Assembly: GCA_020849275.1 (NCBI GenBank)
Contig: JADLGO010000067.1
Coordinates: 1 to 64,000, forward strand
DNA length: 64,000 bases
Reading direction: 5' to 3'
Origin: Chthonomonadales bacterium
GTDB taxonomy: Bacteria > Armatimonadota > Chthonomonadetes > Chthonomonadales > CAJBBX01
Shown: positions 1-64,000 of the stretch, piece by piece
Layout of the letters: the number at the start of each line of letters is the position of its first letter
How positions within the stretch are numbered: the first letter of the stretch is position 1
Notes under the pieces: model-generated
What the model saw: only the letters and a program-made list of their open reading frames with translations
Database searches by the model: none
Told to the model about the DNA's origin: nothing
Made by a program: the position numbers and the translations under genes

Positions 1-336
1 CCGGGCGCCCCGCGCCGGGTGGAGACGCCCGACTACACGGACCTGCGCATCGAGGGTGGCCGGGCGTGGTGCCGAATGGCGGCGTTCCACGTCTTCGGCG
101 CCGAGGTGCGCGTGGAGGCCGGGGAGGCGCGGGTGCGCGCGGGCGGCCGGGAGGCGCGGGGCGCGCAGGTGGGGGCGCGCCGGCTGGCCGGCGGCTGGTG
201 GCTGCCGCTGCGGCGGACGGCGCGTGCGCTGGGCTGGCAGGTGGATTGGCTGCCGGCGACGAAGGAGGCGCTGCTGACGCCGCCCGCGGAGCGGGCGGCG
301 ACGACGACGCGCCGCTCCACGCCACCGGGGCGGTAG
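1..336 (+). CDS. C-terminal end of a copper-amine-oxidase-N-like (stalk) domain protein, 5' truncated
   Basis: The frame is open from base 1, so the gene begins left of the window and 111 residues are visible. The tail carries the pattern of the copper amine oxidase N-terminal domain repeat: a beta-rich stretch, then 'WLPLRRTARALGWQVDW' and a short 'ATKEALLT' strand. In Firmicutes and related phyla this domain is a surface or cell-wall adhesion module, usually with other catalytic domains and not an active oxidase. What the missing N-terminal part does cannot be told. A GTG at 19 is in frame but has no ribosome binding site. A strong GC hairpin follows 14 bp after the stop. Confidence 0.6.
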   Translation, partial: PGAPRRVETPDYTDLRIEGGRAWCRMAAFHVFGAEVRVEAGEARVRAGGREARGAQVGARRLAGGWWLPLRRTARALGWQVDWLPATKEALLTPPAERAATTTRRSTPPGR

Positions 337-349
337 CGATGATGAGTGA

Positions 350-386
350 GCGGGGCGCCGGCGGTCGCAAGCCGCCGGCGCCCCGC
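350..386 (+). terminator. 15-bp perfect GC hairpin after the first gene
   Basis: Arms 350-364 (GCGGGGCGCCGGCGG) and 372-386 pair perfectly around a 7-nt loop. It lies 14 bp beyond the stop codon at 336. There is no T-run, as is common for hairpins in high-GC genomes, so it is a likely but unproven terminator. Confidence 0.55.
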
Positions 387-533
387 ATCCCTGCCTCCGC
401 GGCCAGGCCCTGCCCGTGCCGCGCGTCGGCTCGCGGGACCGCCTCGTAAGCCGCTGCGCGCCAGGCGCCGGGCGGCAGCGCTTCCCGTTCCGGCCGCCCT
501 GAGCGGCGCCGGGACGCGGGAGCCGCGATTACA

Positions 534-571
534 GCGGGGCACCGGCGGCTTCAGGCCGGCCGGTGCCCCGC
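534..571 (-). terminator. 13-bp perfect GC hairpin downstream of mrp
   Basis: Arms 534-546 (GCGGGGCACCGGC) and 559-571 pair perfectly around a 12-nt loop. It is 76 bp past the mrp stop on the minus strand and could also serve leftover plus-strand transcription. No T-tract follows on either side. Confidence 0.45.
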
Positions 572-646
572 CCTCCGGCGGCCGCCGGCGCTCTCCGCGC
601 CGCAGCTCGGATCCGGGCCTGGCGCCTTCGGGGTAGTGGAGCTCCC

Positions 647-1732
647 TTACCCTGTCGGCGCCGCCTCGGTCCGGCCGACGGTCAGCGTGCTCACGCGCGC
701 CGCCACCTGCCCGGCCACCCGTCGGAACGCTTCGGCCTGCCGCGATCCCGGCTCAACCAGGATGGCGGGCCGCCCGGCGTCGCCGCTCACCGTGATCGTC
801 GGATCGATGGGGATCGCGCCCAGGAACGGCACGCCCAGGCGAGCCGCCGCGCGCTCCCCGCCGCCCGAGCCGAAGAGCGGGGTCTCGACCCCGCACTGTG
901 GGCAGACATAGCCGCTCATGTTCTCCACGACGCCCAGGATCGGGATGTCGCGCTCGGTGCTCTGCTCCATCGCCCGGAACATCACGATGCTCTTGTTGGC
1001 GATCTGCTGCGCGACGTCCTGAGGCGTCATCACCACCACCACGCCGGTCAACGGGATAAGCTGCGCGAGCGACATCGGCGCGTCACCGGTGCCCGGCGGC
1101 AGATCCACCACGAGGTAGTCCAGTTCCCCCCAGGAGACATCGGAGAGGAACTGCGTGAGCGCCTTGCCGATCATCGGCCCGCGCCAGACCACGGCACGGT
1201 CGGTCTCCAGGAAGAAGCCGATCGACATCAGCTTCACCCCGTAGCGCTCGACGGGCAGGATCTTGTCGTCCTCGACCTCCGGCTCCTCATCGACGCCCAT
1301 CATAAGCGGGATCGTCGGCCCATAGATATCGGCATCGAGGATCCCGACGCGCGCGCCGGACTGCGCCAGCGCCACCGCCAGGTTGCAGGCGACGGTCGAC
1401 TTGCCGACGCCCCCCTTCCCGCTGGCTACCGCCACCACGTGCTTCACGCCGGGAATCAGCGGGCCCGTCCGCTTCTCGGCGCGCACCTGCGCGGTCATCT
1501 CGATCTCCACCTCGGCCACGCCCGGCAGCGCCAGGACGGCCTGCCGCGCCTGCTCCTTGAGGGCGTCGCGCACCGGGCAGGCCGGCGTCGTCAACTCTAT
1601 GGTAAACGAGACGCGCCCGGCGCTCGACTGAACGTTCTTAACGAACCCGAGCGCCACGATGTCGCGCCGCAGGTCGGGATCCTCCACGCTACGAAGCGCG
1701 TCCAGGATCTGTCGCGCCTCCACTTCCGCCAT
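647..1732 (-). CDS. mrp: Mrp/NBP35-family iron-sulfur cluster carrier ATPase
   Basis: A 361-residue cytoplasmic P-loop ATPase that in this family binds and transfers Fe-S clusters to apoproteins. Residues 1-80 form the MIP18/DUF59-type N-terminal domain. The deviant Walker A motif GKGGVGKST follows near residue 105, then the VVDLPPGTGD segment, and a CPQC motif in the C-terminal third that would hold the bridging cluster of a dimer. Length and domain order match bacterial ApbC/Mrp. ATG at 1732 is chosen because GAAGGAACC precedes it and the family domain starts right there; an ATG 11 codons upstream is possible. It is transcribed leftward toward the hairpin at 534-571. Confidence 0.93.
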   Translation of the reverse strand: MAEVEARQILDALRSVEDPDLRRDIVALGFVKNVQSSAGRVSFTIELTTPACPVRDALKEQARQAVLALPGVAEVEIEMTAQVRAEKRTGPLIPGVKHVVAVASGKGGVGKSTVACNLAVALAQSGARVGILDADIYGPTIPLMMGVDEEPEVEDDKILPVERYGVKLMSIGFFLETDRAVVWRGPMIGKALTQFLSDVSWGELDYLVVDLPPGTGDAPMSLAQLIPLTGVVVVMTPQDVAQQIANKSIVMFRAMEQSTERDIPILGVVENMSGYVCPQCGVETPLFGSGGGERAAARLGVPFLGAIPIDPTITVSGDAGRPAILVEPGSRQAEAFRRVAGQVAARVSTLTVGRTEAAPTG

Positions 1733-1796
1733 GCCTTCAGGTTCCTTCCATCTTCCGTACGGCAACCCTCTCCGGGCGCCCTACGCTCATTATGCG

Positions 1797-3683
1797 CTAT
1801 CCAGCGGAGCGCCCGCGCTCCAGGTGGCGCTTAAGCAGCAGCATCAGCGTGTGCGGATCCACCACCTCGATGTCTGGCCGCGCCTCCTTCAGACGCTCGA
1901 ACAGTTCCCGGTGCGCCGATGGCGACCACAGTATGGTGCGGTAGATCGCGAACGCTGGCCCTTGCCGCGGCGCGTGGACAGCTATCGTGGCCGCGCCCTG
2001 CTCGGCCCCTCCGGTCAGGTCCGGCCCCATCCGCAGAAACGGCACGCCGTCCACCAGCGAGGTCGGCGGAACTTTCTGCGCCACCACGCCGCCTGGCGAG
2101 AAGCGCGCGTAGGCACGCTTCACCTCCTCGGACATGCCGGGCGCGAACCCGTCGATGACGAACCCGGTGACGCGGAGGTCCCAGCGGCGGTAGTACCGGG
2201 AACAGTGCTCCTCCCAGGCGTCGAGCCCCGACGGCAGATCGCTCCACTTGCGCGGCGGCACCAGGTTGCCGGGGTTCAGGTAGCCCGCCCCGGAATCGCC
2301 GGCCACGAACGAGTCGTTCGGCGTGGCGGTCCTGCGCGCGTAGGCCATGCCGGGCGCGAACCGGTCCGCCAGGTTCGGGTTGAACGCCCAGCCCAGCGGC
2401 ACGGTGCCACGCGCCGGGTCGTCCCACAGGTCCGGCATTCGCTCGTAAAGCCAGGCCGCCGAGTCGTAGTCGCCCACGTAGATCGACACGAACGCGCGCG
2501 CCGCCACGCTCCCGTCCGCCAGCAGGTAGCCCTTGGCGCGCAGGCCGCTCTCGCTGGGCAGACTCCTCTGCGGGTAGCGCGCGGCAAGCGGGTACAGGCG
2601 AAAGAGCGAGGCGTTGGCCATCGCGTGCAGGCCCGGCGCGTCCGCATCCATGTAGGCATTGTAGCAGGAGAGGACCTCGGCGTAGCGCCACTCCGTCTCC
2701 ACGCCGCCGTGCCGGCCCCCGGTGAAGTCCGTGTACTTCTGGTCCCACGGCGTGAACCCGCCGACATGGATCATCTTGCCGCGCGCGGCATCGTATGCAT
2801 AGCGCAGGACGCGCCGAAGCGTGCGGCCGTCGGTTCCCGGCGCCTGTGCGCGGTCGTCGTCCGGCGCCTCGTCGTCCCAGGGCGACAGGTCGAAGAAGAA
2901 CGCGCGCCGCGCCACGAAGTAGTCGTGATTGGACAGGAGCGTGCGCACGGCAGGAACGCGTGCGTCCCGCGTGACCCACCAGGCGTCGGGGTAGTAGCCG
3001 AGGCACGTGGCGTCGCATCGCCCCGTCTTGAGGTACTTTTCGGCGGCCCACAGGTAGGCGTCGCACTTGGCGCTCCCAGTAGAGGCGATCCCGGTGCCCG
3101 GGATGGTGCCGGAGCCGGTGAACATCGGGGAGCCGTTCGGTCCAAACAGGCGGGCCACCACCGGAAGACGTGGACCATCGGGCGCCTCCACGAGTCGGTG
3201 GTAGAGGGAGCCGGGCGCGGCGTCGTAGCGCAGAGCGACCGCGCGCTCCACCCCAGCGATCGTCGACGCGAGGTTGGCCGTGGCCGGCACGCGCTCGTCC
3301 CACACCACCGCGCCGCGATAGTGGCGGCGGAACACGCGCGCCAACTCCTCCGGCGTCGCGATGGGGCGCAGGGGACGGTCCGCCAACCACTCGCCAGGGG
3401 CCCGCAGCTTCTCCAGCCAGTACCGGTCGATGCGAGCGCGCTCGCCCACGAGGAACAGGTAGAGTCGCGGCGCCCCCCGGTTGACGAGCCCCTGGAGCGT
3501 CGCGGCGAACTGCAACTCGTCCCAGGCGGCTCGACGCGACGGGAGATCGCTGAGGGAGGCCGGAAGGCGCGCCGCCGCGTCGTAGGTATGGATCGGCCCC
3601 GCCGCGCGAGCGCCGGCGCGAGTCGGGGCTCCCAGAGCGCACAGGGCACCGATGACCCCACATCCAGCCACGAGGCCGTTCAT
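1797..3683 (-). CDS. Secreted GxGYxYP-family protein (putative carbohydrate-active enzyme)
   Basis: A 628-residue protein with an N-terminal signal peptide (hydrophobic residues about 3-20, then Ala-rich). The C-terminal half matches the GxGYxYP family: GDSGAGYLNP, then a polysaccharide-deacetylase-like alpha/beta region ending DPHTLMLLLKRHL. The family is a predicted glycoside-hydrolase-like group without a well established substrate. The ATG at 3681-3683 overlaps the TGA of the ThuA-like gene by 4 bp, so the two are translationally coupled and probably work on the same sugar polymer or conjugate. The substrate cannot be inferred from sequence. Confidence 0.8.
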   Translation of the reverse strand: MNGLVAGCGVIGALCALGAPTRAGARAAGPIHTYDAAARLPASLSDLPSRRAAWDELQFAATLQGLVNRGAPRLYLFLVGERARIDRYWLEKLRAPGEWLADRPLRPIATPEELARVFRRHYRGAVVWDERVPATANLASTIAGVERAVALRYDAAPGSLYHRLVEAPDGPRLPVVARLFGPNGSPMFTGSGTIPGTGIASTGSAKCDAYLWAAEKYLKTGRCDATCLGYYPDAWWVTRDARVPAVRTLLSNHDYFVARRAFFFDLSPWDDEAPDDDRAQAPGTDGRTLRRVLRYAYDAARGKMIHVGGFTPWDQKYTDFTGGRHGGVETEWRYAEVLSCYNAYMDADAPGLHAMANASLFRLYPLAARYPQRSLPSESGLRAKGYLLADGSVAARAFVSIYVGDYDSAAWLYERMPDLWDDPARGTVPLGWAFNPNLADRFAPGMAYARRTATPNDSFVAGDSGAGYLNPGNLVPPRKWSDLPSGLDAWEEHCSRYYRRWDLRVTGFVIDGFAPGMSEEVKRAYARFSPGGVVAQKVPPTSLVDGVPFLRMGPDLTGGAEQGAATIAVHAPRQGPAFAIYRTILWSPSAHRELFERLKEARPDIEVVDPHTLMLLLKRHLERGRSAG

Positions 3684-4348
3684 CGGAGGTCCTTGCGCGC
3701 GGCCCAGAGAAGGCCGCGCCGGCAGAGCTCCCGCGTCTCGGGCATCGCTACGACCGCCGAGGAGTGGCCGAGCGAGCAGTAGAACACGCGCCCTTCGCCG
3801 TGCATCCGCGTCCAGACGACCGGCATGTCGAACGGCCCGTTCTTCGTGTGCGGCCCCGCGGCCACCGGGAACCGCGTCACGGCAAGCACGTGGTTCGAGG
3901 GGTCCACGTGCAGATAGTACTGCTCCGAGCGAACCGTGAAGTCCTCGATCCCCTTCGTGATGCAATGGTCGCGGTCGGCGATTCGCACGACGTACTCGAC
4001 GCCATCATCGCCGGGGTGCGCCACCCACTGCCCGCCGGTCAGGAACTGGTAGTCGGTGGCCTCGCGGAACGCGTCGCACATGCCGCCGTGACAGCCCGCG
4101 AGGCCGACGCCGCTCTCGACCGCCGAACACAGCGGGCCGAGTTGATCGGCCTCTATCCGCCCCATCGTCCACACCGGCACGATCAGGTCAAGGCCCTTCA
4201 GCCTCTCGAGGTCCTTCAGCGAGTCTAGCGTCGTCGAGGTCTCCACGTCCATGCCTTCCGCCCGCAGCAGGTCGGCGAAGATGCCCGCGACGGCCTCCGG
4301 GTCATGCCCATCCCAGCCGCCCCACACGATGAGGGCGCGTCCGCTCAT
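3680..4348 (-). CDS. ThuA-like domain protein (class I glutamine-amidotransferase fold)
   Basis: 222 residues. It starts SGRALIVWGGWDGHDP and contains GVGLAGCHGGMCDAF and the terminal VFYCSLGHSSAVV strand, which are the marks of the ThuA-like trehalose-utilisation fold. Members are linked by context to disaccharide or glycoside use, but no reaction is firmly established. ATG 4348 is chosen because AAGGAG lies 6 bases upstream; an ATG nine codons earlier lacks one. No signal peptide is seen, so it is probably cytoplasmic. It is the first gene of a two-gene operon with the GxGYxYP gene and diverges from the PhyH gene. Confidence 0.82.
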   Translation of the reverse strand: MSGRALIVWGGWDGHDPEAVAGIFADLLRAEGMDVETSTTLDSLKDLERLKGLDLIVPVWTMGRIEADQLGPLCSAVESGVGLAGCHGGMCDAFREATDYQFLTGGQWVAHPGDDGVEYVVRIADRDHCITKGIEDFTVRSEQYYLHVDPSNHVLAVTRFPVAAGPHTKNGPFDMPVVWTRMHGEGRVFYCSLGHSSAVVAMPETRELCRRGLLWAARKDLR

Positions 4349-4530
4349 GTCACTCTCCTTCGCAATGGGCCGCACATGGCTGCGCGCCCATTATGGATTC
4401 TACCGCCACAGCGTCCGCGCCCGGCCCGCGCCCACCGTATGAGCAGGAGGAGGCACGCGCCGCACCGGAGAACCCTCCCGGCGACGCCGCCGTGCTCCAA
4501 CGTGATGCGAGCCGGCCGCCGGAGGGGATC

Positions 4531-5532
4531 ATGACCTACGCGCCGAGGGCCGTACCGCGCCCGGACCGCTACCGTGTACCGGTCGCCGACTACCGCGACT
4601 ATCACCGCGACGGGTACCTGCGCGTCCCGAGCCTGCTCGCGTCGGTCGAGGTGGCCCGGCTGAGCGACCTCGCCGACGCGCTGCTCACCGGCCGCGAGAC
4701 GGCGCCCTCCGTGCCGCCGGCAGCCGGAGGGAGCGCGCCGAACGACGTAGCGCGGCGCCTCGTGCGCGTGCACATGCTGCACCGCGAGCACCCCACCGCC
4801 GAATGGGGGCTGTTACTTCCGCGCGCGCTGGACGTGCTGGAGGCGCTCATCGGGCCCGATGTGCTTGCGCTGCAGTCGATGCTCTTCTTCAACCCGCCCG
4901 GGCAGGGGGGGCAGGGCTGGCATCAGGACGCCTACTACATTACCACCTACCCCGACACGCTGATCGGCGCCTGGATGGCCCTGGAGCCGGCCGACGAGGA
5001 GAACGGGTGCCTCTGGGTCGTGCCCGGATCGCACTGCGAGCCGATCTACCCGCCGGCGCATCCGTACGGTAGCGTGCACGCCGCGGGAAGCATGGAGGGG
5101 CTCGCGCCGGCGGCCAACGCCAGCAGCCTGGACGACGACGCCAATGCGCTCTCCGCCGTCGTTCGTGGCTACCCCCCGATGGTGCCCGTGCCCATGCAGC
5201 CCGGCGACGTGCTCTTCTTCCACTCCCACCTGCTGCACCGGTCGTTCCCGAACCGCGCGACGGCGCGCAGTCGGCGCGCGTACGTTTGCCACTACTGCAA
5301 CGCCCGCTCCTGGGTGCCATGGAACCATGGCGCCGCGTTCGAGGGCGAGAGCGCGAACGCGCTGCACATCCTCGCACGCGGCGCCACCCATCTTCCCTTC
5401 GCGCGTCCGGCGTTCGGCAGCCCCGTCTCCACAGCCCGGCCGGAGCTTCGCGACAGCGCGCCCTCCCGCATGGTCGCGATGGCGGGCGACATGGAGCCCG
5501 CTTCCGCGCCTGCCCTGGCCGACCAGGATTGA
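4531..5532 (+). CDS. Phytanoyl-CoA dioxygenase (PhyH) family Fe(II)/2-oxoglutarate oxygenase
   Basis: 333 residues of the PhyH fold. The iron-binding facial triad is visible: His-x-Asp in GWHQDAYY and the distal His in HSHLLHRS, followed by an Arg-rich strand (RSRRAYVCHY) that in the family binds 2-oxoglutarate. The internal PGSH segment after WVVPG is also typical. Environmental members hydroxylate varied small molecules, so the substrate is unknown. ATG 4531 is chosen over an upstream ATG (4393) because GGAGGGG sits just before it and the earlier stretch is low complexity. The next gene starts 16 bp downstream and may be co-transcribed. Confidence 0.85.
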   Translation: MTYAPRAVPRPDRYRVPVADYRDYHRDGYLRVPSLLASVEVARLSDLADALLTGRETAPSVPPAAGGSAPNDVARRLVRVHMLHREHPTAEWGLLLPRALDVLEALIGPDVLALQSMLFFNPPGQGGQGWHQDAYYITTYPDTLIGAWMALEPADEENGCLWVVPGSHCEPIYPPAHPYGSVHAAGSMEGLAPAANASSLDDDANALSAVVRGYPPMVPVPMQPGDVLFFHSHLLHRSFPNRATARSRRAYVCHYCNARSWVPWNHGAAFEGESANALHILARGATHLPFARPAFGSPVSTARPELRDSAPSRMVAMAGDMEPASAPALADQD

Positions 5533-5548
5533 CCGGGCAGGCGCCCGC

Positions 5549-6829
5549 GTGACGGCCGGGCGCGTCGTTGTGATCGGCGGCGGTCCGGCCGGCATGCTGG
5601 CGGCCGGCGCCGCGGCATGCCAGGGCGCGGCGGTCACCCTCCTGGAGCGCGGCCCGATGCTAGCGCGCAAGCTCCGGATGACGGGCAAGGGCCGCTGCAA
5701 CCTCACCAACACGGCCGACGTTCCGGCGTTCGTGTCGGCCTTCGAGCCGAACGGCAAGTTCCTCTACGGGCCGTTCTCGCGCTTCTTCCGCCAGGAGCTG
5801 ATCGACCTGCTCGCCGCGGAGGGCGTCGGCACGTGCACGGAGCGGGGCGGGCGGGTGTTCCCGGCGTCGGACAGCGCCGTCGAGGTGGCCAACGCGCTCG
5901 CTCGCTGGGTGGCCGGGTGCGGCGTCGAGGTGAAGCTGCGAGCGCGCGCGCGGAGCGTGGCCGTGCGCGGCGGCAGCGTGGCGACCGTGGAGATGGAGGG
6001 CGGGCGGATCGGCGCGGACGCGGTTGTCGTCGCGACCGGTGGGCTCTCGTACCCGCGCACCGGCTCCAGCGGCGACGGCTACGACATCTGCCGCGCTCTG
6101 GGTCACACCATCGTCGCTCCCCGGCCCTCGCTCGTCGGCCTGGAGACCGTGGAGACCTGGCCCGGCGAGGTGCAGGGGCTCGCACTGCGCAACGTCGAGG
6201 CCCGCCTGCTGCCGCACGGCGAGAGCGCCCGGCCCGTGGCCCGCCAGTTCGGCGAGATGCTCTTCACGCACTACGGCCTGTCGGGGCCCATCGTCCTCAC
6301 GCTCAGCCGCCGCGTGGGGGTTCTGCTCGGCGCCGGGCCGCCCACGGTGTCGCTCGACCTGAAGCCCGCGCTCCGCCGGGAGCAACTCCTTGCGCGCTTC
6401 GAGCGCGAGTTCCACGGGAACGCCCACCTCGGCTCCTACCTGGCCGACCTGATGCCTCGCTCGCTCGCCATCTTGTTCCATCGCCTCGCCGACGTCGAGC
6501 GCGACACCCCACTGCACCGCGTCCCGGCTCGCGACCGCGCGCGGCTCGCAGACGCCCTCAAGGATCTGCGCTTGAGCGTGCGCGCGATGCGGCCGATCAA
6601 GGAAGCCATCGTGACTGCGGGAGGCGTCGCGCTGCCGGAGATCGACCCGCGCACGATGATGTCCCGCTGTGTCGAGGGCCTGTTCGTGGCCGGCGAGTTG
6701 CTCGACGTCGATGGCGAGACGGGCGGCTACAACCTGCAGGCCGCCTTCACCACCGGGTGGGTAGCGGGCCGGGCCGCCGCCGGGTTCTCGGCCGCGCGGC
6801 GCTCCGAGGCGTTGCCGGCGAAATCGTAA
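5549..6829 (+). CDS. BaiN/YhiN (HI0933-like) family FAD-dependent oxidoreductase
   Basis: 426 residues. The N-terminal FAD-binding Rossmann motif GGGPAGMLAA is followed by the family signature RKLRMTGKGRCNLTN, then a DGYDICRALGH motif, the insertion domain with FTHYGLSGP, and the C-terminal GELLDVDGETGGYNLQ FAD-closing motif. E. coli YhiN and clostridial BaiN belong here; substrates of most members are unknown. The start is taken as GTG 5549, giving VTAGRVVVIGGG, because the fold begins at once; no strong Shine-Dalgarno is visible. The last 103 bp overlap the convergent DUF4434 gene. Confidence 0.88.
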   Translation: MTAGRVVVIGGGPAGMLAAGAAACQGAAVTLLERGPMLARKLRMTGKGRCNLTNTADVPAFVSAFEPNGKFLYGPFSRFFRQELIDLLAAEGVGTCTERGGRVFPASDSAVEVANALARWVAGCGVEVKLRARARSVAVRGGSVATVEMEGGRIGADAVVVATGGLSYPRTGSSGDGYDICRALGHTIVAPRPSLVGLETVETWPGEVQGLALRNVEARLLPHGESARPVARQFGEMLFTHYGLSGPIVLTLSRRVGVLLGAGPPTVSLDLKPALRREQLLARFEREFHGNAHLGSYLADLMPRSLAILFHRLADVERDTPLHRVPARDRARLADALKDLRLSVRAMRPIKEAIVTAGGVALPEIDPRTMMSRCVEGLFVAGELLDVDGETGGYNLQAAFTTGWVAGRAAAGFSAARRSEALPAKS

Positions 6830-8067
6830 GCCCCCACCGCGTACTCCGAGGGCCGCGCCCCGGCGGCCTTCGTGTCGGTCCAGGTCGTCGCCACCACGGC
6901 CTCACCGGGTCTGCGCGCAGCCTGAAGGTGGGCCACCGGCTCACCGCCCCGGTACACGCGGTAGCCGCAGAGATCGCGTGCCGACGCGGGAGGCCGCCAG
7001 CGGAGGACGATGCTGCCGTCGGGGCTCGCCTGCGCGCGCACGTCGCGCGGCGCTCCCGGTGGCGTGGCATCAAGCCGGCCGCTGCGGACGTAGGCGCGAT
7101 AGGCGCGGTGGAAGCCCGCCGGCGCCACGCCCGGGCTATCGTAGTGGCTGTAGGCGAACGTAAGGCACCGCTCGACGTAGGGCTGCACGGCCCGCATCTG
7201 GGCGACGACGCGCCCGATCGGCGCGCTCGTCCAGTCGCGCTGGTCGAACGTTTCGGTGTCGGCCCAGAAGCGCAGGCCCGGCTTCGTCCGGACCGCCTCG
7301 CGCAGCGCGGCGAACCATTCCGGCACCTGCGCCAGCCGCAGGCCGCCCGCGCCAACGCAGTCCTGCGGACAGAAGACGTCGCCCCGGCCGAGCGCGCAGG
7401 CGGCGAACACCCGCTCCCACATGCGCCGGTAGTCGGCGGACGAGCCGAGCGCGGCGTTCATGAAGGGACAGAGCATCACGGGCTTGCGCGGATCCAGGCG
7501 TTTGAGATGGCGCACGTTCGTGTCGATCGCGCGGGCGAGCGTGGCGATCTGCTCCGGGGTGCGAAAGTTGAGGTTATCGACCTCCCACACCCAGTACCAG
7601 CCGTGGAAGGCACGCGGGTAGCGGCGCGCGTAGGCCGCGTAGAGCTCGTCGGCTCCCCGGTTCCCCTCCTCCATCTGCGCGAGCAGCCACGCCGGGTCGC
7701 TGGCCGCCTTGCGCCACCAATCGTCGTGGAAGTTGAGGCCGAGGAACACGCGGAAGCCGGCCCTCTCCGCGTTGCGCAGGCAGGCGTCCACCAGGTCCGG
7801 GCAGTCAGGTGGCATGCTGTAGCCCGGCAGGCGCGTGGGGTAGTAGGCGCGGCCAGGCTTGCCGTCCAGCGTGGGCGCAAAGACGATGGTGTCCATGCCC
7901 ACGTCCTTCAGAGTGTGGAACTCGGCCTGCCACCGCGCGTCGTCCCAGTCGCGCACCAGGTACCACTGAATGAAGGTACCGGCCGCGACCGGGTGGCGAG
8001 GAGCGCGCGCGGCCGCGAGGGCCGGACTGGCGAGAGCGAGGAGCAAAAGAGCGAAGCGGGCGAGCAC
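6727..8067 (-). CDS. Secreted DUF4434 (TIM-barrel, glycosidase-like) protein with C-terminal fibronectin type III domain
   Basis: 446 residues. The signal peptide is LARFALLLLALASPALA. The DUF4434 start GTFIQWYLVRDWDDARW and the barrel follow, with Glu in GWYWVWEVDN as a candidate catalytic acid. Residues about 345-430 form an FN3 module (GSIVLRWRPP ... YAVGAYDFAGN). Context and fold suggest an extracellular glycoside-active enzyme, but no activity is established for the family. GTG 8067 is chosen because GGAGGAC is 8 bases upstream and the signal peptide begins there; an ATG at 8139 would add a poor, Arg-rich leader. The 3' end runs 103 bp into the convergent flavoprotein gene. Confidence 0.75.
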   Translation of the reverse strand: MLARFALLLLALASPALAAARAPRHPVAAGTFIQWYLVRDWDDARWQAEFHTLKDVGMDTIVFAPTLDGKPGRAYYPTRLPGYSMPPDCPDLVDACLRNAERAGFRVFLGLNFHDDWWRKAASDPAWLLAQMEEGNRGADELYAAYARRYPRAFHGWYWVWEVDNLNFRTPEQIATLARAIDTNVRHLKRLDPRKPVMLCPFMNAALGSSADYRRMWERVFAACALGRGDVFCPQDCVGAGGLRLAQVPEWFAALREAVRTKPGLRFWADTETFDQRDWTSAPIGRVVAQMRAVQPYVERCLTFAYSHYDSPGVAPAGFHRAYRAYVRSGRLDATPPGAPRDVRAQASPDGSIVLRWRPPASARDLCGYRVYRGGEPVAHLQAARRPGEAVVATTWTDTKAAGARPSEYAVGAYDFAGNASERRAAENPAAARPATHPVVKAACRL

Positions 8068-8223
8068 GTCGGCTGTCCTCCGGAATGTGGGAGCGCGCGC
8101 CTCCCTGGCCCCCTGGAGCGAGGGCGCGCGCCACGCCATACTACGAGGCGCGCAGCCACGTCTCCTCCCCGCATGTCGGCCCCTGCGGGCGAGCGCTCCA
8201 TCGAGACCGAGCCGAGCAGCCGG

Positions 8224-8601
8224 CTACTCGTGTGCCGCAACGTGCTCCGCGAGCGCCCCCTCCCCCTCGAACGACGCTCCGCACGTCAAACACGTGAAGC
8301 GCGCGTTCGGCGCGCTGGTCACGTGGCTGCGCGCGTGCCCCTCCATGTCCTCCCGCGTCCCGAACACCGCCTGGCAGCGGGGACAGGTGTAGTTGCCGGA
8401 CTGGGCCGCCGCCCCGTGCGTGGCCGCGTGCGCGGTCAGGTCCGCCTCGACGCCAAACGGCTCGCCGCACAGGCGGCAGATGAACGATGCGGCTCGCTCG
8501 TCGCTGTGCGAGCGCGCGTGCTCCTTCAGGTCGCGATCGGTCTCGAACGCCGCGCCGCACGCCGGACATGCGTGCGCCTCGCGCATGGTGACATCGGCCA
8601 T
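8224..8601 (-). CDS. Small protein made of four tandem C2H2 zinc fingers
   Basis: 125 residues, nearly all accounted for by four fingers at residues 12-32, 42-62, 73-93 and 104-124. Each fits C-x2-C-x3-F-x5-[L/M]-x2-H-x3-H exactly, including the core Phe and Leu/Met. Linkers are 9-10 residues, unlike the 5-residue TGEKP linker of eukaryotic arrays. Nucleic-acid or protein binding is likely from the fold; the target is unknown. ATG 8601 follows GGGGAGGTG and lies 5 bp after the stop of the phosphoribosyltransferase-hydrolase gene, so they are almost certainly one operon. Ros/MucR-type bacterial fingers have a different spacing and a single finger. Confidence 0.88.
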   Translation of the reverse strand: MADVTMREAHACPACGAAFETDRDLKEHARSHSDERAASFICRLCGEPFGVEADLTAHAATHGAAAQSGNYTCPRCQAVFGTREDMEGHARSHVTSAPNARFTCLTCGASFEGEGALAEHVAAHE

Positions 8602-8606
8602 CGGGT

Positions 8607-9953
8607 TCACACCTCCCCGCCGGGCAGCCAGCGCACGAACCAGTCTCTGGCAAGCCCCGACACGCGTTCCAGGGCGCCCGGCTCCTCGAACAGGTGCGTG
8701 GCATCCGGCACGATCTCGATGCGCTTCTCGCGCGCGCCGAGCGCCTCCAGCGTCTGCCGGTTCAGCCGCTCGACCACCTCGTCGCGCCCGCCAACGATGA
8801 GAAGCGATGGCGCCCGCACCGCGGCAAGCGCCTCCGGCCCCGCCAGGTCCGGCCGTCCGCCGCGCGAGACGATGGCGCGCACCAGATCGGGCCGGCTCGC
8901 GGCTGCCAGCATGGCCGCCCCCGCACCGGTGCTCGCGCCGAAGAGGCCGATCGGAAGGGCGGCCGTCTCCGGCCGCTCGCGCGCCCACACAGCCGCCTCC
9001 GCCAGACGCGCGCCGAGCCGCTCCATATCGAAACGGAACTCGCGCGTCCGAACGTCAATGCTCTCCTCACGCGCCGTCAGGAGGTCTAGCAGCAGCGTCG
9101 CGAATCCGGCCGCGTTCAGCCGACCGGCAACGAACCGGTTGCGCGCGCTGTGGCGGCTGCTGCCGCTTCCGTGCGCGAACACTGCGAGTCCGCGCGCGGC
9201 GGCCGGTATGGCGAGGTCGGCGTCCAGCATCACGCCGGCGGCCGGGATGCGCACCGGGCGCGCAACGCCAGCCGGCGCCGGTCGCTCGGCCGCGATCTCC
9301 TCCGCTCGTAGCGCGAGCAGGCCGACCACCTCCTCATCGGAGGTTTGTTGGAAATCGCGGTACCACAGCCCGACCGCGCGGAGATCCTCCGGCGTAAGAA
9401 CGCAGTCTACCTCGGCCCCGTCGGCCCGCAATTCGGCCGCGGCCGGCGCGGAGCACACGGGCGCCGCCAGAACGATGCGCCGCGCGCGCTGGCGGCGCAG
9501 GCTCTCGAGCGCCGCCCGAGTAGTCATGCCCGTCGCGATGCCGTCATCCACCAGAACGACCGTGCGGCCCGCGGCTGGGATCGCTGGGCGGCCGCCACGA
9601 TAGACCCGCTCCCGGCGGTACATCTCGGCCAGCTCGCGCGTCCTCGCCTCCTGAACCTCCCGCGCGGCGATCCGCAGGAGCTGCACGGCTCGCGGGTCGA
9701 GTACGCTCACACCACCGGGCGCCAGGGCTCCGATCGCTAGCTCCGGCTGGCCGGGAGCGCCGAGTTTTCGCGCGACAAGCACCTCCAGCGGCGCGCCAAG
9801 CGCTCGCGACACCTCGTAGCCCACCTCGACGCCGCCACGCGGCAGGGCGACAACGAGCGGCTCGGAGCCGCGCAGGTGGCCAAGCCGGGCAGCGAGCTGC
9901 CGGCCCGCGTCGCGGCGGTCGACGAATGGCGTCGAAGCCACCAGCATGTCCAT
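8607..9953 (-). CDS. Fusion of phosphoribosyltransferase and dienelactone-hydrolase-like alpha/beta hydrolase
   Basis: 448 residues. Residues 1-215 are a type I phosphoribosyltransferase fold: VVALPRGGVEVGYE, then the PRPP-binding VVLVDDGIATGMTT. Residues 230-448 are an alpha/beta hydrolase: AVFAHGSGSS oxyanion strand, nucleophile elbow GASTGAG, Asp in VGGRDEVVE and His in DATHLFEEPG. The same fusion exists in other bacteria (for example the mycobacterial Rv0571c type), with no agreed substrate. The ATG at 9953 follows GAGGGGGCG. The four-finger zinc protein is the next gene, 5 bp on. Fragments of one domain alone would not have this length. Confidence 0.85.
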   Translation of the reverse strand: MDMLVASTPFVDRRDAGRQLAARLGHLRGSEPLVVALPRGGVEVGYEVSRALGAPLEVLVARKLGAPGQPELAIGALAPGGVSVLDPRAVQLLRIAAREVQEARTRELAEMYRRERVYRGGRPAIPAAGRTVVLVDDGIATGMTTRAALESLRRQRARRIVLAAPVCSAPAAAELRADGAEVDCVLTPEDLRAVGLWYRDFQQTSDEEVVGLLALRAEEIAAERPAPAGVARPVRIPAAGVMLDADLAIPAAARGLAVFAHGSGSSRHSARNRFVAGRLNAAGFATLLLDLLTAREESIDVRTREFRFDMERLGARLAEAAVWARERPETAALPIGLFGASTGAGAAMLAAASRPDLVRAIVSRGGRPDLAGPEALAAVRAPSLLIVGGRDEVVERLNRQTLEALGAREKRIEIVPDATHLFEEPGALERVSGLARDWFVRWLPGGEV

Positions 9954-10057
9954 CGCCCCCTCTCTCTCTTCGGGTCGGGGTGCCGCCTCTACGGCCGTCC
10001 CCGCCGGGCGCGCCGCTCCCCCCAGGGGCACGTCGCGCCCTGACAAGACGGGCACCT

Positions 10058-12181
10058 TCACGGCCCGGTTCCGGTCCGCTCCCGGCGCCGCGATTGGTCC
10101 AGCCGCCAGCGCACGGCCTGCAGATTCGCGAGGCGCATCGCGGTCACGAGCGGCCACTTCGGCCGGTCGGTCACGTCGACCACGCCGAACGAGTAGTGCT
10201 CCCCGTAGACCACGTCCTCGCCGTGGCCCGGCCCGCGCCCAGTGAGCGGCTGGTCGCGGTACTGGAACCAGAGCACCCCCACGCAGCGCGCGTCCTCGGC
10301 GGCGCCGCGCACGTAGGCGGCGTAGCGTCGACCGGAGTCGGCCTCGTCCTCGGCGGAGACGCCGTAGAGACCGTAGCCTCGCTGACCGCCGTACCAGGCA
10401 GGATACGAGAACTCCCCGCAGAAGGCCGGTTTGTCGAGCTCGCCCAGGAGCTGCGCGAAACTCGCGTCGGCGAACCCCTCGGCGTACCGGTCGTAGCCGA
10501 CCACATCGCAGTGGCGCGCGGCCAGGCGCCAGTCCTCTTCGTTCTCCCACCAGCCCGGCACGATCCAGAAGCCGAGGTAGAGGTGATCCGGGTCGAGCGA
10601 CTTCACCGTTCGGTAGATGAAGGCGTAGTAGGCGTCGGCGAAGAACCTTCGCATCGCCTCGACGTCGGCGGCGGGCGGCTTGACGCTAGCCGCCCGCGCC
10701 AGCGCGGTGGTGTCGGTGGCCTGGACGCCCCACGCACGGGCGGCCTTGCTGGCGTCGCCTCCATGGATGGTCTCGACCGCGTGGGCGATCAGCGCGTGCC
10801 GCGCCGGCGCGGCCCCGCCGCCCTCCACGATGGCGCGCGTCTCGTCGGCCGTCACGATCTCGTCGAACTCGTTGCCCAGCGACCACCCCACCACGAGTGG
10901 GTCGCGGCGCCGCGGCTCGATCTGCTTGCGGAGGCTCTCGCGAAAGGTCGCCCGCACCGCCGGGTCGAAGACATCAGGGTGCCGTCCAAGGATCGGCACG
11001 CCGCCGCGTCCCAGCACGGGCGTGCAGGGCATTCCTTCCGGCGCGCCCCACTTGCCGCCGCCGGAGAATGCCCATGAGGCCAGCCGCCGGGAGGCGATGG
11101 CGCCGGAGGCCTCGACCCACGAATCGCCGTAGCGGCGGTAGAGGTTCGGGGCGTGCGGCGAGGCGTACGCGGTCGGCTCCCCGGTACCCCAGGGGTCGCG
11201 CCCCCAGGCCGGCGCCATCACGCCGGACCGGGGCGGGAGCCACGCGAAGAGGAACTCGCGTCCGGTCACCGGGGTCTGGGGCCAGGCGGCGCCGGGCGCC
11301 GAGCACACGCCCGTGTAGAAGCAAGGGTTGCCTTCCGGCGAGATGAGCCACCACATGGCGCCGCGGCGCTCGACGCGGTAGAAACCGGTAGCGCGCGAGC
11401 GCCAACCTGCGTCTGTCGAGCCGCCGAACCGGTCTCGGCTCGTCGGCGGCGGCCAGGCCCGAAGCCGCCCGGCCTCCTCGTCCGCCGCGCGTCCGAAGTC
11501 CGCGTCCTTGCGCACCTTGCCGGGCCACTCCGCGTGTGCCGCCTGTCCGTAGCGGTCTACGAAGGGCGCGAGGCGCTTCACGTCCGGGTAGGCGTCCACG
11601 CGGAACGCGACGCGCACATCCAGGCGGCTGGCGGGCGCGCCGTGCCACGGCATCTCGAGCCGGCGCGTGCCAGCCATCAAGCGCACCTGGATCGGGGCGG
11701 CGCTTGCCGGCAACCGCCCGGAGACGAAGCGTCCGTCCGGCGACGCCACCCGCGCCCCGGTCTGTCGAAGCAGGTAGGTGGTCCGAGCCGACGCCCAACC
11801 CGGCACGTCGGCGGCGACGACGGGCCCGGGCCGTGGAGCGAAGCCGGCCTGCACGCGACCCACCACCCTGCCATCGAGCCAGAGCGTTGAGCCGCCGGAC
11901 GCGACGACGGCCCTCACGGAGTAGGCCCGGCCGGTGCGCCATCGAGGGCGCGCCTCGGCGAAGCGCCACCCCTTGCCATCGCCCACGCCCAGGATCAGGC
12001 GCATCGTGGCCAGCCGACACGGCCCGTCGCCGGGCGCCGAGTTCTCGACGTCGACGTAGAAGCCGCGATGGGCGCCCCAGTCGTACTGCGCGGCCAGGTA
12101 GAGGCGGTTGTCGGCGGCACGCGCGCCGCAGGCGAGAGAGAGCAGCGAAACGAGCAGCATGAGGCGAAGGGGCCTGTCCAT
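10058..12181 (-). CDS. Secreted clan GH-A glycoside hydrolase, GH50/agarase-like
   Basis: 707 residues with a signal peptide (LRLMLLVSLLSLACGARA). An N-terminal beta-rich region of about 200 residues resembles a carbohydrate-binding module. It is followed by a (beta/alpha)8 catalytic part. Candidate catalytic residues are Glu in GWSLGNEFDE (acid/base, after the clan GH-A Asn) and Glu in FCGEFSYP (nucleophile). The stretch RRGAMWWLISPEGNPCFYTGVC is typical of agarase-like GH50 proteins. Substrate cannot be told; beta-galactan is only one option. ATG 12181 follows GGAGACAGG. It diverges from the aldolase operon. Confidence 0.72.
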   Translation of the reverse strand: MDRPLRLMLLVSLLSLACGARAADNRLYLAAQYDWGAHRGFYVDVENSAPGDGPCRLATMRLILGVGDGKGWRFAEARPRWRTGRAYSVRAVVASGGSTLWLDGRVVGRVQAGFAPRPGPVVAADVPGWASARTTYLLRQTGARVASPDGRFVSGRLPASAAPIQVRLMAGTRRLEMPWHGAPASRLDVRVAFRVDAYPDVKRLAPFVDRYGQAAHAEWPGKVRKDADFGRAADEEAGRLRAWPPPTSRDRFGGSTDAGWRSRATGFYRVERRGAMWWLISPEGNPCFYTGVCSAPGAAWPQTPVTGREFLFAWLPPRSGVMAPAWGRDPWGTGEPTAYASPHAPNLYRRYGDSWVEASGAIASRRLASWAFSGGGKWGAPEGMPCTPVLGRGGVPILGRHPDVFDPAVRATFRESLRKQIEPRRRDPLVVGWSLGNEFDEIVTADETRAIVEGGGAAPARHALIAHAVETIHGGDASKAARAWGVQATDTTALARAASVKPPAADVEAMRRFFADAYYAFIYRTVKSLDPDHLYLGFWIVPGWWENEEDWRLAARHCDVVGYDRYAEGFADASFAQLLGELDKPAFCGEFSYPAWYGGQRGYGLYGVSAEDEADSGRRYAAYVRGAAEDARCVGVLWFQYRDQPLTGRGPGHGEDVVYGEHYSFGVVDVTDRPKWPLVTAMRLANLQAVRWRLDQSRRRERTGTGP

Positions 12182-12322
12182 CGGCGCCTGTCTCCGATCC
12201 GGCGGGGAGCGTCCGCGCGAGTAGCAGGGCGCGCGGAGCCGCCGCGCCATACTGGCCTCTTCGCCGGCGCCGGGGTGACTCCTCCGGGACGGCGCCGGGC
12301 ACTGGCCCCGCGCCGCCCCGTA

Positions 12323-12331
12323 TGCTACAAT
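12323..12331 (+). promoter_or_regulatory. Extended -10 promoter for the aldolase-dehydrogenase-radA operon
   Basis: TGCTACAAT: a TG extension one base before TACAAT, 36 bp ahead of the ATG at 12368. No good -35 lies 17-18 bp upstream (CTGGCC at 12302), consistent with an extended -10 promoter. TACAAT recurs at other start sites in this window. Confidence 0.55.
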
Positions 12332-12367
12332 ACGCCGACCCAGCACACGCGCGCTGAAGGGATCGCC

Positions 12368-13135
12368 ATGCCGGAAGCCACGTCCATCCTCGAGCAACTC
12401 GTCGCCCTCTCACGAGACCTGGCCGACCCGTCGCGAGACCTGGCCATCCTCGGCGAAGGCAACACCTCCGCCCGCCTGGACGGCGAGACCTTCCTGGTGA
12501 AGGCGAGCGGCAAGGAGCTGCGCACCGCGGACGCGGGCAGCTTCGTGGCCGTCTCGTTCGCGCGGGCCCTCGCGGTGCTCGACGGCCCGGAGGTCGCCGA
12601 CGCGGCCGTGCGCGCCGCGCTGATCGATTGCCGGATGGAGGCCGACGGCGAGGTGATGCCGTCGGTGGAGACCTTCCTGCACGCCTACCTGCTCTCGCTG
12701 CCCGGCGTCCGGTTCGTGGGCCACACCCACCCCACCGCGGTCAACGCGATCCTGTGCTCGAAGGCGTCCCGCGAGGCCGTTTGCGGCCGGCTCTTCCCCG
12801 ACGAGATCGTCTGCTGCGGGCCCGCGATCTGCTACGTCGAGTACACCGACCCCGGCGTGCCGCTGGCGCGCAAGCTGCGCGAGCGCGTCGAGGCGTTCAT
12901 CGACGAGCACAACATGGCGCCCAAGACCATTCTGATGGAGAACCACGGGCTAATCGCCGTCGGCCGCTCGGCGCGCGATGTAGACGTCATCACCGCTATG
13001 TATGAGAAGACGGCGCGCGTGCTGCTCGGCACCTATGCGCTCGGCGGACCGCGGTTCCTCACGCCGGACCACGTCGCCCGCATACACACCCGGCCCGACG
13101 AGGCCTATCGCCAGAAGCAGCTCGGCGCCGGCTGA
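12368..13135 (+). CDS. Class II aldolase/adducin family sugar-phosphate aldolase or epimerase
   Basis: 255 residues of the zinc-dependent class II aldolase fold. GEGNTSARL is the substrate-phosphate loop, with a Glu in the usual catalytic area. GHTHPTAVNA supplies two zinc-binding His and ENHGLIAVG the third. Known members include fuculose- and rhamnulose-phosphate aldolases and ribulose-phosphate epimerase. Which sugar is used cannot be read, but the two following genes are polyol-type dehydrogenases, so a small sugar- or polyol-phosphate pathway is likely. GAAGGGA precedes ATG 12368, 37 bases after a good -10 box. Confidence 0.85.
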   Translation: MPEATSILEQLVALSRDLADPSRDLAILGEGNTSARLDGETFLVKASGKELRTADAGSFVAVSFARALAVLDGPEVADAAVRAALIDCRMEADGEVMPSVETFLHAYLLSLPGVRFVGHTHPTAVNAILCSKASREAVCGRLFPDEIVCCGPAICYVEYTDPGVPLARKLRERVEAFIDEHNMAPKTILMENHGLIAVGRSARDVDVITAMYEKTARVLLGTYALGGPRFLTPDHVARIHTRPDEAYRQKQLGAG

Positions 13136-13209
13136 GGGGCCCGGCAAGCGGAACGGTGGCCGTCGAGGGCGGCGCGCCCGGCGCTCGCGAAGGAGGCGCT
13201 CAAGCCATC

Positions 13210-14943
13210 ATGTCAGACCTGAAGTCGTATGTGGCCGCCGCGGACCCGATTCCGGGGCGCATGCTCAAGTGGCATCTCTACGGTGAGGGCCTCGACAATC
13301 TGCGCGTCGAGGAGGTGGACGTTCCCGCGATCGGCCCTGACGAGCTGCTCGTGCGCCAGGACGCCTGCGGGATCTGTTTCTCCGACCTCAAGGTGATCGC
13401 GCTCGGCTCCAACCACCCCCGGATGGCCGGCCGCGATCTTCGCACGGACCCGGTCACGCTCGGCCACGAGGTCTCGTGCACCGTCGTCCGCGTGGGGGCC
13501 AACCTGGAGGGCCGCTTCCACGTCGGCCAGCGTTTCATCGTGCAGGCGGACGTGTTCCATGGCGGCGTGTCGATGGCGTACGGCTACGCCATCAGCGGGG
13601 GCTTCGCGCAGTACAGCCGGATCCCGGTCTCGATGATCGCGGGCGACGAGGGCTGCTACCTGCTGCCGGTACGCCCGGTGGACGGTTACGCCGAGGCGGC
13701 GCTCGTGGAGCCGTGGGCGTGTGTGGTCTCCGCCTACAACCAGGGCCACCGCGCCGGCATCAGGTCGGGCGGCGCGCTGCTCGCGATCGCGGGGGCCGGT
13801 GCCGGCGCGATCGACTGGACGGGCGCCGTGGCGGGTGGCGGGCCTCCGGCGCAGGCGACGCTGATCGGCGCCTCCGACGACGTCGTGCGAGCCTGCGTCG
13901 CCGGCCTTGGCGGCATCGCCTCGGTGAGGCTCATGGACGCACCGTCGGCATGGTCGACGCTCAAGGCGCAGACCCCCGAGGGCGCCGGCTTCGACGACGT
14001 CGTCGTGCTCGGCGCCGTGGCGCCCGAGGTCGTCGAGGGAGCGGCGACCACCCTCGCAAACCACGCCGCGCTGAGCCTGGTCGGCGGAACGCGCTTGCCC
14101 CGCAAGCTCTCGCTCGACATCGGGCGCGTCCACTACAACTGGCACCACTACCTCGGCACGACGGGCTCCAGGGTCGCCGACGCGTACTCCGAGCGCCGCG
14201 GCGCAGACCTGGTGCGGGGCGGTCTCGCGTGGTTCATCGGCGCCGGCGGCCCCATGGGGCAGATGCACGTGCAGCGCGCCGTCTTCCACCCGGAGCCGCC
14301 GCGCCGAATCGTCGGCACGGACATCGACGTGGAGCGCCTCCAGAGCCTGGCCGACCGGTTCGGCAGCGCGGCGGCCGCCCGGGGCATCGACCTGGTCCTG
14401 CTTAACCCGAAGGAGATGGGCCAGGATGCCTTCGACGCCGAGATCTGCCGCCTCTCGGACGGCCGCGGCTACGATGACATCGTGTCGCTGGTGCCCGTTC
14501 CCGCCCTGATCGAGCACGCTTCGGACCATCTCGCGGACGGCGCCTGGTTCAACGTCTTCGCCGGCGTCGCGCGCGGCACGATGGCGAGCATCGACGTAGA
14601 GGCCATCCGCTCGCGCGGCGTGCGCTACGTAGGGAGCAGTGGCTCCTCCATCGCCGACATGCGCGAGACGCTGGAGAAGGTCGAGGGCGGCGAGCTCTCC
14701 ACGAACGCCTCGCTGGCGGCCATCGGCGGCATGCGCGCCGTGCGCGAGGGGATCGCCGCGGTGCGCGACGGCCGCTTCCCGGGCAAGACCCTGATCTTCC
14801 CGCTGATCGAGGATCTGCCCCTGCTCTCGCTGGCCGATCTGCGCCAGGCGTACCCGTCGGTCTACGAGCGGCTCCAGGACGGGCGGTTCTGGACGCGCGA
14901 GGCCGAGCAGGAACTGCTGAGATTGGCTATTGAGAGACGCTAG
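13210..14943 (+). CDS. Zinc-type polyol/sugar dehydrogenase (MDR superfamily) with two Rossmann-like domains
   Basis: 577 residues, much longer than the usual 340-410. The N-terminal GroES-like catalytic part shows CGICFSDLK and GHEVSCTVVRVG. Two nucleotide-binding-like regions follow: one around residue 195 (AIAGAGAGAID, possibly degenerate) and one around residue 345 (WFIGAGGPMGQMH). Closest recalled relatives are L-sorbose-1-phosphate reductase (SorE)-like proteins, which fits the SrlD-like dehydrogenase next door. ATG 13210 is taken as start; AAGGAGG lies 14 bases upstream, a long spacing, and GTG 13156 is an alternative. Confidence 0.72.
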   Translation: MSDLKSYVAAADPIPGRMLKWHLYGEGLDNLRVEEVDVPAIGPDELLVRQDACGICFSDLKVIALGSNHPRMAGRDLRTDPVTLGHEVSCTVVRVGANLEGRFHVGQRFIVQADVFHGGVSMAYGYAISGGFAQYSRIPVSMIAGDEGCYLLPVRPVDGYAEAALVEPWACVVSAYNQGHRAGIRSGGALLAIAGAGAGAIDWTGAVAGGGPPAQATLIGASDDVVRACVAGLGGIASVRLMDAPSAWSTLKAQTPEGAGFDDVVVLGAVAPEVVEGAATTLANHAALSLVGGTRLPRKLSLDIGRVHYNWHHYLGTTGSRVADAYSERRGADLVRGGLAWFIGAGGPMGQMHVQRAVFHPEPPRRIVGTDIDVERLQSLADRFGSAAAARGIDLVLLNPKEMGQDAFDAEICRLSDGRGYDDIVSLVPVPALIEHASDHLADGAWFNVFAGVARGTMASIDVEAIRSRGVRYVGSSGSSIADMRETLEKVEGGELSTNASLAAIGGMRAVREGIAAVRDGRFPGKTLIFPLIEDLPLLSLADLRQAYPSVYERLQDGRFWTREAEQELLRLAIERR

Positions 14944-14994
14944 ACGGCCGCCGCCGCGCCTCCGTGGCGCGAAGGGAAGGACCATGGAGACGCA

Positions 14995-15786
14995 ATGAGA
15001 CGCCTGGAGGGCCAGGCCGCAATCGTGACGGGCGCCGCCCAGGGCCTTGGCGAGGCGATCGCGCGCCGGCTCGCCGCCGAGGGGTGCGCGGGCATCACCG
15101 TTGCTGACATGAACGGCGAGCTCGCCGCCGCCGTCGCGGCCGACATCGCCACGGTGGCCGGCTGCCCGGCGATCGCCACCACGACTGATGTGACCGACGA
15201 GGCGGCCGCCTTCGACATGGTCCGGCGGACCCGCGACGCCTTCGGCTCGGTCGACATCCTCGTGGCCAACGCGGGGATCCTCATCGCCGAGGACATCATG
15301 GAGTTCCCGCCCGCAAGATGGCGCAAAGTGATCGATGTGAACCTGCTCGGATACATGGTTTGTGCCCAGGCCGCCGCCCGTGCGATGGCGGAGCGCAAGC
15401 GCGGCGCCATCGTGCAGATCAACTCCAAATCCGGAAAGAAGGGCAGCTTCCGGAACAGCGCCTATGCCGCGAGTAAGTTTGGTGGGATCGGGCTCACGCA
15501 GTCGATCGCTCTGGACCTGGCCCCGCACGGGATCCGTGTGAACTCGGTCTGTCCCGGCAACCTGCTCGACGGGACGCTCTGGCAGCAGAGCCTCTACGAG
15601 CAGTATGCGCGCAACCAGGGCCTGACGGTGGAGGAAGTTCGGCGCAAGTACGAGTCGCAGGTGCCGCTCGGCCGCGGCTGCACCTACGAGGACGTGTGCA
15701 ACGTCGTGGTGTTCCTCTGCTCGCACGAGTCGAGCTACATGACCGGACAGGCGATCAACGTGACGGGCGGCCAGGAGATGCGCTGA
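14995..15786 (+). CDS. Short-chain dehydrogenase, sorbitol-6-phosphate 2-dehydrogenase (SrlD)-like
   Basis: 263 residues, classical SDR. The cofactor motif is TGAAQGLG, the NAG motif is LVANAGI, and the catalytic set is Ser in QINSKSGKKGS with YAASK (Tyr and Lys). The segments INSKSGK, NSAYAASKFGGIGLTQSIALDL and the C-terminal YMTGQAINVTGGQEM closely resemble SrlD as I recall it, so a hexitol-6-phosphate or similar polyol phosphate is the best guess. GGAGA precedes ATG 14995; the ATG at 14983 is followed by a stop after four codons. It is third in the aldolase-dehydrogenase group. Confidence 0.8.
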   Translation: MRRLEGQAAIVTGAAQGLGEAIARRLAAEGCAGITVADMNGELAAAVAADIATVAGCPAIATTTDVTDEAAAFDMVRRTRDAFGSVDILVANAGILIAEDIMEFPPARWRKVIDVNLLGYMVCAQAAARAMAERKRGAIVQINSKSGKKGSFRNSAYAASKFGGIGLTQSIALDLAPHGIRVNSVCPGNLLDGTLWQQSLYEQYARNQGLTVEEVRRKYESQVPLGRGCTYEDVCNVVVFLCSHESSYMTGQAINVTGGQEMR

Positions 15787-15830
15787 GCCGGGCGGCGACG
15801 CTGGCACGGCGCCGGACCCGGGGTGACCCC

Positions 15831-17264
15831 ATGCCCAGGCAACAGACGCGCTACCTCTGCCAGTCGTGCGGCCATGCCAGCCCTCGCTGGCTCGGGAAGT
15901 GCCCCGAGTGCGAGGGCTGGAGCACGTTCGTCGAGGAGGCGGTGCCCCGCGCCGAACCCGCGCGGCGGGTACCTGGGGCGGGCGCCGCGGCCGCCCCCAT
16001 TACGGCCGTAGCGGTCCGCGCGGAGCCGCGCATCGTAACGGGCATCGCCGAGCTGGACCGTGTTCTCGGCGGCGGCATCGTGCCGGGCTCGGTGGTGCTC
16101 GTCGGCGGCGACCCGGGTATCGGCAAGTCCACCCTGATGACGCAGATGGCGGTTGCCCTCTGCACGGCTGCCGGCGCGTGTCGGCGCACCGTGCTCTTCG
16201 CCTCTGGCGAGGAGAGCGCCCACCAGCTCCGGCTGCGCGCCGAGCGCCTTGGCGCGCTCCCAGACACGTTGCTCGTCGTCACCGAAAGCGACATGGACGC
16301 CATCCTCGGTCACGTGGCCGCCACCGGCGCCGACGCGGTGGTGGTCGACTCGATCCAGACCACCCGGAACGCGGCGCTCGAGTCCGCGCCGGGGACCGTC
16401 AGTCAGATCCGCGACTGCGCCGCGGCGCTGGCCCGCGCCGCCAAGGCCGGCGGCCCGCCGATCTTCCTGGTCGGGCATGTGACCAAGGAGGGAGCGCTGG
16501 CGGGGCCGAAGGTGCTGGAGCACATGGTGGACACCGTGCTCTACTTCGAAGGAGACCGCCATCAGGCCTATCGCATCCTGCGCGCGGCCAAGAACCGGTT
16601 CGGCTCAACGGACGAGATCGGCCTGTTTGAGATGGGCGAGGGCGGGCTGGCCGAGGTCCAGAACCCCTCGGTGGCCCTCCTCTCCGAGCGAGCAACGGAT
16701 GCGAGCGGTTCGGCGGTGGCGGCCACGGTGGAGGGCACGCGGCCGCTGCTCGTGGAGGTGCAGGCTCTTGTGTCGCGCTCGCCGCTCGCCAACCCGAGGC
16801 GCTCCTCCACCGGCATCGACTACAACCGTGTCAACATGCTCCTGGCGGTCCTCGAGAAGCGCGTGGGGCTGCGCCTGGCCGACCAGGACGTCTTCGTCAA
16901 CGTTGCGGGCGGCGTGCGGCTCGTGGAGCCCGCGGCGGACCTCGCCCTGGCGGTGGCGGTCGCCTCCAACTTCCGCGATCAGGCGGTGCATCCGACGACG
17001 GTCATGGTCGGCGAGGTTGGCCTCTCGGGCGAGGTGCGCGCGGTGGCGCAAGTCGAGAAGCGGCTGCGCGAGGCGGCGCGCCTCGGCTTCACCCGCGCGC
17101 TCATCGGGCGCGGCAACGCGCGCGGGCTGGCGCCGGTCGCCCCTCGCGGTCTCGTGGGCCTGGAGGTGGTGCCGGTATCGAGCGTGAACGACGCGTTGGC
17201 GCACGGCCTGCTGCCGGCGCGGCCGGCGCACGGAGCGCCGCGCCGACGCGCCGGCGAGGAGTGA
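15831..17264 (+). CDS. radA: DNA repair protein RadA (Sms), branch-migration ATPase
   Basis: 477 residues. The N-terminal C4 zinc finger is CQSCG ... CPEC (residues about 10-27). The Walker A motif is GGDPGIGKST, the RadA-specific KNRFGSTDE motif is present, and a C-terminal Lon-protease-like domain begins near residue 310 (RSSTGIDYNRVNMLLAVLEKR). RadA helps process recombination intermediates and stalled forks by driving branch migration. Length and order match the family. ATG 15831 is preceded by GGGGTGA. Four bases separate its stop from nadC, so they are co-transcribed. Confidence 0.95.
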   Translation: MPRQQTRYLCQSCGHASPRWLGKCPECEGWSTFVEEAVPRAEPARRVPGAGAAAAPITAVAVRAEPRIVTGIAELDRVLGGGIVPGSVVLVGGDPGIGKSTLMTQMAVALCTAAGACRRTVLFASGEESAHQLRLRAERLGALPDTLLVVTESDMDAILGHVAATGADAVVVDSIQTTRNAALESAPGTVSQIRDCAAALARAAKAGGPPIFLVGHVTKEGALAGPKVLEHMVDTVLYFEGDRHQAYRILRAAKNRFGSTDEIGLFEMGEGGLAEVQNPSVALLSERATDASGSAVAATVEGTRPLLVEVQALVSRSPLANPRRSSTGIDYNRVNMLLAVLEKRVGLRLADQDVFVNVAGGVRLVEPAADLALAVAVASNFRDQAVHPTTVMVGEVGLSGEVRAVAQVEKRLREAARLGFTRALIGRGNARGLAPVAPRGLVGLEVVPVSSVNDALAHGLLPARPAHGAPRRRAGEE

Positions 17265-17268
17265 CCGC

Positions 17269-18120
17269 ATGGACCCGGGTCTGCGCGAGGCCGTGCGCCT
17301 CGTGGCGCGCAGGGCACTGGCCGAGGACGTCGGCACCGGCGACGTCACCACCACGGCGACGGTGCCGGCCGACGCGCGCGGCGTCGGGGTGATCGTCGCG
17401 CGGCAGGAGGGCATCGTCGCCGGGCTGGACGTCGCCGCCGCGGTCTTTCGCCGCGTCGACGGCCGCTTGCGCTTCTCGGCCTCGGTGCGCGACGGCGATC
17501 GCGCCTCGCCAGGGACGGAGTTGTGCGAGGTACGCGGCTCCGCGCGATCCATCCTGACGGGCGAGCGCGTCGCGCTCAACCTGCTTCAGCGGCTCTGCGG
17601 GATCGCGACCCTGACGGCGCGGTTCGTGGAGGCCGTGTCGGGCACGCCGGCGCGCATCGTCGATACGCGCAAGACAACGCCGGGCCTGCGGGCACTGGAG
17701 AAGTACGCCGTCACGGTGGGGGGCGGCCGAAACCATCGGATGGGTCTCTACGATTCGGTGCTGATCAAGGACAACCACCTCGTAGCCGCGGGCGGAGTGG
17801 CGGCTGCCGTCGGACGCGCGCGCGCGGCGGTCCCGCACACGATGACCATCACCGTTGAGTGCGAGACGCTGGCGCAGGTCGACGAGGCGATGACCGCTGG
17901 AGCCGACATCTTGCTGCTCGACAACATGGACGACCCGACGCGCGCCGAGGCCGTGTGCCGCGCGCGCGGCCGGGCCCTGACGGAGGCCTCTGGCGGCATC
18001 ACGCTGGCAACCGCCGCCGACATCGCGCGCACGGGCGTTCAGATCCTCTCCATCGGCGCGCTCACCCACTCCGCCCCGGCACTGGACATCAGCCTCGACC
18101 TGCGCGAGGAGAGGCAGTGA
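17269..18120 (+). CDS. nadC: Nicotinate-nucleotide pyrophosphorylase (carboxylating), quinolinate phosphoribosyltransferase
   Basis: 283 residues. Converts quinolinate and PRPP to nicotinate mononucleotide, CO2 and diphosphate in de novo NAD synthesis. Diagnostic blocks are EDVGTGDVTT at the N-terminus, LNLLQRLCGIATLT, DTRKTTPGLRALEKYAV, GGGRNHRMGLYDSVLIKDNH and VECETL, and the C-terminal ASGGI phosphate-binding loop. nadA and nadB are not in the window. It begins 4 bp after radA and its TGA overlaps the GTG of the biotin ligase gene, indicating translational coupling along a cofactor-related operon. Confidence 0.95.
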   Translation: MDPGLREAVRLVARRALAEDVGTGDVTTTATVPADARGVGVIVARQEGIVAGLDVAAAVFRRVDGRLRFSASVRDGDRASPGTELCEVRGSARSILTGERVALNLLQRLCGIATLTARFVEAVSGTPARIVDTRKTTPGLRALEKYAVTVGGGRNHRMGLYDSVLIKDNHLVAAGGVAAAVGRARAAVPHTMTITVECETLAQVDEAMTAGADILLLDNMDDPTRAEAVCRARGRALTEASGGITLATAADIARTGVQILSIGALTHSAPALDISLDLREERQ

Positions 18121-18902
18121 GCCCCGTCCGCCGTCGGCCACTCGGCGACGGCACGTACCTGGTAGAGTGCGATGTCGTCTCCTCCACCCAGGACGAGGCG
18201 CGCGCCCGCCTCCGCGCCGGGCTGCGTGGGCTGGCCGGCGTGCGAGCCGGATACCAGGTAGTCGGGCGCGGCCAGGAGCGCCGGCGCTGGGTGGCGCCGC
18301 CGGACACCTGCCTGCTCGTGACGTACGTGTTCGAGGGCGACGACTGCCGACCGGAGCGCGCCAACCGGCTCGCCTTCGTGGCGGGCGTCGCCGTGTGCGA
18401 GGCGCTCCGCGTGAGCGCCGGCCTGGAGGCGCGCCTCAAGTGGCCGAACGACGTGGTGATCGAAGGCCGCAAGCTGGCGGGCATCCTCGTGGAGACGGTG
18501 ACCGTATGGCTGCGGGAGCGCGCGCCGAGAGTTCCGCAGCAGCGGCCGCACGCGGCGGCGCTCGTCGGGATCGGCCTTAACGTGAACGTGGACCGGTTCG
18601 CGCCGGAGGTCGGCCCGCGGGCCACCTCGGTGCTGCTGGAGACCGGGCGCGTCCATGCGGTCGAGGACATCGAGGAGGCCGTGCGCGTGGCGCTGCGGCT
18701 GGCGCGGCCACTGGCCTGGGAGGAGACGCTCGCGCGATGGCGCGCCCTCGACGTGACCGCCGGTGTGCGCTTTGGCGCGAAGGTGGAGGGTGTCGCGGTC
18801 GAGGGGACGGCCGAGGGCGTGGCGGATTCGGGAGCGCTGCTGCTGCGCTGCGGCGACCGTCTTCTGGAGGCGATGTCCGCGACGCACTGCGAGCCGACCT
18901 AG
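18117..18902 (+). CDS. birA: Biotin-[acetyl-CoA-carboxylase] ligase (BirA-type, no DNA-binding domain)
   Basis: 261 residues. Activates biotin to biotinyl-AMP and attaches it to the carboxyl-carrier protein. Seen are STQDEAR (catalytic-domain entry), the degenerate biotinyl-binding loop GRGQERRRW (consensus GRGRxGRxW), KWPNDVVIEGRKLAGILVE and GIGLNVN, then a small C-terminal beta domain. There is no N-terminal helix-turn-helix, so it is a class I enzyme unlikely to repress biotin genes. GTG 18117 overlaps the nadC stop by 4 bp and is preceded by GAGGAGAGG. Gln-Glu in the glycine-rich loop differs from the consensus. Confidence 0.9.
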   Translation: MSPVRRRPLGDGTYLVECDVVSSTQDEARARLRAGLRGLAGVRAGYQVVGRGQERRRWVAPPDTCLLVTYVFEGDDCRPERANRLAFVAGVAVCEALRVSAGLEARLKWPNDVVIEGRKLAGILVETVTVWLRERAPRVPQQRPHAAALVGIGLNVNVDRFAPEVGPRATSVLLETGRVHAVEDIEEAVRVALRLARPLAWEETLARWRALDVTAGVRFGAKVEGVAVEGTAEGVADSGALLLRCGDRLLEAMSATHCEPT

Positions 18903-18913
18903 CCGGCGGCACG

Positions 18914-19519
18914 CTACTGGGCGAAGACCTCGGCGAGCGCCGCGCCCGCGCAGGCGAGCGCCCTGCCGCGATGGCTGATGCGGTGCTTCTCCTCGGGCGC
19001 TAGCTCGGCCATGTGCCGCCCCAGTTCCGGCAACAGGAAGATCGGGTCGTAGCCGAAGCCGTAAGCCCCGCGAGCCTCGCGAGCGACGCGCCCCTCGCAG
19101 ACCCCCGTGCATCGCCACAGCCTGCCATCCGGGTGCGCGATGGCAACGGCGCAGTTGAAGCGGCAGCCCCGTTCCTCGTCGGGCACATCGGCCAGCATCG
19201 CAAGTATACGCCGCATCTTCTCCGGGAACGGCGTCTCCTCGCCCAGGAAGCGCTTCGAGTAGAGGCCGGGCCGGCCATCGAGGGCGTCTATCTCCAGGCC
19301 GGCGTCGTCCGCGATCGATGGCCGGCCTGTCGCCGCGGCAGCCGCGCGCGCCTTCAACTCGGCGTTCTCCATGTACGTGGCGCCGGTCTCGTCGACCTCG
19401 GCGACGATGCCCGGGAAGTCCGCCAGCGTACGCATGAGAACGCCGAAGGGCACCAGGATGGCGGCCATCTCGACGCCCTTCTTGCGGTTGCCCGTGGCGA
19501 TCACCAGTTCGCGTGGCAC
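18914..19519 (-). CDS. rdgB: XTP/dITP pyrophosphatase (RdgB/HAM1 family)
   Basis: 201 residues. Removes non-canonical ITP, dITP and XTP from the nucleotide pool. It begins ELVIATGNRKKGVEM (nucleotide-binding T-GN-KK motif), then ETGATYMENAELKARAAA, SIADDAGLEIDAL and GYDPIFLLPE, and ends with HRISHRGRAL. GTG 19519 is preferred: GGAG is nine bases upstream and the fold starts four codons later. ATGs at 19555 or 19588 would give 213- and 224-residue products without a visible ribosome site. The chosen start lies 25 bp after the stop of the preceding minus-strand gene. Confidence 0.9.
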   Translation of the reverse strand: MPRELVIATGNRKKGVEMAAILVPFGVLMRTLADFPGIVAEVDETGATYMENAELKARAAAAATGRPSIADDAGLEIDALDGRPGLYSKRFLGEETPFPEKMRRILAMLADVPDEERGCRFNCAVAIAHPDGRLWRCTGVCEGRVAREARGAYGFGYDPIFLLPELGRHMAELAPEEKHRISHRGRALACAGAALAEVFAQ

Positions 19520-19544
19520 GCCGGCGGCTCCGCGTCCGGCCCCG

Positions 19545-20090
19545 CTACTCCCCATCGGCCGGCGGAAGGAGCTCGGCGTAGTAGGCATCCAGTGCGTTCC
19601 GCGTGCGCTGGATCCGCGAGATCACGTCCGGGCTGTTGATGATGGCGTCCACGCTGCATGGGGTGAAGAGGGCCTCGAACGCGTCGCGCGGGGTCGGCTG
19701 GCCCTGCTCGAGCGCCACGCGGTCGTCGGGTTGCTCATCAAGATAGGGAAGCACAAAGGGACGCAGCACGTCGTAGTGCACGAGGAACCACGCTCGCAGT
19801 CGTGCGTAGCGGGCGTCGCGGCCGTCGTGCACGCCGTCTTTGGCCGACCAGCAGAGCAGGTCGACCAGATCCTGGTAGTGATCCTCGAAGCGCTCCAACA
19901 GCTCGCCTCCGTCGGCGGGATCGCGCGCCTCTGCCATGTCAGGGACCGCGCCCCGCGCCGGTCCTGCCGCCGGCGCGCCCGCCAGCGTCGCATCCGCCGC
20001 GTCCGCCTTCCGCCGGATGGCCGGAAGCACTCCCCGATAGTGGAGCCGGGCTTCGATGGACGGAGGCAAGCGCAAGCCAGAGCGCGTCAT
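19545..20090 (-). CDS. Uncharacterised 181-residue soluble protein
   Basis: I do not recognise a family. After an Ala-rich, probably flexible N-terminus (residues 1-55), the rest looks helical, with heptad-like leucines and aromatics (GELLERFEDHYQDLVDLLCWSA, RAWFLVHYDVLRPFVLPYL) and ends YYAELLPPADGE. No signal peptide or membrane segment is seen. AAGGAG ten bases before ATG 20090 fixes the start. It lies between a DUF1844 gene and rdgB on the same strand with short gaps, so it is probably expressed with them from the promoter at 20611-20639. Confidence 0.7.
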   Translation of the reverse strand: MTRSGLRLPPSIEARLHYRGVLPAIRRKADAADATLAGAPAAGPARGAVPDMAEARDPADGGELLERFEDHYQDLVDLLCWSAKDGVHDGRDARYARLRAWFLVHYDVLRPFVLPYLDEQPDDRVALEQGQPTPRDAFEALFTPCSVDAIINSPDVISRIQRTRNALDAYYAELLPPADGE

Positions 20091-20144
20091 AGCGGCGTCT
20101 CCTTCAGTGTAACGGGGAACCCGAGGCGGTCGTCCTACCAAACG

Positions 20145-20555
20145 TCAGCGGTTCGTCTGCTGGACGAAGTTCACCCGCAGGTCACTGATCAGGTTCTTCA
20201 GATCCCGGCGAGTGGCATCGTCGACATGCGGCTGCACCTGCTCCGCGAGCGCGCCGGCGCTGTCGATCAGCAGGCGCGCCTCCGCCAGGTCGCGCTCGAC
20301 CTGGCCAGTGACCGGGTCATTCACGAGGCCCATCGCGATCCAGGCGCCCTGGTAGAGGATATCGATGCACATCAGCAGCCGATCCCTGGCCCCGAGCCGC
20401 GGATGCGGTCCGTCGAGAGCCTCGTCCCCATCGACGTCGGCCTCGGTGTCCGCTTCGGACTCTACGCCAACCCGGGGCTCGTCCGCGGACGTGTCCGCCT
20501 CGCCACCGGTGCGTCGCCTGTCCACAAAGGTGAAACCCTCTTCCTCGTTCGCCAT
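20145..20555 (-). CDS. DUF1844 domain protein
   Basis: 136 residues. An acidic, disordered N-terminal half (about residues 1-50, many Glu and Asp) precedes a helical DUF1844 domain: IDILYQGAWIAMGLVNDP, then DLAEARLLIDSAGALAEQVQ and the terminal RRDLKNLISDLRVNFVQQ. The domain occurs in many phyla and has no established function. AAGGAGG stands 11 bases before ATG 20555, and a sigma-70-type promoter lies about 56 bp upstream of the ATG. First gene of a three-gene run with the unknown protein and rdgB. Confidence 0.82.
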   Translation of the reverse strand: MANEEEGFTFVDRRRTGGEADTSADEPRVGVESEADTEADVDGDEALDGPHPRLGARDRLLMCIDILYQGAWIAMGLVNDPVTGQVERDLAEARLLIDSAGALAEQVQPHVDDATRRDLKNLISDLRVNFVQQTNR

Positions 20556-20610
20556 CCTGGCATCGCCTCCTTGTGGTACGGACGAAGGGATCGAGCCCCG
20601 AAGTTGGCAG

Positions 20611-20639
20611 AGTATAACACAGTGGCCCGGCCATTACAA
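20611..20639 (-). promoter_or_regulatory. Promoter for the DUF1844-unknown-rdgB run
   Basis: Read on the minus strand: -35 TTGTAA at 20634-20639, a 17-bp spacer, and -10 TATACT at 20611-20616 with a TG extension (TGTTATACT). Expected transcription start is near 20604, about 50 bases before the ATG. Confidence 0.65.
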
Positions 20640-20773
20640 GGAGACAGGCGGGCCTTTTCGGAGGCCGATCTTTGTCCCGGCACGGGCGTCTGCCATGCGC
20701 CGATCGAACCCGCGCGGCACCCACGCGCAACCCGTGGCGGCAGCGCCCGGGCGGGCGCGAAAGGAGGTCGACC

Positions 20774-21526
20774 GTGAGGCTCTGCGAGCTAGCGGACTAT
20801 CTGGACACCTATCTCGACCACGCCAGCATCGCCGACCATCGCGACGCCTGCAACGGGCTCCAGGTCGAGGGGCGCGCCGAGGTGCGCCGCGTCGCGGCGG
20901 CCGTTGATGCCTGCGCCGCGACCATCACCGCGGCGGCCGATGGCGGCGCCGACATGCTGTTCGTCCACCACGGCCTCTTCTGGGGTACGACGGCGCCCGT
21001 AACCGGGCTCTACTACGAGCGCCTCAGGGCGCTACTGCGCGCGGAGATCGCCCTCTACTCGTCTCACCTGCCGCTGGACGTCCACGCCGAGGTAGGAAAC
21101 AGCCCCGTCCTGGCCCGGCGGCTCGGCCTGGAGGTCGGCGGCGCTTTCGCCGAGGCGGAGGGCAGGGCGATCGGCGTGTGGTGCGAGGCGGCGATCGGGC
21201 GTGATGAGCTCGTGCGGCGCGTTGAGCGCGCACTGCCGACCAGGGTGCGCCTGATCGCCACGGGTCCCGCCGAAGTGCGGCGCGTGGGCATCGTGACCGG
21301 CGGCGGCGGGCCCTACATTGGCAGCGCGGCGGCCGCCGGATGCGACACGCTGCTGACGGGCGAGGGCGCCCATCACACCTACTTCGACGCCGAGGAGCGC
21401 GGAGTGAACGTGCTCTACGCCGGCCACTATGCCACCGAGACCGTAGGGGTCCAGGCGCTCGCCGACCACCTGCGCGAGCGCCTGGGCCTGGACACCTGGT
21501 TCATCGACCATCCGACCGGCCTCTAG
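20774..21526 (+). CDS. Nif3-like dinuclear metal-centre protein
   Basis: 250 residues of the NIF3/YbgI family, which form hexameric rings holding a dinuclear metal site; some members show GTP cyclohydrolase I type 1b-like or hydrolase activity but the general role is open. Metal-site motifs are FVHHGLFW (two His), SSHLPLDVHAEVGN (His and Asp) and GHYATET (His and Glu). The start is GTG 20774 with a near-ideal AAGGAGGT seven bases upstream. It converges on the Gfo/Idh/MocA gene with 11 bp between stops. Confidence 0.88.
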   Translation: MRLCELADYLDTYLDHASIADHRDACNGLQVEGRAEVRRVAAAVDACAATITAAADGGADMLFVHHGLFWGTTAPVTGLYYERLRALLRAEIALYSSHLPLDVHAEVGNSPVLARRLGLEVGGAFAEAEGRAIGVWCEAAIGRDELVRRVERALPTRVRLIATGPAEVRRVGIVTGGGGPYIGSAAAAGCDTLLTGEGAHHTYFDAEERGVNVLYAGHYATETVGVQALADHLRERLGLDTWFIDHPTGL

Positions 21527-21537
21527 CCGGCGCTACG

Positions 21538-22857
21538 TCAGAGCTCGTAGTCCGACGAGTGGATCTCCACGCGCGCCTTGCGGTGCATCGCCTCGTTCGC
21601 CCGAATGGCCGCCACGCACGCGCCAAGACCGTCGCGCCAGTCGCACGAGACGGGCGCGCCGGTGCGAATGCTGCTGAAGAAGTCCTCCATCTCCAGCAAG
21701 TAGTCGTCCTTGCCAGCGACCGATCCCGTGATCGCGCGCTCTCCGACCTTCGCACCGGTCGTGCTCAGCTTTTTCGTGGCTTCGGGATCGAGCTTGAGCC
21801 CTACCTGGCCGCGCGCGCCCTTCTGCGGGTTGGCCGGGTCCTTCATCCACTCCTCTGGCGCGGCCGAGGGCTCGCGGTAGAGCTGCCCGCCGGTCTCCTG
21901 CGACACGATCAGCGTGCCGTCCTTGCCCATGAACTGCTCGTAGAAGCCGTCATACTGGTTCGTCGTCAGCGAGGTATAGTTGAGCTTCACCCCGCTAGGG
22001 TACTCGTACACGACCTCGACGTTGTCGAACACCGTGCGGCCGTCCTTCCAGTAGTCGATGCCGCCGATGCCGACCACGGCGCTGGGGTACTCGCCCAGGT
22101 ACCAGTTCGCGACGTGGATCTGATGCGTGCCAAGCTCGGCCATCAAGCCATGCGAGTACTCGCGGTACATGCGCCAGTTCCAGTGGCGATCGTCCGTGTC
22201 CCTGGGTACCGGATCGCGCCGCCATTTGCCGTTCCGGTTCCATTGCGCGCGCACGTGCGTGACGTTGCCAAGCGCCTTCGCCTTGTGAATGAGCTCCCAG
22301 CCGTGGTTGTAGATGATGTTGGAGCGCCGCTGATGGCCGATCTGCAGGACGCGCTTGCCGGCGATGGCCGCGCGAGCCATGCGCTTGGCGTCCTCGATGG
22401 TGTAGGCCATCATCTTCTCGCTGAACACGTGCTTGCCGGCCTTCAGCGCGTCCAGCACGATGGGGGCGTGCATATGCAGGGGCGTCGCCACGAGCACCGC
22501 CTCGACGTCCTTGCGGTCAAGCAGGGAGCGGTAGTCCGCATAGCCTTCGGACCCCGGCGCCTGCTTCCTCGCGCGCTCCAGGTGCGGCGGGTAGATGTCG
22601 CACACGGCCACCATCTTCACGCCCGGCACGCTCAGGACGCGCTTCATGTCGAAGCTGCCCTGGGAGCCCACCCCGATGAAGGCGCAGTTCACCGGCCGGG
22701 CGTCGCGCCCGGCGGCGGCGCGGCGCTCCTGCGCCTCGGCCGACGCCGTGAGCGGCACGCCGAGAGCAGCCGCGATGGCTGCGCTGCCGTGGATGAACTC
22801 TCGCCGCGTCATCCCCTCGACAGCCAGGGCAATGCCCGGGTTGGAGTCATGATGCAT
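21538..22857 (-). CDS. Tat-exported Gfo/Idh/MocA-family oxidoreductase
   Basis: 439 residues. The N-terminus has a twin-arginine signal (TRREFIHGSAAIAAALG), pointing to folded export. It is followed by the NAD(P)-binding Rossmann motif FIGVGSQGS, then VATPLHMHAP and HVFSEKMMAYT (EKP-like catalytic lysine region). The C-terminal domain has GTHQIHVANWYLGEYP. Exported members are abundant in Planctomycetes and Armatimonadota and are thought to work on sugars or derivatives; substrate unknown. GGGGAGGT precedes ATG 22857. Confidence 0.87.
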   Translation of the reverse strand: MHHDSNPGIALAVEGMTRREFIHGSAAIAAALGVPLTASAEAQERRAAAGRDARPVNCAFIGVGSQGSFDMKRVLSVPGVKMVAVCDIYPPHLERARKQAPGSEGYADYRSLLDRKDVEAVLVATPLHMHAPIVLDALKAGKHVFSEKMMAYTIEDAKRMARAAIAGKRVLQIGHQRRSNIIYNHGWELIHKAKALGNVTHVRAQWNRNGKWRRDPVPRDTDDRHWNWRMYREYSHGLMAELGTHQIHVANWYLGEYPSAVVGIGGIDYWKDGRTVFDNVEVVYEYPSGVKLNYTSLTTNQYDGFYEQFMGKDGTLIVSQETGGQLYREPSAAPEEWMKDPANPQKGARGQVGLKLDPEATKKLSTTGAKVGERAITGSVAGKDDYLLEMEDFFSSIRTGAPVSCDWRDGLGACVAAIRANEAMHRKARVEIHSSDYEL

Positions 22858-22957
22858 CGAGTGACCTCCCCTGGCGCGCGGCCTCCGGGTTGTCGGCCCG
22901 GGCGCCTTAGTCCTATACGGGCTGTCCGACCCGAACTCCTTCGCGCGGCGACATGGC

Positions 22958-24049
22958 CTACGCCGGTTCGCCGAAGCCGATGCGCGTCACGCCATCCTCC
23001 TCGATCAGGAGGGCGCGAACCCCCGGCCGTCCGCCGCAGGCGGCGCCTGCCCCCTCGCTGCCCAGCACGAAGCAGGCCGTGCTCAGCGCATCGGACTCCG
23101 CCGCGCTCGGAGCGACCACCCAGGCGCTGACGACGCCCTGAGCGGGGTACCCGCCACGCGGATCGAGGATGTGGCCGTAGCGCCGGCCAGAGGCCTCAAA
23201 GCTCTGCTGGAAGCCGGACGACGTCGACAGGGCCTCGTCGCGCAGCACCAGGGTCTCCACGTGGGAGCCGTCGCGGGGATCGCGCAGCGTGAGCTCCCAT
23301 CCCGGCTGCGCCGGGGGCGCGCCGAGAGCCAGGATCGTGCTCTGGCCGCCGTGAAGCACGCCGCGCCCGGCGTGGTAGAACCGCAGCACGTCGGCGGCCT
23401 CGTCGAGCGCATATCCCTTGCCCACCGCGCCCAGGTTGATCTCCATCCCCGGCGTAAGGAACCGCACCAGGTTGTCCCGAGCGTCGAGCTCCAGCCGATC
23501 CATGCCGACGCGCTCGAGCAAGCCGGCGATCTCCTCGTCGCCGGGAACGCGGTGTGCTCCATCGTGGAACCCCCAGGCCCGCACGAGCGGACCCGCCGTG
23601 ATGTCGAAGGCGCCGCCCGTCTCGGCGTGCCAGGCCGCGCACCGCTGGAGAAGCTCGAAGAGCCGCGGCTCCACGCGCACCCACTGCTCCCACGCGTGCG
23701 CGTTGAGCCGGGCGATGTCGCTGTCGTCCCGGTAGTGGCTGAGTTGCCGATCGAGGCGCTCCACCTCGTCGAGTGCCTGCTCGGCCGCGCCCACCAGGCT
23801 CTCGCCGTCCTCACCCACCAGGTAGATCTCGAACAGGCAACCCATCGCGCCGCGCGCCACGCGCGGGCTGGCGAGCGCGGCCTCATCGCCGCCCACGAAG
23901 GGCTCCGCCGAAGTTGCCTCCTGAGGGTCGCTCAGCTCAAGGACCGGGGCCGGCGGCGCGGAGCGCTCGACCTGGCTCTCCGGCGCCGGCGCCTCGGTCA
24001 TGCGTTCCAGCCAGCGCGCCAGAGCGCGCCCAAACAGGAGATTGAACAT
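22958..24049 (-). CDS. apbE: ApbE-family FAD:protein FMN transferase
   Basis: 363 residues. In this family FMN is moved from FAD to a Thr or Ser of an acceptor protein. Seen are AMGCLFEIYLVGED, NLGAVGKGYALDEAADVLR (FAD pocket), HGGQSTILALG, LSTSSGFQQSFEASGRRYGHILDPRGGYP and the metal-binding DALSTACFVLG. The N-terminal 70 residues are a Pro/Glu/Ala-rich extension without a lipobox or clear signal peptide, so the location is uncertain. No FMN-binding acceptor protein is seen in the window. The start at ATG 24049 is preceded by GGCAGGCGACC; ATG 24001 is an alternative. Confidence 0.88.
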   Translation of the reverse strand: MFNLLFGRALARWLERMTEAPAPESQVERSAPPAPVLELSDPQEATSAEPFVGGDEAALASPRVARGAMGCLFEIYLVGEDGESLVGAAEQALDEVERLDRQLSHYRDDSDIARLNAHAWEQWVRVEPRLFELLQRCAAWHAETGGAFDITAGPLVRAWGFHDGAHRVPGDEEIAGLLERVGMDRLELDARDNLVRFLTPGMEINLGAVGKGYALDEAADVLRFYHAGRGVLHGGQSTILALGAPPAQPGWELTLRDPRDGSHVETLVLRDEALSTSSGFQQSFEASGRRYGHILDPRGGYPAQGVVSAWVVAPSAAESDALSTACFVLGSEGAGAACGGRPGVRALLIEEDGVTRIGFGEPA

Positions 24050-24215
24050 GGTCGCCTGCCGACAAGCGGCGCGGCCGGGCCGCTCAGGAGGGCCGGCGCC
24101 GCCGCAGGAATCGAGGCTCCCGCGGCGTAACGTGCCGAAGGCGCCGCGGGCTGCGCGGAGGTCTGCTCGGGCCAGTCCGCTGCCGCGCGCGACCTCCGCG
24201 CGGGAGTCGTCTCGT

Positions 24216-25148
24216 ATGCTCTATGGTACCATCGCCGGGATCGACCGCCCTGTGTCTCGCCTCATCATGGGCACGATGGTCTGCACCACCGACGACATGG
24301 CGCTCACCTCGAGGCTCCTGGACGCCTATGTCGCGCGCGGCGGCAACTGCCTGGACACGGCCCGGGTGTACGCGGGCGGAAGGACCGAATCGGCCGTCGG
24401 CGACTGGATGCATGCTCGCGGCAATCGCGATGCTATCGTCTTGATCGGCAAGGGGGCCCACCCGAAGGGTGACGGCTGCCCACGCGTGAGCCCCGACGGG
24501 ATCGCGGAGGACATCGCGGCGTCGCTCGAGCGCTTCCGCACCAACCGCATCGACCTCTGCCTTCTCCACCGCGACGACCCCGAGGCGCCGGTGGGTCCCA
24601 TCGTGGAAGCGCTCCACGCGCACCGCGAGGCCGGGCGCATCGGCGCATACGGCGGCTCCAACTGGACGCACGCGCGCATCGCGGAGGCGAACCGCCACGC
24701 CGCGGCGAACGCGCTCGCTCCGTTCGTCGCCAGCAGCCCCTACTTCGGGCTGGCCCGGCCTAACGAGCCGATGTGGCCCGGCTGCGTGCTGCTGGACGAG
24801 GCCGGCCTGGCGTGGCACGAGCGCGCGCGGCTTCCGCTGCTTCCCTGGTCGTCGCAGGCTGGCGGCTTCTTCAGCGGGCGGTATGCGCCGGACGATCGAT
24901 CGTACCCCGACGTGGCGCGAGTCTACTTCAGTGACGGCAACTGGGAGCGCCTGCACCGGGCGCGCACTCTGGCGGGGGACCGCGGACTGACACCGAACCA
25001 GGTGGCGCTCGCCTACGTGCTCTGTCAGCCATTGCCTGTCTTCCCCCTGATCGGCCCGCGCGCCGAGGCCGAGATCGACGATAGCCTGGGCGCCCTTGGC
25101 GTGACGCTCACGCCGGACGAGCGCGCCTGGCTCGACCTGAGCGCCTGA
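24216..25148 (+). CDS. Aldo/keto reductase
   Basis: 310 residues with the AKR (beta/alpha)8 fold. The catalytic set can be traced: Asp in CLDTARVY, Tyr in the same motif, Lys in IVLIGKGAHP and His in DLCLLHRDDPE. The C-terminal NADPH-binding region reads PLIGPRAEAEIDDSLGAL. The substrate is unknown. It diverges from apbE and is followed after 23 bp by the UroD-like gene, so the two probably share a transcript. GGGAG is present about ten bases before ATG 24216. Confidence 0.87.
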   Translation: MLYGTIAGIDRPVSRLIMGTMVCTTDDMALTSRLLDAYVARGGNCLDTARVYAGGRTESAVGDWMHARGNRDAIVLIGKGAHPKGDGCPRVSPDGIAEDIAASLERFRTNRIDLCLLHRDDPEAPVGPIVEALHAHREAGRIGAYGGSNWTHARIAEANRHAAANALAPFVASSPYFGLARPNEPMWPGCVLLDEAGLAWHERARLPLLPWSSQAGGFFSGRYAPDDRSYPDVARVYFSDGNWERLHRARTLAGDRGLTPNQVALAYVLCQPLPVFPLIGPRAEAEIDDSLGALGVTLTPDERAWLDLSA

Positions 25149-25171
25149 AGCGCTCGGCGCGAGGCAAAGCC

Positions 25172-26239
25172 ATGAGCCACGACATCGGGATGCGCGCGAT
25201 GCGCCGCGAGGGCCCGCCGCGCCTGGCCCACACCGAGTACTGCAGCAACTACGCCCTCGTTCGCGCCGTTACGGGCCGTGACCCACTCACCGACGCGGGC
25301 GCGTGGCGAGCCTTCCACGATGCTTGGGACCTCGACCTCCTCTGGGTGACCGACGACGGACCGGTGCCGTGGGCCAGCCGCGGGCGCGCTACCGACATGG
25401 GCCACGCCGAGTTCCTCGAGGGCGGAATCGACCGCCGCGACACGGTCCACTGTCCCTTCGGCGACGTAGAGGAGGTGCTCGCCTTCGACGCGGTGGAAGA
25501 GTACGGCCTGCCGGACCTCGACGCGCTGACCGCCCACTACGAGCGCTCCCACCGGGCCGGGAGCGAGGCCAACCCGGGACAGGTCTACACGGGCGGGTAC
25601 TACAAGACCATTGTCTCGGGGGCCATTGAGGCGTTCGGCTGGGACATGCTGCTTATGGCCGCCGCCCAGCCCGCACGGTTCGAGAGGGTCCTCGACGGCA
25701 TCTACCGCCTCGCGCTCCATCACTTCCGCGCGTGGGCCCAGACCTCCATCGAGGTCTTCATCAACCATGACGACTTCGTCTGGAGCGCCGGCCCGTTCAT
25801 GCGTCCGGCGTTCTACCGGAGCGCCATCATTCCGCGCTACCGGGAGTTGTGGAGGGTGCTGCACGACGCCGGCAAGATCGTGCTCTTTTGCTCGGACGGC
25901 AACTTCACCCCCTTCGTCGACGACATCGCCGCCGCAGGAGCCGACGGCTTCATCTTCGAGCCGATCACCGACCTGGAGCACGTCGTGGAGCGTTACGGCC
26001 GCACCCACGTCGTCATCGGGAGCAAGGTGGACTGCCGCACGCTCACCTTCGGCACGAAGGACGACATCGCCCGCGAGGTGGACGCTACGCTCGCGGTGGC
26101 GGCGGACTGCCCGGGGTTCGTGTTCGCCGTCGGCAATCACATTCCCAGCAACGTGCCCGTCGCGAACGGCCTCTACTACATGGACTATCTCCGCCGCAAC
26201 TGGAGTCGCCCCGGCGCCAGGCTGGCGCGTGGGGTATAA
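25172..26239 (+). CDS. Uroporphyrinogen-decarboxylase-fold protein (MtaA/CmuA-like subgroup)
   Basis: 355 residues of the UroD superfamily. It carries a C-terminal strand set with FCSDGNFTPFVDDIAAAGADGFIFEP and IGSKVDCRTLTFG, but it lacks the N-terminal Arg-rich substrate motif of true HemE, so it is not the haem enzyme. Related proteins move methyl groups between corrinoids and thiols, or have unknown roles near sugar genes. No corrinoid protein lies beside it. ATG 25172 follows GAGGCAAAGCC. Co-directional with the aldo/keto reductase. Confidence 0.75.
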   Translation: MSHDIGMRAMRREGPPRLAHTEYCSNYALVRAVTGRDPLTDAGAWRAFHDAWDLDLLWVTDDGPVPWASRGRATDMGHAEFLEGGIDRRDTVHCPFGDVEEVLAFDAVEEYGLPDLDALTAHYERSHRAGSEANPGQVYTGGYYKTIVSGAIEAFGWDMLLMAAAQPARFERVLDGIYRLALHHFRAWAQTSIEVFINHDDFVWSAGPFMRPAFYRSAIIPRYRELWRVLHDAGKIVLFCSDGNFTPFVDDIAAAGADGFIFEPITDLEHVVERYGRTHVVIGSKVDCRTLTFGTKDDIAREVDATLAVAADCPGFVFAVGNHIPSNVPVANGLYYMDYLRRNWSRPGARLARGV

Positions 26240-26289
26240 CGAAACGGAACGGCGTCGGCCGACGAGGCGCCGGCAACCGAGGTTCGAGG

Positions 26290-26487
26290 ATGCCACTTTA
26301 CGAGTACGCGTGCGCCCAGTGCGGCGCGCGGTTCACGCTTCTTCAGCCGATGACGGTGGCGCGCGACGGCCACGCCTGTCCGGAGTGCGGCTCCCTGTGC
26401 ACGCGCCGTGTCATGTCTTCGTTCGCCACGTCCGGCGCGGACACGTCTGCCGCGGGCTGCGGGCCTGGGGGCAGCGGCTTTCGCTGA
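26290..26487 (+). CDS. FmdB-family zinc-ribbon protein
   Basis: 65 residues. It starts MPLYEYACAQCGARFTL and has CPECGS at residues about 30-35, which together give the C-x2-C ... C-x2-C zinc ribbon of FmdB-type putative regulators. The tail is Ser/Gly-rich with one more Cys. It was proposed as a regulator of formamidase in one organism but most members are unstudied. It starts at ATG 26290, 50 bp after the UroD-like gene. Confidence 0.85.
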   Translation: MPLYEYACAQCGARFTLLQPMTVARDGHACPECGSLCTRRVMSSFATSGADTSAAGCGPGGSGFR

Positions 26488-26540
26488 GCCACCGGGTCGT
26501 AGACCGGCGGCCGGCGGCCGCTGCTCGTCGATGGACGCCG

Positions 26541-26571
26541 TTGCGGAAAGCTTCGTGCGATCCGGTACAAT
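26541..26571 (+). promoter_or_regulatory. Possible promoter for nuoB-nuoI
   Basis: TTGCGG at 26541-26546 and TACAAT at 26566-26571, with a 19-bp spacer that is longer than ideal. It lies about 105 bp before the nuoB ATG, inside the 189-bp gap after the FmdB gene. Confidence 0.4.
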
Positions 26572-26676
26572 GTGCCTGACGGTATGGTTAGCCTGACTAA
26601 GTGATGTCGCGGAGGGCGCCTCGCGCCGGCGAGCTCGGCGGGTCAGGGCCTCCGCTCTGGGAGGGGGGAAGCGGCA

Positions 26677-27228
26677 ATGGCTCGGACGATCACCGAGATC
26701 GCCGTGCACGACTCGAGCATGGCGTCGCCGACGCTCGGCCCGGGCGGCCAGGGGTTCGTCCTTGCCAGGCTCGAGGAACTGGCCAACTGGGCGCGGCGCA
26801 ACAGCCTCTGGCCCCTCACGTTTGGCCTGGCGTGCTGCGCCATCGAGATGATGGGCGCGGCGGCCTCGCGCTTCGACCTGGCCCGCTTCGGCGCCGAGGT
26901 GTTTCGCCCCTCGCCCCGACAGGCCGACGTCATGATCGTCGCCGGGCGGGTCGCCACCAAGATGGGGCCCGTGCTGCGACAGATCTACGACCAGATGCCC
27001 AACCCCAAATGGGTCATCTCGATGGGCGCCTGCGCCTCCACGGGCGGGGTGTACAACAACTACGCCGTCATCCAGGGTGTGGACCAGATCGTGCCGGTAG
27101 ACGTATATGTGCCGGGCTGCCCGCCCAGCCCCGATGCCCTCATCTACGGCATCATACGCCTGCAAGAGAAGATCAAGGCCGGCTCGTCCGGCCACGTCAT
27201 CGAGTTGACGCCCGCCCTGAAGGCATAG
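26677..27228 (+). CDS. nuoB: NADH-quinone oxidoreductase subunit B (N2 cluster subunit)
   Basis: 183 residues. It carries the last [4Fe-4S] cluster before the quinone in complex I. The cluster ligands are present: the paired Cys in [12 protein letters not shown], Cys in [10 protein letters not shown] and Cys in [13 protein letters not shown]. An N-terminal extension of about 25 residues is Ser/Gly-rich. GGGAGGGGGG stands before ATG 26677. nuoI follows with only two bases between stop and start. Other nuo genes (A, C, D, H, J-N) are not in the window, so this is a detached pair. Confidence 0.94.
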
Positions 27229-27230
27229 CA

Positions 27231-27779
27231 ATGGCCAACCCGTTCAGCGCCACGGTCCAGACCTTCCTACCCATCGCGCAGGGCCTCCGACTCACCATGA
27301 GCCACTACCTGCGCATGATGGCCGCGCGCGGCCGCACCCAGGAGACCATCGAGTACCCGGAGGCCCGGCGGGAGTTGCCGCCCCGCACCCGCTGGCGCCA
27401 CTACCTGACCCGCTACGACAACGGCCTGGAGAAGTGCATCGGGTGCAGCCTGTGCGCGGGCGCCTGCCCCGCGCGCTGCATTCTAGTGCAGGCCGGCGAG
27501 AACACCGACGTTAAGCGGTTCTCGCCCGGCGAGCGGTACAGCGTCCGGTACGAGATCAACATGCTGCGCTGCATCTTCTGCGGCTACTGCCAGGAGGCCT
27601 GCCCGACGGGCGCGATCGTGCTGCGCAAGGACTTCGAGCTCTCCGAGTACACTCGCGAGGACGCGCTTTACACGAAGCAGATGCTGCTGGAGCCGTTGCC
27701 GCCGCGTGCGAGGACCGACGCCCCGGCGCCTCGCGCCGAGGGGTCGCCCCCCACGCCCGAGCCGGCCAGTTCCTCGTGA
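27231..27779 (+). CDS. nuoI: NADH-quinone oxidoreductase subunit I (2x[4Fe-4S] ferredoxin-like)
   Basis: 182 residues. Two ferredoxin motifs are clear: CIGCSLCAGACP and CIFCGYCQEACP, with the intervening PGERYSVRYEINMLRC typical of NuoI. It passes electrons toward NuoB within complex I. The C-terminal 30 residues are a Pro/Ala/Glu-rich tail. It is coupled to nuoB (2-bp gap) and is followed by a strong hairpin, so the transcript appears to end after these two subunits. Confidence 0.94.
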   Translation: MANPFSATVQTFLPIAQGLRLTMSHYLRMMAARGRTQETIEYPEARRELPPRTRWRHYLTRYDNGLEKCIGCSLCAGACPARCILVQAGENTDVKRFSPGERYSVRYEINMLRCIFCGYCQEACPTGAIVLRKDFELSEYTREDALYTKQMLLEPLPPRARTDAPAPRAEGSPPTPEPASSS

Positions 27780-27806
27780 TCCCTCGAGCGTCGGCCTTCG
27801 TGAGCG

Positions 27807-27839
27807 GCGAGCAGCCGCCCCCTGGGGGCGGCTACTCGC
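27807..27839. terminator. Bidirectional hairpin between nuoI and acnA
   Basis: Two 16-base arms (27807-27822 and 27824-27839) pair except for one C-A mismatch at the fifth position from the outside. The innermost pairs open to give a 3-nt loop. It lies midway between two convergent stop codons (27779 and 27874), as expected for a shared terminator. No T-run on either strand. Confidence 0.6.
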
Positions 27840-27873
27840 GCTAGCGGCCGGCATCTCGCCGCCCTGGCGCCCT

Positions 27874-30768
27874 CTACTCGCCCCTGACGAGTTGCCGTAG
27901 CACGTACGGCAGAATGCCGCCTCCCAGGTAGTAGTCCACCTCCACCGGCGTGTCGATCCGCACTGTGACCGGCACGGTGTCCCTCTCGCCCGTCGGGCGA
28001 TGGATGACGAGGGTCAGGTCCATCCGCGGCGTCAGATTGGCGGCGATTCCGAGCACCTCGAACGTCTCCTCGCCGGTCAGCGCCAGCGTGGTGGCGCTCT
28101 GGCCCGCCCTGAACTGCAGCGGCAGCACGCCCATTCCCACCAGGTTGGAGCGATGGATGCGCTCGAAGCTCGTGGCCACCACCGCGCGCACGCCGAGGAG
28201 CCGCGTGCCCTTGGCGGCCCAGTCGCGCGAGCTGCCCGTTCCGTACTCCTCTCCCGCGAAGACGAGCAGGGGCGTCCCCGCGGACTGGTAGCGTACGGCC
28301 GCGTCGTAGATGCTCATCTGCTCGCCGCTCGGGTAGTGCACGGTGAAGCCGCCCTCCACCCCGGGCACCATGCGGTTGCGGATGCGCACGTTCGCGAACG
28401 TGCCGCGCACCATGACGTGGTGGTTGCCACGCCGCGAGCCGTAGCTGTTGAAGTCGCGCGGTTCCACGCCGCGCTCCTGGAGGTAGAGGCCGGCCGGGGA
28501 ATTCGCCTTGATGGCCCCGGCCGGGCTGATGTGGTCGGTGGTGACGGAGTCGCCGAAAACGGCGAGAGCGCGCGCCTTGACGATGTCGCCCGGAGCCTCC
28601 GGCGACATGCTGAAGCGGTCGAAGTAGGGTGGCTCCTGGATGTAGGTCGAAGCATCATCCCAGGCGTAGACCTTCCCCGTCGGGCTCTCGATGTCGCTCC
28701 ACAACTCGTTGGCGCCGCCGAGGTCGCCGTACAGGGTCCGGTAGGCCTCGGGGTCGGCCGCGCCCGCGATCGCAGACTGGACCTCCTGCGCGGTAGGCCA
28801 CAGGTCGCGCAGGTAGACGTCGCGGCCCTCGTCGTCCTGGCCGAGCGGGTCGTCCACCAGGTCGACGGACATCGTGCCGGCGAGGGCATAGGCAACTACC
28901 AGCGGGGGGCTCATCAGGAAGTTGGCCTTGATGTTCTGGTGCACGCGCGCCTCGAAGTTGCGATTCCCGCTGAGAACGCTCGCCACCACCAGGTTGTTGC
29001 CCGTGATCGCCTCCTCGAGATGCGGCTCCAGCGGGCCCGAGTTGCCGATACAGGTCGTGCACCCGTAGCCCACCGTCTGGAACCCCAGCGCATCCAGACC
29101 ATCCGCCAGGCCCAGCTTGCGCAGGTACTCGGTGACCACGCGCGAGCCCGGCGCCAGCGATGTCTTGACCGTGGGCCTCACGCGTAGCCCCCGCGCGACG
29201 GCGTTGCGCGCCAGCAGGCCGGCGGCAACCATCACCGCGGGGTTGGACGTGTTGGTGCAGGAGGTGATGGCGGCGATCACAACATCGCCGTGCCCCACAT
29301 CCACCGTCGCGCGCGCGAACTCGCCCGGCGGGACTTCCTCCACCCGGTCCGGGGTGGGCCGGTTCTGCATCATCTCAATCTCGGTGTCCGGGTTCGTGTC
29401 GCGGTCGCTCGTGCAGGGCTCGGAGGCGTTTGGCGCCGTCTCGGTAGCCTGCTCGCCGCCGCCGGTCAGCGGCGTCGCGACGGGTCGATCCGCCAGACTC
29501 ACGCCGGTGCGCACCGTGAATCGCTTCGCCCGGGCGCCCGGCGCAATGCCGTAGCCGCCCTCGGCGGGCGACGCCCCGAGCAGCGCCGCAAAGCGCTCGT
29601 TCACGTCGGCCAGGTCGATGCGGTCCTGGGGGCGGCGAGGGCCCGAGATCGCCGGCCTCACCGAATCAAGGTCGAGCTCAATCACCTCGGAATAGTCGAT
29701 CTCTCCGCCACGCGGCATGCCGAACATCCCCTGCGCCTGGAAGTAGCGCCGGAACGCGTCGACCTGCTCGGGCGGCCTGCCCGTCGCCTCCAGGTAGCGA
29801 CAGGCGTTCTCGTCCACCGGGAAGTACCCCACGGTCGCGCCATACTCGGGCGCCATGTTCCCGATGGTGGCCCGATCGGTCGTCGTCAGCGAGGCCGCCC
29901 CATCGCCATGGAACTCCACGAACTTGCCGACGACGCGCGCCTTGCGCAGCATCTCGGTCACGTGGAGCACCAGGTCGGTCGCCGTGACTCCATCGCGCAG
30001 GGCGCCCTGCATGTGCACGCCGACGACGTCGGGCGTGAGGATGTAGAGCGGCTGGCCGAGCATGCCGGCCTCCGCCTCGATGCCGCCCACGCCCCACCCG
30101 ACGATGCCCAGGCCGTTGACCATGGTGGTGTGCGAGTCGGTGCCAACCAGCGTGTCGGGGTAGTAGACATCGCCGCGCTTGAGCACGCCCCGCGCCAGGT
30201 ACTCCAGGTTAACCTGATGCACAATGCCGATGCCGGGAGGGACGACGTTGAAGCCGTTGAACGCCTGTCGGCCCCACTTCAGGAACTGGTAGCGCGCGCG
30301 GTTGCGCTTGAACTCCATCTCCATGTTCAGGCGCAGCGCGTCGCGAACGCCGGAGTAATCGACCTGCACCGAGTGGTCCACCACCAGGTCAACGGGCACG
30401 AGCGGCTCGATCAGGCCGGGGTCGTGGTCCATGCGGGCGGCGGCGCTGCGCATGGCGGCCAGGTCCACCACGAGTGGAACACCGGTGAAGTCCTGCAGCA
30501 GGATCCGCGCGACCACGAAGGGCACCTCATCGGTGCGCTCGGCGCGCGGGCGCCAGGCGGCGAGCGCCGCCACGTCGGCCTCGCGGACCCGCTTGCCGTC
30601 GCAGTTGCGCAGGACCGACTCGAGCACGATTCGCAGACTGATCGGGAGGCGGGAGATTCGGCCCAACCCGGCCTCCTCGAGCCTGACGAGCGAGTGGAAG
30701 CCCCCGCGATCGCCGGAACCGAGCGCGAAGCGGTCGAAGGTGCCAAACGGGTTGTGCTGCTGCGCCAT
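27874..30768 (-). CDS. acnA: Aconitate hydratase (AcnA/IRP1 type)
   Basis: 964 residues; isomerises citrate to isocitrate. Blocks seen in order: [21 protein letters not shown], the cluster cysteines in [10 protein letters not shown] and [27 protein letters not shown], and the C-terminal swivel domain with [13 protein letters not shown]. It is about 70 residues longer than the usual 890-910, owing to a Glu/Thr-rich insertion before [13 protein letters not shown] 30768 follows GGGAGGGACG. A likely promoter lies at 30864-30893 and a hairpin sits in the leader. The divergent LysR gene is broken, so any LysR control is probably lost. Confidence 0.95.
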
Positions 30769-30806
30769 GTTCGTCCCTCCCGAGAAGATGGAGCCGCGTC
30801 CGCCGC

Positions 30807-30826
30807 GAGGCCGTCCCCGCGGCCTC
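30807..30826 (-). other. Hairpin in the acnA 5' leader
   Basis: 7-bp perfect stem GAGGCCG (30807-30813) with CGGCCTC (30820-30826) around a 6-nt loop, between the predicted transcription start (about 30857) and the ATG (30768). Function unknown; it may be only a by-product of high GC. Confidence 0.3.
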
Positions 30827-30863
30827 CGGGGCATCTCGATCCCCGGCCAGTCCGGCCCTCTCT

Positions 30864-30893
30864 ATTGTACGCTGGTGGAGTATCATGACGCAA
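30864..30893 (-). promoter_or_regulatory. Promoter for acnA
   Basis: Read on the minus strand: -35 TTGCGT at 30888-30893, an 18-bp spacer, and -10 TACAAT at 30864-30869. The predicted leader is about 90 nt. Confidence 0.5.
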
Positions 30894-30961
30894 ATGCGAT
30901 CTCCGAATGGACCACATGACGATCTGGCATGAGCCAAGTCGAACTTCGCCGGAGGCGGCCA

Positions 30962-31849
30962 GTGGACACCTATCAGCTCGAGGCGTTCGAGGCCGTAGTG
31001 ACGCACGGCAGCTTCGCGCGCGCGGCTGCCGACCTCCATCTCACCCAGCCGGCGGTGACACGCCAGATCGCATCGCTGGAGTCATCGCTGCGCACGCGCC
31101 TCTTCGAGCGCCTCGGCCGCGGTGTCCGCATCACCAGCTCCGGCGAAGCGCTGCACCTGCAAGCCGGGGCCATCGTGCGGCTGGTGGCGGCCGCGCGCGA
31201 GGAGATGGCGGACATCGAGGCGTGACGCGCGGGCTATGTCGCCATCGGCGCCAGCACCACCCTCGCCGCCTACGTTCTACCAGAGGCGCTGGGCGCGTTC
31301 CGCCGAGCGCATGGGCGCGTCGTCATCTCGGTGCACACCGGGCTCTCGTCGGAGGTCGTGGAGATGGTGCGATCTGGGCAGTCGGACCTCGGACTGGTAA
31401 CGATCGAGACGCCCGATCGCGCGCTGACGCAGGCGGTGCTCGGCCCCTACGAAACGCGCGCCGTGGTGCCGGCCGGCCACCCGATGGCCGCGCACGGTGA
31501 GGTGGGCGTGGAGGAGCTTGCCCGCTGGCCGATGCTGCTGATGGAGACGGGCACCAGCCTGCGCGCCTTCGTGGACCGGCTGATGTCCTCGGCGGGAGTG
31601 GAGGAGCAGGTGAGCGTGGAGATCGTCAATGTGGAGGCCATCAAGCGCATGGTTGAGGCCGGAATCGGGATCAGCTTCCTGCCCGAGGTGACCGTGCGCG
31701 AGGAGGCGCGTGCCGGCCGCCTGGTCGCAATCCCCATCGCCGGGGTCCGCCAGGCGCACCGGCGCATCGTGCTTGCGAAGCAGCGCAGCCGCGCGCTGGC
31801 GCCGGCCGGCCGCGCCTTCGCGGCGCTCCTCGAGGATCGCCTCGCGTGA
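30962..31849 (+). pseudogene. LysR-family regulator interrupted by one in-frame TGA
   Basis: The frame from GTG 30962 (GGAGG eight bases upstream) encodes a normal LysR winged-helix domain: YQLEAFEAVVTHGSFARAAADLHLTQPAVTRQIASLE. At codon 88 (31223-31225) there is a TGA. The same frame then continues without another stop to 31849 as a complete effector domain (YVAIGASTTLAAYVLPEALGAFRR ... GIGISFLPE). No shift is needed, so one base change, for example from CGA, explains the break. The upstream part alone would give a DNA-binding fragment. A sequencing error or a very recent mutation cannot be separated by eye. Confidence 0.85.
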
Positions 31850-31870
31850 GCGAGCGGTACAGCGCCGAGG

Positions 31871-32503
31871 TCATGCGCGCTCTGCCGCGGCACGGCGACG
31901 GTGCCGCACGATCTCGATGAAGGCCGGCAGTACCGACAGCGCGATGACGGCAATGATCGCCAGGGCGAAGTTGCTCTTCACCACCGGCAGGCCGCCGAAG
32001 AAGTAGCCCGCGTAGACGCAGACGCCGACCCAGAGCGCCGCGGCCCCGACGCTGTAGGCCAGGAAGCGCGGGTAGGTCATAGCCCCTACCCCGGCCACGA
32101 ACGGCGCGAACGTTCGGACGATCGGCACGAAGCGGGCCATGATGATGGTCTTGCCGCCGTGACGCTCGAAGAAGGCATGGGTACGTTCGAGATGCTTGCG
32201 ATTGAGCAGGCGCGACGAGTCGCCGCGGAGCAGGCGCGGGCCCAGGAACTTGCCGACCGCGTAGTTCACGTTGTCGCCCAGGAGCGCCGCGCACATGAGC
32301 AGCGGGACGATCACGCTCACGCTGAGGGCGCCCGTGCCGGCCAGCGCCCCGGCCGCAAACAGGAGCGAGTCGCCCGGCAGAAAGGGCGTCACGACGAGCC
32401 CCGTCTCACAAAAGACGATCAGGAACAGAAACAGGTACGTCAGGCTTCCGTAGTTCTCGAAGATCTCTCTCAGGTGCTTGTCGAGATGCAGGATCAGGTC
32501 CAA
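31871..32503 (-). CDS. DedA-family inner-membrane protein
   Basis: 210 residues with about five hydrophobic segments. Family motifs are the reentrant FLPGDSLLFAAGAL loop and ARFVPIVRTFAPFVAGVG with the conserved Arg. DedA proteins support membrane homeostasis; some translocate undecaprenyl phosphate or phospholipid. TTG 32503 is chosen: GAGGAG sits eight bases upstream and the product has normal length, whereas ATG 32647 would read into the end of the glycosyltransferase gene. Last gene of the queA-HTH-GT4-DedA run. Confidence 0.85.
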   Translation of the reverse strand: MDLILHLDKHLREIFENYGSLTYLFLFLIVFCETGLVVTPFLPGDSLLFAAGALAGTGALSVSVIVPLLMCAALLGDNVNYAVGKFLGPRLLRGDSSRLLNRKHLERTHAFFERHGGKTIIMARFVPIVRTFAPFVAGVGAMTYPRFLAYSVGAAALWVGVCVYAGYFFGGLPVVKSNFALAIIAVIALSVLPAFIEIVRHRRRAAAERA

Positions 32504-32529
32504 TCGTCGCTCCTCTTCGCGCTCGCGGC

Positions 32530-33714
32530 TCAGCGCGGCGCTGTCGGCGCCACCGGCTTCACGCGCGCGGCGAGCGCTGCATCGTATACGGTGAGGACTC
32601 GCCGCGCCATCGCATCGGGCGTGTGGCCGCGCGCGTTGCGGAGGCAATTCCTGCGAAAGCGCGCGCGCAGGCGCGTGTCCTCCAGCAGCCAGCGAACGCG
32701 CTCCGCGAGGGCCGCCGACTCCGGGGGGACCACGAACCCATCTTCTCCGTCACGCACCGTCTCCGATGCCCCGCCGCCGCGCGCCACGACGCACGGCGTC
32801 CCGGCGGCGCGCGCCTCCGCCATCACGAGCCCTTGCGTCTCCGTGGTCGACCCGAACACGAACACGTCCGCGGCGGCATAGACCGGCGTCAGCTCGTCGT
32901 GCGGAACGGGCCCGGCGAACCGCACGCGCGCGCCGCCGGCCAGGCCCTGGGCGGCGGCGCGGCACTCCTCCAGGTGCGGCCCACCGCCGACCACCAGCAA
33001 CCGCGCGGCGGGATGGCGCTGCCAGACCGCGTCGAAGGCCGCCAGCACGAGCTCCAAATTCTTCTCCCGCGCGATTCGGCCGACGTAGAGCAGGAGCGGG
33101 TCGTCCGGCCCGATCCCCCAGCGCTTGCGCGCGCCGAGGCGCGCCTCCGGCGTCAGGAGAGCCGGATCGGGGAGAGGCACGGCCGTCGGCACCGCCGTCA
33201 CGGGCGCGGTAACGCCGTAGCCACGCAGCGACCTCTCCGCCACGGCGGAAGGCACGATCACCTGCGCGCAGCGGTTGTAGTACTCGGGGATCCACCAGCG
33301 CAGCGCGGTCTGGATGGCCGGCTCGGGCAGGAAGGAGAGGTAGTGGGCATAGTGGTTGTAGAGGGTGTGGTACGTCGACACCAGCGGCAGATCGAGCCGC
33401 CGCGCCACGCGCGCGGCGAGCATGCCCACGAAGAAGGGGTTATGCGAGTGCACGATGTCCGGTGCCGCGCGGCGGATGGCCCGGCGCAACTTCGGGAACC
33501 AGGGGTAGGCGAACGGGTAGTCGCGGTTGAGAGGAGTCTGCACCGAGGGCACACGCAGGATGAAGGGCCCGGCGTCGATGTGCTCGGAGAAGTGCGGCGC
33601 CACGACGAAGACGTGGTGTCGCAGGGCGCGGAGTTGCTCTACCAGTGTGCGTACCGACGTCGTGACGCCGTTCTGCACGGGCTCGTAGCACTCCGAGAAC
33701 ATGCCAATACGCAT
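32530..33714 (-). CDS. Family 4 glycosyltransferase
   Basis: 394 residues, GT-B fold. The N-terminal MRIGMFSECYEPVQNGVTTSV and DIVHSHNPFFVG match the glucosyl/mannosyl-diacylglycerol and PimB-like GT4 group. The donor-binding C-terminal domain has LLYVGRIAREKNLELVL and GSTTETQGLVMAEARAAGTPCV, with the E-x7-E motif. An acceptor lipid is likely from similarity but unproven. Adjacent DedA supports a membrane-lipid role. 26 bp separate its stop from the DedA start. Confidence 0.88.
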   Translation of the reverse strand: MRIGMFSECYEPVQNGVTTSVRTLVEQLRALRHHVFVVAPHFSEHIDAGPFILRVPSVQTPLNRDYPFAYPWFPKLRRAIRRAAPDIVHSHNPFFVGMLAARVARRLDLPLVSTYHTLYNHYAHYLSFLPEPAIQTALRWWIPEYYNRCAQVIVPSAVAERSLRGYGVTAPVTAVPTAVPLPDPALLTPEARLGARKRWGIGPDDPLLLYVGRIAREKNLELVLAAFDAVWQRHPAARLLVVGGGPHLEECRAAAQGLAGGARVRFAGPVPHDELTPVYAAADVFVFGSTTETQGLVMAEARAAGTPCVVARGGGASETVRDGEDGFVVPPESAALAERVRWLLEDTRLRARFRRNCLRNARGHTPDAMARRVLTVYDAALAARVKPVAPTAPR

Positions 33715-33761
33715 GGACGTTGCCTGATGCCGCCGCCGTGGAACGCGCTCGGGCCGTGCGC

Positions 33762-34700
33762 CTACCGGCTCCGGGCCGCGCTCTGCGCCTCAAGAAACGC
33801 CAGCACGTCGGAAAGCCGGAATCGCCGCTGGTCGCCACTGGTTCGCTGATGCGTCAGCAGACCGCGGTTGGTGTACCGTCGCACCGTGGTCGGGCACACG
33901 TTCAGGAGCCTGGCCGCGTCCTCAAGCGACAGAGTCGGGTCCAGCAGGCGGCCGAGCAACTCCAGTCGACTCTCACGGAACTGCCGGCGGTAGGAGCGTT
34001 GCGCCGTCTCATCGGGGCCCATCGCCACCAGCGTCTGGATGTGCCTGGGCACCAGCCCCCAGAGCGTGGCCGCATCGATCTCCTCGACGACCTCGGCGGG
34101 CCGCACGTTCCGCGCGTGGCGGGCCTTGCGGGCCGGCGTCCGGCGCGCCGCGACGGCAGGCGTGCCCCCCGCCGCCGCGCCGGCCGCGTCAGGTGCGGCG
34201 GGCTCCGCCTCGCCGCCGGTGGCGATGGGCTCGTTGCGGGCGAGCAGGTCGTCTGCCGCGCGCGCAGGCTCGGCATGAACCGGGGGTTCGGCGGCGGCGG
34301 GGGGTTCGGACGCCGCAAGCATGGGCCGCTCCGCCGCCGGCGCCTCGTCGAGCGGAGCGGGCTCCGGAGACGGCGCCTCGTCGAGCGGAGCGACGGGCGC
34401 GGGAGCCGGCGCGGACGCCATGCGCGCGCGCAGGAAGGGCAGGTACTGGTCGATCTCGGGTAGCTCGACGCTGTCGCCCCCCTGCGGCGGGTCGGCGGAC
34501 GCAGCCGAGGCAGGAGGCGCCTCCGGCGGAGCGGGAGCGACGGCCGCCTCAGCGGGCGGCGGCTCCACGATGCCAGCGCCGGCCGCGGCGGGAGAGGCGC
34601 CCGGCCGCGCGCCCGACTCGCCCGCCTGCCTCCCGGGCCCCTCGGACTCCACGTCAAGAAACTGGTCGTCAAGCCACTTCTGCCACTCGTCCAGCCTCAC
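33762..34700 (-). CDS. Helix-turn-helix (MerR/excisionase-type) protein with long disordered linker
   Basis: 312 residues. A short N-terminal segment (RLDEWQKWLDDQFLD) is followed by about 190 residues rich in Pro, Ala and Glu, with the repeat PLDEAP occurring twice. The last 55 residues are a winged-helix module: LSLEDAARLLNVCPTTVRRYTNRGLLTHQRTSGDQRRFRLSDVLAFLEAQ. It is probably a DNA-binding regulator, target unknown. The start is GTG 34700 after GGGGAGGG; the upstream ATG would lie inside queA. In one run with queA, GT4 and DedA. Confidence 0.75.
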   Translation of the reverse strand: MRLDEWQKWLDDQFLDVESEGPGRQAGESGARPGASPAAAGAGIVEPPPAEAAVAPAPPEAPPASAASADPPQGGDSVELPEIDQYLPFLRARMASAPAPAPVAPLDEAPSPEPAPLDEAPAAERPMLAASEPPAAAEPPVHAEPARAADDLLARNEPIATGGEAEPAAPDAAGAAAGGTPAVAARRTPARKARHARNVRPAEVVEEIDAATLWGLVPRHIQTLVAMGPDETAQRSYRRQFRESRLELLGRLLDPTLSLEDAARLLNVCPTTVRRYTNRGLLTHQRTSGDQRRFRLSDVLAFLEAQSAARSR

Positions 34701-34734
34701 CGGATCTGACCCTCCCCGGCGGCGCGCGCCGCGC

Positions 34735-35751
34735 CTACGCCACCAGCATGGCGTCACCGAAACTGTAGAACCGAAACCGCGCCTCGATCGCCGCCTGGTA
34801 GCAGGCCGCCACCTGCTCGCGTCCACCGAGCGCGGACACGAGCATCAGGAGCGAAGACCTTGGCAGGTGGAGGTTGGTCAACAACACATCCACGGCACGG
34901 AACCGGTAGCCCGGAGTGATGAACAGGCGGGTGACGCCAGTGACGGGGCGCACCGTCCCGTCCTCGTCCGCGGCGGCCTCGAGCGCGCGCGCGACCGTCG
35001 TGCCGATCGCCACAATGCGCCCCTCGGCGGCGTTCACCGCGCGCGCGGTCGCCTCCGGCACCGTGTGCCACTCGCCGTGCATGGCGTGGTCCTCGACACG
35101 CTCGGTTCGAACCGGCCTGAACGTGTCCACCCCCACGTGCAGAGTCACGAACGCCGTCCGCACGCCGCGTGCGCGTAACTCCTCCAGCATCTCCGGCGTG
35201 AAGTGAAGGCCCGCCGTCGGGGCCGCCGCCGAGCCGCCAGCCGACGCGTATACCGTCTGGTAGCGCTCCTCGTCCTCCAGCCTCGTGTGAATGTACGGCG
35301 GCAGTGGCGCGGCGCCGGCGCCGGCGAGGCGATCGCGCGCGCCGGCGTCCGCGAGTCGGAGTACGCGCGCCCCGTCGGATCGGATGCCAACGACGCACGC
35401 CCCCAACGCCTGCCCGCCGGCAATCGGCAGCACGAGCGTGTCGCCGGAGCGCGCGCGCCTGCCCGGCCGCACCAGGGCCGCCCAGTCCGCGTCCCCTTCC
35501 GGGGCGATCAGGAGCACCTCCACAGGTCGCCCGTCCTCGCGCCTGGCGGCCAGACGGCGCGCGGTGACGCGGGTGTCGTTGAAGACAGCCACGTCGCCCG
35601 GGAACAGGTACTCCGGCAGGTCGGCGAACCGGCGCAGCGCGATGGCGCCCGACCGCCGCTGGAGCACCATTAGGCGGCTCTCGCCGCGAGGCAGGGGCGC
35701 CTGGGCGATGAGCTCCGGAGGCAGCACGTAGTCGAAGTCGTCGGTTCGCAT
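34735..35751 (-). CDS. queA: S-adenosylmethionine:tRNA ribosyltransferase-isomerase
   Basis: 338 residues. Makes epoxyqueuosine in tRNA by transferring the ribosyl moiety of SAM. Blocks are DFDYVLPPELIAQAPLP, FNDTRVTARRL, TAGLHFTPEMLEELRARG, VTLHVGVDTFRPV and TRLFITPGYRFRAVDVLLTNLHLPRSSLLMLVSAL. Length is normal. ATG 35751 is taken as the start because an ATG at 35763 overlaps the -10 box of the promoter just upstream. The transcript would then be leaderless or nearly so. Other queuosine genes are not in the window. Confidence 0.95.
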   Translation of the reverse strand: MRTDDFDYVLPPELIAQAPLPRGESRLMVLQRRSGAIALRRFADLPEYLFPGDVAVFNDTRVTARRLAARREDGRPVEVLLIAPEGDADWAALVRPGRRARSGDTLVLPIAGGQALGACVVGIRSDGARVLRLADAGARDRLAGAGAAPLPPYIHTRLEDEERYQTVYASAGGSAAAPTAGLHFTPEMLEELRARGVRTAFVTLHVGVDTFRPVRTERVEDHAMHGEWHTVPEATARAVNAAEGRIVAIGTTVARALEAAADEDGTVRPVTGVTRLFITPGYRFRAVDVLLTNLHLPRSSLLMLVSALGGREQVAACYQAAIEARFRFYSFGDAMLVA

Positions 35752-35761
35752 CGGCCGCCTC

Positions 35762-35791
35762 ATTGTAGCGGCCTCGCAGCGGCAATGTCAA
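35762..35791 (-). promoter_or_regulatory. queA: Strong sigma-70-type promoter at the queA start
   Basis: Read on the minus strand: -35 TTGACA at 35786-35791 (perfect), an 18-bp spacer, and -10 TACAAT at 35762-35767. Only ten bases lie between the -10 box and the ATG at 35751. Confidence 0.8.
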
Positions 35792-35841
35792 CGAAATGCG
35801 CAGCAAACCTGGACAAATGCCGCTTCGGAGCGCGCGGCGCT

Positions 35842-36165
35842 TCAGTCCTCCCAGACGCCAATGTAGACGCCGTCCGACTCCACGCGCACCTCGAAGGTAC
35901 GCAGGTCGAAGCCGCCCGCGTTCGTGCAGGCGCCGCTGGCGAGGTCGAAGCGCAGATGGTGGCGGCGGCAGACCACCTCGCGCCCCTCCAGGCGGCCGCG
36001 GTCAAGCGGCTCGTTCTGGTGGGGACAGAGGGCGCCCGTGGCGTGGTAGGCGCCCTCGATGGTCCGGAAGAGCACGCAATCGTTCTCGCCGCCGGCCACG
36101 ACCGGGATGCCCGTGCCCGGCACCACCGCGTCGTGCGCCGCCACGCGGTGAAAGACCTTGCGCAT
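35842..36165 (-). CDS. Rieske [2Fe-2S] protein, NirD/ferredoxin-like
   Basis: 107 residues forming a single Rieske domain. Ligands are in CPHQNEPL (Cys-x-His) and CRRHHLRFD (Cys-x2-His). It resembles small Rieske proteins such as NirD and dioxygenase ferredoxins that pass one electron to a partner. No oxygenase or nitrite reductase is nearby. Its ATG overlaps the TGA of moaA by one base (TGATG), so expression is coupled to molybdenum cofactor synthesis; a link to a molybdoenzyme is possible but not shown. Confidence 0.85.
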   Translation of the reverse strand: MRKVFHRVAAHDAVVPGTGIPVVAGGENDCVLFRTIEGAYHATGALCPHQNEPLDRGRLEGREVVCRRHHLRFDLASGACTNAGGFDLRTFEVRVESDGVYIGVWED

Positions 36166-37289
36166 CAGCCGCCGATCTGGCTCATCCCGCGCTCCGTTGG
36201 CATCACGCCGTCGGCGATGCGGTGCTCCTTGGGCTTGTGCCGGACGGTGAGCAGGATCAACTCGGCGAGGTCCGCGTCGGTCGCGCCCGTCCGCATCGGG
36301 GTTCGCATGTCCACCTCGCCGTCCGCCATCAGGCAGGGGCGCAGGAATCCGTCGGCAGTCAGGCGCAGGCGGTTGCAGCGCTCGCAGAAGTCGCGAGTCA
36401 TCTGGCTGATGAACCCGACCGTGCCGGTCGCTCGAGGCAACCGGAAGCTGCGCGCCGGCCCGTTCGTGAGCACCTCTGCCGGCTCGAGCGGGCCGAGCGC
36501 GCGCTCGATGCGCTCGCGCGCCTCGGCGGCCGGCACGAAGAGACGCCGCATGGCGGCTGCGTCCAGCATCCCCGTGCCCCCGTCCGACAGGCGAAAGGTC
36601 TCCGCGAAGCTCGCCTCGTCCTGGTGAGCGAACACGGTCACGTTGGCGGAGCGGGTGCGAGCCGCTCCGCAGAGCGCCCGCAGGTCGGCCTGCGTGTCGA
36701 CGCCCGTCGACCAGGCGATCGGCATCAGCTCGATGAACCGCACATCGAAGGGATCCTCCATCGTCAGGCGCGCGAAGTCCACCACCTCGTCGTCGTTCAC
36801 GCCACGCATCAGAACGGTGTTGAGTTTCACCGGCGACAGGCCACAGTTGCGCGCGGCCGCCACGCCCGCAAGCACCGAGGCCAGGTCGCCCCGGCGCGCG
36901 ATGGCGGCGAACCGATCCTCGCGCAGCGTGTCGACGCTCACGTTCACCCTTGTCAGGCCGGCCGCCGCCAACTCGGGCGCCTTGCCGGCCAGGCGGTAGC
37001 CGTTGGTGGTCAGCGAGAGGTCGCCGATGCCGTCGAGGGAGGCGATCCGCTTCACGATGGATGTCAGGTCGGGCCGCACGAGAGGCTCGCCCCCCGTGAG
37101 GCGCACCTTCCTCACCCCCAGGCGCGCCGCGATGCCCACGAGCCGCACGATCTCCTCGCCGGTCAGGAGGTGATCGCGCGGCGCGATCGGCGCGCCCTCC
37201 TCTGGCATACAATAGATGCACCGAAAGTTGCACCGATCGGTCATGCTGACGCGCAGATAGTCGATCACGCGGCCGTAGGAGTCCTGCAT
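36165..37289 (-). CDS. moaA: GTP 3',8-cyclase (molybdenum cofactor biosynthesis protein A)
   Basis: 374 residues, radical SAM enzyme. The first cluster motif is CNFRCIYCMPEEG; the second cluster has FCERCNRLRLTADGFLRPCL; the protein ends in the catalytic Gly-Gly (MSQIGG). It makes 3',8-cyclo-GTP for molybdopterin with MoaC. The usual length is about 330, and the extra residues form an insertion between GVDTQADLRAL and RALGPLEPAEV. GGGAGGATGAG precedes ATG 37289. No moaC, moaD or moaE is in the window. Confidence 0.95.
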   Translation of the reverse strand: MQDSYGRVIDYLRVSMTDRCNFRCIYCMPEEGAPIAPRDHLLTGEEIVRLVGIAARLGVRKVRLTGGEPLVRPDLTSIVKRIASLDGIGDLSLTTNGYRLAGKAPELAAAGLTRVNVSVDTLREDRFAAIARRGDLASVLAGVAAARNCGLSPVKLNTVLMRGVNDDEVVDFARLTMEDPFDVRFIELMPIAWSTGVDTQADLRALCGAARTRSANVTVFAHQDEASFAETFRLSDGGTGMLDAAAMRRLFVPAAEARERIERALGPLEPAEVLTNGPARSFRLPRATGTVGFISQMTRDFCERCNRLRLTADGFLRPCLMADGEVDMRTPMRTGATDADLAELILLTVRHKPKEHRIADGVMPTERGMSQIGG

Positions 37290-37350
37290 CTCATCCTCCC
37301 GCGCGGAGCGGGCGATAGTTAGCCAGGCTCGATATCGCCCTGGCCTCTGT

Positions 37351-37381
37351 ATTATAGACTATCCGGACCGCCGAACGCCAA
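37351..37381 (-). promoter_or_regulatory. Promoter for moaA-Rieske
   Basis: Minus strand: -10 TATAAT (consensus) at 37351-37356; -35 TTGGCG at 37376-37381 with a 19-bp spacer. It gives a leader of about 55 nt before ATG 37289. Confidence 0.55.
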
Positions 37382-37553
37382 TGTGGGCGAGGCGGCGAGG
37401 CCCGGCAGACAGGTTGAAACCCGCGCCGCTCAAAGTGGGTTCATGAGGGTATGCGTTGGCGCCCCACCGTCCCGGGATGCCATCGCGACTCGCCGCCGGC
37501 GCCGTGCACTGCTCGGCTTGCCTCCGTGGAGCGCGCGTGGCTATGAGGCTCGG

Positions 37554-39086
37554 ATGAGGGTCGTTACTGCCGCCGAGATGAGGGATCTGGACTCCCGCGC
37601 CATCGGAGAGGCCGGGATGCCCGGTGTCGTCCTGATGGAGAACGCGGGACGCGCCGTCGCCAGCGTGCTCACGCGACGATTCGGCGGGCTAGTGGGCACG
37701 AGAGTGCACGTCGCCTGCGGAACGGGCAACAACGGCGGCGACGGGTTCGTGGTGGCGCGCCTGCTCGCACTGGGCGGCGCGCGCGTGGCGGTGTCGCTGG
37801 CGGGCGATGCGGAGCGCGTGCGGGGCGAGGCGCGGGTGCATCTCTCCCTGCTCCACGCCGCCGGCGCGGAGAGGGTCGACGTCGTGGGCGACGCCGATCT
37901 GTACGTCGATGCCCTGCTGGGCACCGGCTCACGCGGTGCGCCGCGCGAGCCGCACGCCTCCGCGATCCGGCGCATGAACGCGTCCGGTCGGCCCATCGTG
38001 GCCGTCGACATCCCGTCGGGTGTGGACGCGGACACCGGCGCCATCGAGGGCGATGCCGTCGATGCCACGGTGACGGTCACGTTCGCGTTCCCGAAGCTCG
38101 GGATGTTCATCGCGCCAGGCGCCGCGCGCGTGGGCGACCTCGTGGTGGACCACATCGGCTTCGCGTGGACGTCGCTAGGTGCGGACGCCTCCGCGGAGTG
38201 GTTCCAGGCCGAGGACGCGCACGCGCTTCTTGTCCCGCGACGGCGTGATGCCCACAAAGGCGACTTCGGTCACGTATTGATCTGTGGAGGATCGGACGGA
38301 ATGAGCGGCGCACCCACCATGGCCGCGCGATCCGCGCTGCGTGCCGGAGCCGGCCTCGTAACGGTCGCGGCCCCGCGCACGGCGCAGCGTGTCGTGGCTG
38401 CGCGACTGGAGGAGGCCATGACGATGGCGCTGCCTGAGGAGCGAGGAGCGCTCTCGGCTGCGGCCATCGAGCCGCTGAGGCGCGCCGCCGTGCGATGCGA
38501 CGCGCTCTGCGTGGGGCCGGGCGGCTCGCGTCAGCCGGGCGCTAGCGACGCCATGCTTGGCCTCCTCGTCGGGGCCGACATCCCCGCCGTGGTGGACGCC
38601 GACGCTCTGAACGCGCTCGCCGCCAGGCCAGACGCGCTGCGCGGCCGCAAGGCCTCCACCGTGCTCACGCCGCACCCGGGCGAGTGCGGCCGACTGCTCG
38701 GGACCGACGCGGCCGGCGTGCAGTCCGACCGCGTGAGCGCGGCCCGCCGCTGTGCCGGGCGCTACGGGGCCGTGGTTGTCCTGAAGGGGTCGCACACGCT
38801 GGTCTGCGATGGTCGCGGACCGGCGAACCGCGAACGGACCGTGAGCATCAACACAACCGGCAATCCGGGCATGGCGACGGCAGGGAGCGGCGATTCGCTC
38901 ACGGGCATCGTCGGCGCCTTCCTCGCCGGCGGGATGGACGCCTGGGACGCGGCGCGCCTGGGAGCGCACGTGCACGGCCGGGCGGGCGACCTGGCGGCCT
39001 CCGTGCTCGGTGAGCGCGCGATGGTGGCCGGCGACATCATCGACCAGGTGAGCGCCGCGCTTCGGGATCTGGAGGGACAGGGATGA
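37554..39086 (+). CDS. nnr: Bifunctional NAD(P)HX epimerase / ADP-dependent NAD(P)HX dehydratase
   Basis: 510 residues. Residues 1-215 are the epimerase domain (VVTAAEMRDLDSRAIGEAGMPGVVLMENAGRA; GTGNNGGDGFVVARLL). Residues 230-505 are the ribokinase-like dehydratase domain (HKGDFGHVLICGGSDGMSGAP; VVLKGSHTL; TTGNPGMATAGSGDSLTG). It repairs hydrated NADH and NADPH. ATG 37554 follows GAGG and matches the family start; an upstream in-frame ATG would add an Arg-rich leader. Its TGA overlaps the ATG of the first FHA gene by 4 bp. Confidence 0.94.
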   Translation: MRVVTAAEMRDLDSRAIGEAGMPGVVLMENAGRAVASVLTRRFGGLVGTRVHVACGTGNNGGDGFVVARLLALGGARVAVSLAGDAERVRGEARVHLSLLHAAGAERVDVVGDADLYVDALLGTGSRGAPREPHASAIRRMNASGRPIVAVDIPSGVDADTGAIEGDAVDATVTVTFAFPKLGMFIAPGAARVGDLVVDHIGFAWTSLGADASAEWFQAEDAHALLVPRRRDAHKGDFGHVLICGGSDGMSGAPTMAARSALRAGAGLVTVAAPRTAQRVVAARLEEAMTMALPEERGALSAAAIEPLRRAAVRCDALCVGPGGSRQPGASDAMLGLLVGADIPAVVDADALNALAARPDALRGRKASTVLTPHPGECGRLLGTDAAGVQSDRVSAARRCAGRYGAVVVLKGSHTLVCDGRGPANRERTVSINTTGNPGMATAGSGDSLTGIVGAFLAGGMDAWDAARLGAHVHGRAGDLAASVLGERAMVAGDIIDQVSAALRDLEGQG

Positions 39087-40471
39087 CACGATTCGCGCGC
39101 CGCGCCCCGGTGAGACGTCGGTGTGTCCGCGCGTCGCTGGCCGTCGCCGGCCTGCTCGTCCTCGGGCTCCCCGCCCTGGGCCAGGGGGGCACGGCGCCGG
39201 CGCCCGCCGCCGGCACTCCTGCCGCCGCGCCCACGGGGCAGGGGTCACTCACCATCGCGGTTCCGCAGGAGGGCGAGTACTTCGTCCGCCTCCTACCGGG
39301 CCCGGACGCGGCGCAGCCGGCGCAGTTGCCGGTCCGGTTCACCGATCGCACGGCGACGATCACCTACAAGCCGACGGAGCTCGGCAGGTCGGCGAAGGTC
39401 GCGGTCGACGACGCCCGGACCGGCAACACGGCCATCGTGCCGCTGGACTCCATCCGTGATGGGCGTCTCACGCTCCTGCGGAGCCAGTTCGACCATGTGC
39501 GCCAGGTCGAGGTCAGCATCACCTACGACGGCCGGCCCGTCCAGGTGGCGCGCGTCACGCTAGAGCCCCAGGGGGCCGCCCCTCGATCCCGGACCGTCGA
39601 CGCCACGAGCCGTGGGCTCGCCGCGTTCGAGGACGTGCCCGCCGGAAAGGCCCGCCTTACGGTGGTCTACGGCGACGGCCTCCGGGAGGTCCGCGACGTC
39701 GAGGTCACCACCGATCACGCGCCTGGAGCGCTGAGCGTGCCCGTGGCGGTGACGAACCGCGTCCCGACGCTCGACGCCGGCGCGCCCTCGGCAGCGCCCT
39801 CCGGCACGCTGCCGAGCGCCTCGCAGCCGCCCCCCGCTCCTGCACAGCAACCCCTTGCTCCGTCGGCTGGCAGCGGCGTCGTGAGCCTTGCGGGCAACCT
39901 GCTCGGCCTGGCCGTGGCCGCTGGCGGCATCTACATGCTCTACCGCTGGGCCCAGTCCGGCGGGCTGGCCGCCACACTGAGGCGCGCCGGCATCGAGGTC
40001 TCCGGTCCGCAGCCGACCTCCGAGCCCGCGGCCCCGTGGGAGCCCAACGCCGCGCCCGCGCCCATCGTGGCGGATCCATCGCTCTGCCCGTTCTGCGGTC
40101 AGCGCAAAGACGGCGGGGGCAACTGCGCTTGCACGCTCGGATCCGCCGTGGACGCCACGCTCGCGCCCGCCGCTGCGGGCCAGCCGCGCCTGGTCGCGAC
40201 CGTCGGCGCCTATGCCGGCGGGATCTTCCCCATCGACCCGACGGGCGCTACGGTGGGCCGCGACACCGCCAACCAGATCGCGCTGCCCGACGACACGACG
40301 GTGTCGAGGCGGCACGCGGCCATTCGTCCGGAGAACGGCGCGTTCACGGTGACGGACGAGGGATCGAGCAACGGGGTCTTTGTCAACGGCGTGCGCATCG
40401 ACCACGCGCGCCCCCTGCGGCCGGGAGACGAGGTGCAGATTGGCGCCACGCGCTTCCGGTTCGACTGGTAG
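39083..40471 (+). CDS. Membrane protein with extracytoplasmic beta domain, zinc ribbon and FHA domain
   Basis: 462 residues. A signal peptide (residues about 12-33) precedes an extracytoplasmic beta-rich region (about 50-235), a Pro/Ala linker, a transmembrane helix (about 272-296), a zinc-ribbon-like CPFCGQRKDGGGNCAC and a C-terminal FHA domain (GATVGRDTANQIALPDDTTVSRRHA; EGSSNGVFVNG). FHA domains bind phosphothreonine; this would read phosphorylation on the inner face. The start overlaps the NAD(P)HX gene by 4 bp, which opens the cluster. The Ser, Arg and Asn residues that contact phosphothreonine are present. Confidence 0.82.
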   Translation: MTRFARRAPVRRRCVRASLAVAGLLVLGLPALGQGGTAPAPAAGTPAAAPTGQGSLTIAVPQEGEYFVRLLPGPDAAQPAQLPVRFTDRTATITYKPTELGRSAKVAVDDARTGNTAIVPLDSIRDGRLTLLRSQFDHVRQVEVSITYDGRPVQVARVTLEPQGAAPRSRTVDATSRGLAAFEDVPAGKARLTVVYGDGLREVRDVEVTTDHAPGALSVPVAVTNRVPTLDAGAPSAAPSGTLPSASQPPPAPAQQPLAPSAGSGVVSLAGNLLGLAVAAGGIYMLYRWAQSGGLAATLRRAGIEVSGPQPTSEPAAPWEPNAAPAPIVADPSLCPFCGQRKDGGGNCACTLGSAVDATLAPAAAGQPRLVATVGAYAGGIFPIDPTGATVGRDTANQIALPDDTTVSRRHAAIRPENGAFTVTDEGSSNGVFVNGVRIDHARPLRPGDEVQIGATRFRFDW

Positions 40472-40488
40472 CGCGGGCGTGCCCGCGC
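40471..40488 (+). other. GC hairpin directly after the first FHA gene stop
   Basis: GCGCGGGC (40471-40478), GT, GCCCGCGC (40481-40488): a perfect inverted repeat that starts on the last base of the stop codon. No T-run. It could slow polymerase or protect the upstream mRNA end. Confidence 0.4.
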
Positions 40489-40504
40489 GCCACCGGGAGT
40501 GACC

Positions 40505-41980
40505 GTGTTGCGACCGCGCATACTGCTGGGAACGCTGTTCGGCGCCGTCGGCGGCTTCTTTGGTTTCCTGCTCCAGGAGGCCCTGGTGCCGCACGACGCC
40601 GTCCTGCAGACGCCGCTGCGTGAGCAACTCGTCCTCGGCATGCTCGTTGGCTCGATGCTGGGGATCGCCATCGGCGCCGTGGAGGGCACGGTCATCGGCT
40701 CGCCGCGCGTGCTGCTGCGCGGCGCTGTGCTCGGCTGCGTCATCGGCGCCATGGGCGGAATGCTCGGCATCTACTTCGGCGGCATCGCCTTCAACTGGGC
40801 GCTGTTCGGGCGCAGTCCCGGCATCACGGGCCCAACCGGCATCCTGGACTTCGGGCAGGTCGTGCTCGCCCGCGCCATTGGGTGGTCCTTTCTGGGCGCG
40901 CTTCCCGGGCTGGCCGCCGGCGCTGCGACGCTCTCGCGTAAGCGAGCCCTTCACGGCCTCATCGGCGGGCTGCTCGGCGGCTTCATCGGCGGCCTTGTGT
41001 TCGACCTGGTGGCCACGGTCATCGCCCAACCGCTCGAGGGCGCCGCGGCCGGCGCGGCGGGCGAAACCGGCGTCATCGAGATCGGCGGCATCAGCCGGGC
41101 CGTTGGCTTCACGACGATCGGCGGCCTCGCCGGACTGTTCATCGGGCTCGTCGAGGAGCTGATGAAGCAGGCCTGGGTGCGCGTGCTCGCCGGGCGCAAC
41201 GAGGGGCGCGACTACATCCTCTCGAAATCGCTCGTCGTGATCGGCCGCGACGAGCGGGCCGACATCCCGGTGTTCGGCGATCCCACGCTCGCGCCCCAGC
41301 ACGCCGCAATCCGCGCCGAGCAAGGGCGCCACGTGCTGCTGGATGGTGGCGCGCCGCCCCACAGCCTGGTGAACGGCCAGCCCGTGACGGAGCAGCTTCT
41401 GCGCGACGGCGACATGGTGCAGCTCGGCACGGTCCGCCTGCTGTTTCGCGAGAAGGCCACGGCATCGCGCGTGGGCAGGCCCGCCACCGACGCGCCCCTA
41501 GCGACGAGCGCCCTGGGTGCCGTCGCGATGCCCTCGCACCTGTGCCCGTTCTGCGGCGCGCAGAAGGACGCCCAGGGGCACTGCCTCTGCAGCGTTCCTG
41601 GCGCGTCGGGAGCTGCCGCGTCAGCGAACGCCGCGGCGGACGCGTTCGCGGCCGGGCCGTTCGGCGCGCCGCTGACCTACGCACCGGACGGCGCCGGCAA
41701 CCGGCTCGCGGCCATGCAGGGCCCCTACCAGGGACAGGTCTTTGCGCTGGCTGCCGACAATACGTCGGTGGGGCGAGACCCCGGTAGCGACATCGCCCTC
41801 ACCGCCGACACCACCGTCTCGCGACGGCACGCCCGCATCGTCGCGGACGCCGGCCGCCACACGGTCTACGACGAAGGATCCACCAACGGAACGTTTGTGA
41901 ACAACGTCCGTGTGACGGCGCAGGCACTGGCGGTCGGCGATGTGCTGCAGATTGGGGCGACGCACCTGCGCTACGAGTGA
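40505..41980 (+). CDS. Polytopic glycine-zipper membrane protein with two FHA domains and a zinc ribbon
   Basis: 491 residues. The N-terminal 225 residues have about six hydrophobic segments dense in Gly and Ala (GAVGGFFGFLL; GLIGGLLGGFIGGLVFD), so helices can pack closely or form a pore-like bundle. An FHA domain (residues about 240-320; partly degenerate, APQHAAI in place of SRRHA) and a CPFCGAQKDAQGHCLC zinc ribbon follow. A canonical second FHA domain (about 400-491; TSVGRDPGSDIALTADTTVSRRHA; STNGTFVNN) ends the protein. GTG 40505 is chosen since GGGAG lies just before it; GTG 40499 lacks a site. Confidence 0.82.
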   Translation: MLRPRILLGTLFGAVGGFFGFLLQEALVPHDAVLQTPLREQLVLGMLVGSMLGIAIGAVEGTVIGSPRVLLRGAVLGCVIGAMGGMLGIYFGGIAFNWALFGRSPGITGPTGILDFGQVVLARAIGWSFLGALPGLAAGAATLSRKRALHGLIGGLLGGFIGGLVFDLVATVIAQPLEGAAAGAAGETGVIEIGGISRAVGFTTIGGLAGLFIGLVEELMKQAWVRVLAGRNEGRDYILSKSLVVIGRDERADIPVFGDPTLAPQHAAIRAEQGRHVLLDGGAPPHSLVNGQPVTEQLLRDGDMVQLGTVRLLFREKATASRVGRPATDAPLATSALGAVAMPSHLCPFCGAQKDAQGHCLCSVPGASGAAASANAAADAFAAGPFGAPLTYAPDGAGNRLAAMQGPYQGQVFALAADNTSVGRDPGSDIALTADTTVSRRHARIVADAGRHTVYDEGSTNGTFVNNVRVTAQALAVGDVLQIGATHLRYE

Positions 41981-42050
41981 CCTCGCTCCACGAGCGGGCT
42001 CCCTTCGGCGGCAACACGGTCGCCGCCGCGGGGACTCATAGGTAAAGTGG

Positions 42051-42428
42051 ATGAAAGAACGCACGCAGCCCGTGTTCGGCGCGCCCTTCCCCGGGCCTGC
42101 GATGGCGGACCTGCATCGCGGCCAGGTGACGCCGGACCAGCTCGGCACGCGGCTCGTCGGGGTTGCCGGGCTCTATCGCGGCCACACCTTTGCCCTTGTC
42201 GGCGAGACGGTCACCATCGGGCGCGACCCGCACTGCATGGTCGCGCTCTGCAACGATCCGACCGTCTCGCGCGCCCATGCGCGGGTCGTGCTCGAAGACG
42301 CCGGCCACGTGCTTCACGACGAGTGCTCCGCGAACGGCTCGTTCGTCAATGGCGTCCTGGTGCGCGCGTGCGTGCTGGCGCCCGGAGACGTCGTCCAGTG
42401 CGGCACGACTCGCCTGCGGTACGAGTAG
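42051..42428 (+). CDS. Small cytoplasmic FHA-domain protein
   Basis: 125 residues: a 30-residue leader and one FHA domain (ETVTIGRDPHCMVALCNDPTVSRAHARVV; CSANGSFVNGVLV). The phosphopeptide-binding Arg (GRDP), Ser (VSRAH) and Asn (ANGS) are all present. No membrane segment. It may act as a free adaptor between phosphorylated partners encoded in the cluster. AGGT stands before ATG 42051. Confidence 0.85.
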   Translation: MKERTQPVFGAPFPGPAMADLHRGQVTPDQLGTRLVGVAGLYRGHTFALVGETVTIGRDPHCMVALCNDPTVSRAHARVVLEDAGHVLHDECSANGSFVNGVLVRACVLAPGDVVQCGTTRLRYE

Positions 42429-42488
42429 GGCGCGGCCGTCCGCCCCACCGCGAGCGAGGCGAGCGCAACCACCCTCTGGAGGTTCCAA

Positions 42489-43850
42489 ATGGAGGATCGC
42501 ACGCATCAGATCGCCGGGCAGTCTGGCCCGGCCCGCCCGGGGCCGGCCGACCGCACCGTGGTGACCGGCGCGCAGGGCGCGGCCCCGGACGCGATGCGCA
42601 CCACGATGGGCGCGCCCATGCGCGGCCTGGAGATCGAGGCCGTTCCCGGCGCCTCCTCGCTCTATGCGGCGAGCCCCACGCGCGAGCACCTGCTGCTGCT
42701 TCTGCGCTCGTCCGGCGCGGCCGTCGGCCGGCGCATGCCGCTCAACCTCTGCCTGGTGATCGACCGCTCCGGCTCGATGGAGGGCGAGCCGCTCGAGTAC
42801 GTCAAGAGGGCCTGCGGCTACGTGGTGGACCTGTTGGAGCCGACCGACATCCTCTCGATCGTCACGTTCGAGGAGCAGGTGGAGGTCGTCATGCCCGCGC
42901 GTCGCGTGGTGAACAAGGCGCTCGTGAAGGAGCATATCAACCGGATCCAGGCAGGCAACACCACCAACCTGTACGACGGCATGGTCGTCGGTTGCCAGCA
43001 GGTGGCGAGCGTGCCTCCTGGCGGCTACCTGAGCCGGGTGCTGCTGCTCACGGACGGCGAGCCAACCGCCGGCATCAAGGACTTCGCGTCCATCGTGGGG
43101 CAGGTGGGCGAGCAGCGCGCGCGCGGGCTCAGCATCACGGCGCTGGGCTTTGGCAGCGAGTACAATGAGGAGTTGATGGCCGGAATCGCCCGCCGCAGCG
43201 GGGGCAACTACTATTACATCGCCCAGCCGACCCTCATCCCGGAGGTGTTCCGCCGCGAGCTTGAGACGCTGATGACGATCACCGCCCGCGACGTGCGGGT
43301 GCGGATCTCGCTACCGCGCGGCGTGCAGTGCCGCTACGTGTACGGCGTGCCGGCGCCGGCGCTCCGCCCGCGATCGGTCGAGTTCACGCTGCCAGACATC
43401 GAGCGTGGATCCACCGTTGCCAATCTCTCGGAGCTCGAGATCGACCGGCACGTGCCGGGCACCTATCGCCTGGCCCGTGTCGACGTCTCCTACGACGACG
43501 TGGTGTCCGCGCGCGCCGAGACGCTCACTGCCGAAGCGGTGGTGCGATTCGTGCCCGGCCGCGCCGAGGCGGAGGCGACGCGCAATCCCATCGTTCAGCG
43601 CGAGCTCGAGGTGCATCTGGCAAGCCGCAACCTGGAGAAAACGATGATGGGCATGCGGACCCAGCAGCTCAGCGCGGGCGGCGTGATGCAGGAGCTACAG
43701 CGCACGCGAACGGTGCTGATGCAGGCAGGGCGCGCCGAACAGGCCCGCGAGGTGGGCCAGGCCATGGACGCGCTGCGCCAGGGCGGCGAGGTCGAGAAGA
43801 CCCTTATCGGCACGATCGTCAACCTTGACCAGGGCAAGAAGCGCGAGTAG
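42489..43850 (+). CDS. VWA-domain protein with intact MIDAS motif
   Basis: 453 residues. After a flexible N-terminus, residues about 85-265 form a von Willebrand A domain with the MIDAS motif DRSGSM, then TNLYDG (Thr) and LLTDGEPT (Asp). The C-terminal half is beta-rich and ends in a helix-rich, Gln/Arg-rich tail. No signal peptide or membrane helix is seen, so it is likely cytoplasmic and binds a partner through a metal. Such proteins often sit with FHA or AAA+ genes. TGGAGGTT precedes ATG 42489. Confidence 0.85.
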   Translation: MEDRTHQIAGQSGPARPGPADRTVVTGAQGAAPDAMRTTMGAPMRGLEIEAVPGASSLYAASPTREHLLLLLRSSGAAVGRRMPLNLCLVIDRSGSMEGEPLEYVKRACGYVVDLLEPTDILSIVTFEEQVEVVMPARRVVNKALVKEHINRIQAGNTTNLYDGMVVGCQQVASVPPGGYLSRVLLLTDGEPTAGIKDFASIVGQVGEQRARGLSITALGFGSEYNEELMAGIARRSGGNYYYIAQPTLIPEVFRRELETLMTITARDVRVRISLPRGVQCRYVYGVPAPALRPRSVEFTLPDIERGSTVANLSELEIDRHVPGTYRLARVDVSYDDVVSARAETLTAEAVVRFVPGRAEAEATRNPIVQRELEVHLASRNLEKTMMGMRTQQLSAGGVMQELQRTRTVLMQAGRAEQAREVGQAMDALRQGGEVEKTLIGTIVNLDQGKKRE

Positions 43851-43856
43851 CCGCCC

Positions 43857-43873
43857 TCGCGGCCCGGCCGCGA
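43857..43873 (+). other. GC hairpin between the VWA and fourth FHA genes
   Basis: TCGCGGCC, C, GGCCGCGA: 8-base perfect arms, 8 bp after the VWA stop. The loop opens to 3 nt. No T-run. Confidence 0.35.
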
Positions 43874-43905
43874 CCGCCTGGCCATCTGCTCGCAAGGAGC
43901 GCCGA

Positions 43906-44949
43906 ATGGAGATGAACGAGCCCACCCGCGTCATGACTCCCGGGGCTGTCCCCGCGCCGGCCGCGCCGGCCGGGGCGGCGGCCACCCGGATGGGCGCCAC
44001 CCTCACCTGCGCGGTGTGCGGCACCCCCAACACCGGGCTCGAAACCTACTGCGCGGAGTGCGGCTTCCTACTTGGCTCGGATCCTGGCGAGGCGGTCGAG
44101 TCGGCCGCCGAGGATCGGGAGGCGCCAGGCCTGGTCGACCGCGCCAGTGGCCGCCGCTTCGCGTTGCACACGGGCGCCAACACCGTGGGGCGGGAGAGCA
44201 CGGACGTGCTACTGATGGACGGTACCGTCTCGCGCCGCCATGCCCGGGTTGAGGTCGACGAGGCCGGTACCCGCGTGACCGACCTGGGCAGCACCAATGG
44301 CACACAGGTCGACGGCGCGCCGATCCCGGCCCACCAGGCCGCACCGCTGGAACCGGGCTCCGAGGTGCGGTTCGGCAACGTCGCGCTCGTCTTCGTCATC
44401 GGGCAGGAGGTGCCGGAGCCCGCTCTCGCGGCGCCCGCCGAGGCCACTGCGGCGATGCCCGCTGCCGGCGCCGACTCCACGCTGGCGCTGAACGCCGACT
44501 CCGGTCCGACCGAGGAGAGCGTGACAGGGGAGCCGCCGTCCTACCGGCTGACTCCGGGCGCCCCGGACCGGCCGGAGATGCTCGTGCGCCTGGGGGCCTG
44601 GGGCATCGGTCGTCGCCCCGGAAACGCCTTCGTGATCGCCGGAGACCCGTTCGTGTCGAGCCGCCACGCCGAGCTCAACTGCGGCAACATGGGCTGTCAC
44701 ATCACCGACGTCGGCAGCACCAACGGCACGCTCGTGAACGGTGAGCGCCTGGAGCCCGGCCTGGAGCGGCTGCTCCTCGATGGCGACGAGGTGACCATCG
44801 GCCAGTGCACCTACCGGTTCGAGACGCTGGAGCCGCCTGAGCTCGCCGAGGACGAGGCAGACCCGGTCGGCCGGTCCGCGCCCGCCCCGGACCAGTTGGC
44901 CGCCTCCGGCGCTCCGGAGGAGTCGACCGCCGAGGGCGAGGCTCGATGA
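43906..44949 (+). CDS. Zinc-ribbon protein with two FHA domains
   Basis: 347 residues. The zinc ribbon CAVCGTPNTGLETYCAECG is at about residues 31-49. FHA 1 follows (about 75-165; NTVGRESTDVLLMDGTVSRRHARVEV; STNGTQVDG), then a linker rich in Ala, Glu and Thr, and FHA 2 (about 225-315; WGIGRRPGNAFVIAGDPFVSSRHAELNC; STNGTLVNG). The acidic tail is probably disordered. No membrane segment. It starts at ATG 43906 behind AAGGAG and ends in a 4-bp overlap with the phosphatase gene, so the two products are made together. Confidence 0.86.
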   Translation: MEMNEPTRVMTPGAVPAPAAPAGAAATRMGATLTCAVCGTPNTGLETYCAECGFLLGSDPGEAVESAAEDREAPGLVDRASGRRFALHTGANTVGRESTDVLLMDGTVSRRHARVEVDEAGTRVTDLGSTNGTQVDGAPIPAHQAAPLEPGSEVRFGNVALVFVIGQEVPEPALAAPAEATAAMPAAGADSTLALNADSGPTEESVTGEPPSYRLTPGAPDRPEMLVRLGAWGIGRRPGNAFVIAGDPFVSSRHAELNCGNMGCHITDVGSTNGTLVNGERLEPGLERLLLDGDEVTIGQCTYRFETLEPPELAEDEADPVGRSAPAPDQLAASGAPEESTAEGEAR

Positions 44950-45944
44950 GCGGCGAGCCGGCCACCGGCGCCGTACGCGAGGGGCACGAAGGGCAGGAGG
45001 AGCCGGAGGTCACCGCGCGGTTCTCGCGCGACGAGCTCGTGCGCGGCTGGCGCGAGCGCGAGGCGCGCCAGCCGCGCGTCGTCGCCACCACCCGGCTCGG
45101 CGTCAAAACCGACCTGGGCCGCGTGCGCGAGAACAACGAGGATAAGGCCGACTTCTACGAGCCCGAGGATCCCACCCTGCTGGCCACGCGCGGTTGCTTC
45201 TACGCCGTCGCGGACGGAATGGGCGGCCACGCCGCCGGCCAGATTGCCAGCGAGATGGCGCTCAAGCAGGTCATCGCGGCGTACTATGACTCGGCCTCAC
45301 CCACCATCCAGACGGCGCTGAGCGAGGCGGTCGTCGCCGCGAACGAGGCGATCCATAGCCTGGCCACCCTGGTCCCCTCGCGGAGCGGCATGGGAACCAC
45401 GCTCACAGCGCTGATCGTAGTCGAGGATAGCGTGTACGTGGCTCAGGTGGGCGACAGCCGCGCCTACCTGATCCGCGGCGGCGCAATCCGCCAGGTGACC
45501 GAGGACCACTCCTGGGTCGCGGAGCAGGTGCGGCTCGGCGGCATGACTACCGAGGAGGCCGAGGTCTCTCCCTACCGGAACGTCATCACGCGCTCCATCG
45601 GCACGCAGTCAACCGTCGAGCTGGACCTCTTCGCGGAGGAAGCCAGGAGCGGCGACCGTTGGGTCCTGTGCTCCGATGGTCTGACCGGCCACGTCACCGA
45701 CGATGAGATCCTGCGTATTGCGTGTGAGCAGGCGCCCTCCGAGGCGTGTCGGCAGCTCGTCGAGGTAGCCTGTGCTCGCGGCGGGCGCGACAACGTGACG
45801 GTTCTGGTGCTCGCGATCCGCCAGATGGCGGCTCCGCCGGTCGACGACGCCGCGCCGTCCGGGCAGCCCGCGGAGGAAACGCGCGCGGAGGCGGAGCCGG
45901 CCGGAGGTCTGCGCCGTGGGCGGCGCGGCCTGTTTGGGCGGTAG
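44946..45944 (+). CDS. PP2C-family Ser/Thr protein phosphatase
   Basis: 332 residues. PP2C motifs are complete: DLGRVRENNEDKADF, FYAVADGMGGHAAGQIAS, SGMGTTLTALIV, VGDSRAYLIR, EDHSW, CSDGLTGHVTDDEI and GGRDNVTVLVL, giving the Mn/Mg-binding Asp set. The N-terminal 45 residues and the C-terminal 40 (Pro/Ala/Glu, then Arg-rich) look disordered. It would reverse phosphorylation by the kinase encoded three genes on. Its ATG overlaps the stop of the double-FHA gene. Confidence 0.94.
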   Translation: MSGEPATGAVREGHEGQEEPEVTARFSRDELVRGWREREARQPRVVATTRLGVKTDLGRVRENNEDKADFYEPEDPTLLATRGCFYAVADGMGGHAAGQIASEMALKQVIAAYYDSASPTIQTALSEAVVAANEAIHSLATLVPSRSGMGTTLTALIVVEDSVYVAQVGDSRAYLIRGGAIRQVTEDHSWVAEQVRLGGMTTEEAEVSPYRNVITRSIGTQSTVELDLFAEEARSGDRWVLCSDGLTGHVTDDEILRIACEQAPSEACRQLVEVACARGGRDNVTVLVLAIRQMAAPPVDDAAPSGQPAEETRAEAEPAGGLRRGRRGLFGR

Positions 45945-45966
45945 CGGCGCGCCCACGGGAGCAGCG

Positions 45967-46632
45967 ATGGACCAGGTCGAGAGAACTCAGCGCAGCAGGG
46001 CCCTGTCGATGTGGCTCAGGCACAAGCCGATGGTTGCCGGACTTGCGCTGGACGGCTCCGGGTGGGCGACGGTCGACGACGTGCTGGCCGCCCTCGAGCG
46101 CCGGGGTCTCCCAACCGATCGCGCCGCCTTCGATGAGATCCTGCGGCTTGACGCCAAGGGGCGCTTTGAGGTGGAAGGCTCGCGCGTGCGCGCACGCTAT
46201 GGCCACAGCCTTGCGCTCGAGGAGGCGCCTCACCCCGGCAAACCGCCGGCCACGCTCTATCACGGGACGATGCGTCGGCACGTGCCGCGGATACTGCAGA
46301 TGGGTCTGCGGCCGATGAAGCGCTGCTACGTGCACCTTTCGCCGGACCGCAAGTCGGCGCGGCTGGTGGGGCAGCGGCGCGATCAAGAGGCGGTCGTGCT
46401 CGTGGTGGCCGCGCACGCCGCGCACGACGCCGGTGTGCGCTTCTACCCGCGCGGCAAGGCGGTCTGGCTGAGTGACCCTGTGCCGGCGGAGTTTCTCTCC
46501 GTGCTGCCGGAGCCACCGCGCAATCCCGCCACGCCTCGCTCCTCGCGCACGGCGCGCGAGGAGGCGCCGGGCACCCCGCGCCGCCGCCGCCCCAGGGGCG
46601 GCTTCATGAAGCGCGACCGGCCGGAACGCTGA
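45967..46632 (+). CDS. kptA: RNA 2'-phosphotransferase (KptA/Tpt1)
   Basis: 221 residues. Moves a 2'-phosphate from RNA to NAD+, giving ADP-ribose 1'',2''-cyclic phosphate. The N-terminal winged-helix part begins RALSMWLRHKPMVAGLALDGSGWATVDDVLA (the Arg-His of the catalytic set). The ADP-ribosyltransferase-like part has LYHGT, CYVHLSPDRKSAR and VWLSDPVPAEFL. A basic Arg/Pro tail of about 45 residues follows. ATG 45967 follows GGGAG. Bacteria mostly lack the 2'-phosphate splicing intermediates, so the substrate here is unclear. Confidence 0.92.
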   Translation: MDQVERTQRSRALSMWLRHKPMVAGLALDGSGWATVDDVLAALERRGLPTDRAAFDEILRLDAKGRFEVEGSRVRARYGHSLALEEAPHPGKPPATLYHGTMRRHVPRILQMGLRPMKRCYVHLSPDRKSARLVGQRRDQEAVVLVVAAHAAHDAGVRFYPRGKAVWLSDPVPAEFLSVLPEPPRNPATPRSSRTAREEAPGTPRRRRPRGGFMKRDRPER

Positions 46633-46633
46633 G

Positions 46634-46667
46634 GCGGCGCCGACCTGGGAGTGTCGGCAGACGCCGC
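46634..46667 (+). other. Two-part hairpin between kptA and the kinase gene
   Basis: Inner stem GCCGAC (46639-46644) with GTCGGC (46653-46658); outer stem GCGGC (46634-46638) with GCCGC (46663-46667). It fills most of the 55-bp gap. Confidence 0.35.
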
Positions 46668-46687
46668 AGGCGGGATCGTGGAACCGT

Positions 46688-48433
46688 ATGAGCTCCGATG
46701 TGATCGCCGGAAGATACCGCGTCGTCCGCGAGATCGCCCGCTCCAACGACGTCGTCTACGAAGCCATCGACGGCGCGATGGGCCGGCGCATCGCCGTCAA
46801 AGAGCTCGTCATCCCGCCGAACCTGAGCGACCAGGCGCGGCGCGAGCGCATCGAGCGGTTCAACCGCGAGGCGCGGGCGGCCGGCAAGCTCTCCCACCCC
46901 AACATCGTCACCATCTACAACTTCGGCGAGGACGGCGGGCGATACTTCATCGCGATGGAGTACCTGGAGGGTGAGACGCTCCGCGACCTTCTCCAGGCCC
47001 GCCGCCCACTCCCTCCCGACGAAGCTGTGGAGATCGCCGGGCAGGTGCTCGCGGCCCTCGGCCACGCGCACGCGCATCGTGTCGTTCATCGCGACGTAAA
47101 GCCCGACAACATCCACCTTCTTCCGGGCGGCCAGGTGAAGCTGACCGACTTCGGCATCGCCCGCCTGACGGAGGAGGCCTCGCTCACGGGCGATGGCCAG
47201 GTGTTCGGGACCCCCAGCTACATGTCGCCCGAGCAGATCGAGGGACGGGGCATCGACCTTCGGACGGACCTGTTCTCGCTGGGAGTCGTCCTCTACGAGA
47301 TGCTGGCGGGCCACAAGCCGTTCATCGGCGACAGCGTGGTGAGCATCACGTACGCCATCATGAACGCCGATCCCGCCCCGATGGCCGGCGTGCCCCTGTC
47401 GCTGGAGCAAGTGGTGCGAAGGGCGCTCGCCAAGCGCCCCGCGGAGCGCTACGCGTCCGCCGACGAGATGCGCCGCGAGATGCGCGCCGCCGCCTCGGTG
47501 CCCTCCATGTTCCTCCCGACCGCGCAGCCGACCGGCATGGGCTACTTCGGCGCCGGCGCGAGCGCCCCCGCTGTGCCACCCGCCCACGCGCCGGCGCCCG
47601 CGCCGCCTCAGGCCTCCCCTCCACCGCCGGCCGTGGTCGCGCCCTCGGCCGGACCGTTCGTCAACTGGAGCGCGCCGTCCGGCAGCGCCGCGGCGCCACC
47701 GGCGCCGCCCGCGTTCGGGCGCCGGCCGAGCCCCGGAATCTCGGAAGCCGGACGCACTGCACTCGTCGTGCTCACATGGATCCTCGTCATCGCGGGCGGC
47801 ATCGTTGGCTTCGTGCTTCTCTTCGACCGCGCCTACCAGCAGCAGATTGCCCACAGCGCCTCGCTGGCCATTGGGCGAGCGATGGAGGAGGGCAACCGCA
47901 TGGTAGCCGCCGGCGATCTCCAGGGCGCGGCCACACGCTACGCGCAGGTGCTGCGCGCGGCGCCCGGAACGGAGATCGCCGCCGATGCGCGCACCAACCT
48001 CGCGACGACGCTGAACCGGCTCGGCGTGCGCTCCTACGAGAACCGCGACTTCCTCACGGCCGAGGACCACTTCTCCCACGTCGTCGCCCTCTACCAGCGT
48101 GAGGCCGACGTGCGCACGGAGGCCGACCTGCGCGAGTTGGAGAACGCCCGCCTCAACCTTGCTCGCATCTACAGCCGCGCGGGGGCCGCGCCCGACGCGC
48201 TTCCGGGGGCCGGGTGGCCCGGAATGACCGGGGGAGCGCCGGACGCCGGGCTGGCGATGCGGCTGGACCAGGCCCAGCGGTATCTGGAGCTCGGCAACCA
48301 GGCCTGGAGCGCGGGCGACCGCAACGGCGCGCGCTCCTACTGGGTCAAGGCCGCCGAGGCCGGCGTGGGCACAGCGATCGGCGATCAGGCGCAGCGGGCG
48401 CTCTCGCGGACCGCCACCAGCCCCGAGTTCTAG
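46688..48433 (+). CDS. Membrane Ser/Thr protein kinase with extracytoplasmic repeat region
   Basis: 581 residues. The kinase domain is at 8-270: catalytic Lys38 (IAVKEL), Glu61 of helix C, HRD at 134-136, DFG at 154-156, and SPE at 180-182 in place of APE. The glycine-rich loop is missing: IARSNDVVYEA (16-26) has no Gly. A Pro/Ala linker, one transmembrane helix (about 357-379) and a TPR-like helical region (about 385-570) follow; the repeats would face outward. It probably phosphorylates Thr on partners read by the FHA proteins. ATG 46688 is preceded by a weak GGAACC. Confidence 0.9.
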   Translation: MSSDVIAGRYRVVREIARSNDVVYEAIDGAMGRRIAVKELVIPPNLSDQARRERIERFNREARAAGKLSHPNIVTIYNFGEDGGRYFIAMEYLEGETLRDLLQARRPLPPDEAVEIAGQVLAALGHAHAHRVVHRDVKPDNIHLLPGGQVKLTDFGIARLTEEASLTGDGQVFGTPSYMSPEQIEGRGIDLRTDLFSLGVVLYEMLAGHKPFIGDSVVSITYAIMNADPAPMAGVPLSLEQVVRRALAKRPAERYASADEMRREMRAAASVPSMFLPTAQPTGMGYFGAGASAPAVPPAHAPAPAPPQASPPPPAVVAPSAGPFVNWSAPSGSAAAPPAPPAFGRRPSPGISEAGRTALVVLTWILVIAGGIVGFVLLFDRAYQQQIAHSASLAIGRAMEEGNRMVAAGDLQGAATRYAQVLRAAPGTEIAADARTNLATTLNRLGVRSYENRDFLTAEDHFSHVVALYQREADVRTEADLRELENARLNLARIYSRAGAAPDALPGAGWPGMTGGAPDAGLAMRLDQAQRYLELGNQAWSAGDRNGARSYWVKAAEAGVGTAIGDQAQRALSRTATSPEF

Positions 48434-48446
48434 CCAGGAGCCCTCC

Positions 48447-49514
48447 ATGCGCAGCCGCGGCACGCCCTCCGGAGCTCGCCAGGAGCCCCTACCGCAGATC
48501 GCCGACCTGCTCGAGCGCGGCGACACGGACGCCGCCAACCGTCTTCAGGACCTGGCCGTAACCGGCGATCGCGCCGTCTCCAAAGCCGCGCGCCGCGCGC
48601 TTTACCTTCTGGGTGAGCGGGGCGTGACGCCCGCTGCGCCGGCTCCCAGGCCGACGCCCCCGGCCGCCGCCGCGCATTCGCCCGCGATGCGCTCCTATGC
48701 CACCCTCTCCGACGTCGGCGACGACTGGTCGCTGGTGCTTGTGCGCGACGACCCGTACGGCGGCAACCCCGTGTTCGCAACCGTGGACGTGTCGATGGGG
48801 GTCGTGAGCGGCGCGGCGCAGAGGAAGGTGCCGGGGCGCGAGCTCGAGGCGTACCTGAAGCGCGCCACCCGGAGCGACGAGGGCTTGGTCGCCGAGGTTC
48901 CCCATACGGCGGCGCATCGACTGCTGCTCAACGCCGAGGACCGCATGCGCCGGGCCGCCCGACCGATGCCCCCGGCCCTTCACGCGGTGACGGAGCCGCT
49001 GCGCGCGCTGCCGGAGCCTCCGTCGCTGGACCAGATCCTCGTCGCGCTTGGGGTCCCGCCCGCGGCGGACGACCACTCGTTCTCTCGCGACGCCGCGGCC
49101 ATGCTCCGGGAGCCGTGGTTTCGCCCCTGGTTCGTGGACACCAAGCGCGCGGAGCCCTGGACCGACCGCCTGCTCCAGGCGCTCCGCACGCCACTCGTGC
49201 TTACGAGGGCACAGCTCACGGCCGTCGCCGAGCGCGTCGTGCGGCAGGCGACCGACGACCTGATCGGCGGCGAGACGGCGCTCGCCTTCCGCGAACGGCT
49301 GGAGCGCAGCGCGCTCGTCCTGTGGTGCGGCGGGCACGCGGAGGCGGCGCGCGCGGCCGTCTACCACGCGGCGCAGATCCGCGAGGGTCAGCCGCCGCAC
49401 GAGGTTGGCGTGCTGTACAGCCTGGTCCACCGAACGATCACTGCCATCGCGGAGATGCGCGAGAGGGAACGAAGCAAGCGGCCCGAGGAGGCGTCGCCGA
49501 TCATTGTCCCGTAG
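48447..49514 (+). CDS. Uncharacterised 355-residue protein, last of the FHA/kinase cluster
   Basis: I do not recognise a family. Residues 10-58 look like paired helices (LPQIADLLERGDTDAANRLQDLAV ... AARRALYLLGERG) resembling a HEAT-type repeat. A Pro/Ala linker follows, then a mixed alpha/beta part with SYATLSDVGDDWSLVLVRDDPYGGNPVF, and a helical C-terminus. No signal or membrane segment is seen. It starts 13 bp after the kinase stop with CCAGGAG upstream. Its last 14 bp overlap the convergent membrane-protease-like gene. Co-location suggests a scaffold or target, but this is only context. Confidence 0.7.
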   Translation: MRSRGTPSGARQEPLPQIADLLERGDTDAANRLQDLAVTGDRAVSKAARRALYLLGERGVTPAAPAPRPTPPAAAAHSPAMRSYATLSDVGDDWSLVLVRDDPYGGNPVFATVDVSMGVVSGAAQRKVPGRELEAYLKRATRSDEGLVAEVPHTAAHRLLLNAEDRMRRAARPMPPALHAVTEPLRALPEPPSLDQILVALGVPPAADDHSFSRDAAAMLREPWFRPWFVDTKRAEPWTDRLLQALRTPLVLTRAQLTAVAERVVRQATDDLIGGETALAFRERLERSALVLWCGGHAEAARAAVYHAAQIREGQPPHEVGVLYSLVHRTITAIAEMRERERSKRPEEASPIIVP

Positions 49515-50484
49515 CGGGCTCCGGCCGAACGCGCGGCGGTGGGCCGACGGGTTCGCCGGCGGGCTCGGGTCGCGAGCGGGCGAACAGCCAGAACCCCGCA
49601 GCGATCGCGAGGATGAAGAAACCTGCGTAGATCAGGGCGAACGCCTCGCTTCGCTCGTAGTGAAATGCGCTCCAGTGCATGCCGATCAGCACGATCGCCA
49701 TCGGCACGAGCGCTGGCAGGCTCCAGCCCGTGAAGAAGACGAGCAGCATGTAGGCGCAGAGCACCACGATCAGCACCCAGATCGTGCGCCGAAACGCCGG
49801 CAGGCCGCCCAGAAAGCGGTGCAGCGCCGCCATGAAGAAGGCGATGAAGAGGAAGTCGGCGAACCCGACCACCATCATGGGCGTGGCGTTGGGGCCCCGC
49901 GACTCGGGCGCTGGCAGCGGCACCGTGAGACTGCGGACGACCGCCTGGGCGGCTGGCGTCTGGCTCCGCATCGCCTGCTGGACTGGCCCCCCGAGCAGCA
50001 CCGTCCAGATGTCCACGAGCGCGAGGACTGCCGCCACGGGAGGGATCATGTTTGCCGCGCGCACGAGCCGGGAGAGCGCGGCGCCGATGGACGCCGCGAA
50101 CCAGATCGTGAGCAGATGTGGCAGACCAGGCACGAAGACCAGATAGACCCACGGCGCCACGGGGCGACGGAGGGCGAACATGGTCAGGAGCGGAACGACA
50201 AGGCCCCCCGACACGAGAATGCTGAGCGCCAGGGAGCGAACGGTGCGCAGTGCGAGCGCGAGATACGCGGTGAGCCAGATCACCAGCGCAAGCGAGACGA
50301 CCGTCGAAGCGAGGACCATGGCCACGCCGTCGACGCGGATGCGCGGGACGATCTGCCAGAACAGGAGGAACGCCAGCGCGGCGAGAGCGGGAACGACCCA
50401 ACGCGAAGAGCTCGTGCCAGTCCGCCCGCCGGGCGTGCCGCCGGCATCTGCCATCGGGGAGACGCGTGGGGCGTCGTCGGTCAT
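49501..50484 (-). CDS. Polytopic membrane protein with presenilin/SPP-like aspartyl protease motifs
   Basis: 327 residues, 8-9 hydrophobic segments (about 29-46, 52-79, 83-105, 110-139, 146-165, 202-223, 234-252, 255-273, 281-302), no signal peptide, polar tail. Three motifs stand out in order: LALVDIW with Asp158 mid-helix, VGFADF with Asp210 mid-helix, and LPALVP with Pro256-Ala257-Leu258. Family A22 proteases show YD, GxGD and PAL in this order; archaeal members have similar Asp spacing as I recall. Here GxGD is GFAD and the Tyr before the first Asp is Val. Assignment is tentative. AGGAGG precedes ATG 50484. Confidence 0.6.
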   Translation of the reverse strand: MTDDAPRVSPMADAGGTPGGRTGTSSSRWVVPALAALAFLLFWQIVPRIRVDGVAMVLASTVVSLALVIWLTAYLALALRTVRSLALSILVSGGLVVPLLTMFALRRPVAPWVYLVFVPGLPHLLTIWFAASIGAALSRLVRAANMIPPVAAVLALVDIWTVLLGGPVQQAMRSQTPAAQAVVRSLTVPLPAPESRGPNATPMMVVGFADFLFIAFFMAALHRFLGGLPAFRRTIWVLIVVLCAYMLLVFFTGWSLPALVPMAIVLIGMHWSAFHYERSEAFALIYAGFFILAIAAGFWLFARSRPEPAGEPVGPPPRVRPEPATGQ

Positions 50485-50508
50485 GGGCCTCCTCTATACG
50501 CGCCGTCT

Positions 50509-50538
50509 TTGACAAACGGACCGCGCGTATTGTACAAT
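50509..50538 (+). promoter_or_regulatory. Promoter for the ANTAR regulator/histidine kinase operon
   Basis: -35 TTGACA at 50509-50514 (consensus), an 18-bp spacer, and -10 TACAAT at 50533-50538. Transcription would start near 50545, leaving a leader of about 225 nt before GTG 50770. The -10 overlaps that of the opposing promoter. Confidence 0.75.
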
Positions 50539-50558
50539 GCATGTGTTCGGCCCGTCAA
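50529..50558 (-). promoter_or_regulatory. Promoter for the presenilin-like gene, interlocked with the opposing one
   Basis: Minus strand: -35 TTGACG at 50553-50558, an 18-bp spacer, and -10 TACAAT at 50529-50534. Both -10 boxes lie inside the perfect palindrome ATTGTACAAT at 50529-50538. Confidence 0.75.
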
Positions 50559-50769
50559 GCGAGCCGGATGCGCGTGAACTCGCACTACCTCAACGGAGAC
50601 GGCGGTGCGCTCCTCGGCCGTCGGTCGCCGCCTCCCCGTCAGTCCGGTTCTGTCGCGCTTCGTCACACGTCGCAGTGCGCTCGCCCTCCCGAGACCGCCA
50701 GGTTGGCGCCGGCCCACCGATGGGAGGGAGCGCGTTCGCCGCCAGAGCCAGGCACAGGAGAGGCCGACC
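50545..50769 (+). other. Long GC-rich leader ahead of the ANTAR regulator gene
   Basis: No gene is supported here. If transcription starts near 50545, this 225-nt segment is an untranslated leader. It can form stems (for example a 6-bp GACGGC with GCCGTC pair), but no structure stands out by eye. A site for self-control by the ANTAR protein is possible. Confidence 0.4.
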
Positions 50770-51366
50770 GTGACCGAAGCAACCACCCCCGCCACGCCCT
50801 TACGTGTCGTCATCGCCGATGACGAACCGATCATCTTGCTCGACCTCAAGAAGATGATCGAGGATCTGGGATACGACGTCGTCGCCGAGGCGGGCGACGG
50901 AGCCAAGGCCGTCGAGGCCGCGCGCAACCTGACCCCCGACGTCGTGATACTCGACATCCGAATGCCCATCATGGACGGGATCGACGCCGCCAAGGTGATC
51001 ACCGAAGAGCGCATCGCCCCGGTCGTTCTGCTCACCGCCTACAGCCAGGTCGACCTCGTCAAGCGCGCCCGCGAGGCGGGGGTCTACTCGTACCTGGTGA
51101 AGCCGTTCAAGGCCGCCGACCTGATGCCCGCCATCGAGATCGCGATCAGCCGCTGGCAGGAGTACCTGGCGCTTCAGCAGGAGGCGCGCGACTTCGAGGA
51201 CAAGCTCGAAACGCGCAAGGCCGTCGACCGCGCCAAGGGGATCCTGATGGACCAGTACGGCCTGAAGGAGCAAGAGGCGTTCCGCCGCATTCAGGTGCAG
51301 AGCATGAACACGCGCAGGTCCATGCGCGAGATCGCCGAAGCCATCATCATCGCGCACAACGTGTAG
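50770..51366 (+). CDS. ANTAR-domain response regulator (RNA-binding antiterminator type)
   Basis: 198 residues. Receiver domain 10-125 with acidic pocket (ADDEP), phosphoacceptor Asp62 (VVILDIRMP), Thr in VLLTAYS and Lys in YLVKPF. The C-terminal 60 residues are an ANTAR domain: KAVDRAKGILMDQYGLKEQEAFRRIQVQSMNTRRSMREIAEAII. Such proteins (AmiR, NasR, EutV) bind paired hairpins in RNA and prevent termination. GTG 50770 follows AGGAGAGG. The histidine kinase gene starts 10 bp after its stop, as in EutV/EutW-type pairs; ethanolamine genes are absent here. Confidence 0.92.
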   Translation: MTEATTPATPLRVVIADDEPIILLDLKKMIEDLGYDVVAEAGDGAKAVEAARNLTPDVVILDIRMPIMDGIDAAKVITEERIAPVVLLTAYSQVDLVKRAREAGVYSYLVKPFKAADLMPAIEIAISRWQEYLALQQEARDFEDKLETRKAVDRAKGILMDQYGLKEQEAFRRIQVQSMNTRRSMREIAEAIIIAHNV

Positions 51367-51376
51367 GGGGTTCGCC

Positions 51377-53134
51377 ATGCGCTTTCCCCTGCGCGCGCGC
51401 AGGGTCGAGGTCGCCCGCCGCCGCGTGAGCGATGACCCGGATATGGCCCTGCTCCAGCAGGAACTGGAGGCCCGCGACCGCGAGATCCGCGATGCCAATC
51501 TGCTGATCGAGCGCCTCCAGGCGGACCTGGAGGACCGAGGCGCCGAGGCCGACGCATTGCGGCGCATCGGCGAGGCTACCGGTTCAGCCTTCGATCTGCA
51601 GGAGATCCTGAAGGTCACCGCCGACATCGCGATCCAGGTCACCGGCACCGACTCCTGCCAGGTCTACCTCTACGACCGCGATCGAGACGAGCTCGTCTTG
51701 CGCGCGGCCGACGAGACCGCCCAGAGCATGATCGGCAAGATCAGGCTGAAGCTGGGGGAGGGCATCACGGGCTGGGTAGCCCGCGAGCGCCGCCACGTCG
51801 CCGTCATGCGCAACGCGACCCAGGACCACCGCTTCAAGTACTTCAGCGAGATCCACGAGGAGGACTACGAGAGCATTCTCTCGGTGCCGCTTGTGGCCAA
51901 GAACGAGGTGATCGGCGTAGTCAACGTGCGCACTCGCCGTCCGCACGTCTACACCAGGAGCCAGGTGCGTCTGCTCTCCGGCATTGCCAACCAGGTCGCC
52001 GGCGCGATCGAGAAGGCCCGGCGCACGCGCCAGTTGGAGAAGGCGGCCGTCCATCTGACCACCCTCTCCGAGGTGAGCCAGGCCATCACCTCCAACATCT
52101 ACATCGACGAGTTGCTCCACCTGTTCGTCGAGATGACCGGACGCACCATGAACTACAAGGTGTGCACGGTCATGCTCGTCAACCCGGACACGGACGAGCT
52201 CGTCATCAAGGCCACGCAGAGCCAGAACGAGGAATACACCCAGAAGCCAAGCCTGAAGGTGGGCGCGAGCGTTGCGGGGCGCGCCGTCGCCGAGAAGCGC
52301 ATCCTCACCGTACGCGACGTCACCGCCCATCCGGAGTACCTGTTCCCGAGCATCGCCCAGAAGGCGGGTCTCTGCTCGTTGGCGTCTGTCCCGCTCTGGG
52401 TGAAGGGCGAGGTGATCGGCGTCCTCAACTGCTACACGGAGAAGGTGCACGAGTTCCCGAAGGAGGAGCTCACCATCCTGCAGGCGCTCAGCGCGCAAGC
52501 CGCGCTCGCCATCGAGACGGCCAAGCTGATGGTGAAATCCGCCGTCATTCAGGAGATGCACCACCGCGTTAAGAACAACCTTCAGCAGATCGCCAGCCTG
52601 GTGCGGCTGCAGATGCACTTCAGCAAGTACATCACCGTGGAGCAGGCGCTCACGGACACGCTGAACCGCATCCTGGCCATCGCCGCTGTCCACGAGCTCC
52701 TTTCGCGTGATGACCTTGACCACGTGAGCATCAACAAGGTGGCGGAACAGATCCTGACGGCCACCAAGCAGAGCGTGATGCCTCCCGGCAAGTCGATCCA
52801 TATGCACGTGGAAGGGCCCGAGGTGCTCTTGCCGCTCATCCACGCCACGACGCTCGCGCTGGTGATGAACGAGCTTGTGCAGAACGCGGTGGAGCACGGC
52901 TTCCGCGAGGCAGACGAGGGCGGGTTGGTGGTCCGGTTGGAGGATGAGGGGGGGTGGGTCACCCTCCGCGTGGTCAACGATGGCGAGCCGCTGCCGGAGG
53001 AGTTCGACCCGGCGCGAACCACGAGCCTCGGGCTGAGGATCGTCACGGACCTGGTTCGCGGCGGCCTGGGTGGCACCTTCGCGATGACGAACGACGGAGG
53101 CACGGCTGCCGTGGTGCGTTTCCCGCGGGGCTGA
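51377..53134 (+). CDS. Soluble GAF-GAF histidine kinase (HisKA_2 type), partner of the ANTAR regulator
   Basis: 585 residues without membrane segments. A coiled coil (about 24-60), GAF 1 (about 70-215), GAF 2 (about 235-385), then the HisKA_2 box EMHHRVKNNLQQIASLVRLQ with the candidate phospho-His at 395/396, and a HATPase domain with NELVQNAVEHGF and the glycine box SLGLRIVTDLV. GAF domains sense small molecules or gases; no ligand can be named. It is cytoplasmic and would phosphorylate the regulator encoded just before it. A 275-bp gap without a gene follows. Confidence 0.92.
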   Translation: MRFPLRARRVEVARRRVSDDPDMALLQQELEARDREIRDANLLIERLQADLEDRGAEADALRRIGEATGSAFDLQEILKVTADIAIQVTGTDSCQVYLYDRDRDELVLRAADETAQSMIGKIRLKLGEGITGWVARERRHVAVMRNATQDHRFKYFSEIHEEDYESILSVPLVAKNEVIGVVNVRTRRPHVYTRSQVRLLSGIANQVAGAIEKARRTRQLEKAAVHLTTLSEVSQAITSNIYIDELLHLFVEMTGRTMNYKVCTVMLVNPDTDELVIKATQSQNEEYTQKPSLKVGASVAGRAVAEKRILTVRDVTAHPEYLFPSIAQKAGLCSLASVPLWVKGEVIGVLNCYTEKVHEFPKEELTILQALSAQAALAIETAKLMVKSAVIQEMHHRVKNNLQQIASLVRLQMHFSKYITVEQALTDTLNRILAIAAVHELLSRDDLDHVSINKVAEQILTATKQSVMPPGKSIHMHVEGPEVLLPLIHATTLALVMNELVQNAVEHGFREADEGGLVVRLEDEGGWVTLRVVNDGEPLPEEFDPARTTSLGLRIVTDLVRGGLGGTFAMTNDGGTAAVVRFPRG

Positions 53135-53409
53135 GCGCCCGCCGAGTTGGCGCCGCGTGCCGATCCCAGACGACCGCAAGCCGGGCCAGGCGGCGGGCCT
53201 GTCTACCCGAGGACCACGGGGGCGGTCGCAGTTTCGCGCGGCTCGCTCACGACGATCGCGGCCCGCGGCACGCGCGGTTCGAGCGGATGCCCGTTCTGGC
53301 GGGCAGGCCCATCGAGCCCAACGCCCTCGATCCGGACGGCCCGAGCGCGGGGCTCACCTCCCTCTGCCCGGCGCCGCGCCACAAACGCCAGCGACCCTCA
53401 CGAGGGCGG
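53135..53409. other. Convergent gap with no gene and no clear terminator
   Basis: 275 bp between the histidine kinase stop and the flavin reductase stop. I see only a weak 7-bp inverted repeat (53171-53177 with 53222-53228) and no supported coding frame. Confidence 0.5.
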
Positions 53410-54078
53410 CTACCTCTCCTCCCCGGATGCCGGGCGGGATCGCGCCATCTCAAACAGGGTGCTGCCGTCCACTCGAGCGTACCAGTCGCCACCCATGCGC
53501 GCGATGTAGCTGACGTGGCGCGGGTCCAGCACACCCTCCGGCATGATGGCCTCCGCCACATGGAAGGCGAGGACCTCGCCGATCACATAGTTGGCGGCGA
53601 GCGGCCCGGCGCCGTGCGGCACCACCTGAAACAGCCGACACTCCATCGCGAGTGGGCTCTCCGCCACGCGCGGCGGCCGAATGTGCCGGCAGGGCGCTGC
53701 CGTGAACCCCGAGCGAGACCACTCGCTCACCCCATAGGGCAGAGCCATCGAGGCGGCGTTCATGCGATCGCGCATAGCGTGCGTCACCACGTTCACCACG
53801 AACTCCCCGGTAGTCCGGATGTTGCGCAGTGTGTCCTTCGGCTCCCCGCCTCGCCCCATGATGGGCGAGATGGCGATCGAGGGCGGGTTGGCGCCTCCCG
53901 CCATGAAATAGCTGAACGGAGCGAGGTTCGCTGCGCCATCCCCGGCGATGGTAGATGTGAAGGCGATGGGCCGGGGCGCCACGCAGTGCAACAACAGCCG
54001 ATGCGCTTCGGCCATCGACAGGTCGGCGACGTCAATGTGAAGGAACCCGTCACTGGCGGCTGGGTCGGCGTCTGGCAT
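53410..54078 (-). CDS. Flavin reductase-like (FMN-binding split-barrel) protein
   Basis: 222 residues. The FMN site is recognisable in PRPIAFTSTIAGDGAANLAPFSYFMAGGANPPSIAISP, with FVVNVVTHAMRDRMNAAS further on. Relatives are NADH:FMN oxidoreductases that feed monooxygenases, or flavoredoxin-like proteins; no partner oxygenase is adjacent. GGAGGTGCC precedes ATG 54078, which is preferred over ATG 54147. It diverges from the M29 aminopeptidase; a TATACT box at 54139-54144 might serve it but lacks a good -35. Confidence 0.85.
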   Translation of the reverse strand: MPDADPAASDGFLHIDVADLSMAEAHRLLLHCVAPRPIAFTSTIAGDGAANLAPFSYFMAGGANPPSIAISPIMGRGGEPKDTLRNIRTTGEFVVNVVTHAMRDRMNAASMALPYGVSEWSRSGFTAAPCRHIRPPRVAESPLAMECRLFQVVPHGAGPLAANYVIGEVLAFHVAEAIMPEGVLDPRHVSYIARMGGDWYARVDGSTLFEMARSRPASGEER

Positions 54079-54276
54079 TCCTGGCACCTCCGTTCGGCTC
54101 GGCGCGCACCGGGCGCTCCGGGTTGGCCTCCTGCCTCCAGTATACACTTCGGCCGGCTCCGTTGCCTCCGCGCTGTCCCGGCATCGGCCTCACGCGGCAG
54201 GTATCGCGCATGCGGCCGTCGTAAAGGCGGTGTGGCCCGCGGTCGAACCGCGCGGCTTCGTACGGAGGACTCGCCC

Positions 54277-55392
54277 ATGGTCGACCCGCGCTACGCCCGT
54301 CTCGCCGAGCTCCTCGTCCGCCACTCCGTTCGCGTCGCTGCAGGCGACAGGGTCCTGATCGAGGCATTCGATACGCCGGTCGACTTCACCACCACCCTCA
54401 TCGCGGCCGTCGCCTCCGCGGGCGGCCTGCCGCTGGCATCCACCTACCACCAGCCCGTGCTGCGCGCTCTCTACCTTGCCGCCACGGAGGAGCAGATGCG
54501 CGAGATCGGTCGCGTCGAGCGCGCGCGCATGGAGGCCATGGACTGCTACATTGGCGTGCGCGGCAGCCACAATGCCTCGGAGATGTCGGATGTCCCCGCC
54601 GATCGCATGGACCTCTACGAGAAGCACTGGTGGCGCTACGTGCACAGCGAGGTGCGCGTGCCCAGCACGCGCTGGGTGGTGCTGCGCTGGCCGCACCCCG
54701 CGATGGCTCAGGCGGCGAACATGAGCACCGAGGCGTTCGAGGACTTCTACTTCGACGTCTGCGCGGGGGTCGACTACGCGGCGATGGCCCGTTCGCTGGG
54801 TCCGCTCAGGGCGCTGATGGAGCGCACCGACCATGTCCACATCGTGGCGCCCGGCACCGACCTCACCTTCTCGATCCGCGGCATTCCCGCCGTGCCATGC
54901 GCTGGCCAGGCCAACATCCCGGACGGCGAGATCTTCACGTGCCCTGTGCGCGAGAGCGTCGAGGGCGTCATCACGTACAACACGGAGAGCCTCTACCGCG
55001 GCGCCACCTTTCGGAGCGTGCGGTTCGAGTTCCGCGGTGGGCGCATTGAGCGCGCGGACGCCGCCGGGCAGACGGCGGCGCTCAACGCGATCCTGGACGC
55101 GGACGACGGCGCGCGCTACATCGGCGAATGGGCGCTCGGCGTCAACCCGCGAATCCGAACCCCCATGAAGGACACGCTCTTCGACGAGAAGATCGCCGGC
55201 AGCTTCCACCTGACGCCCGGGCAGGCCTACGAGGAGGCCGACAACGGCAACCGCAGCCAGGTGCACTGGGACCTGGTGCAGGTTCAGCGCCCGGAGTGGG
55301 GCGGCGGCCAGATATGGTTTGACGACGTGCTCGTGCGCCAGGACGGCCTCTTCGTGCTCCCAGAGCTCGCCGCCCTCAATCCGGACGCATGA
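54277..55392 (+). CDS. M29-family (thermophilic) aminopeptidase
   Basis: 371 residues. The metal-site residues of the AmpS/AmpT family are visible in context: PDGEIFTCPVRESVEG, the Glu of RYIGEWALGVNP, and His in AGSFHLTPGQAYEEADNGNRSQVHWDLV. The enzyme removes N-terminal residues from peptides and needs a dinuclear metal centre. No signal peptide. ACGGAGGA is nine bases before ATG 54277. It is followed after 73 bp by the secreted GH42-like gene on the same strand. Confidence 0.9.
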   Translation: MVDPRYARLAELLVRHSVRVAAGDRVLIEAFDTPVDFTTTLIAAVASAGGLPLASTYHQPVLRALYLAATEEQMREIGRVERARMEAMDCYIGVRGSHNASEMSDVPADRMDLYEKHWWRYVHSEVRVPSTRWVVLRWPHPAMAQAANMSTEAFEDFYFDVCAGVDYAAMARSLGPLRALMERTDHVHIVAPGTDLTFSIRGIPAVPCAGQANIPDGEIFTCPVRESVEGVITYNTESLYRGATFRSVRFEFRGGRIERADAAGQTAALNAILDADDGARYIGEWALGVNPRIRTPMKDTLFDEKIAGSFHLTPGQAYEEADNGNRSQVHWDLVQVQRPEWGGGQIWFDDVLVRQDGLFVLPELAALNPDA

Positions 55393-55465
55393 CGCGGCGT
55401 GCCCCCGCCCGCGCCGCGATTTGCGCGCCGGCCGGACCGCCGCGCCGCCACGATCGGACACCGAC

Positions 55466-58400
55466 ATGGGACCACGCATGGCGTTCGCGCTCCTCCTATC
55501 TGCCCTCGCGCTGACGACCGCCGCCGGCGCCTACGCCGGGGCGCTGCCCATCGCGCTCAGCGGGATCCGCGCCGAGCCAGTCAGGGTCGGCCCGAACCTC
55601 CTGGACAACGGCGGCTTTGAGGCGCCGGCCGGCGCGTTCCCGACGGGATGGCTCTGGGACCGCCGCAACACGGAGTCGACCTGCACCGTCGACCAGGCCA
55701 TCGCGCGCTCCGGCCAGAGGTCGGTCAAGCTCACCAACCGCACGGGGTTCGGCGCGCACGTGTATGGGATGCTCTGGCGGTCGGAGCCCGTGCGGCTTAA
55801 GGTGGGCGCCCCCTACACGATCAGCGCCTGGGTGCGCTCCCGCGATCCCGGCGTGAGCTCGATGATGGGCGGCGCGGGCTGGCAGTTCCGCGTCGCCGCG
55901 CCGCGCACCGGCGACGCCTGGCAACGAATCGCGCTCACCTTCCGGCCGTCGGTAGCCGACGCCGACTTCACGCTGCGCTTCAGCACGGAGAGCCCCACCG
56001 ACGGGCTATGGATCGATGATGTGAAGCTGGAGGAGGGCGACCAGGCGACGCCGGCCGTCGAGCCGGATGGTCCCGTTGTCTCGCTGGAGGTGACGCCGGT
56101 CCAGGCAGTGCGCGACGTCGAGGGTGACGGTCCGTTTACGGTCGCCTTCGCCGCCTACGCGCGCCGGCGCGTCGTGGCCGACGCACGGGCCACCATCGCA
56201 GGCGGGCTGCGGGCCGCGAGTGCGCGCCTGTCGCTGGAGCCCGGCGCCTGGCGCATCGTCGTCTCGGGCACCGCCCGGGCCGCCAGCGACTCGCCGCACC
56301 GCCTCACTCTCCTCCTCAACGCGCGGACCGGCGCCGCGTTCTCGACTACGGCCGATGTGCGCTTCTGCTCCGCAGCCGCCGCGCTCCGCCGCCTGGCTGC
56401 GTTGGAGCGGCGGCTGCCGGCGTGGACCGCCACGGTCGATGCCCTGCGCCGCCGCGGCGCCGACCCGGCCTACCCGCTGGTCACGCTCACGGTGCTACGC
56501 CACTTCGTCGGCTACGCCCGCGAGGACGTCGCCCACGGCCAAGTGCGCCGGGCGCTCGCGCAGGCCGCGGCGATGGAGCGCATGGCGGCGCGGCTGGACG
56601 CGAGGCTCCGCGCCGCCCGGCAAGCGCCGGCGAGCCTGCCGCGCGTGCCGCGGTGGACCGGCACGGCGCGCCCCACGGTGCATGGTGCATCGTTCCTCGC
56701 GCCGGCCAAGACCATCGGGGAGGCCCGCGCTGTCCGCCGCCCCATCTTCTTCACCGGCTACGGCGCATTTGGCCAGGTGCGGAGCGACGTGGAGAGGTTC
56801 CCTGCCTACGGCGTGAACATCATCCAGGTGGAGTTCGGACCGAACAGCGTATTCCCCCACGAGGGCATCGTGGACGAGACGCCCGTGCGCGAGATGCGAC
56901 GCCTGCTCGATCGGGCGGCGAGGGCCGGCGTGGCGGTCAACCTGCTGATCAGCCCACACTACTTCCCGGAGTGGGCGCTCGCGAAGTGGCCTCACCTGCG
57001 CAAGCGTCGCGCCGGGTTCATTCAGTACTGCATCCACGCGCCGGAGAGCCGCGATCTGCTGAAGCGGTTCGTCGCCGCCGCGATCGGGCCGCTGGCCGAT
57101 CACCCGGCCCTGCACAGCGTCTGCCTCTCCAACGAGCCGATCAGCATGGAGGAGCCCTGCGACCATGCGCGCGCCGCCTGGGGCCGCTGGCTCGAGCGTC
57201 GGCACCGAACCGTCGACGCCCTCGGCAGCGCCTACGGGCGCCCGATCCCCTCCTTCGACGACGTGCCCCTCCCGAACCCCTTCGAGCCGCACCCACCCTC
57301 GCCGGTATGGATGGATTACATTCGGTTCAACGAGGAGGTGCTGGCCGATTGGCACCAGATGCTGGCCGACGCGGTACACTCGGCCGCCCCTGGCCTCCCG
57401 GTCCACGCCAAGGCGATGACCTGGACGCTGCTCAACGATGGCGACGTCATCTACGGGGCGGATGCCACGCTGTTCGGTGGGTTCAGCCAGATCAGCGGGA
57501 ACGACGCGGTGAACTTCCATGCGCACGGGCTCGGTCCGTTCGCGCAGGGCTGGGTACAGAGCGCGATGGGCCACGACCTGCAGCGTTCCGTGCTGGATGG
57601 CCCGGTCTTCAACAGCGAGAACCACCTCATCCCGGATCGCGACACGAGCGACGTGCCGCCCGAGCACGTGCGCTCGGTCCTGTGGCAGGCCGCGGTCCAC
57701 GGGCAGAGCGCCACCACCGTCTGGGTGTGGGAGCGCACGTTCGACGCGCGCAGCGACTTCGCGGGCAGCATCATGCACCGCCCCGAATGCGCCGAGGCCG
57801 TCGGGCTCACCAACCACGACCTCAACCGCGCGGCGCGCGAGCTGTCCGCGCTGCAGGCGGCGCCCGCCGACGTGCTGCTCCTGCAGAGCCCCACCGCCTG
57901 CGTCTGGGATGGCGGCGCCTACTCCGACTGTCTGAGCAAGCTGTACACCGCCCTCTCCTTCACCGGTCTGAAGATCGGGTTCGTCACCGAGCCGCAGCTT
58001 GAGCAGGGCCGGCTGTCGGCAACGCGCGTGCTCTTCGTCCCCGCCGTTCGCCATCTGAGCGAGGCGGCCTGCCGCGCGCTGGCACGATGGAGCGGCCCTC
58101 TCGTCCTGGTTGGGTCAGACGACTGCCTCTCGCGCGACGAATACGACCGCGCTCGCCCGGATCGGCCCGCGGGCGACCACCTGCCCTTCGCGTTCGCATC
58201 GGGCCGGGCGGAGGACCTGCTTGCGGCGATCTCCCCGCGGCTGGCGGCATGGGGAGTCGCCGCGCGCATGCGCGCCGTGGACGTCGATGGCCGCCCGGCG
58301 TGGGGCGTCGAGGTACGCAGCGTCGCGCTGGACGGGCGGACGGTCGCGAACGTGTGTAACTACCGCAACGCGTCGGCGAGGGTCCGTCTCGTGGCCGGGG

Positions 58401-58537
58401 ACGGTCCCGTCGCGTTCGTCGACGTGCTGACCGGCCGGCCCTGCCCCTCGACGCTCACGCTCGGGCCACTGGAGACACGTCTGCTGAGCGCGGCGCGCTG
58501 CGCGCACTCCGGCGCTCGCCGTGATCCCGTGGATTGA
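55466..58537 (+). CDS. Secreted GH42-like beta-galactosidase with N-terminal carbohydrate-binding module
   Basis: 1,023 residues. The signal peptide (AFALLLSALALTTAAGAYA) is followed by a CBM4/9-type jelly-roll (about 35-195; NLLDNGGFEAP ... GWLWDRRN ... IDDVKLEEGD), a helical and beta linker, and a GH42-like barrel from about 410. Candidate catalytic residues are Glu in CLSNEPIS (acid/base) and Glu in FNSENHL (nucleophile). A trimerisation-like domain (DVLLLQSPTACVWD; FVPAVRHLSE) and a C-terminal beta domain follow. The exact glycan is unknown. ATG 55478 is an equally possible start. Confidence 0.8.
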   Translation: MGPRMAFALLLSALALTTAAGAYAGALPIALSGIRAEPVRVGPNLLDNGGFEAPAGAFPTGWLWDRRNTESTCTVDQAIARSGQRSVKLTNRTGFGAHVYGMLWRSEPVRLKVGAPYTISAWVRSRDPGVSSMMGGAGWQFRVAAPRTGDAWQRIALTFRPSVADADFTLRFSTESPTDGLWIDDVKLEEGDQATPAVEPDGPVVSLEVTPVQAVRDVEGDGPFTVAFAAYARRRVVADARATIAGGLRAASARLSLEPGAWRIVVSGTARAASDSPHRLTLLLNARTGAAFSTTADVRFCSAAAALRRLAALERRLPAWTATVDALRRRGADPAYPLVTLTVLRHFVGYAREDVAHGQVRRALAQAAAMERMAARLDARLRAARQAPASLPRVPRWTGTARPTVHGASFLAPAKTIGEARAVRRPIFFTGYGAFGQVRSDVERFPAYGVNIIQVEFGPNSVFPHEGIVDETPVREMRRLLDRAARAGVAVNLLISPHYFPEWALAKWPHLRKRRAGFIQYCIHAPESRDLLKRFVAAAIGPLADHPALHSVCLSNEPISMEEPCDHARAAWGRWLERRHRTVDALGSAYGRPIPSFDDVPLPNPFEPHPPSPVWMDYIRFNEEVLADWHQMLADAVHSAAPGLPVHAKAMTWTLLNDGDVIYGADATLFGGFSQISGNDAVNFHAHGLGPFAQGWVQSAMGHDLQRSVLDGPVFNSENHLIPDRDTSDVPPEHVRSVLWQAAVHGQSATTVWVWERTFDARSDFAGSIMHRPECAEAVGLTNHDLNRAARELSALQAAPADVLLLQSPTACVWDGGAYSDCLSKLYTALSFTGLKIGFVTEPQLEQGRLSATRVLFVPAVRHLSEAACRALARWSGPLVLVGSDDCLSRDEYDRARPDRPAGDHLPFAFASGRAEDLLAAISPRLAAWGVAARMRAVDVDGRPAWGVEVRSVALDGRTVANVCNYRNASARVRLVAGDGPVAFVDVLTGRPCPSTLTLGPLETRLLSAARCAHSGARRDPVD

Positions 58538-58556
58538 CGCCCGCAAGGAGCGACCC

Positions 58557-58847
58557 ATGCGCATGTTGTTCATCATCTGCGAGGCCAGCGTCGACGAGCG
58601 CGTGATGGCCATACTCGACGAGGCCTCCGCTCCCGGCTACACGCGGTTCACCGGCGCTAGCGGCAACGGCGCACACGGGAAGCGGGATGGCACGCCCGTC
58701 TGGCCGGGCCTCAACTCCATCGTGATGGCCTGCGTGCCCGACGAGATGGTGCCCGCGGTGACCGCCGGCATCGATCGCTTGCGGGAGCAGCGCGCGGGGC
58801 GGCTGGCAGTCCACGTCTTTTCCGTGCCCGCCGAACAAGTCGTGTGA
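58557..58847 (+). CDS. PII-like (PG0541-type) small alpha/beta protein
   Basis: 96 residues with the length and pattern of a ferredoxin-like PII-related fold: MLFIICEASVDERVMAILDEA, a glycine-rich loop (GASGNGAHGKRDG) with VWPGLNSIVMACV, then MVPAVTAGIDRLREQR and LAVHVFSV. Proteins of this type accompany RND or other transporters and may sense nucleotides; no transporter is adjacent. It lacks the classical PII T-loop with Tyr51. AAGGAG precedes ATG 58557. It follows the GH42-like gene by 19 bp. Confidence 0.6.
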   Translation: MRMLFIICEASVDERVMAILDEASAPGYTRFTGASGNGAHGKRDGTPVWPGLNSIVMACVPDEMVPAVTAGIDRLREQRAGRLAVHVFSVPAEQVV

Positions 58848-58906
58848 GGGAGCGGGCCGCCGGGCGCCGCGGCCGCGCGGGAGCCATCGCGTCGCCCGCG
58901 CCGCGG

Positions 58907-58935
58907 TTGCGCCGCGGGCCGCGAGCTGGTAGAAT
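58907..58935 (+). promoter_or_regulatory. Promoter for the D-Ala-D-Ala carboxypeptidase operon
   Basis: -35 TTGCGC at 58907-58912, a 17-bp spacer, and extended -10 TGGTAGAAT (TAGAAT at 58930-58935). Transcription would start near 58942, about 55 bases before the predicted ATC start. Confidence 0.65.
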
Positions 58936-58996
58936 AGGGACCGTCCACCCGGCGCTCGGGCGTCGAGGCGGCGCCAGAACACAAGGAGCAGCGCAC

Positions 58997-60271
58997 ATCA
59001 CCGTCCGCATCACGCGCCTGGCGCGCCTCTTCGTGCCCATTGCCTACCTGGCGACCCTGGTTGTCGCGCTGGCCGCCGGTGTGCCGGCGGGCGCGGCCGA
59101 GCCACTGGGCGCCCTCGCGCCCCCGGACGTGAAGGCCTCGGCGGCCATCCTCGTCGATGCCGTCAGCGGCCAGGTCATCTTCGAGAAGAGCGCCGACGCT
59201 CAGCGGCAGCCCGCCAGCACAACCAAGATCATGACCGCCATCCTGCTGCTGGAGACCACGCAACCGGACGAGGTCATCGTGGCGGACAAGCAGGCTGCCG
59301 AGACCGAGGGCAGCTCGCTCAACCTGAAGCCGGGCGAGCGCGTCACGGCGCACGACATGCTCTATGCCCTGATGCTGCGCTCCGCCAATGACGGGTGCGT
59401 GGCCGTCGCCGAGCATATCGCCGGGAGCGAGGCGCGGTTCGCGGAGATGATGACCGAGCGCGCCCGCGAGATCGGCGCGACGCGTACCGTCTTTCGCAAC
59501 TGCAACGGCCTGCCGATGCCCGGACATGTCAGCACGGCGCGGGACCTGGCCACGCTGGCCCGGTTCGCCTCGCGCTATCCGGAGTTCAACCGCGCCACCG
59601 CCACGCGCTTCTACACCATTCGACGCGACCGCAACAAAGCCGACGTCCTGCTGAAGAACCACGCGAGGTTCCTCTGGCACTTCCCCGGGGCCGACGGCGT
59701 CAAGACCGGCTACACGAACCGCGCTGGACGCTGCTTCGTCGGCGGCGCGACCTGGAACGGCTGGCGCCTGATCTCGGTCGTCCTGAACAGCCCGGACCCC
59801 TTCCCGGAGACCGCCCAGCTGATGAAGTACGGCTTCTACCACTTCGAGGCACGGCGGCTCGCGGAGGCCGGCCAGGAGGTGGCCCGCGTGGCGGTTCGCG
59901 GCGGCGCCGCCGAGTCCGTGCCGGCGACGGTCGACGCCGCGCTTCAGGCCGTGCTGCGCCGCGGCGGCGTCGGCGACGCGCGCCTCGTGGTGCACGCGGA
60001 GCCGCTCGCCGCTCCGGTCGCGGCCGGCGCCCGCCTCGGCAGGGTGGATGTCGTGGTGGACGGACGCGTGACCGCGAGCGCGCCGCTCCTAGCGGCGCAA
60101 GCCGTCGCGCCGTCGCTGACCGCCTCCGTGGCCGGACGGCTCGGAGGCCGACCCATCGTAATGCTCCTCTTTGTGGGCGTGATCTGGTATGCAAGAACGG
60201 CTGCAAAAGGTCCTGGCATCCGCCGGTCTCGGGTCAAGGCGCTCCTGCGAAACACTCATCGCCGCGGGTAA
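58997..60271 (+). CDS. D-alanyl-D-alanine carboxypeptidase (S11, PBP5/6 type), apparent ATC start
   Basis: 424 residues if started at ATC 58997. Trims D-Ala from peptidoglycan stem peptides. Active-site motifs: ASTTK (SxxK), RSAND (SxN) and VKTGYT (KTG). A signal peptide (LARLFVPIAYLATLVVALAAG) and a C-terminal anchor helix (IVMLLFVGVIWYA) show a periplasm-facing membrane protein. AAGGAG lies eight bases before ATC, and a promoter sits about 55 bases upstream; no ATG, GTG or TTG in frame has a ribosome site. The 3' end overlaps rluB by 83 bp. Confidence 0.85.
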   Translation: MTVRITRLARLFVPIAYLATLVVALAAGVPAGAAEPLGALAPPDVKASAAILVDAVSGQVIFEKSADAQRQPASTTKIMTAILLLETTQPDEVIVADKQAAETEGSSLNLKPGERVTAHDMLYALMLRSANDGCVAVAEHIAGSEARFAEMMTERAREIGATRTVFRNCNGLPMPGHVSTARDLATLARFASRYPEFNRATATRFYTIRRDRNKADVLLKNHARFLWHFPGADGVKTGYTNRAGRCFVGGATWNGWRLISVVLNSPDPFPETAQLMKYGFYHFEARRLAEAGQEVARVAVRGGAAESVPATVDAALQAVLRRGGVGDARLVVHAEPLAAPVAAGARLGRVDVVVDGRVTASAPLLAAQAVAPSLTASVAGRLGGRPIVMLLFVGVIWYARTAAKGPGIRRSRVKALLRNTHRRG

Positions 60272-61229
60272 GGTGACGGTGGACGGCGCCGTTGCGACGC
60301 TCGGTACGCGAGTCGAGCCCGGGGTAGACGACGTGCGCGTGGCTGGCCAGCCGATCCGACTACCGGATCGGCACGTCTACATCGTCCTGAACAAGCCGAC
60401 CGGCTACGTCACCACCGTTCGCGACGCGCACGCCGAACGCACCGTGATGAACCTGCTCGCCGGCGTCGGCCGTCGGGTGTTCCCCGTCGGCCGCCTCGAC
60501 GCCGACACCGCCGGGCTGCTGGTCCTCACCGACGACGGCGACTTCGCTCACACCCTGATGCACCCAAGCCACCAGGTTCCGAAGACCTACCGCGCGCTCG
60601 TGCGCGGCGAGATGCCCGCGGACGCCGCCACCGATCTGCGCTCGGGAGTCCTTCTGGACGACGGCATGACCGCCCCGGCGCGCGTGGAGTGGGTCGACTA
60701 CGACGCGCGGCAGAACGTAACGGTTGTGGACATCACCCTTCATGAGGGGCGGAACCGCCAGGTGCGCCGGATGCTCAAGGCCGTCGGCTTCCCGGCGCTC
60801 GCCCTTACGCGCATCGCGATCGGGCCGCTTGCGCTCACCGGCCTGGCCCCCGGCACCTGGCGCCGATTGCGCGCCGACGAGGTGCGGGCGCTGGCCGGCT
60901 CCGGCGCGCCCGAGCCTTCCCTTCCCCGCCGTCCCGAACCGGACGCCGTCCCGATGCCCGCCACCGAGCCGCGCGCGCCGCGCCGAAGGAAGCAGACGTC
61001 GCCTGGTGACGAGCGGCCGGCCCGTCGGACGCCGCCCGACGGGGCGCATGCCGCGCCGCCGAAGGGCCGCCGCATGAGCGACGCCGAGGCTCACGAGGAG
61101 GCCCGCCGCATCGCCGAGCAGATCCGCCGCGGCGGCCGCGAGGAGAGCCTCGGGGACGGGCAGCGCGTGGGCCGGCGAGCACAGCCCGCGCCACGCAAGA
61201 AGGGCAGGGGTCCGCATGGCGCCCGCTAG
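60189..61229 (+). CDS. rluB: 23S rRNA pseudouridine synthase, RsuA/RluB family
   Basis: 346 residues. S4 domain at 1-60 (RLQKVLASAGLGSRRSCETLIAAGKV), then the catalytic Asp in VGRLDADTAGLLVLT, with HEGRNRQVRRMLKAVG. The C-terminal 100 residues are a basic, Arg/Pro-rich tail that may bind RNA. RluB converts U2605 of 23S rRNA in E. coli; RsuA targets 16S U516, and which applies here is uncertain, though the tail favours RluB. ATG 60189 matches the family start although it lies 83 bp inside the carboxypeptidase gene. The next gene overlaps by 14 bp. Confidence 0.88.
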   Translation: MQERLQKVLASAGLGSRRSCETLIAAGKVTVDGAVATLGTRVEPGVDDVRVAGQPIRLPDRHVYIVLNKPTGYVTTVRDAHAERTVMNLLAGVGRRVFPVGRLDADTAGLLVLTDDGDFAHTLMHPSHQVPKTYRALVRGEMPADAATDLRSGVLLDDGMTAPARVEWVDYDARQNVTVVDITLHEGRNRQVRRMLKAVGFPALALTRIAIGPLALTGLAPGTWRRLRADEVRALAGSGAPEPSLPRRPEPDAVPMPATEPRAPRRRKQTSPGDERPARRTPPDGAHAAPPKGRRMSDAEAHEEARRIAEQIRRGGREESLGDGQRVGRRAQPAPRKKGRGPHGAR

Positions 61230-62121
61230 CCGAGCCCGCCAGGCCCGCGCCCTCGCCGTGGCCTGCGCGATCCTGGCCGGCGCGGTGTCGATGGCCGGCA
61301 CCGCGCCCCTGCGCGTCAGGGATGCTCGCGGCGTCACGGTGACGCTGGCCCGGCCGCCGGCGCGTATCGTCTCCCTGACTCCCGGCAACACGGAGATCCT
61401 GTTCGCCCTGGGGCTCGGGCCGAAGGTGGTGGGCGACACAGCCTATTGCGACTGGCCAGTGGCGGCGCGCAAGCTCCCGAAGGTAGGCGATGTTAACATC
61501 TCCATCGAAAAGGTGATCGCGCTGCGCCCGGACCTGATCCTCGCGAGCGCATCGGCCAGTCGGCGCGCCATCGCGGCGCTTGAGCGCGTACGCGGATACC
61601 GGAGCCGCGTCTTCGCGATCGACCCCCAGAACTTCACAGAGCTCTACGGCGCCATCGAGTCGATCGGGGCGATCACGGATAGGGCCGGTGCCGCCCGGCG
61701 GCTGGTGAGCCGTATGCGGGCCGGCGTGACTGCGGTGCACCGCGCGGCGCTGCGCGATGCCACGCGCCCACGCGTCCTCGTGGTGGTTCAGACGAAGCCG
61801 CTCTGGGTGGTGGGATCCCACAACTTCATGGACGACATCGTGACGCTCGCCGGCGGAATCAACGTTGGGCGCGGCTCCGGCAAGGGATTCCACCCCTTCT
61901 CATTGGAGCGTGTGATCGCGGCCAGGCCCGACGTCCTCCTGGTCGGCGCCGACAGCGCCGCCACCATCCGCTCGTCCCCCGCCTGGCGCGCCGTTCGCGC
62001 CGTGCGGCGCGACGCCGTGCATACGGCCGGCATGGACGACTTCGGCCGGCCCTCGCCGCGGCTCGTGGAGGCGCTGCTTGCCGTGGCTCGTGCGCTCCAC
62101 CCAGGCGCCTTTCGGCGTTGA
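61216..62121 (+). CDS. Periplasmic binding protein of a BtuF/FepB-type ABC transporter
   Basis: 301 residues. A signal peptide (ALAVACAILAGAVSMAG) and two lobes joined by a long helix are visible: RIVSLTPGNTEILFALGLGPKVVGDTAYCDWP, DVNISIEKVIALRPDLIL, and in the second lobe VLVVVQTKPLWVVG with FHPFSLERVIAARPDVLLV. Ligand could be cobalamin, haem or an iron chelate. No lipobox Cys is obvious. It overlaps the rluB stop by 14 bp, and the permease starts by a TTG overlapping its stop (TTGA). Confidence 0.87.
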   Translation: MAPASRARQARALAVACAILAGAVSMAGTAPLRVRDARGVTVTLARPPARIVSLTPGNTEILFALGLGPKVVGDTAYCDWPVAARKLPKVGDVNISIEKVIALRPDLILASASASRRAIAALERVRGYRSRVFAIDPQNFTELYGAIESIGAITDRAGAARRLVSRMRAGVTAVHRAALRDATRPRVLVVVQTKPLWVVGSHNFMDDIVTLAGGINVGRGSGKGFHPFSLERVIAARPDVLLVGADSAATIRSSPAWRAVRAVRRDAVHTAGMDDFGRPSPRLVEALLAVARALHPGAFRR

Positions 62122-63200
62122 ACGCCGCGCGCGCCGAGCGCGCCCCACTGCGGAGGCCGGCGCGTCACGTCCCGTGGCCACTGGCCGCCGCGGTCGTGTC
62201 GGTGGTGCTCGTCGTTCTCTTGTTGCTCGGAGCCGCCCTCGGTCCGGAGGGCGTCAACGTCCCGGGACGACAGGTGGCCCTGGTGGTCACAAGTCACGTT
62301 CCGGGAGTGCGCGCCTGGGTGCGTGGCGTCCCGACGCCGGAGGCGGAAGCCATCGTCTGGCAGGTGCGTCTGCCGCGCGCGGCAAGCGCCGCGCTCGTCG
62401 GCGCCCTGCTCGGCATGGCCGGCGTCGCCCTGCAGGGCCTGCTGATGAACCCGCTGGCGGACCCCTACACGGTCGGCGTCTCGTCGGGTGCCGCCGTCGG
62501 CGCTGCCCTCGCGGAGGTGACCGGCTTCGCTGCCCTGTGGCTGGGCTTCGGCGGCGTGGGCGTGGCGTTCGCCACCGCGCTTGCGGCGGTCACGCTGGTC
62601 TACGCGCTGGCCCGAATCGGCGGCCGCGTGTCGGTGCACACGTTCCTGCTTGCCGGCGTGGTCGTCGGCACCTTCCTGTGGTCACTCATTCCCCTCCTGA
62701 TGGTCCTCGCCGATCGCGCCGAGGACCTCCAGCGTGTCTTCTTCTACCTGATCGGCACGCTGCAGGGCGCGGACTGGCTGCGCGTCGGCATGCTGGCGCC
62801 GTTCGCCGCCGCCTCCGCGCTGCTGCTAGGCCTGTGGTCCCGCGACCTGAACCTGATGACGCTCGGCGAGGAGACGGCGCTGCACCTGGGCGTGTCGGTG
62901 GAGTCCTTCAAGCGAAGGGTGCTGCTCGTCGGGTCGCTGGCCACCGCGGCGGCGGTGTCGGTTGCCGGCATCATCGGTTTCGTGGGTCTGGTGGTGCCCC
63001 ACGTCGCGCGACGGGTCGTGGGGCCCGACCATCGGGCGCTGATGCCCGTGGCGGCCCTGCTTGGCGCGGCCCTGCTCGTCGCTGCCGACATGCTCGTGCG
63101 CGTGTGGCTCAACGACATGCCGGTGGGGGTGGTCACGGCGATCCTTGGCGCGCCGGTCTTCTGCCTGCTGCTGCGACGTGGGCGCGTCGCAGCCTGGTAG
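62118..63200 (+). CDS. FecCD/BtuC-family ABC transporter permease
   Basis: 360 residues with about ten hydrophobic helices. Family motifs: RLPRAASAALVGALLGMAGVALQGLLMNPLADPYTVGVSSGAAVGA, then ARIGGRVSVHTFLLAGVVVGTF, LMTLGEETALHLGVSVESF (coupling region), and GIIGFVGLVVPHVARRVVGPDHR. It imports cobalamin or an iron chelate with the preceding binding protein. The TTG start at 62118 overlaps the upstream stop. No ATPase follows: the next gene is ComF on the other strand after 4 bp, so the ATPase must be elsewhere. Confidence 0.88.
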   Translation: MNAARAERAPLRRPARHVPWPLAAAVVSVVLVVLLLLGAALGPEGVNVPGRQVALVVTSHVPGVRAWVRGVPTPEAEAIVWQVRLPRAASAALVGALLGMAGVALQGLLMNPLADPYTVGVSSGAAVGAALAEVTGFAALWLGFGGVGVAFATALAAVTLVYALARIGGRVSVHTFLLAGVVVGTFLWSLIPLLMVLADRAEDLQRVFFYLIGTLQGADWLRVGMLAPFAAASALLLGLWSRDLNLMTLGEETALHLGVSVESFKRRVLLVGSLATAAAVSVAGIIGFVGLVVPHVARRVVGPDHRALMPVAALLGAALLVAADMLVRVWLNDMPVGVVTAILGAPVFCLLLRRGRVAAW

Positions 63201-63204
63201 GGCG

Positions 63205-63996
63205 CTACCCGCCGCGTGCCGCCGCGGCCACACAGACCGACCGTGCCCCCGCGTTGCTGAGCGCCCGCGCGACCTCGTTCACGGTCGCGCAGGTGGTCAG
63301 AATGTCGTCTACTACCAGCACGCGCCGCCGCGCCACCTCGGTGGGATCACACACGGCGAAAGCGCCGCGCACGTTGGCGGCACGCTCGTCTACGTGCAGT
63401 GAGAACTGCGGGCGGGTGCGGCGCACGCGCCGCACGGCGCGCTCGGAGATTGGCACTTCGAGGGCCCGCGCCAGTGGGCGAGCCAGCAACTCGGATTGGT
63501 TGAACCCGCGCTCCCGCATGCGCGACGGATGCAGGGGCACGGGGACGACCAGATCTGGGCGGACCGCCGCGAAGCCGGAACCGCTCAGGACGCAGGCCAT
63601 GTACTCGCCGAGTGGCGCCCCGAGCGTGTGGAGGCCATCGTATTTCAGGCGCAGGAGAGCGGCACGCAGGGTGCCGGAGAAGTGTCCGGCGGCGCGAGCG
63701 GCGGTGAACAGAAAGGGCGGGGAGGCCCGGCAGGCGGGGCACAGCGCGGCGAGATGGCCCTCGCCGTCGCCCGCCATCGGCATCCCGCAACGCGCGCACA
63801 TCGGCGCGGCGATGTCGGCGAAGGCGGCGCGACACGTGGCGCACAGCGGCGAGTCGCAAGGCTCGAGGCAGACGAGGCATACGGGCGGATAGAGCAGATC
63901 GAGCAAGCCGAGCCCGGCTTCTCGTCCGAGGGCGGAGAGGCGGAGGGCCGCGCCTCGCAATCGGGCTCCGCCGTTGCCTGCCTCCGCGGCGCCCAT
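63205..63996 (-). CDS. comF: ComF-family amidophosphoribosyltransferase-like protein, start uncertain
   Basis: 263 residues. Zinc-finger cysteines CLVCLEPCDSPLCATC and CARCGMP at about 40-75 are followed by a type I phosphoribosyltransferase domain with the PRPP loop VLVVDDILTTCATVNE. In competent bacteria ComF helps DNA uptake; elsewhere the role is unclear. The ATG at 63996 lies 4 bp from the window edge, so the real start may be further right. It converges on the permease gene with a 4-bp gap. Confidence 0.88.
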   Translation of the reverse strand: MGAAEAGNGGARLRGAALRLSALGREAGLGLLDLLYPPVCLVCLEPCDSPLCATCRAAFADIAAPMCARCGMPMAGDGEGHLAALCPACRASPPFLFTAARAAGHFSGTLRAALLRLKYDGLHTLGAPLGEYMACVLSGSGFAAVRPDLVVPVPLHPSRMRERGFNQSELLARPLARALEVPISERAVRRVRRTRPQFSLHVDERAANVRGAFAVCDPTEVARRRVLVVDDILTTCATVNEVARALSNAGARSVCVAAAARGG

Positions 63997-64000
63997 CAGC

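Follow-up and report, generated by a model that had tools for sequence, protein, structure and literature searches.

The locus and its gene neighbourhood

The window, i.e. the complete 64,000-nucleotide stretch of Chthonomonadales DNA that was analysed, carries on its reverse strand a gene for a presenilin-like membrane protein, which is present as a single copy in the source genome (Table 1). The motifs ALVDIW (residues 155-160), VGFADF (206-211) and LPALVP (256-261) were located, together with the reading frame itself, where the original prediction had placed them. Asp158 and Asp210 form the sole Asp pair within the helical part of the protein, the remaining Asp residues being at positions 3, 4, 13 and 52. 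Three departures from intramembrane aspartyl proteases of family A22 had been pointed out, namely Val instead of Tyr before Asp158, GFAD instead of GxGD and an extra helix after PAL, and all three are present.

Table 1. Coordinates within the window of the presenilin-like gene, its principal features and its divergent neighbours
Feature	Position	Strand	Remarks
Gene for presenilin-like membrane protein	49501..50484	(-)	ATG at 50484, stop at 49501, stop included; 327 aa
Putative first catalytic-Asp helix, residues 144-163, with P149 and Asp158 (codon about 50011-50013)	49996..50055	(-)	DSSP of model
Loop strands 187-189 and 205-207, predicted beta pair	49864..49926	(-)	Present in both predicted structures
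GFAD motif and second Asp helix, residues 207-225, with Asp210 (codon about 49855-49857)	49810..49866	(-)	Conservation
PAL motif, residues 257-259	49708..49716	(-)	Conservation; aligns to PAL of PSEN1, PSEN2 and SPPL2a
C-terminal helix 278-304 with Glu280	49573..49653	(-)	Model and conservation
Response regulator with ANTAR domain, divergent neighbour, not part of the proposed enzyme	50605..51366	(+)	Conserved beside the gene in the order
GAF-GAF-HisKA_2 sensor kinase, next neighbour	51377..53134	(+)	

At most loci in Chthonomonadales, a divergently oriented pair of genes, for an ANTAR response regulator and a GAF sensor kinase, adjoins the presenilin-like gene. This neighbourhood is mostly absent from other classes, and the regulator/kinase pair is therefore not regarded as a functional unit of the family. 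At five deep-branching loci (L033, L031, L039, L045 and L047), the next gene downstream, in the same orientation, encodes leucyl-tRNA synthetase (Pfam-confirmed in L033). Gene neighbourhood was rejected as a clue to the substrate, there being no common partner: the regulator/kinase association is conserved in the order alone, and leucyl-tRNA synthetase is the neighbour in five other deep branches. On the forward strand of the window, a 355-aa protein without a Pfam match is encoded at 48447-49514, and its stop overlaps the end of the presenilin-like gene convergently. It is preceded by consecutive genes for VWA, double-FHA, PP2C phosphatase and Ser/Thr kinase proteins (42489-48433, forward strand), where a Tpt1/KptA RNA 2'-phosphotransferase (45916-46632) sits between phosphatase and kinase, unusual company for KptA.

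Distribution and conservation of the family

The presenilin-like gene is near-universal and mostly single-copy in Armatimonadota, with relatives in several other bacterial lineages. A second-round profile detected it in 268 of the 291 genomes of the phylum (186/194 of the high-quality ones), mostly as one copy each, and a protein search of 61 related genomes gave matches in 54. A contig scan using the window protein alone returned no relatives, whereas an alignment of order-level members did find them. Outside Armatimonadota, two of 106 sampled bacterial genomes matched (E 7e-29 and 2e-21), and searches centred on these two matches produced further members from two small phyla and five more genomes elsewhere. 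A plasmid search yielded no homologue of the gene.

Three loci showed unusual gene structures. One single-contig Armatimonadota genome holds the gene in two tandem copies (L108; G078:C1 5630755-5632602). A one-contig genome of the same order as the window encodes its homologue in two frames, with the break between the GFAD helix and LPAL (L028; G015:C1 about 2346825-2347690), which may reflect a frameshift, a sequencing error or a broken gene. Lastly, a non-armatimonadote protein (L170:1-2208, reverse strand) has a presenilin-like domain with GVSD and PALP that continues in frame into a large C-terminal extension with a further membrane segment, an architecture that suggests a sensor-like fusion.

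Conservation was assessed across 100 Armatimonadota homologues sampled phylum-wide, with identity down to about 20%; a separate alignment of all 48 sequences was too diverse for a pattern search. D158, G207, D210 and E280 were each found in 100/100 homologues, and together with P149 they are the only fully invariant columns. Since the motif residues are invariant in homologues of which some share 20-25% identity, the motifs are more than a chance occurrence. Retention of both Asp residues, one of the points on which the original prediction had been staked beforehand, holds throughout the phylum sample and in all relatives aligned from other lineages; in these 11/11 relatives, the Gly that opens GxGD and the Pro of PAL are likewise retained. 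Spacing is stable, with 43-59 residues between the two Asp and 43-54 between the second Asp and PAL. The PAL position reads PAL in 68/100 homologues and PGL in 19/100 (87% together), and Tyr before the first Asp is nearly absent (4/100). One relative from outside the phylum reads DIYSV...GMGDF...LPALP, close to presenilin, another carries GLTD at the second Asp, and PALP is common in other lineages.

At position 209, just before Asp210, 52 of the 100 homologues have Ala and 48 have Gly, dividing the family about evenly between GxAD and GxGD, with a minimum of four switches between the two on a quick tree. The GFAD of the window protein thus departs from GxGD as had been claimed, but it is not an isolated deviation. 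Judged from the alignment, it is one of two natural states rather than a sign of decay, since both occur naturally across the family.

Relationship to presenilins and signal peptide peptidases

Searched alone, the window protein gave no match at E<=10 in Pfam or NCBIfam, and none of relevance among PDB sequences. For PF01080, PF04258 and PF06550, neither the window protein nor any of the 100 members or the relatives scored above the Pfam cut-offs; the highest PF01080 score among the relatives was 16.7 bits against a cut-off of 34.3, and one member from another phylum had PF01080 as its sole Pfam match (E 0.0033, below cut-off). Pfam matches confined to one member, e.g. Cyt_bd_oxida_II, were dismissed as noise from sequence composition. 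The PF06550 model was above cut-off in 0/397 genomes, carriers of the presenilin-like gene included, with sub-threshold noise only in the phylum, and the bacterial branch is therefore not the archaeal PSH family under another name.

Family profiles were searched against 177,635 PDB sequences. One version recovered PSEN1 at E=0.028, a second ranked PSEN2 (0.0036) and PSEN1 (0.0043) first and second, and a third returned just two matches, SPPL2a (0.0046) and PSEN1 (0.0093). All presenilin and SPPL2a alignments produced in this way superpose GxGD on GxGD and PAL on PAL. The single E values are weak and individually marginal, and in one version an unrelated nAChR entry tied with presenilin; at the level of the profiles, it is the catalytic alignment that recurs. 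As a yardstick, a 63-aa piece of PSEN1 (phmmer) finds neither SPPL2a nor PSH, so that accepted relatives are no easier to link by sequence. The top match in a viral library, which by itself lacks significance, was a signal peptide peptidase from Megaviridae. Testing by profile cut both ways: the three Pfam families stayed below their cut-offs, and the best true PDB match of the family profiles was presenilin or SPPL2a.

An AlphaFold2 model of the window protein built with 21 sequences (pTM 0.77, pLDDT 82) has nine long helices, in agreement with the 8-9 hydrophobic segments that had been proposed. Asp158 lies in helix 144-163 and Asp210 in helix 208-225, the fifth and sixth of the nine in the model, with a 44-residue loop between them; PAL immediately precedes helix 259-273, which is followed by a further helix (278-304). 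After re-alignment by VIA-align, presenilin, SPPL2a and PSH accounted for each of the 19 best PDB chains, at Z 11.1-15.2 and an rmsd of 3.0-4.2 A over 153-197 residues, and the next, unrelated chain had Z 5.7. The closest were substrate-bound gamma-secretase chains (6idf, 8oqz, 6iyc), at an rmsd of about 3.1-3.2 A over 194-197 residues. A second modelled member (32% identity) gave presenilin/SPPL2a as its 17 best chains (Z 9.7-14.0; next 7.8). The predicted fold thus matches the presenilin/SPP/PSH type as anticipated, with the match to presenilin and SPPL2a repeated on the second member.

Foldseek alone returned E 0.1 and low TM-scores for the window model, perhaps due to a different helix inventory, and the match was resolved by VIA-align. 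Residues 53-276 of the model span presenilin 73-453 with one helix outside the match at each end, and fewer helices than in presenilin seem to separate the first matched helix from the first Asp helix. A short beta pair is predicted at both ends of the Asp-Asp loop in both models, apparently placed like beta1/beta2 of presenilin, where the strands pair with substrate (augmentation described in PMC12067869).

Compared with known systems, the bacterial family shares with presenilin-1/-2 (PF01080, MEROPS A22A; the gamma-secretase catalytic subunit) two Asp on adjacent helices with a long loop between them, profile-aligned GxGD and LPAL, and, in the models, a beta pair at the loop, and presenilin is also the best structural match (Z 15.2). 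It differs from presenilin in having no YD, GxAD in half of its members, an Asp pair carried by helices 5 and 6, an extra helix after PAL with the invariant Glu280, and a membrane orientation predicted to be opposite. Its likeness to SPP/SPPL (PF04258, A22B) lies in the SPPL2a profile match (E=0.0046), structure (Z 12.3) and a predicted loop-outside orientation, whereas it has no PA domain, no Tyr before the first Asp and only scores below the Pfam cut-off. The archaeal PSH MCMJR1 (PF06550) is likewise a prokaryotic protein made of one chain of about 300 aa, with a structural Z of 11.6-11.9, but belongs to the model that none of the 397 genomes matched above cut-off. Each of its two Asp is essential, and its G219A mutant, which mimics the GxAD state, cleaves more slowly and is still active (PMC2947513).

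With respect to A22 traits, the window protein has the adjacent-helix Asp pair, PAL and the predicted presenilin/SPP fold. Because the Pfam cut-offs, a strict YD and a strict GxGD all fail, we treat it as lying outside the Pfam A22 families as modelled, in a separate branch that shares their fold and catalytic residues. The suggestion of a divergent branch is supported in that the Pfam cut-offs were not reached, yet family profiles and predicted fold point to presenilin/SPP.

Predicted orientation, proposed activity and significance

Mean numbers of Lys plus Arg in the 100 members were 2.2 in the N-tail and 1.8, 1.9, 2.7 and 3.3 in loops 2, 4, 6 and 8, all short segments. In the opposite set they were 0.9 in loop 1, 1.7 in the 20 residues of loop 3, 2.7 in the 44 of loop 5, 0.3 in loop 7 and 1.8 in the C-tail. 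Per residue this amounts to 0.23 in the presumed cytoplasmic set versus 0.08 in the other. Based on this charge distribution and the positive-inside rule, we infer a cytoplasmic N-terminus with the Asp-Asp loop and PAL turn outside, i.e. an SPP-like orientation; SPP has a topology opposite to that of presenilin and cleaves type II proteins (PMC2947513). The family is probably an SPP-like branch.

We consider it likely that the gene encodes a diaspartyl intramembrane protease of the presenilin/SPP fold, from a bacterial branch beyond the current family models of Pfam and NCBIfam. With the long loop linking their two neighbouring helices, Asp158 and Asp210 would form a water-activating pair inside the membrane, and the PAL turn and the strand pair at the loop ends would hold the unwound transmembrane segment of a substrate, as in gamma-secretase. 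The predicted orientation would suit type II (N-in) segments, e.g. leftover signal peptides. An Asp-dependent protease is the most likely reading because exactly the catalytic residues are invariant and by analogy with the Asp and Gly-to-Ala data for MCMJR1.

The foremost alternative is a pseudoprotease that keeps the presenilin fold and the Asp pair for a scaffold, chaperone or ion/proton leak function and cleaves nothing. The missing Tyr, the Ala before the second Asp in half of the members and the added helix could reflect altered chemistry, and similarity of fold alone does not show function. Pseudoproteases, however, usually lose catalytic residues, whereas in this family neither the two Asp nor the Gly that opens GxGD ever varies, even at about 20% identity, and a textbook GxGD is present in about half of the members; we regard this alternative as improbable. 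It is very improbable that the gene encodes an unrelated polytopic membrane protein, e.g. a transporter, with coincidental motifs: such short motifs are common in hydrophobic proteins and single-protein searches find nothing, but the idea is largely refuted by the coincidence of the motifs with the invariant columns, and independent profile and structure searches both reach presenilin/SPP, with transporters scoring far lower. To our knowledge, PAL is not a hallmark of the type IV prepilin/preflagellin peptidases (A24). Kinship with these, which are likewise GxGD diaspartyl membrane proteases and common in bacteria, is likewise very improbable, as their Asp residues lie in soluble regions several helices apart (PMC2947513), no prepilin-peptidase Pfam family is among the matches of the 100 members, and no A24 structure is among the matches listed, which the 19 presenilin-type chains lead.

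As to its role, the proposed intramembrane protease may clear signal peptides and the stubs of type II proteins, as suggested by the predicted orientation, the core-gene status and the lack of any SppA (PF01343) above cut-off in the taxonomic family of the window; we hold this possible, if rather doubtful. SppA is present in 43/101 genomes of the phylum, and these mostly also hold the presenilin-like family, so replacement of SppA was set aside for want of a clean pattern. A stand-in role for Site-2 protease was likewise rejected, that protease being present in 61/61 genomes tested. The fullest reading, in which an ancient, separate bacterial family forms part of the phylum core, GxGD and GxAD are both working sites, GxAD members compensate for the Gly-to-Ala change, and the enzyme clears signal peptides and membrane stubs, is offered tentatively, at somewhat less than even likelihood.

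Descriptions of presenilin-type proteases come from eukaryotes and archaea. The open-access literature searched contained nothing on presenilin together with Armatimonadetes or Chthonomonas, and no description of a bacterial presenilin branch; it may have been described elsewhere. The existence of a bacterial core family, mostly in single copy, alters the view of the distribution and possible age of the presenilin fold, and its small, single-chain enzymes lend themselves to structural studies. The Gly-to-Ala change has been studied in human presenilin as G384A, which impairs the protein, and natural GxAD enzymes could show how the active site tolerates it.
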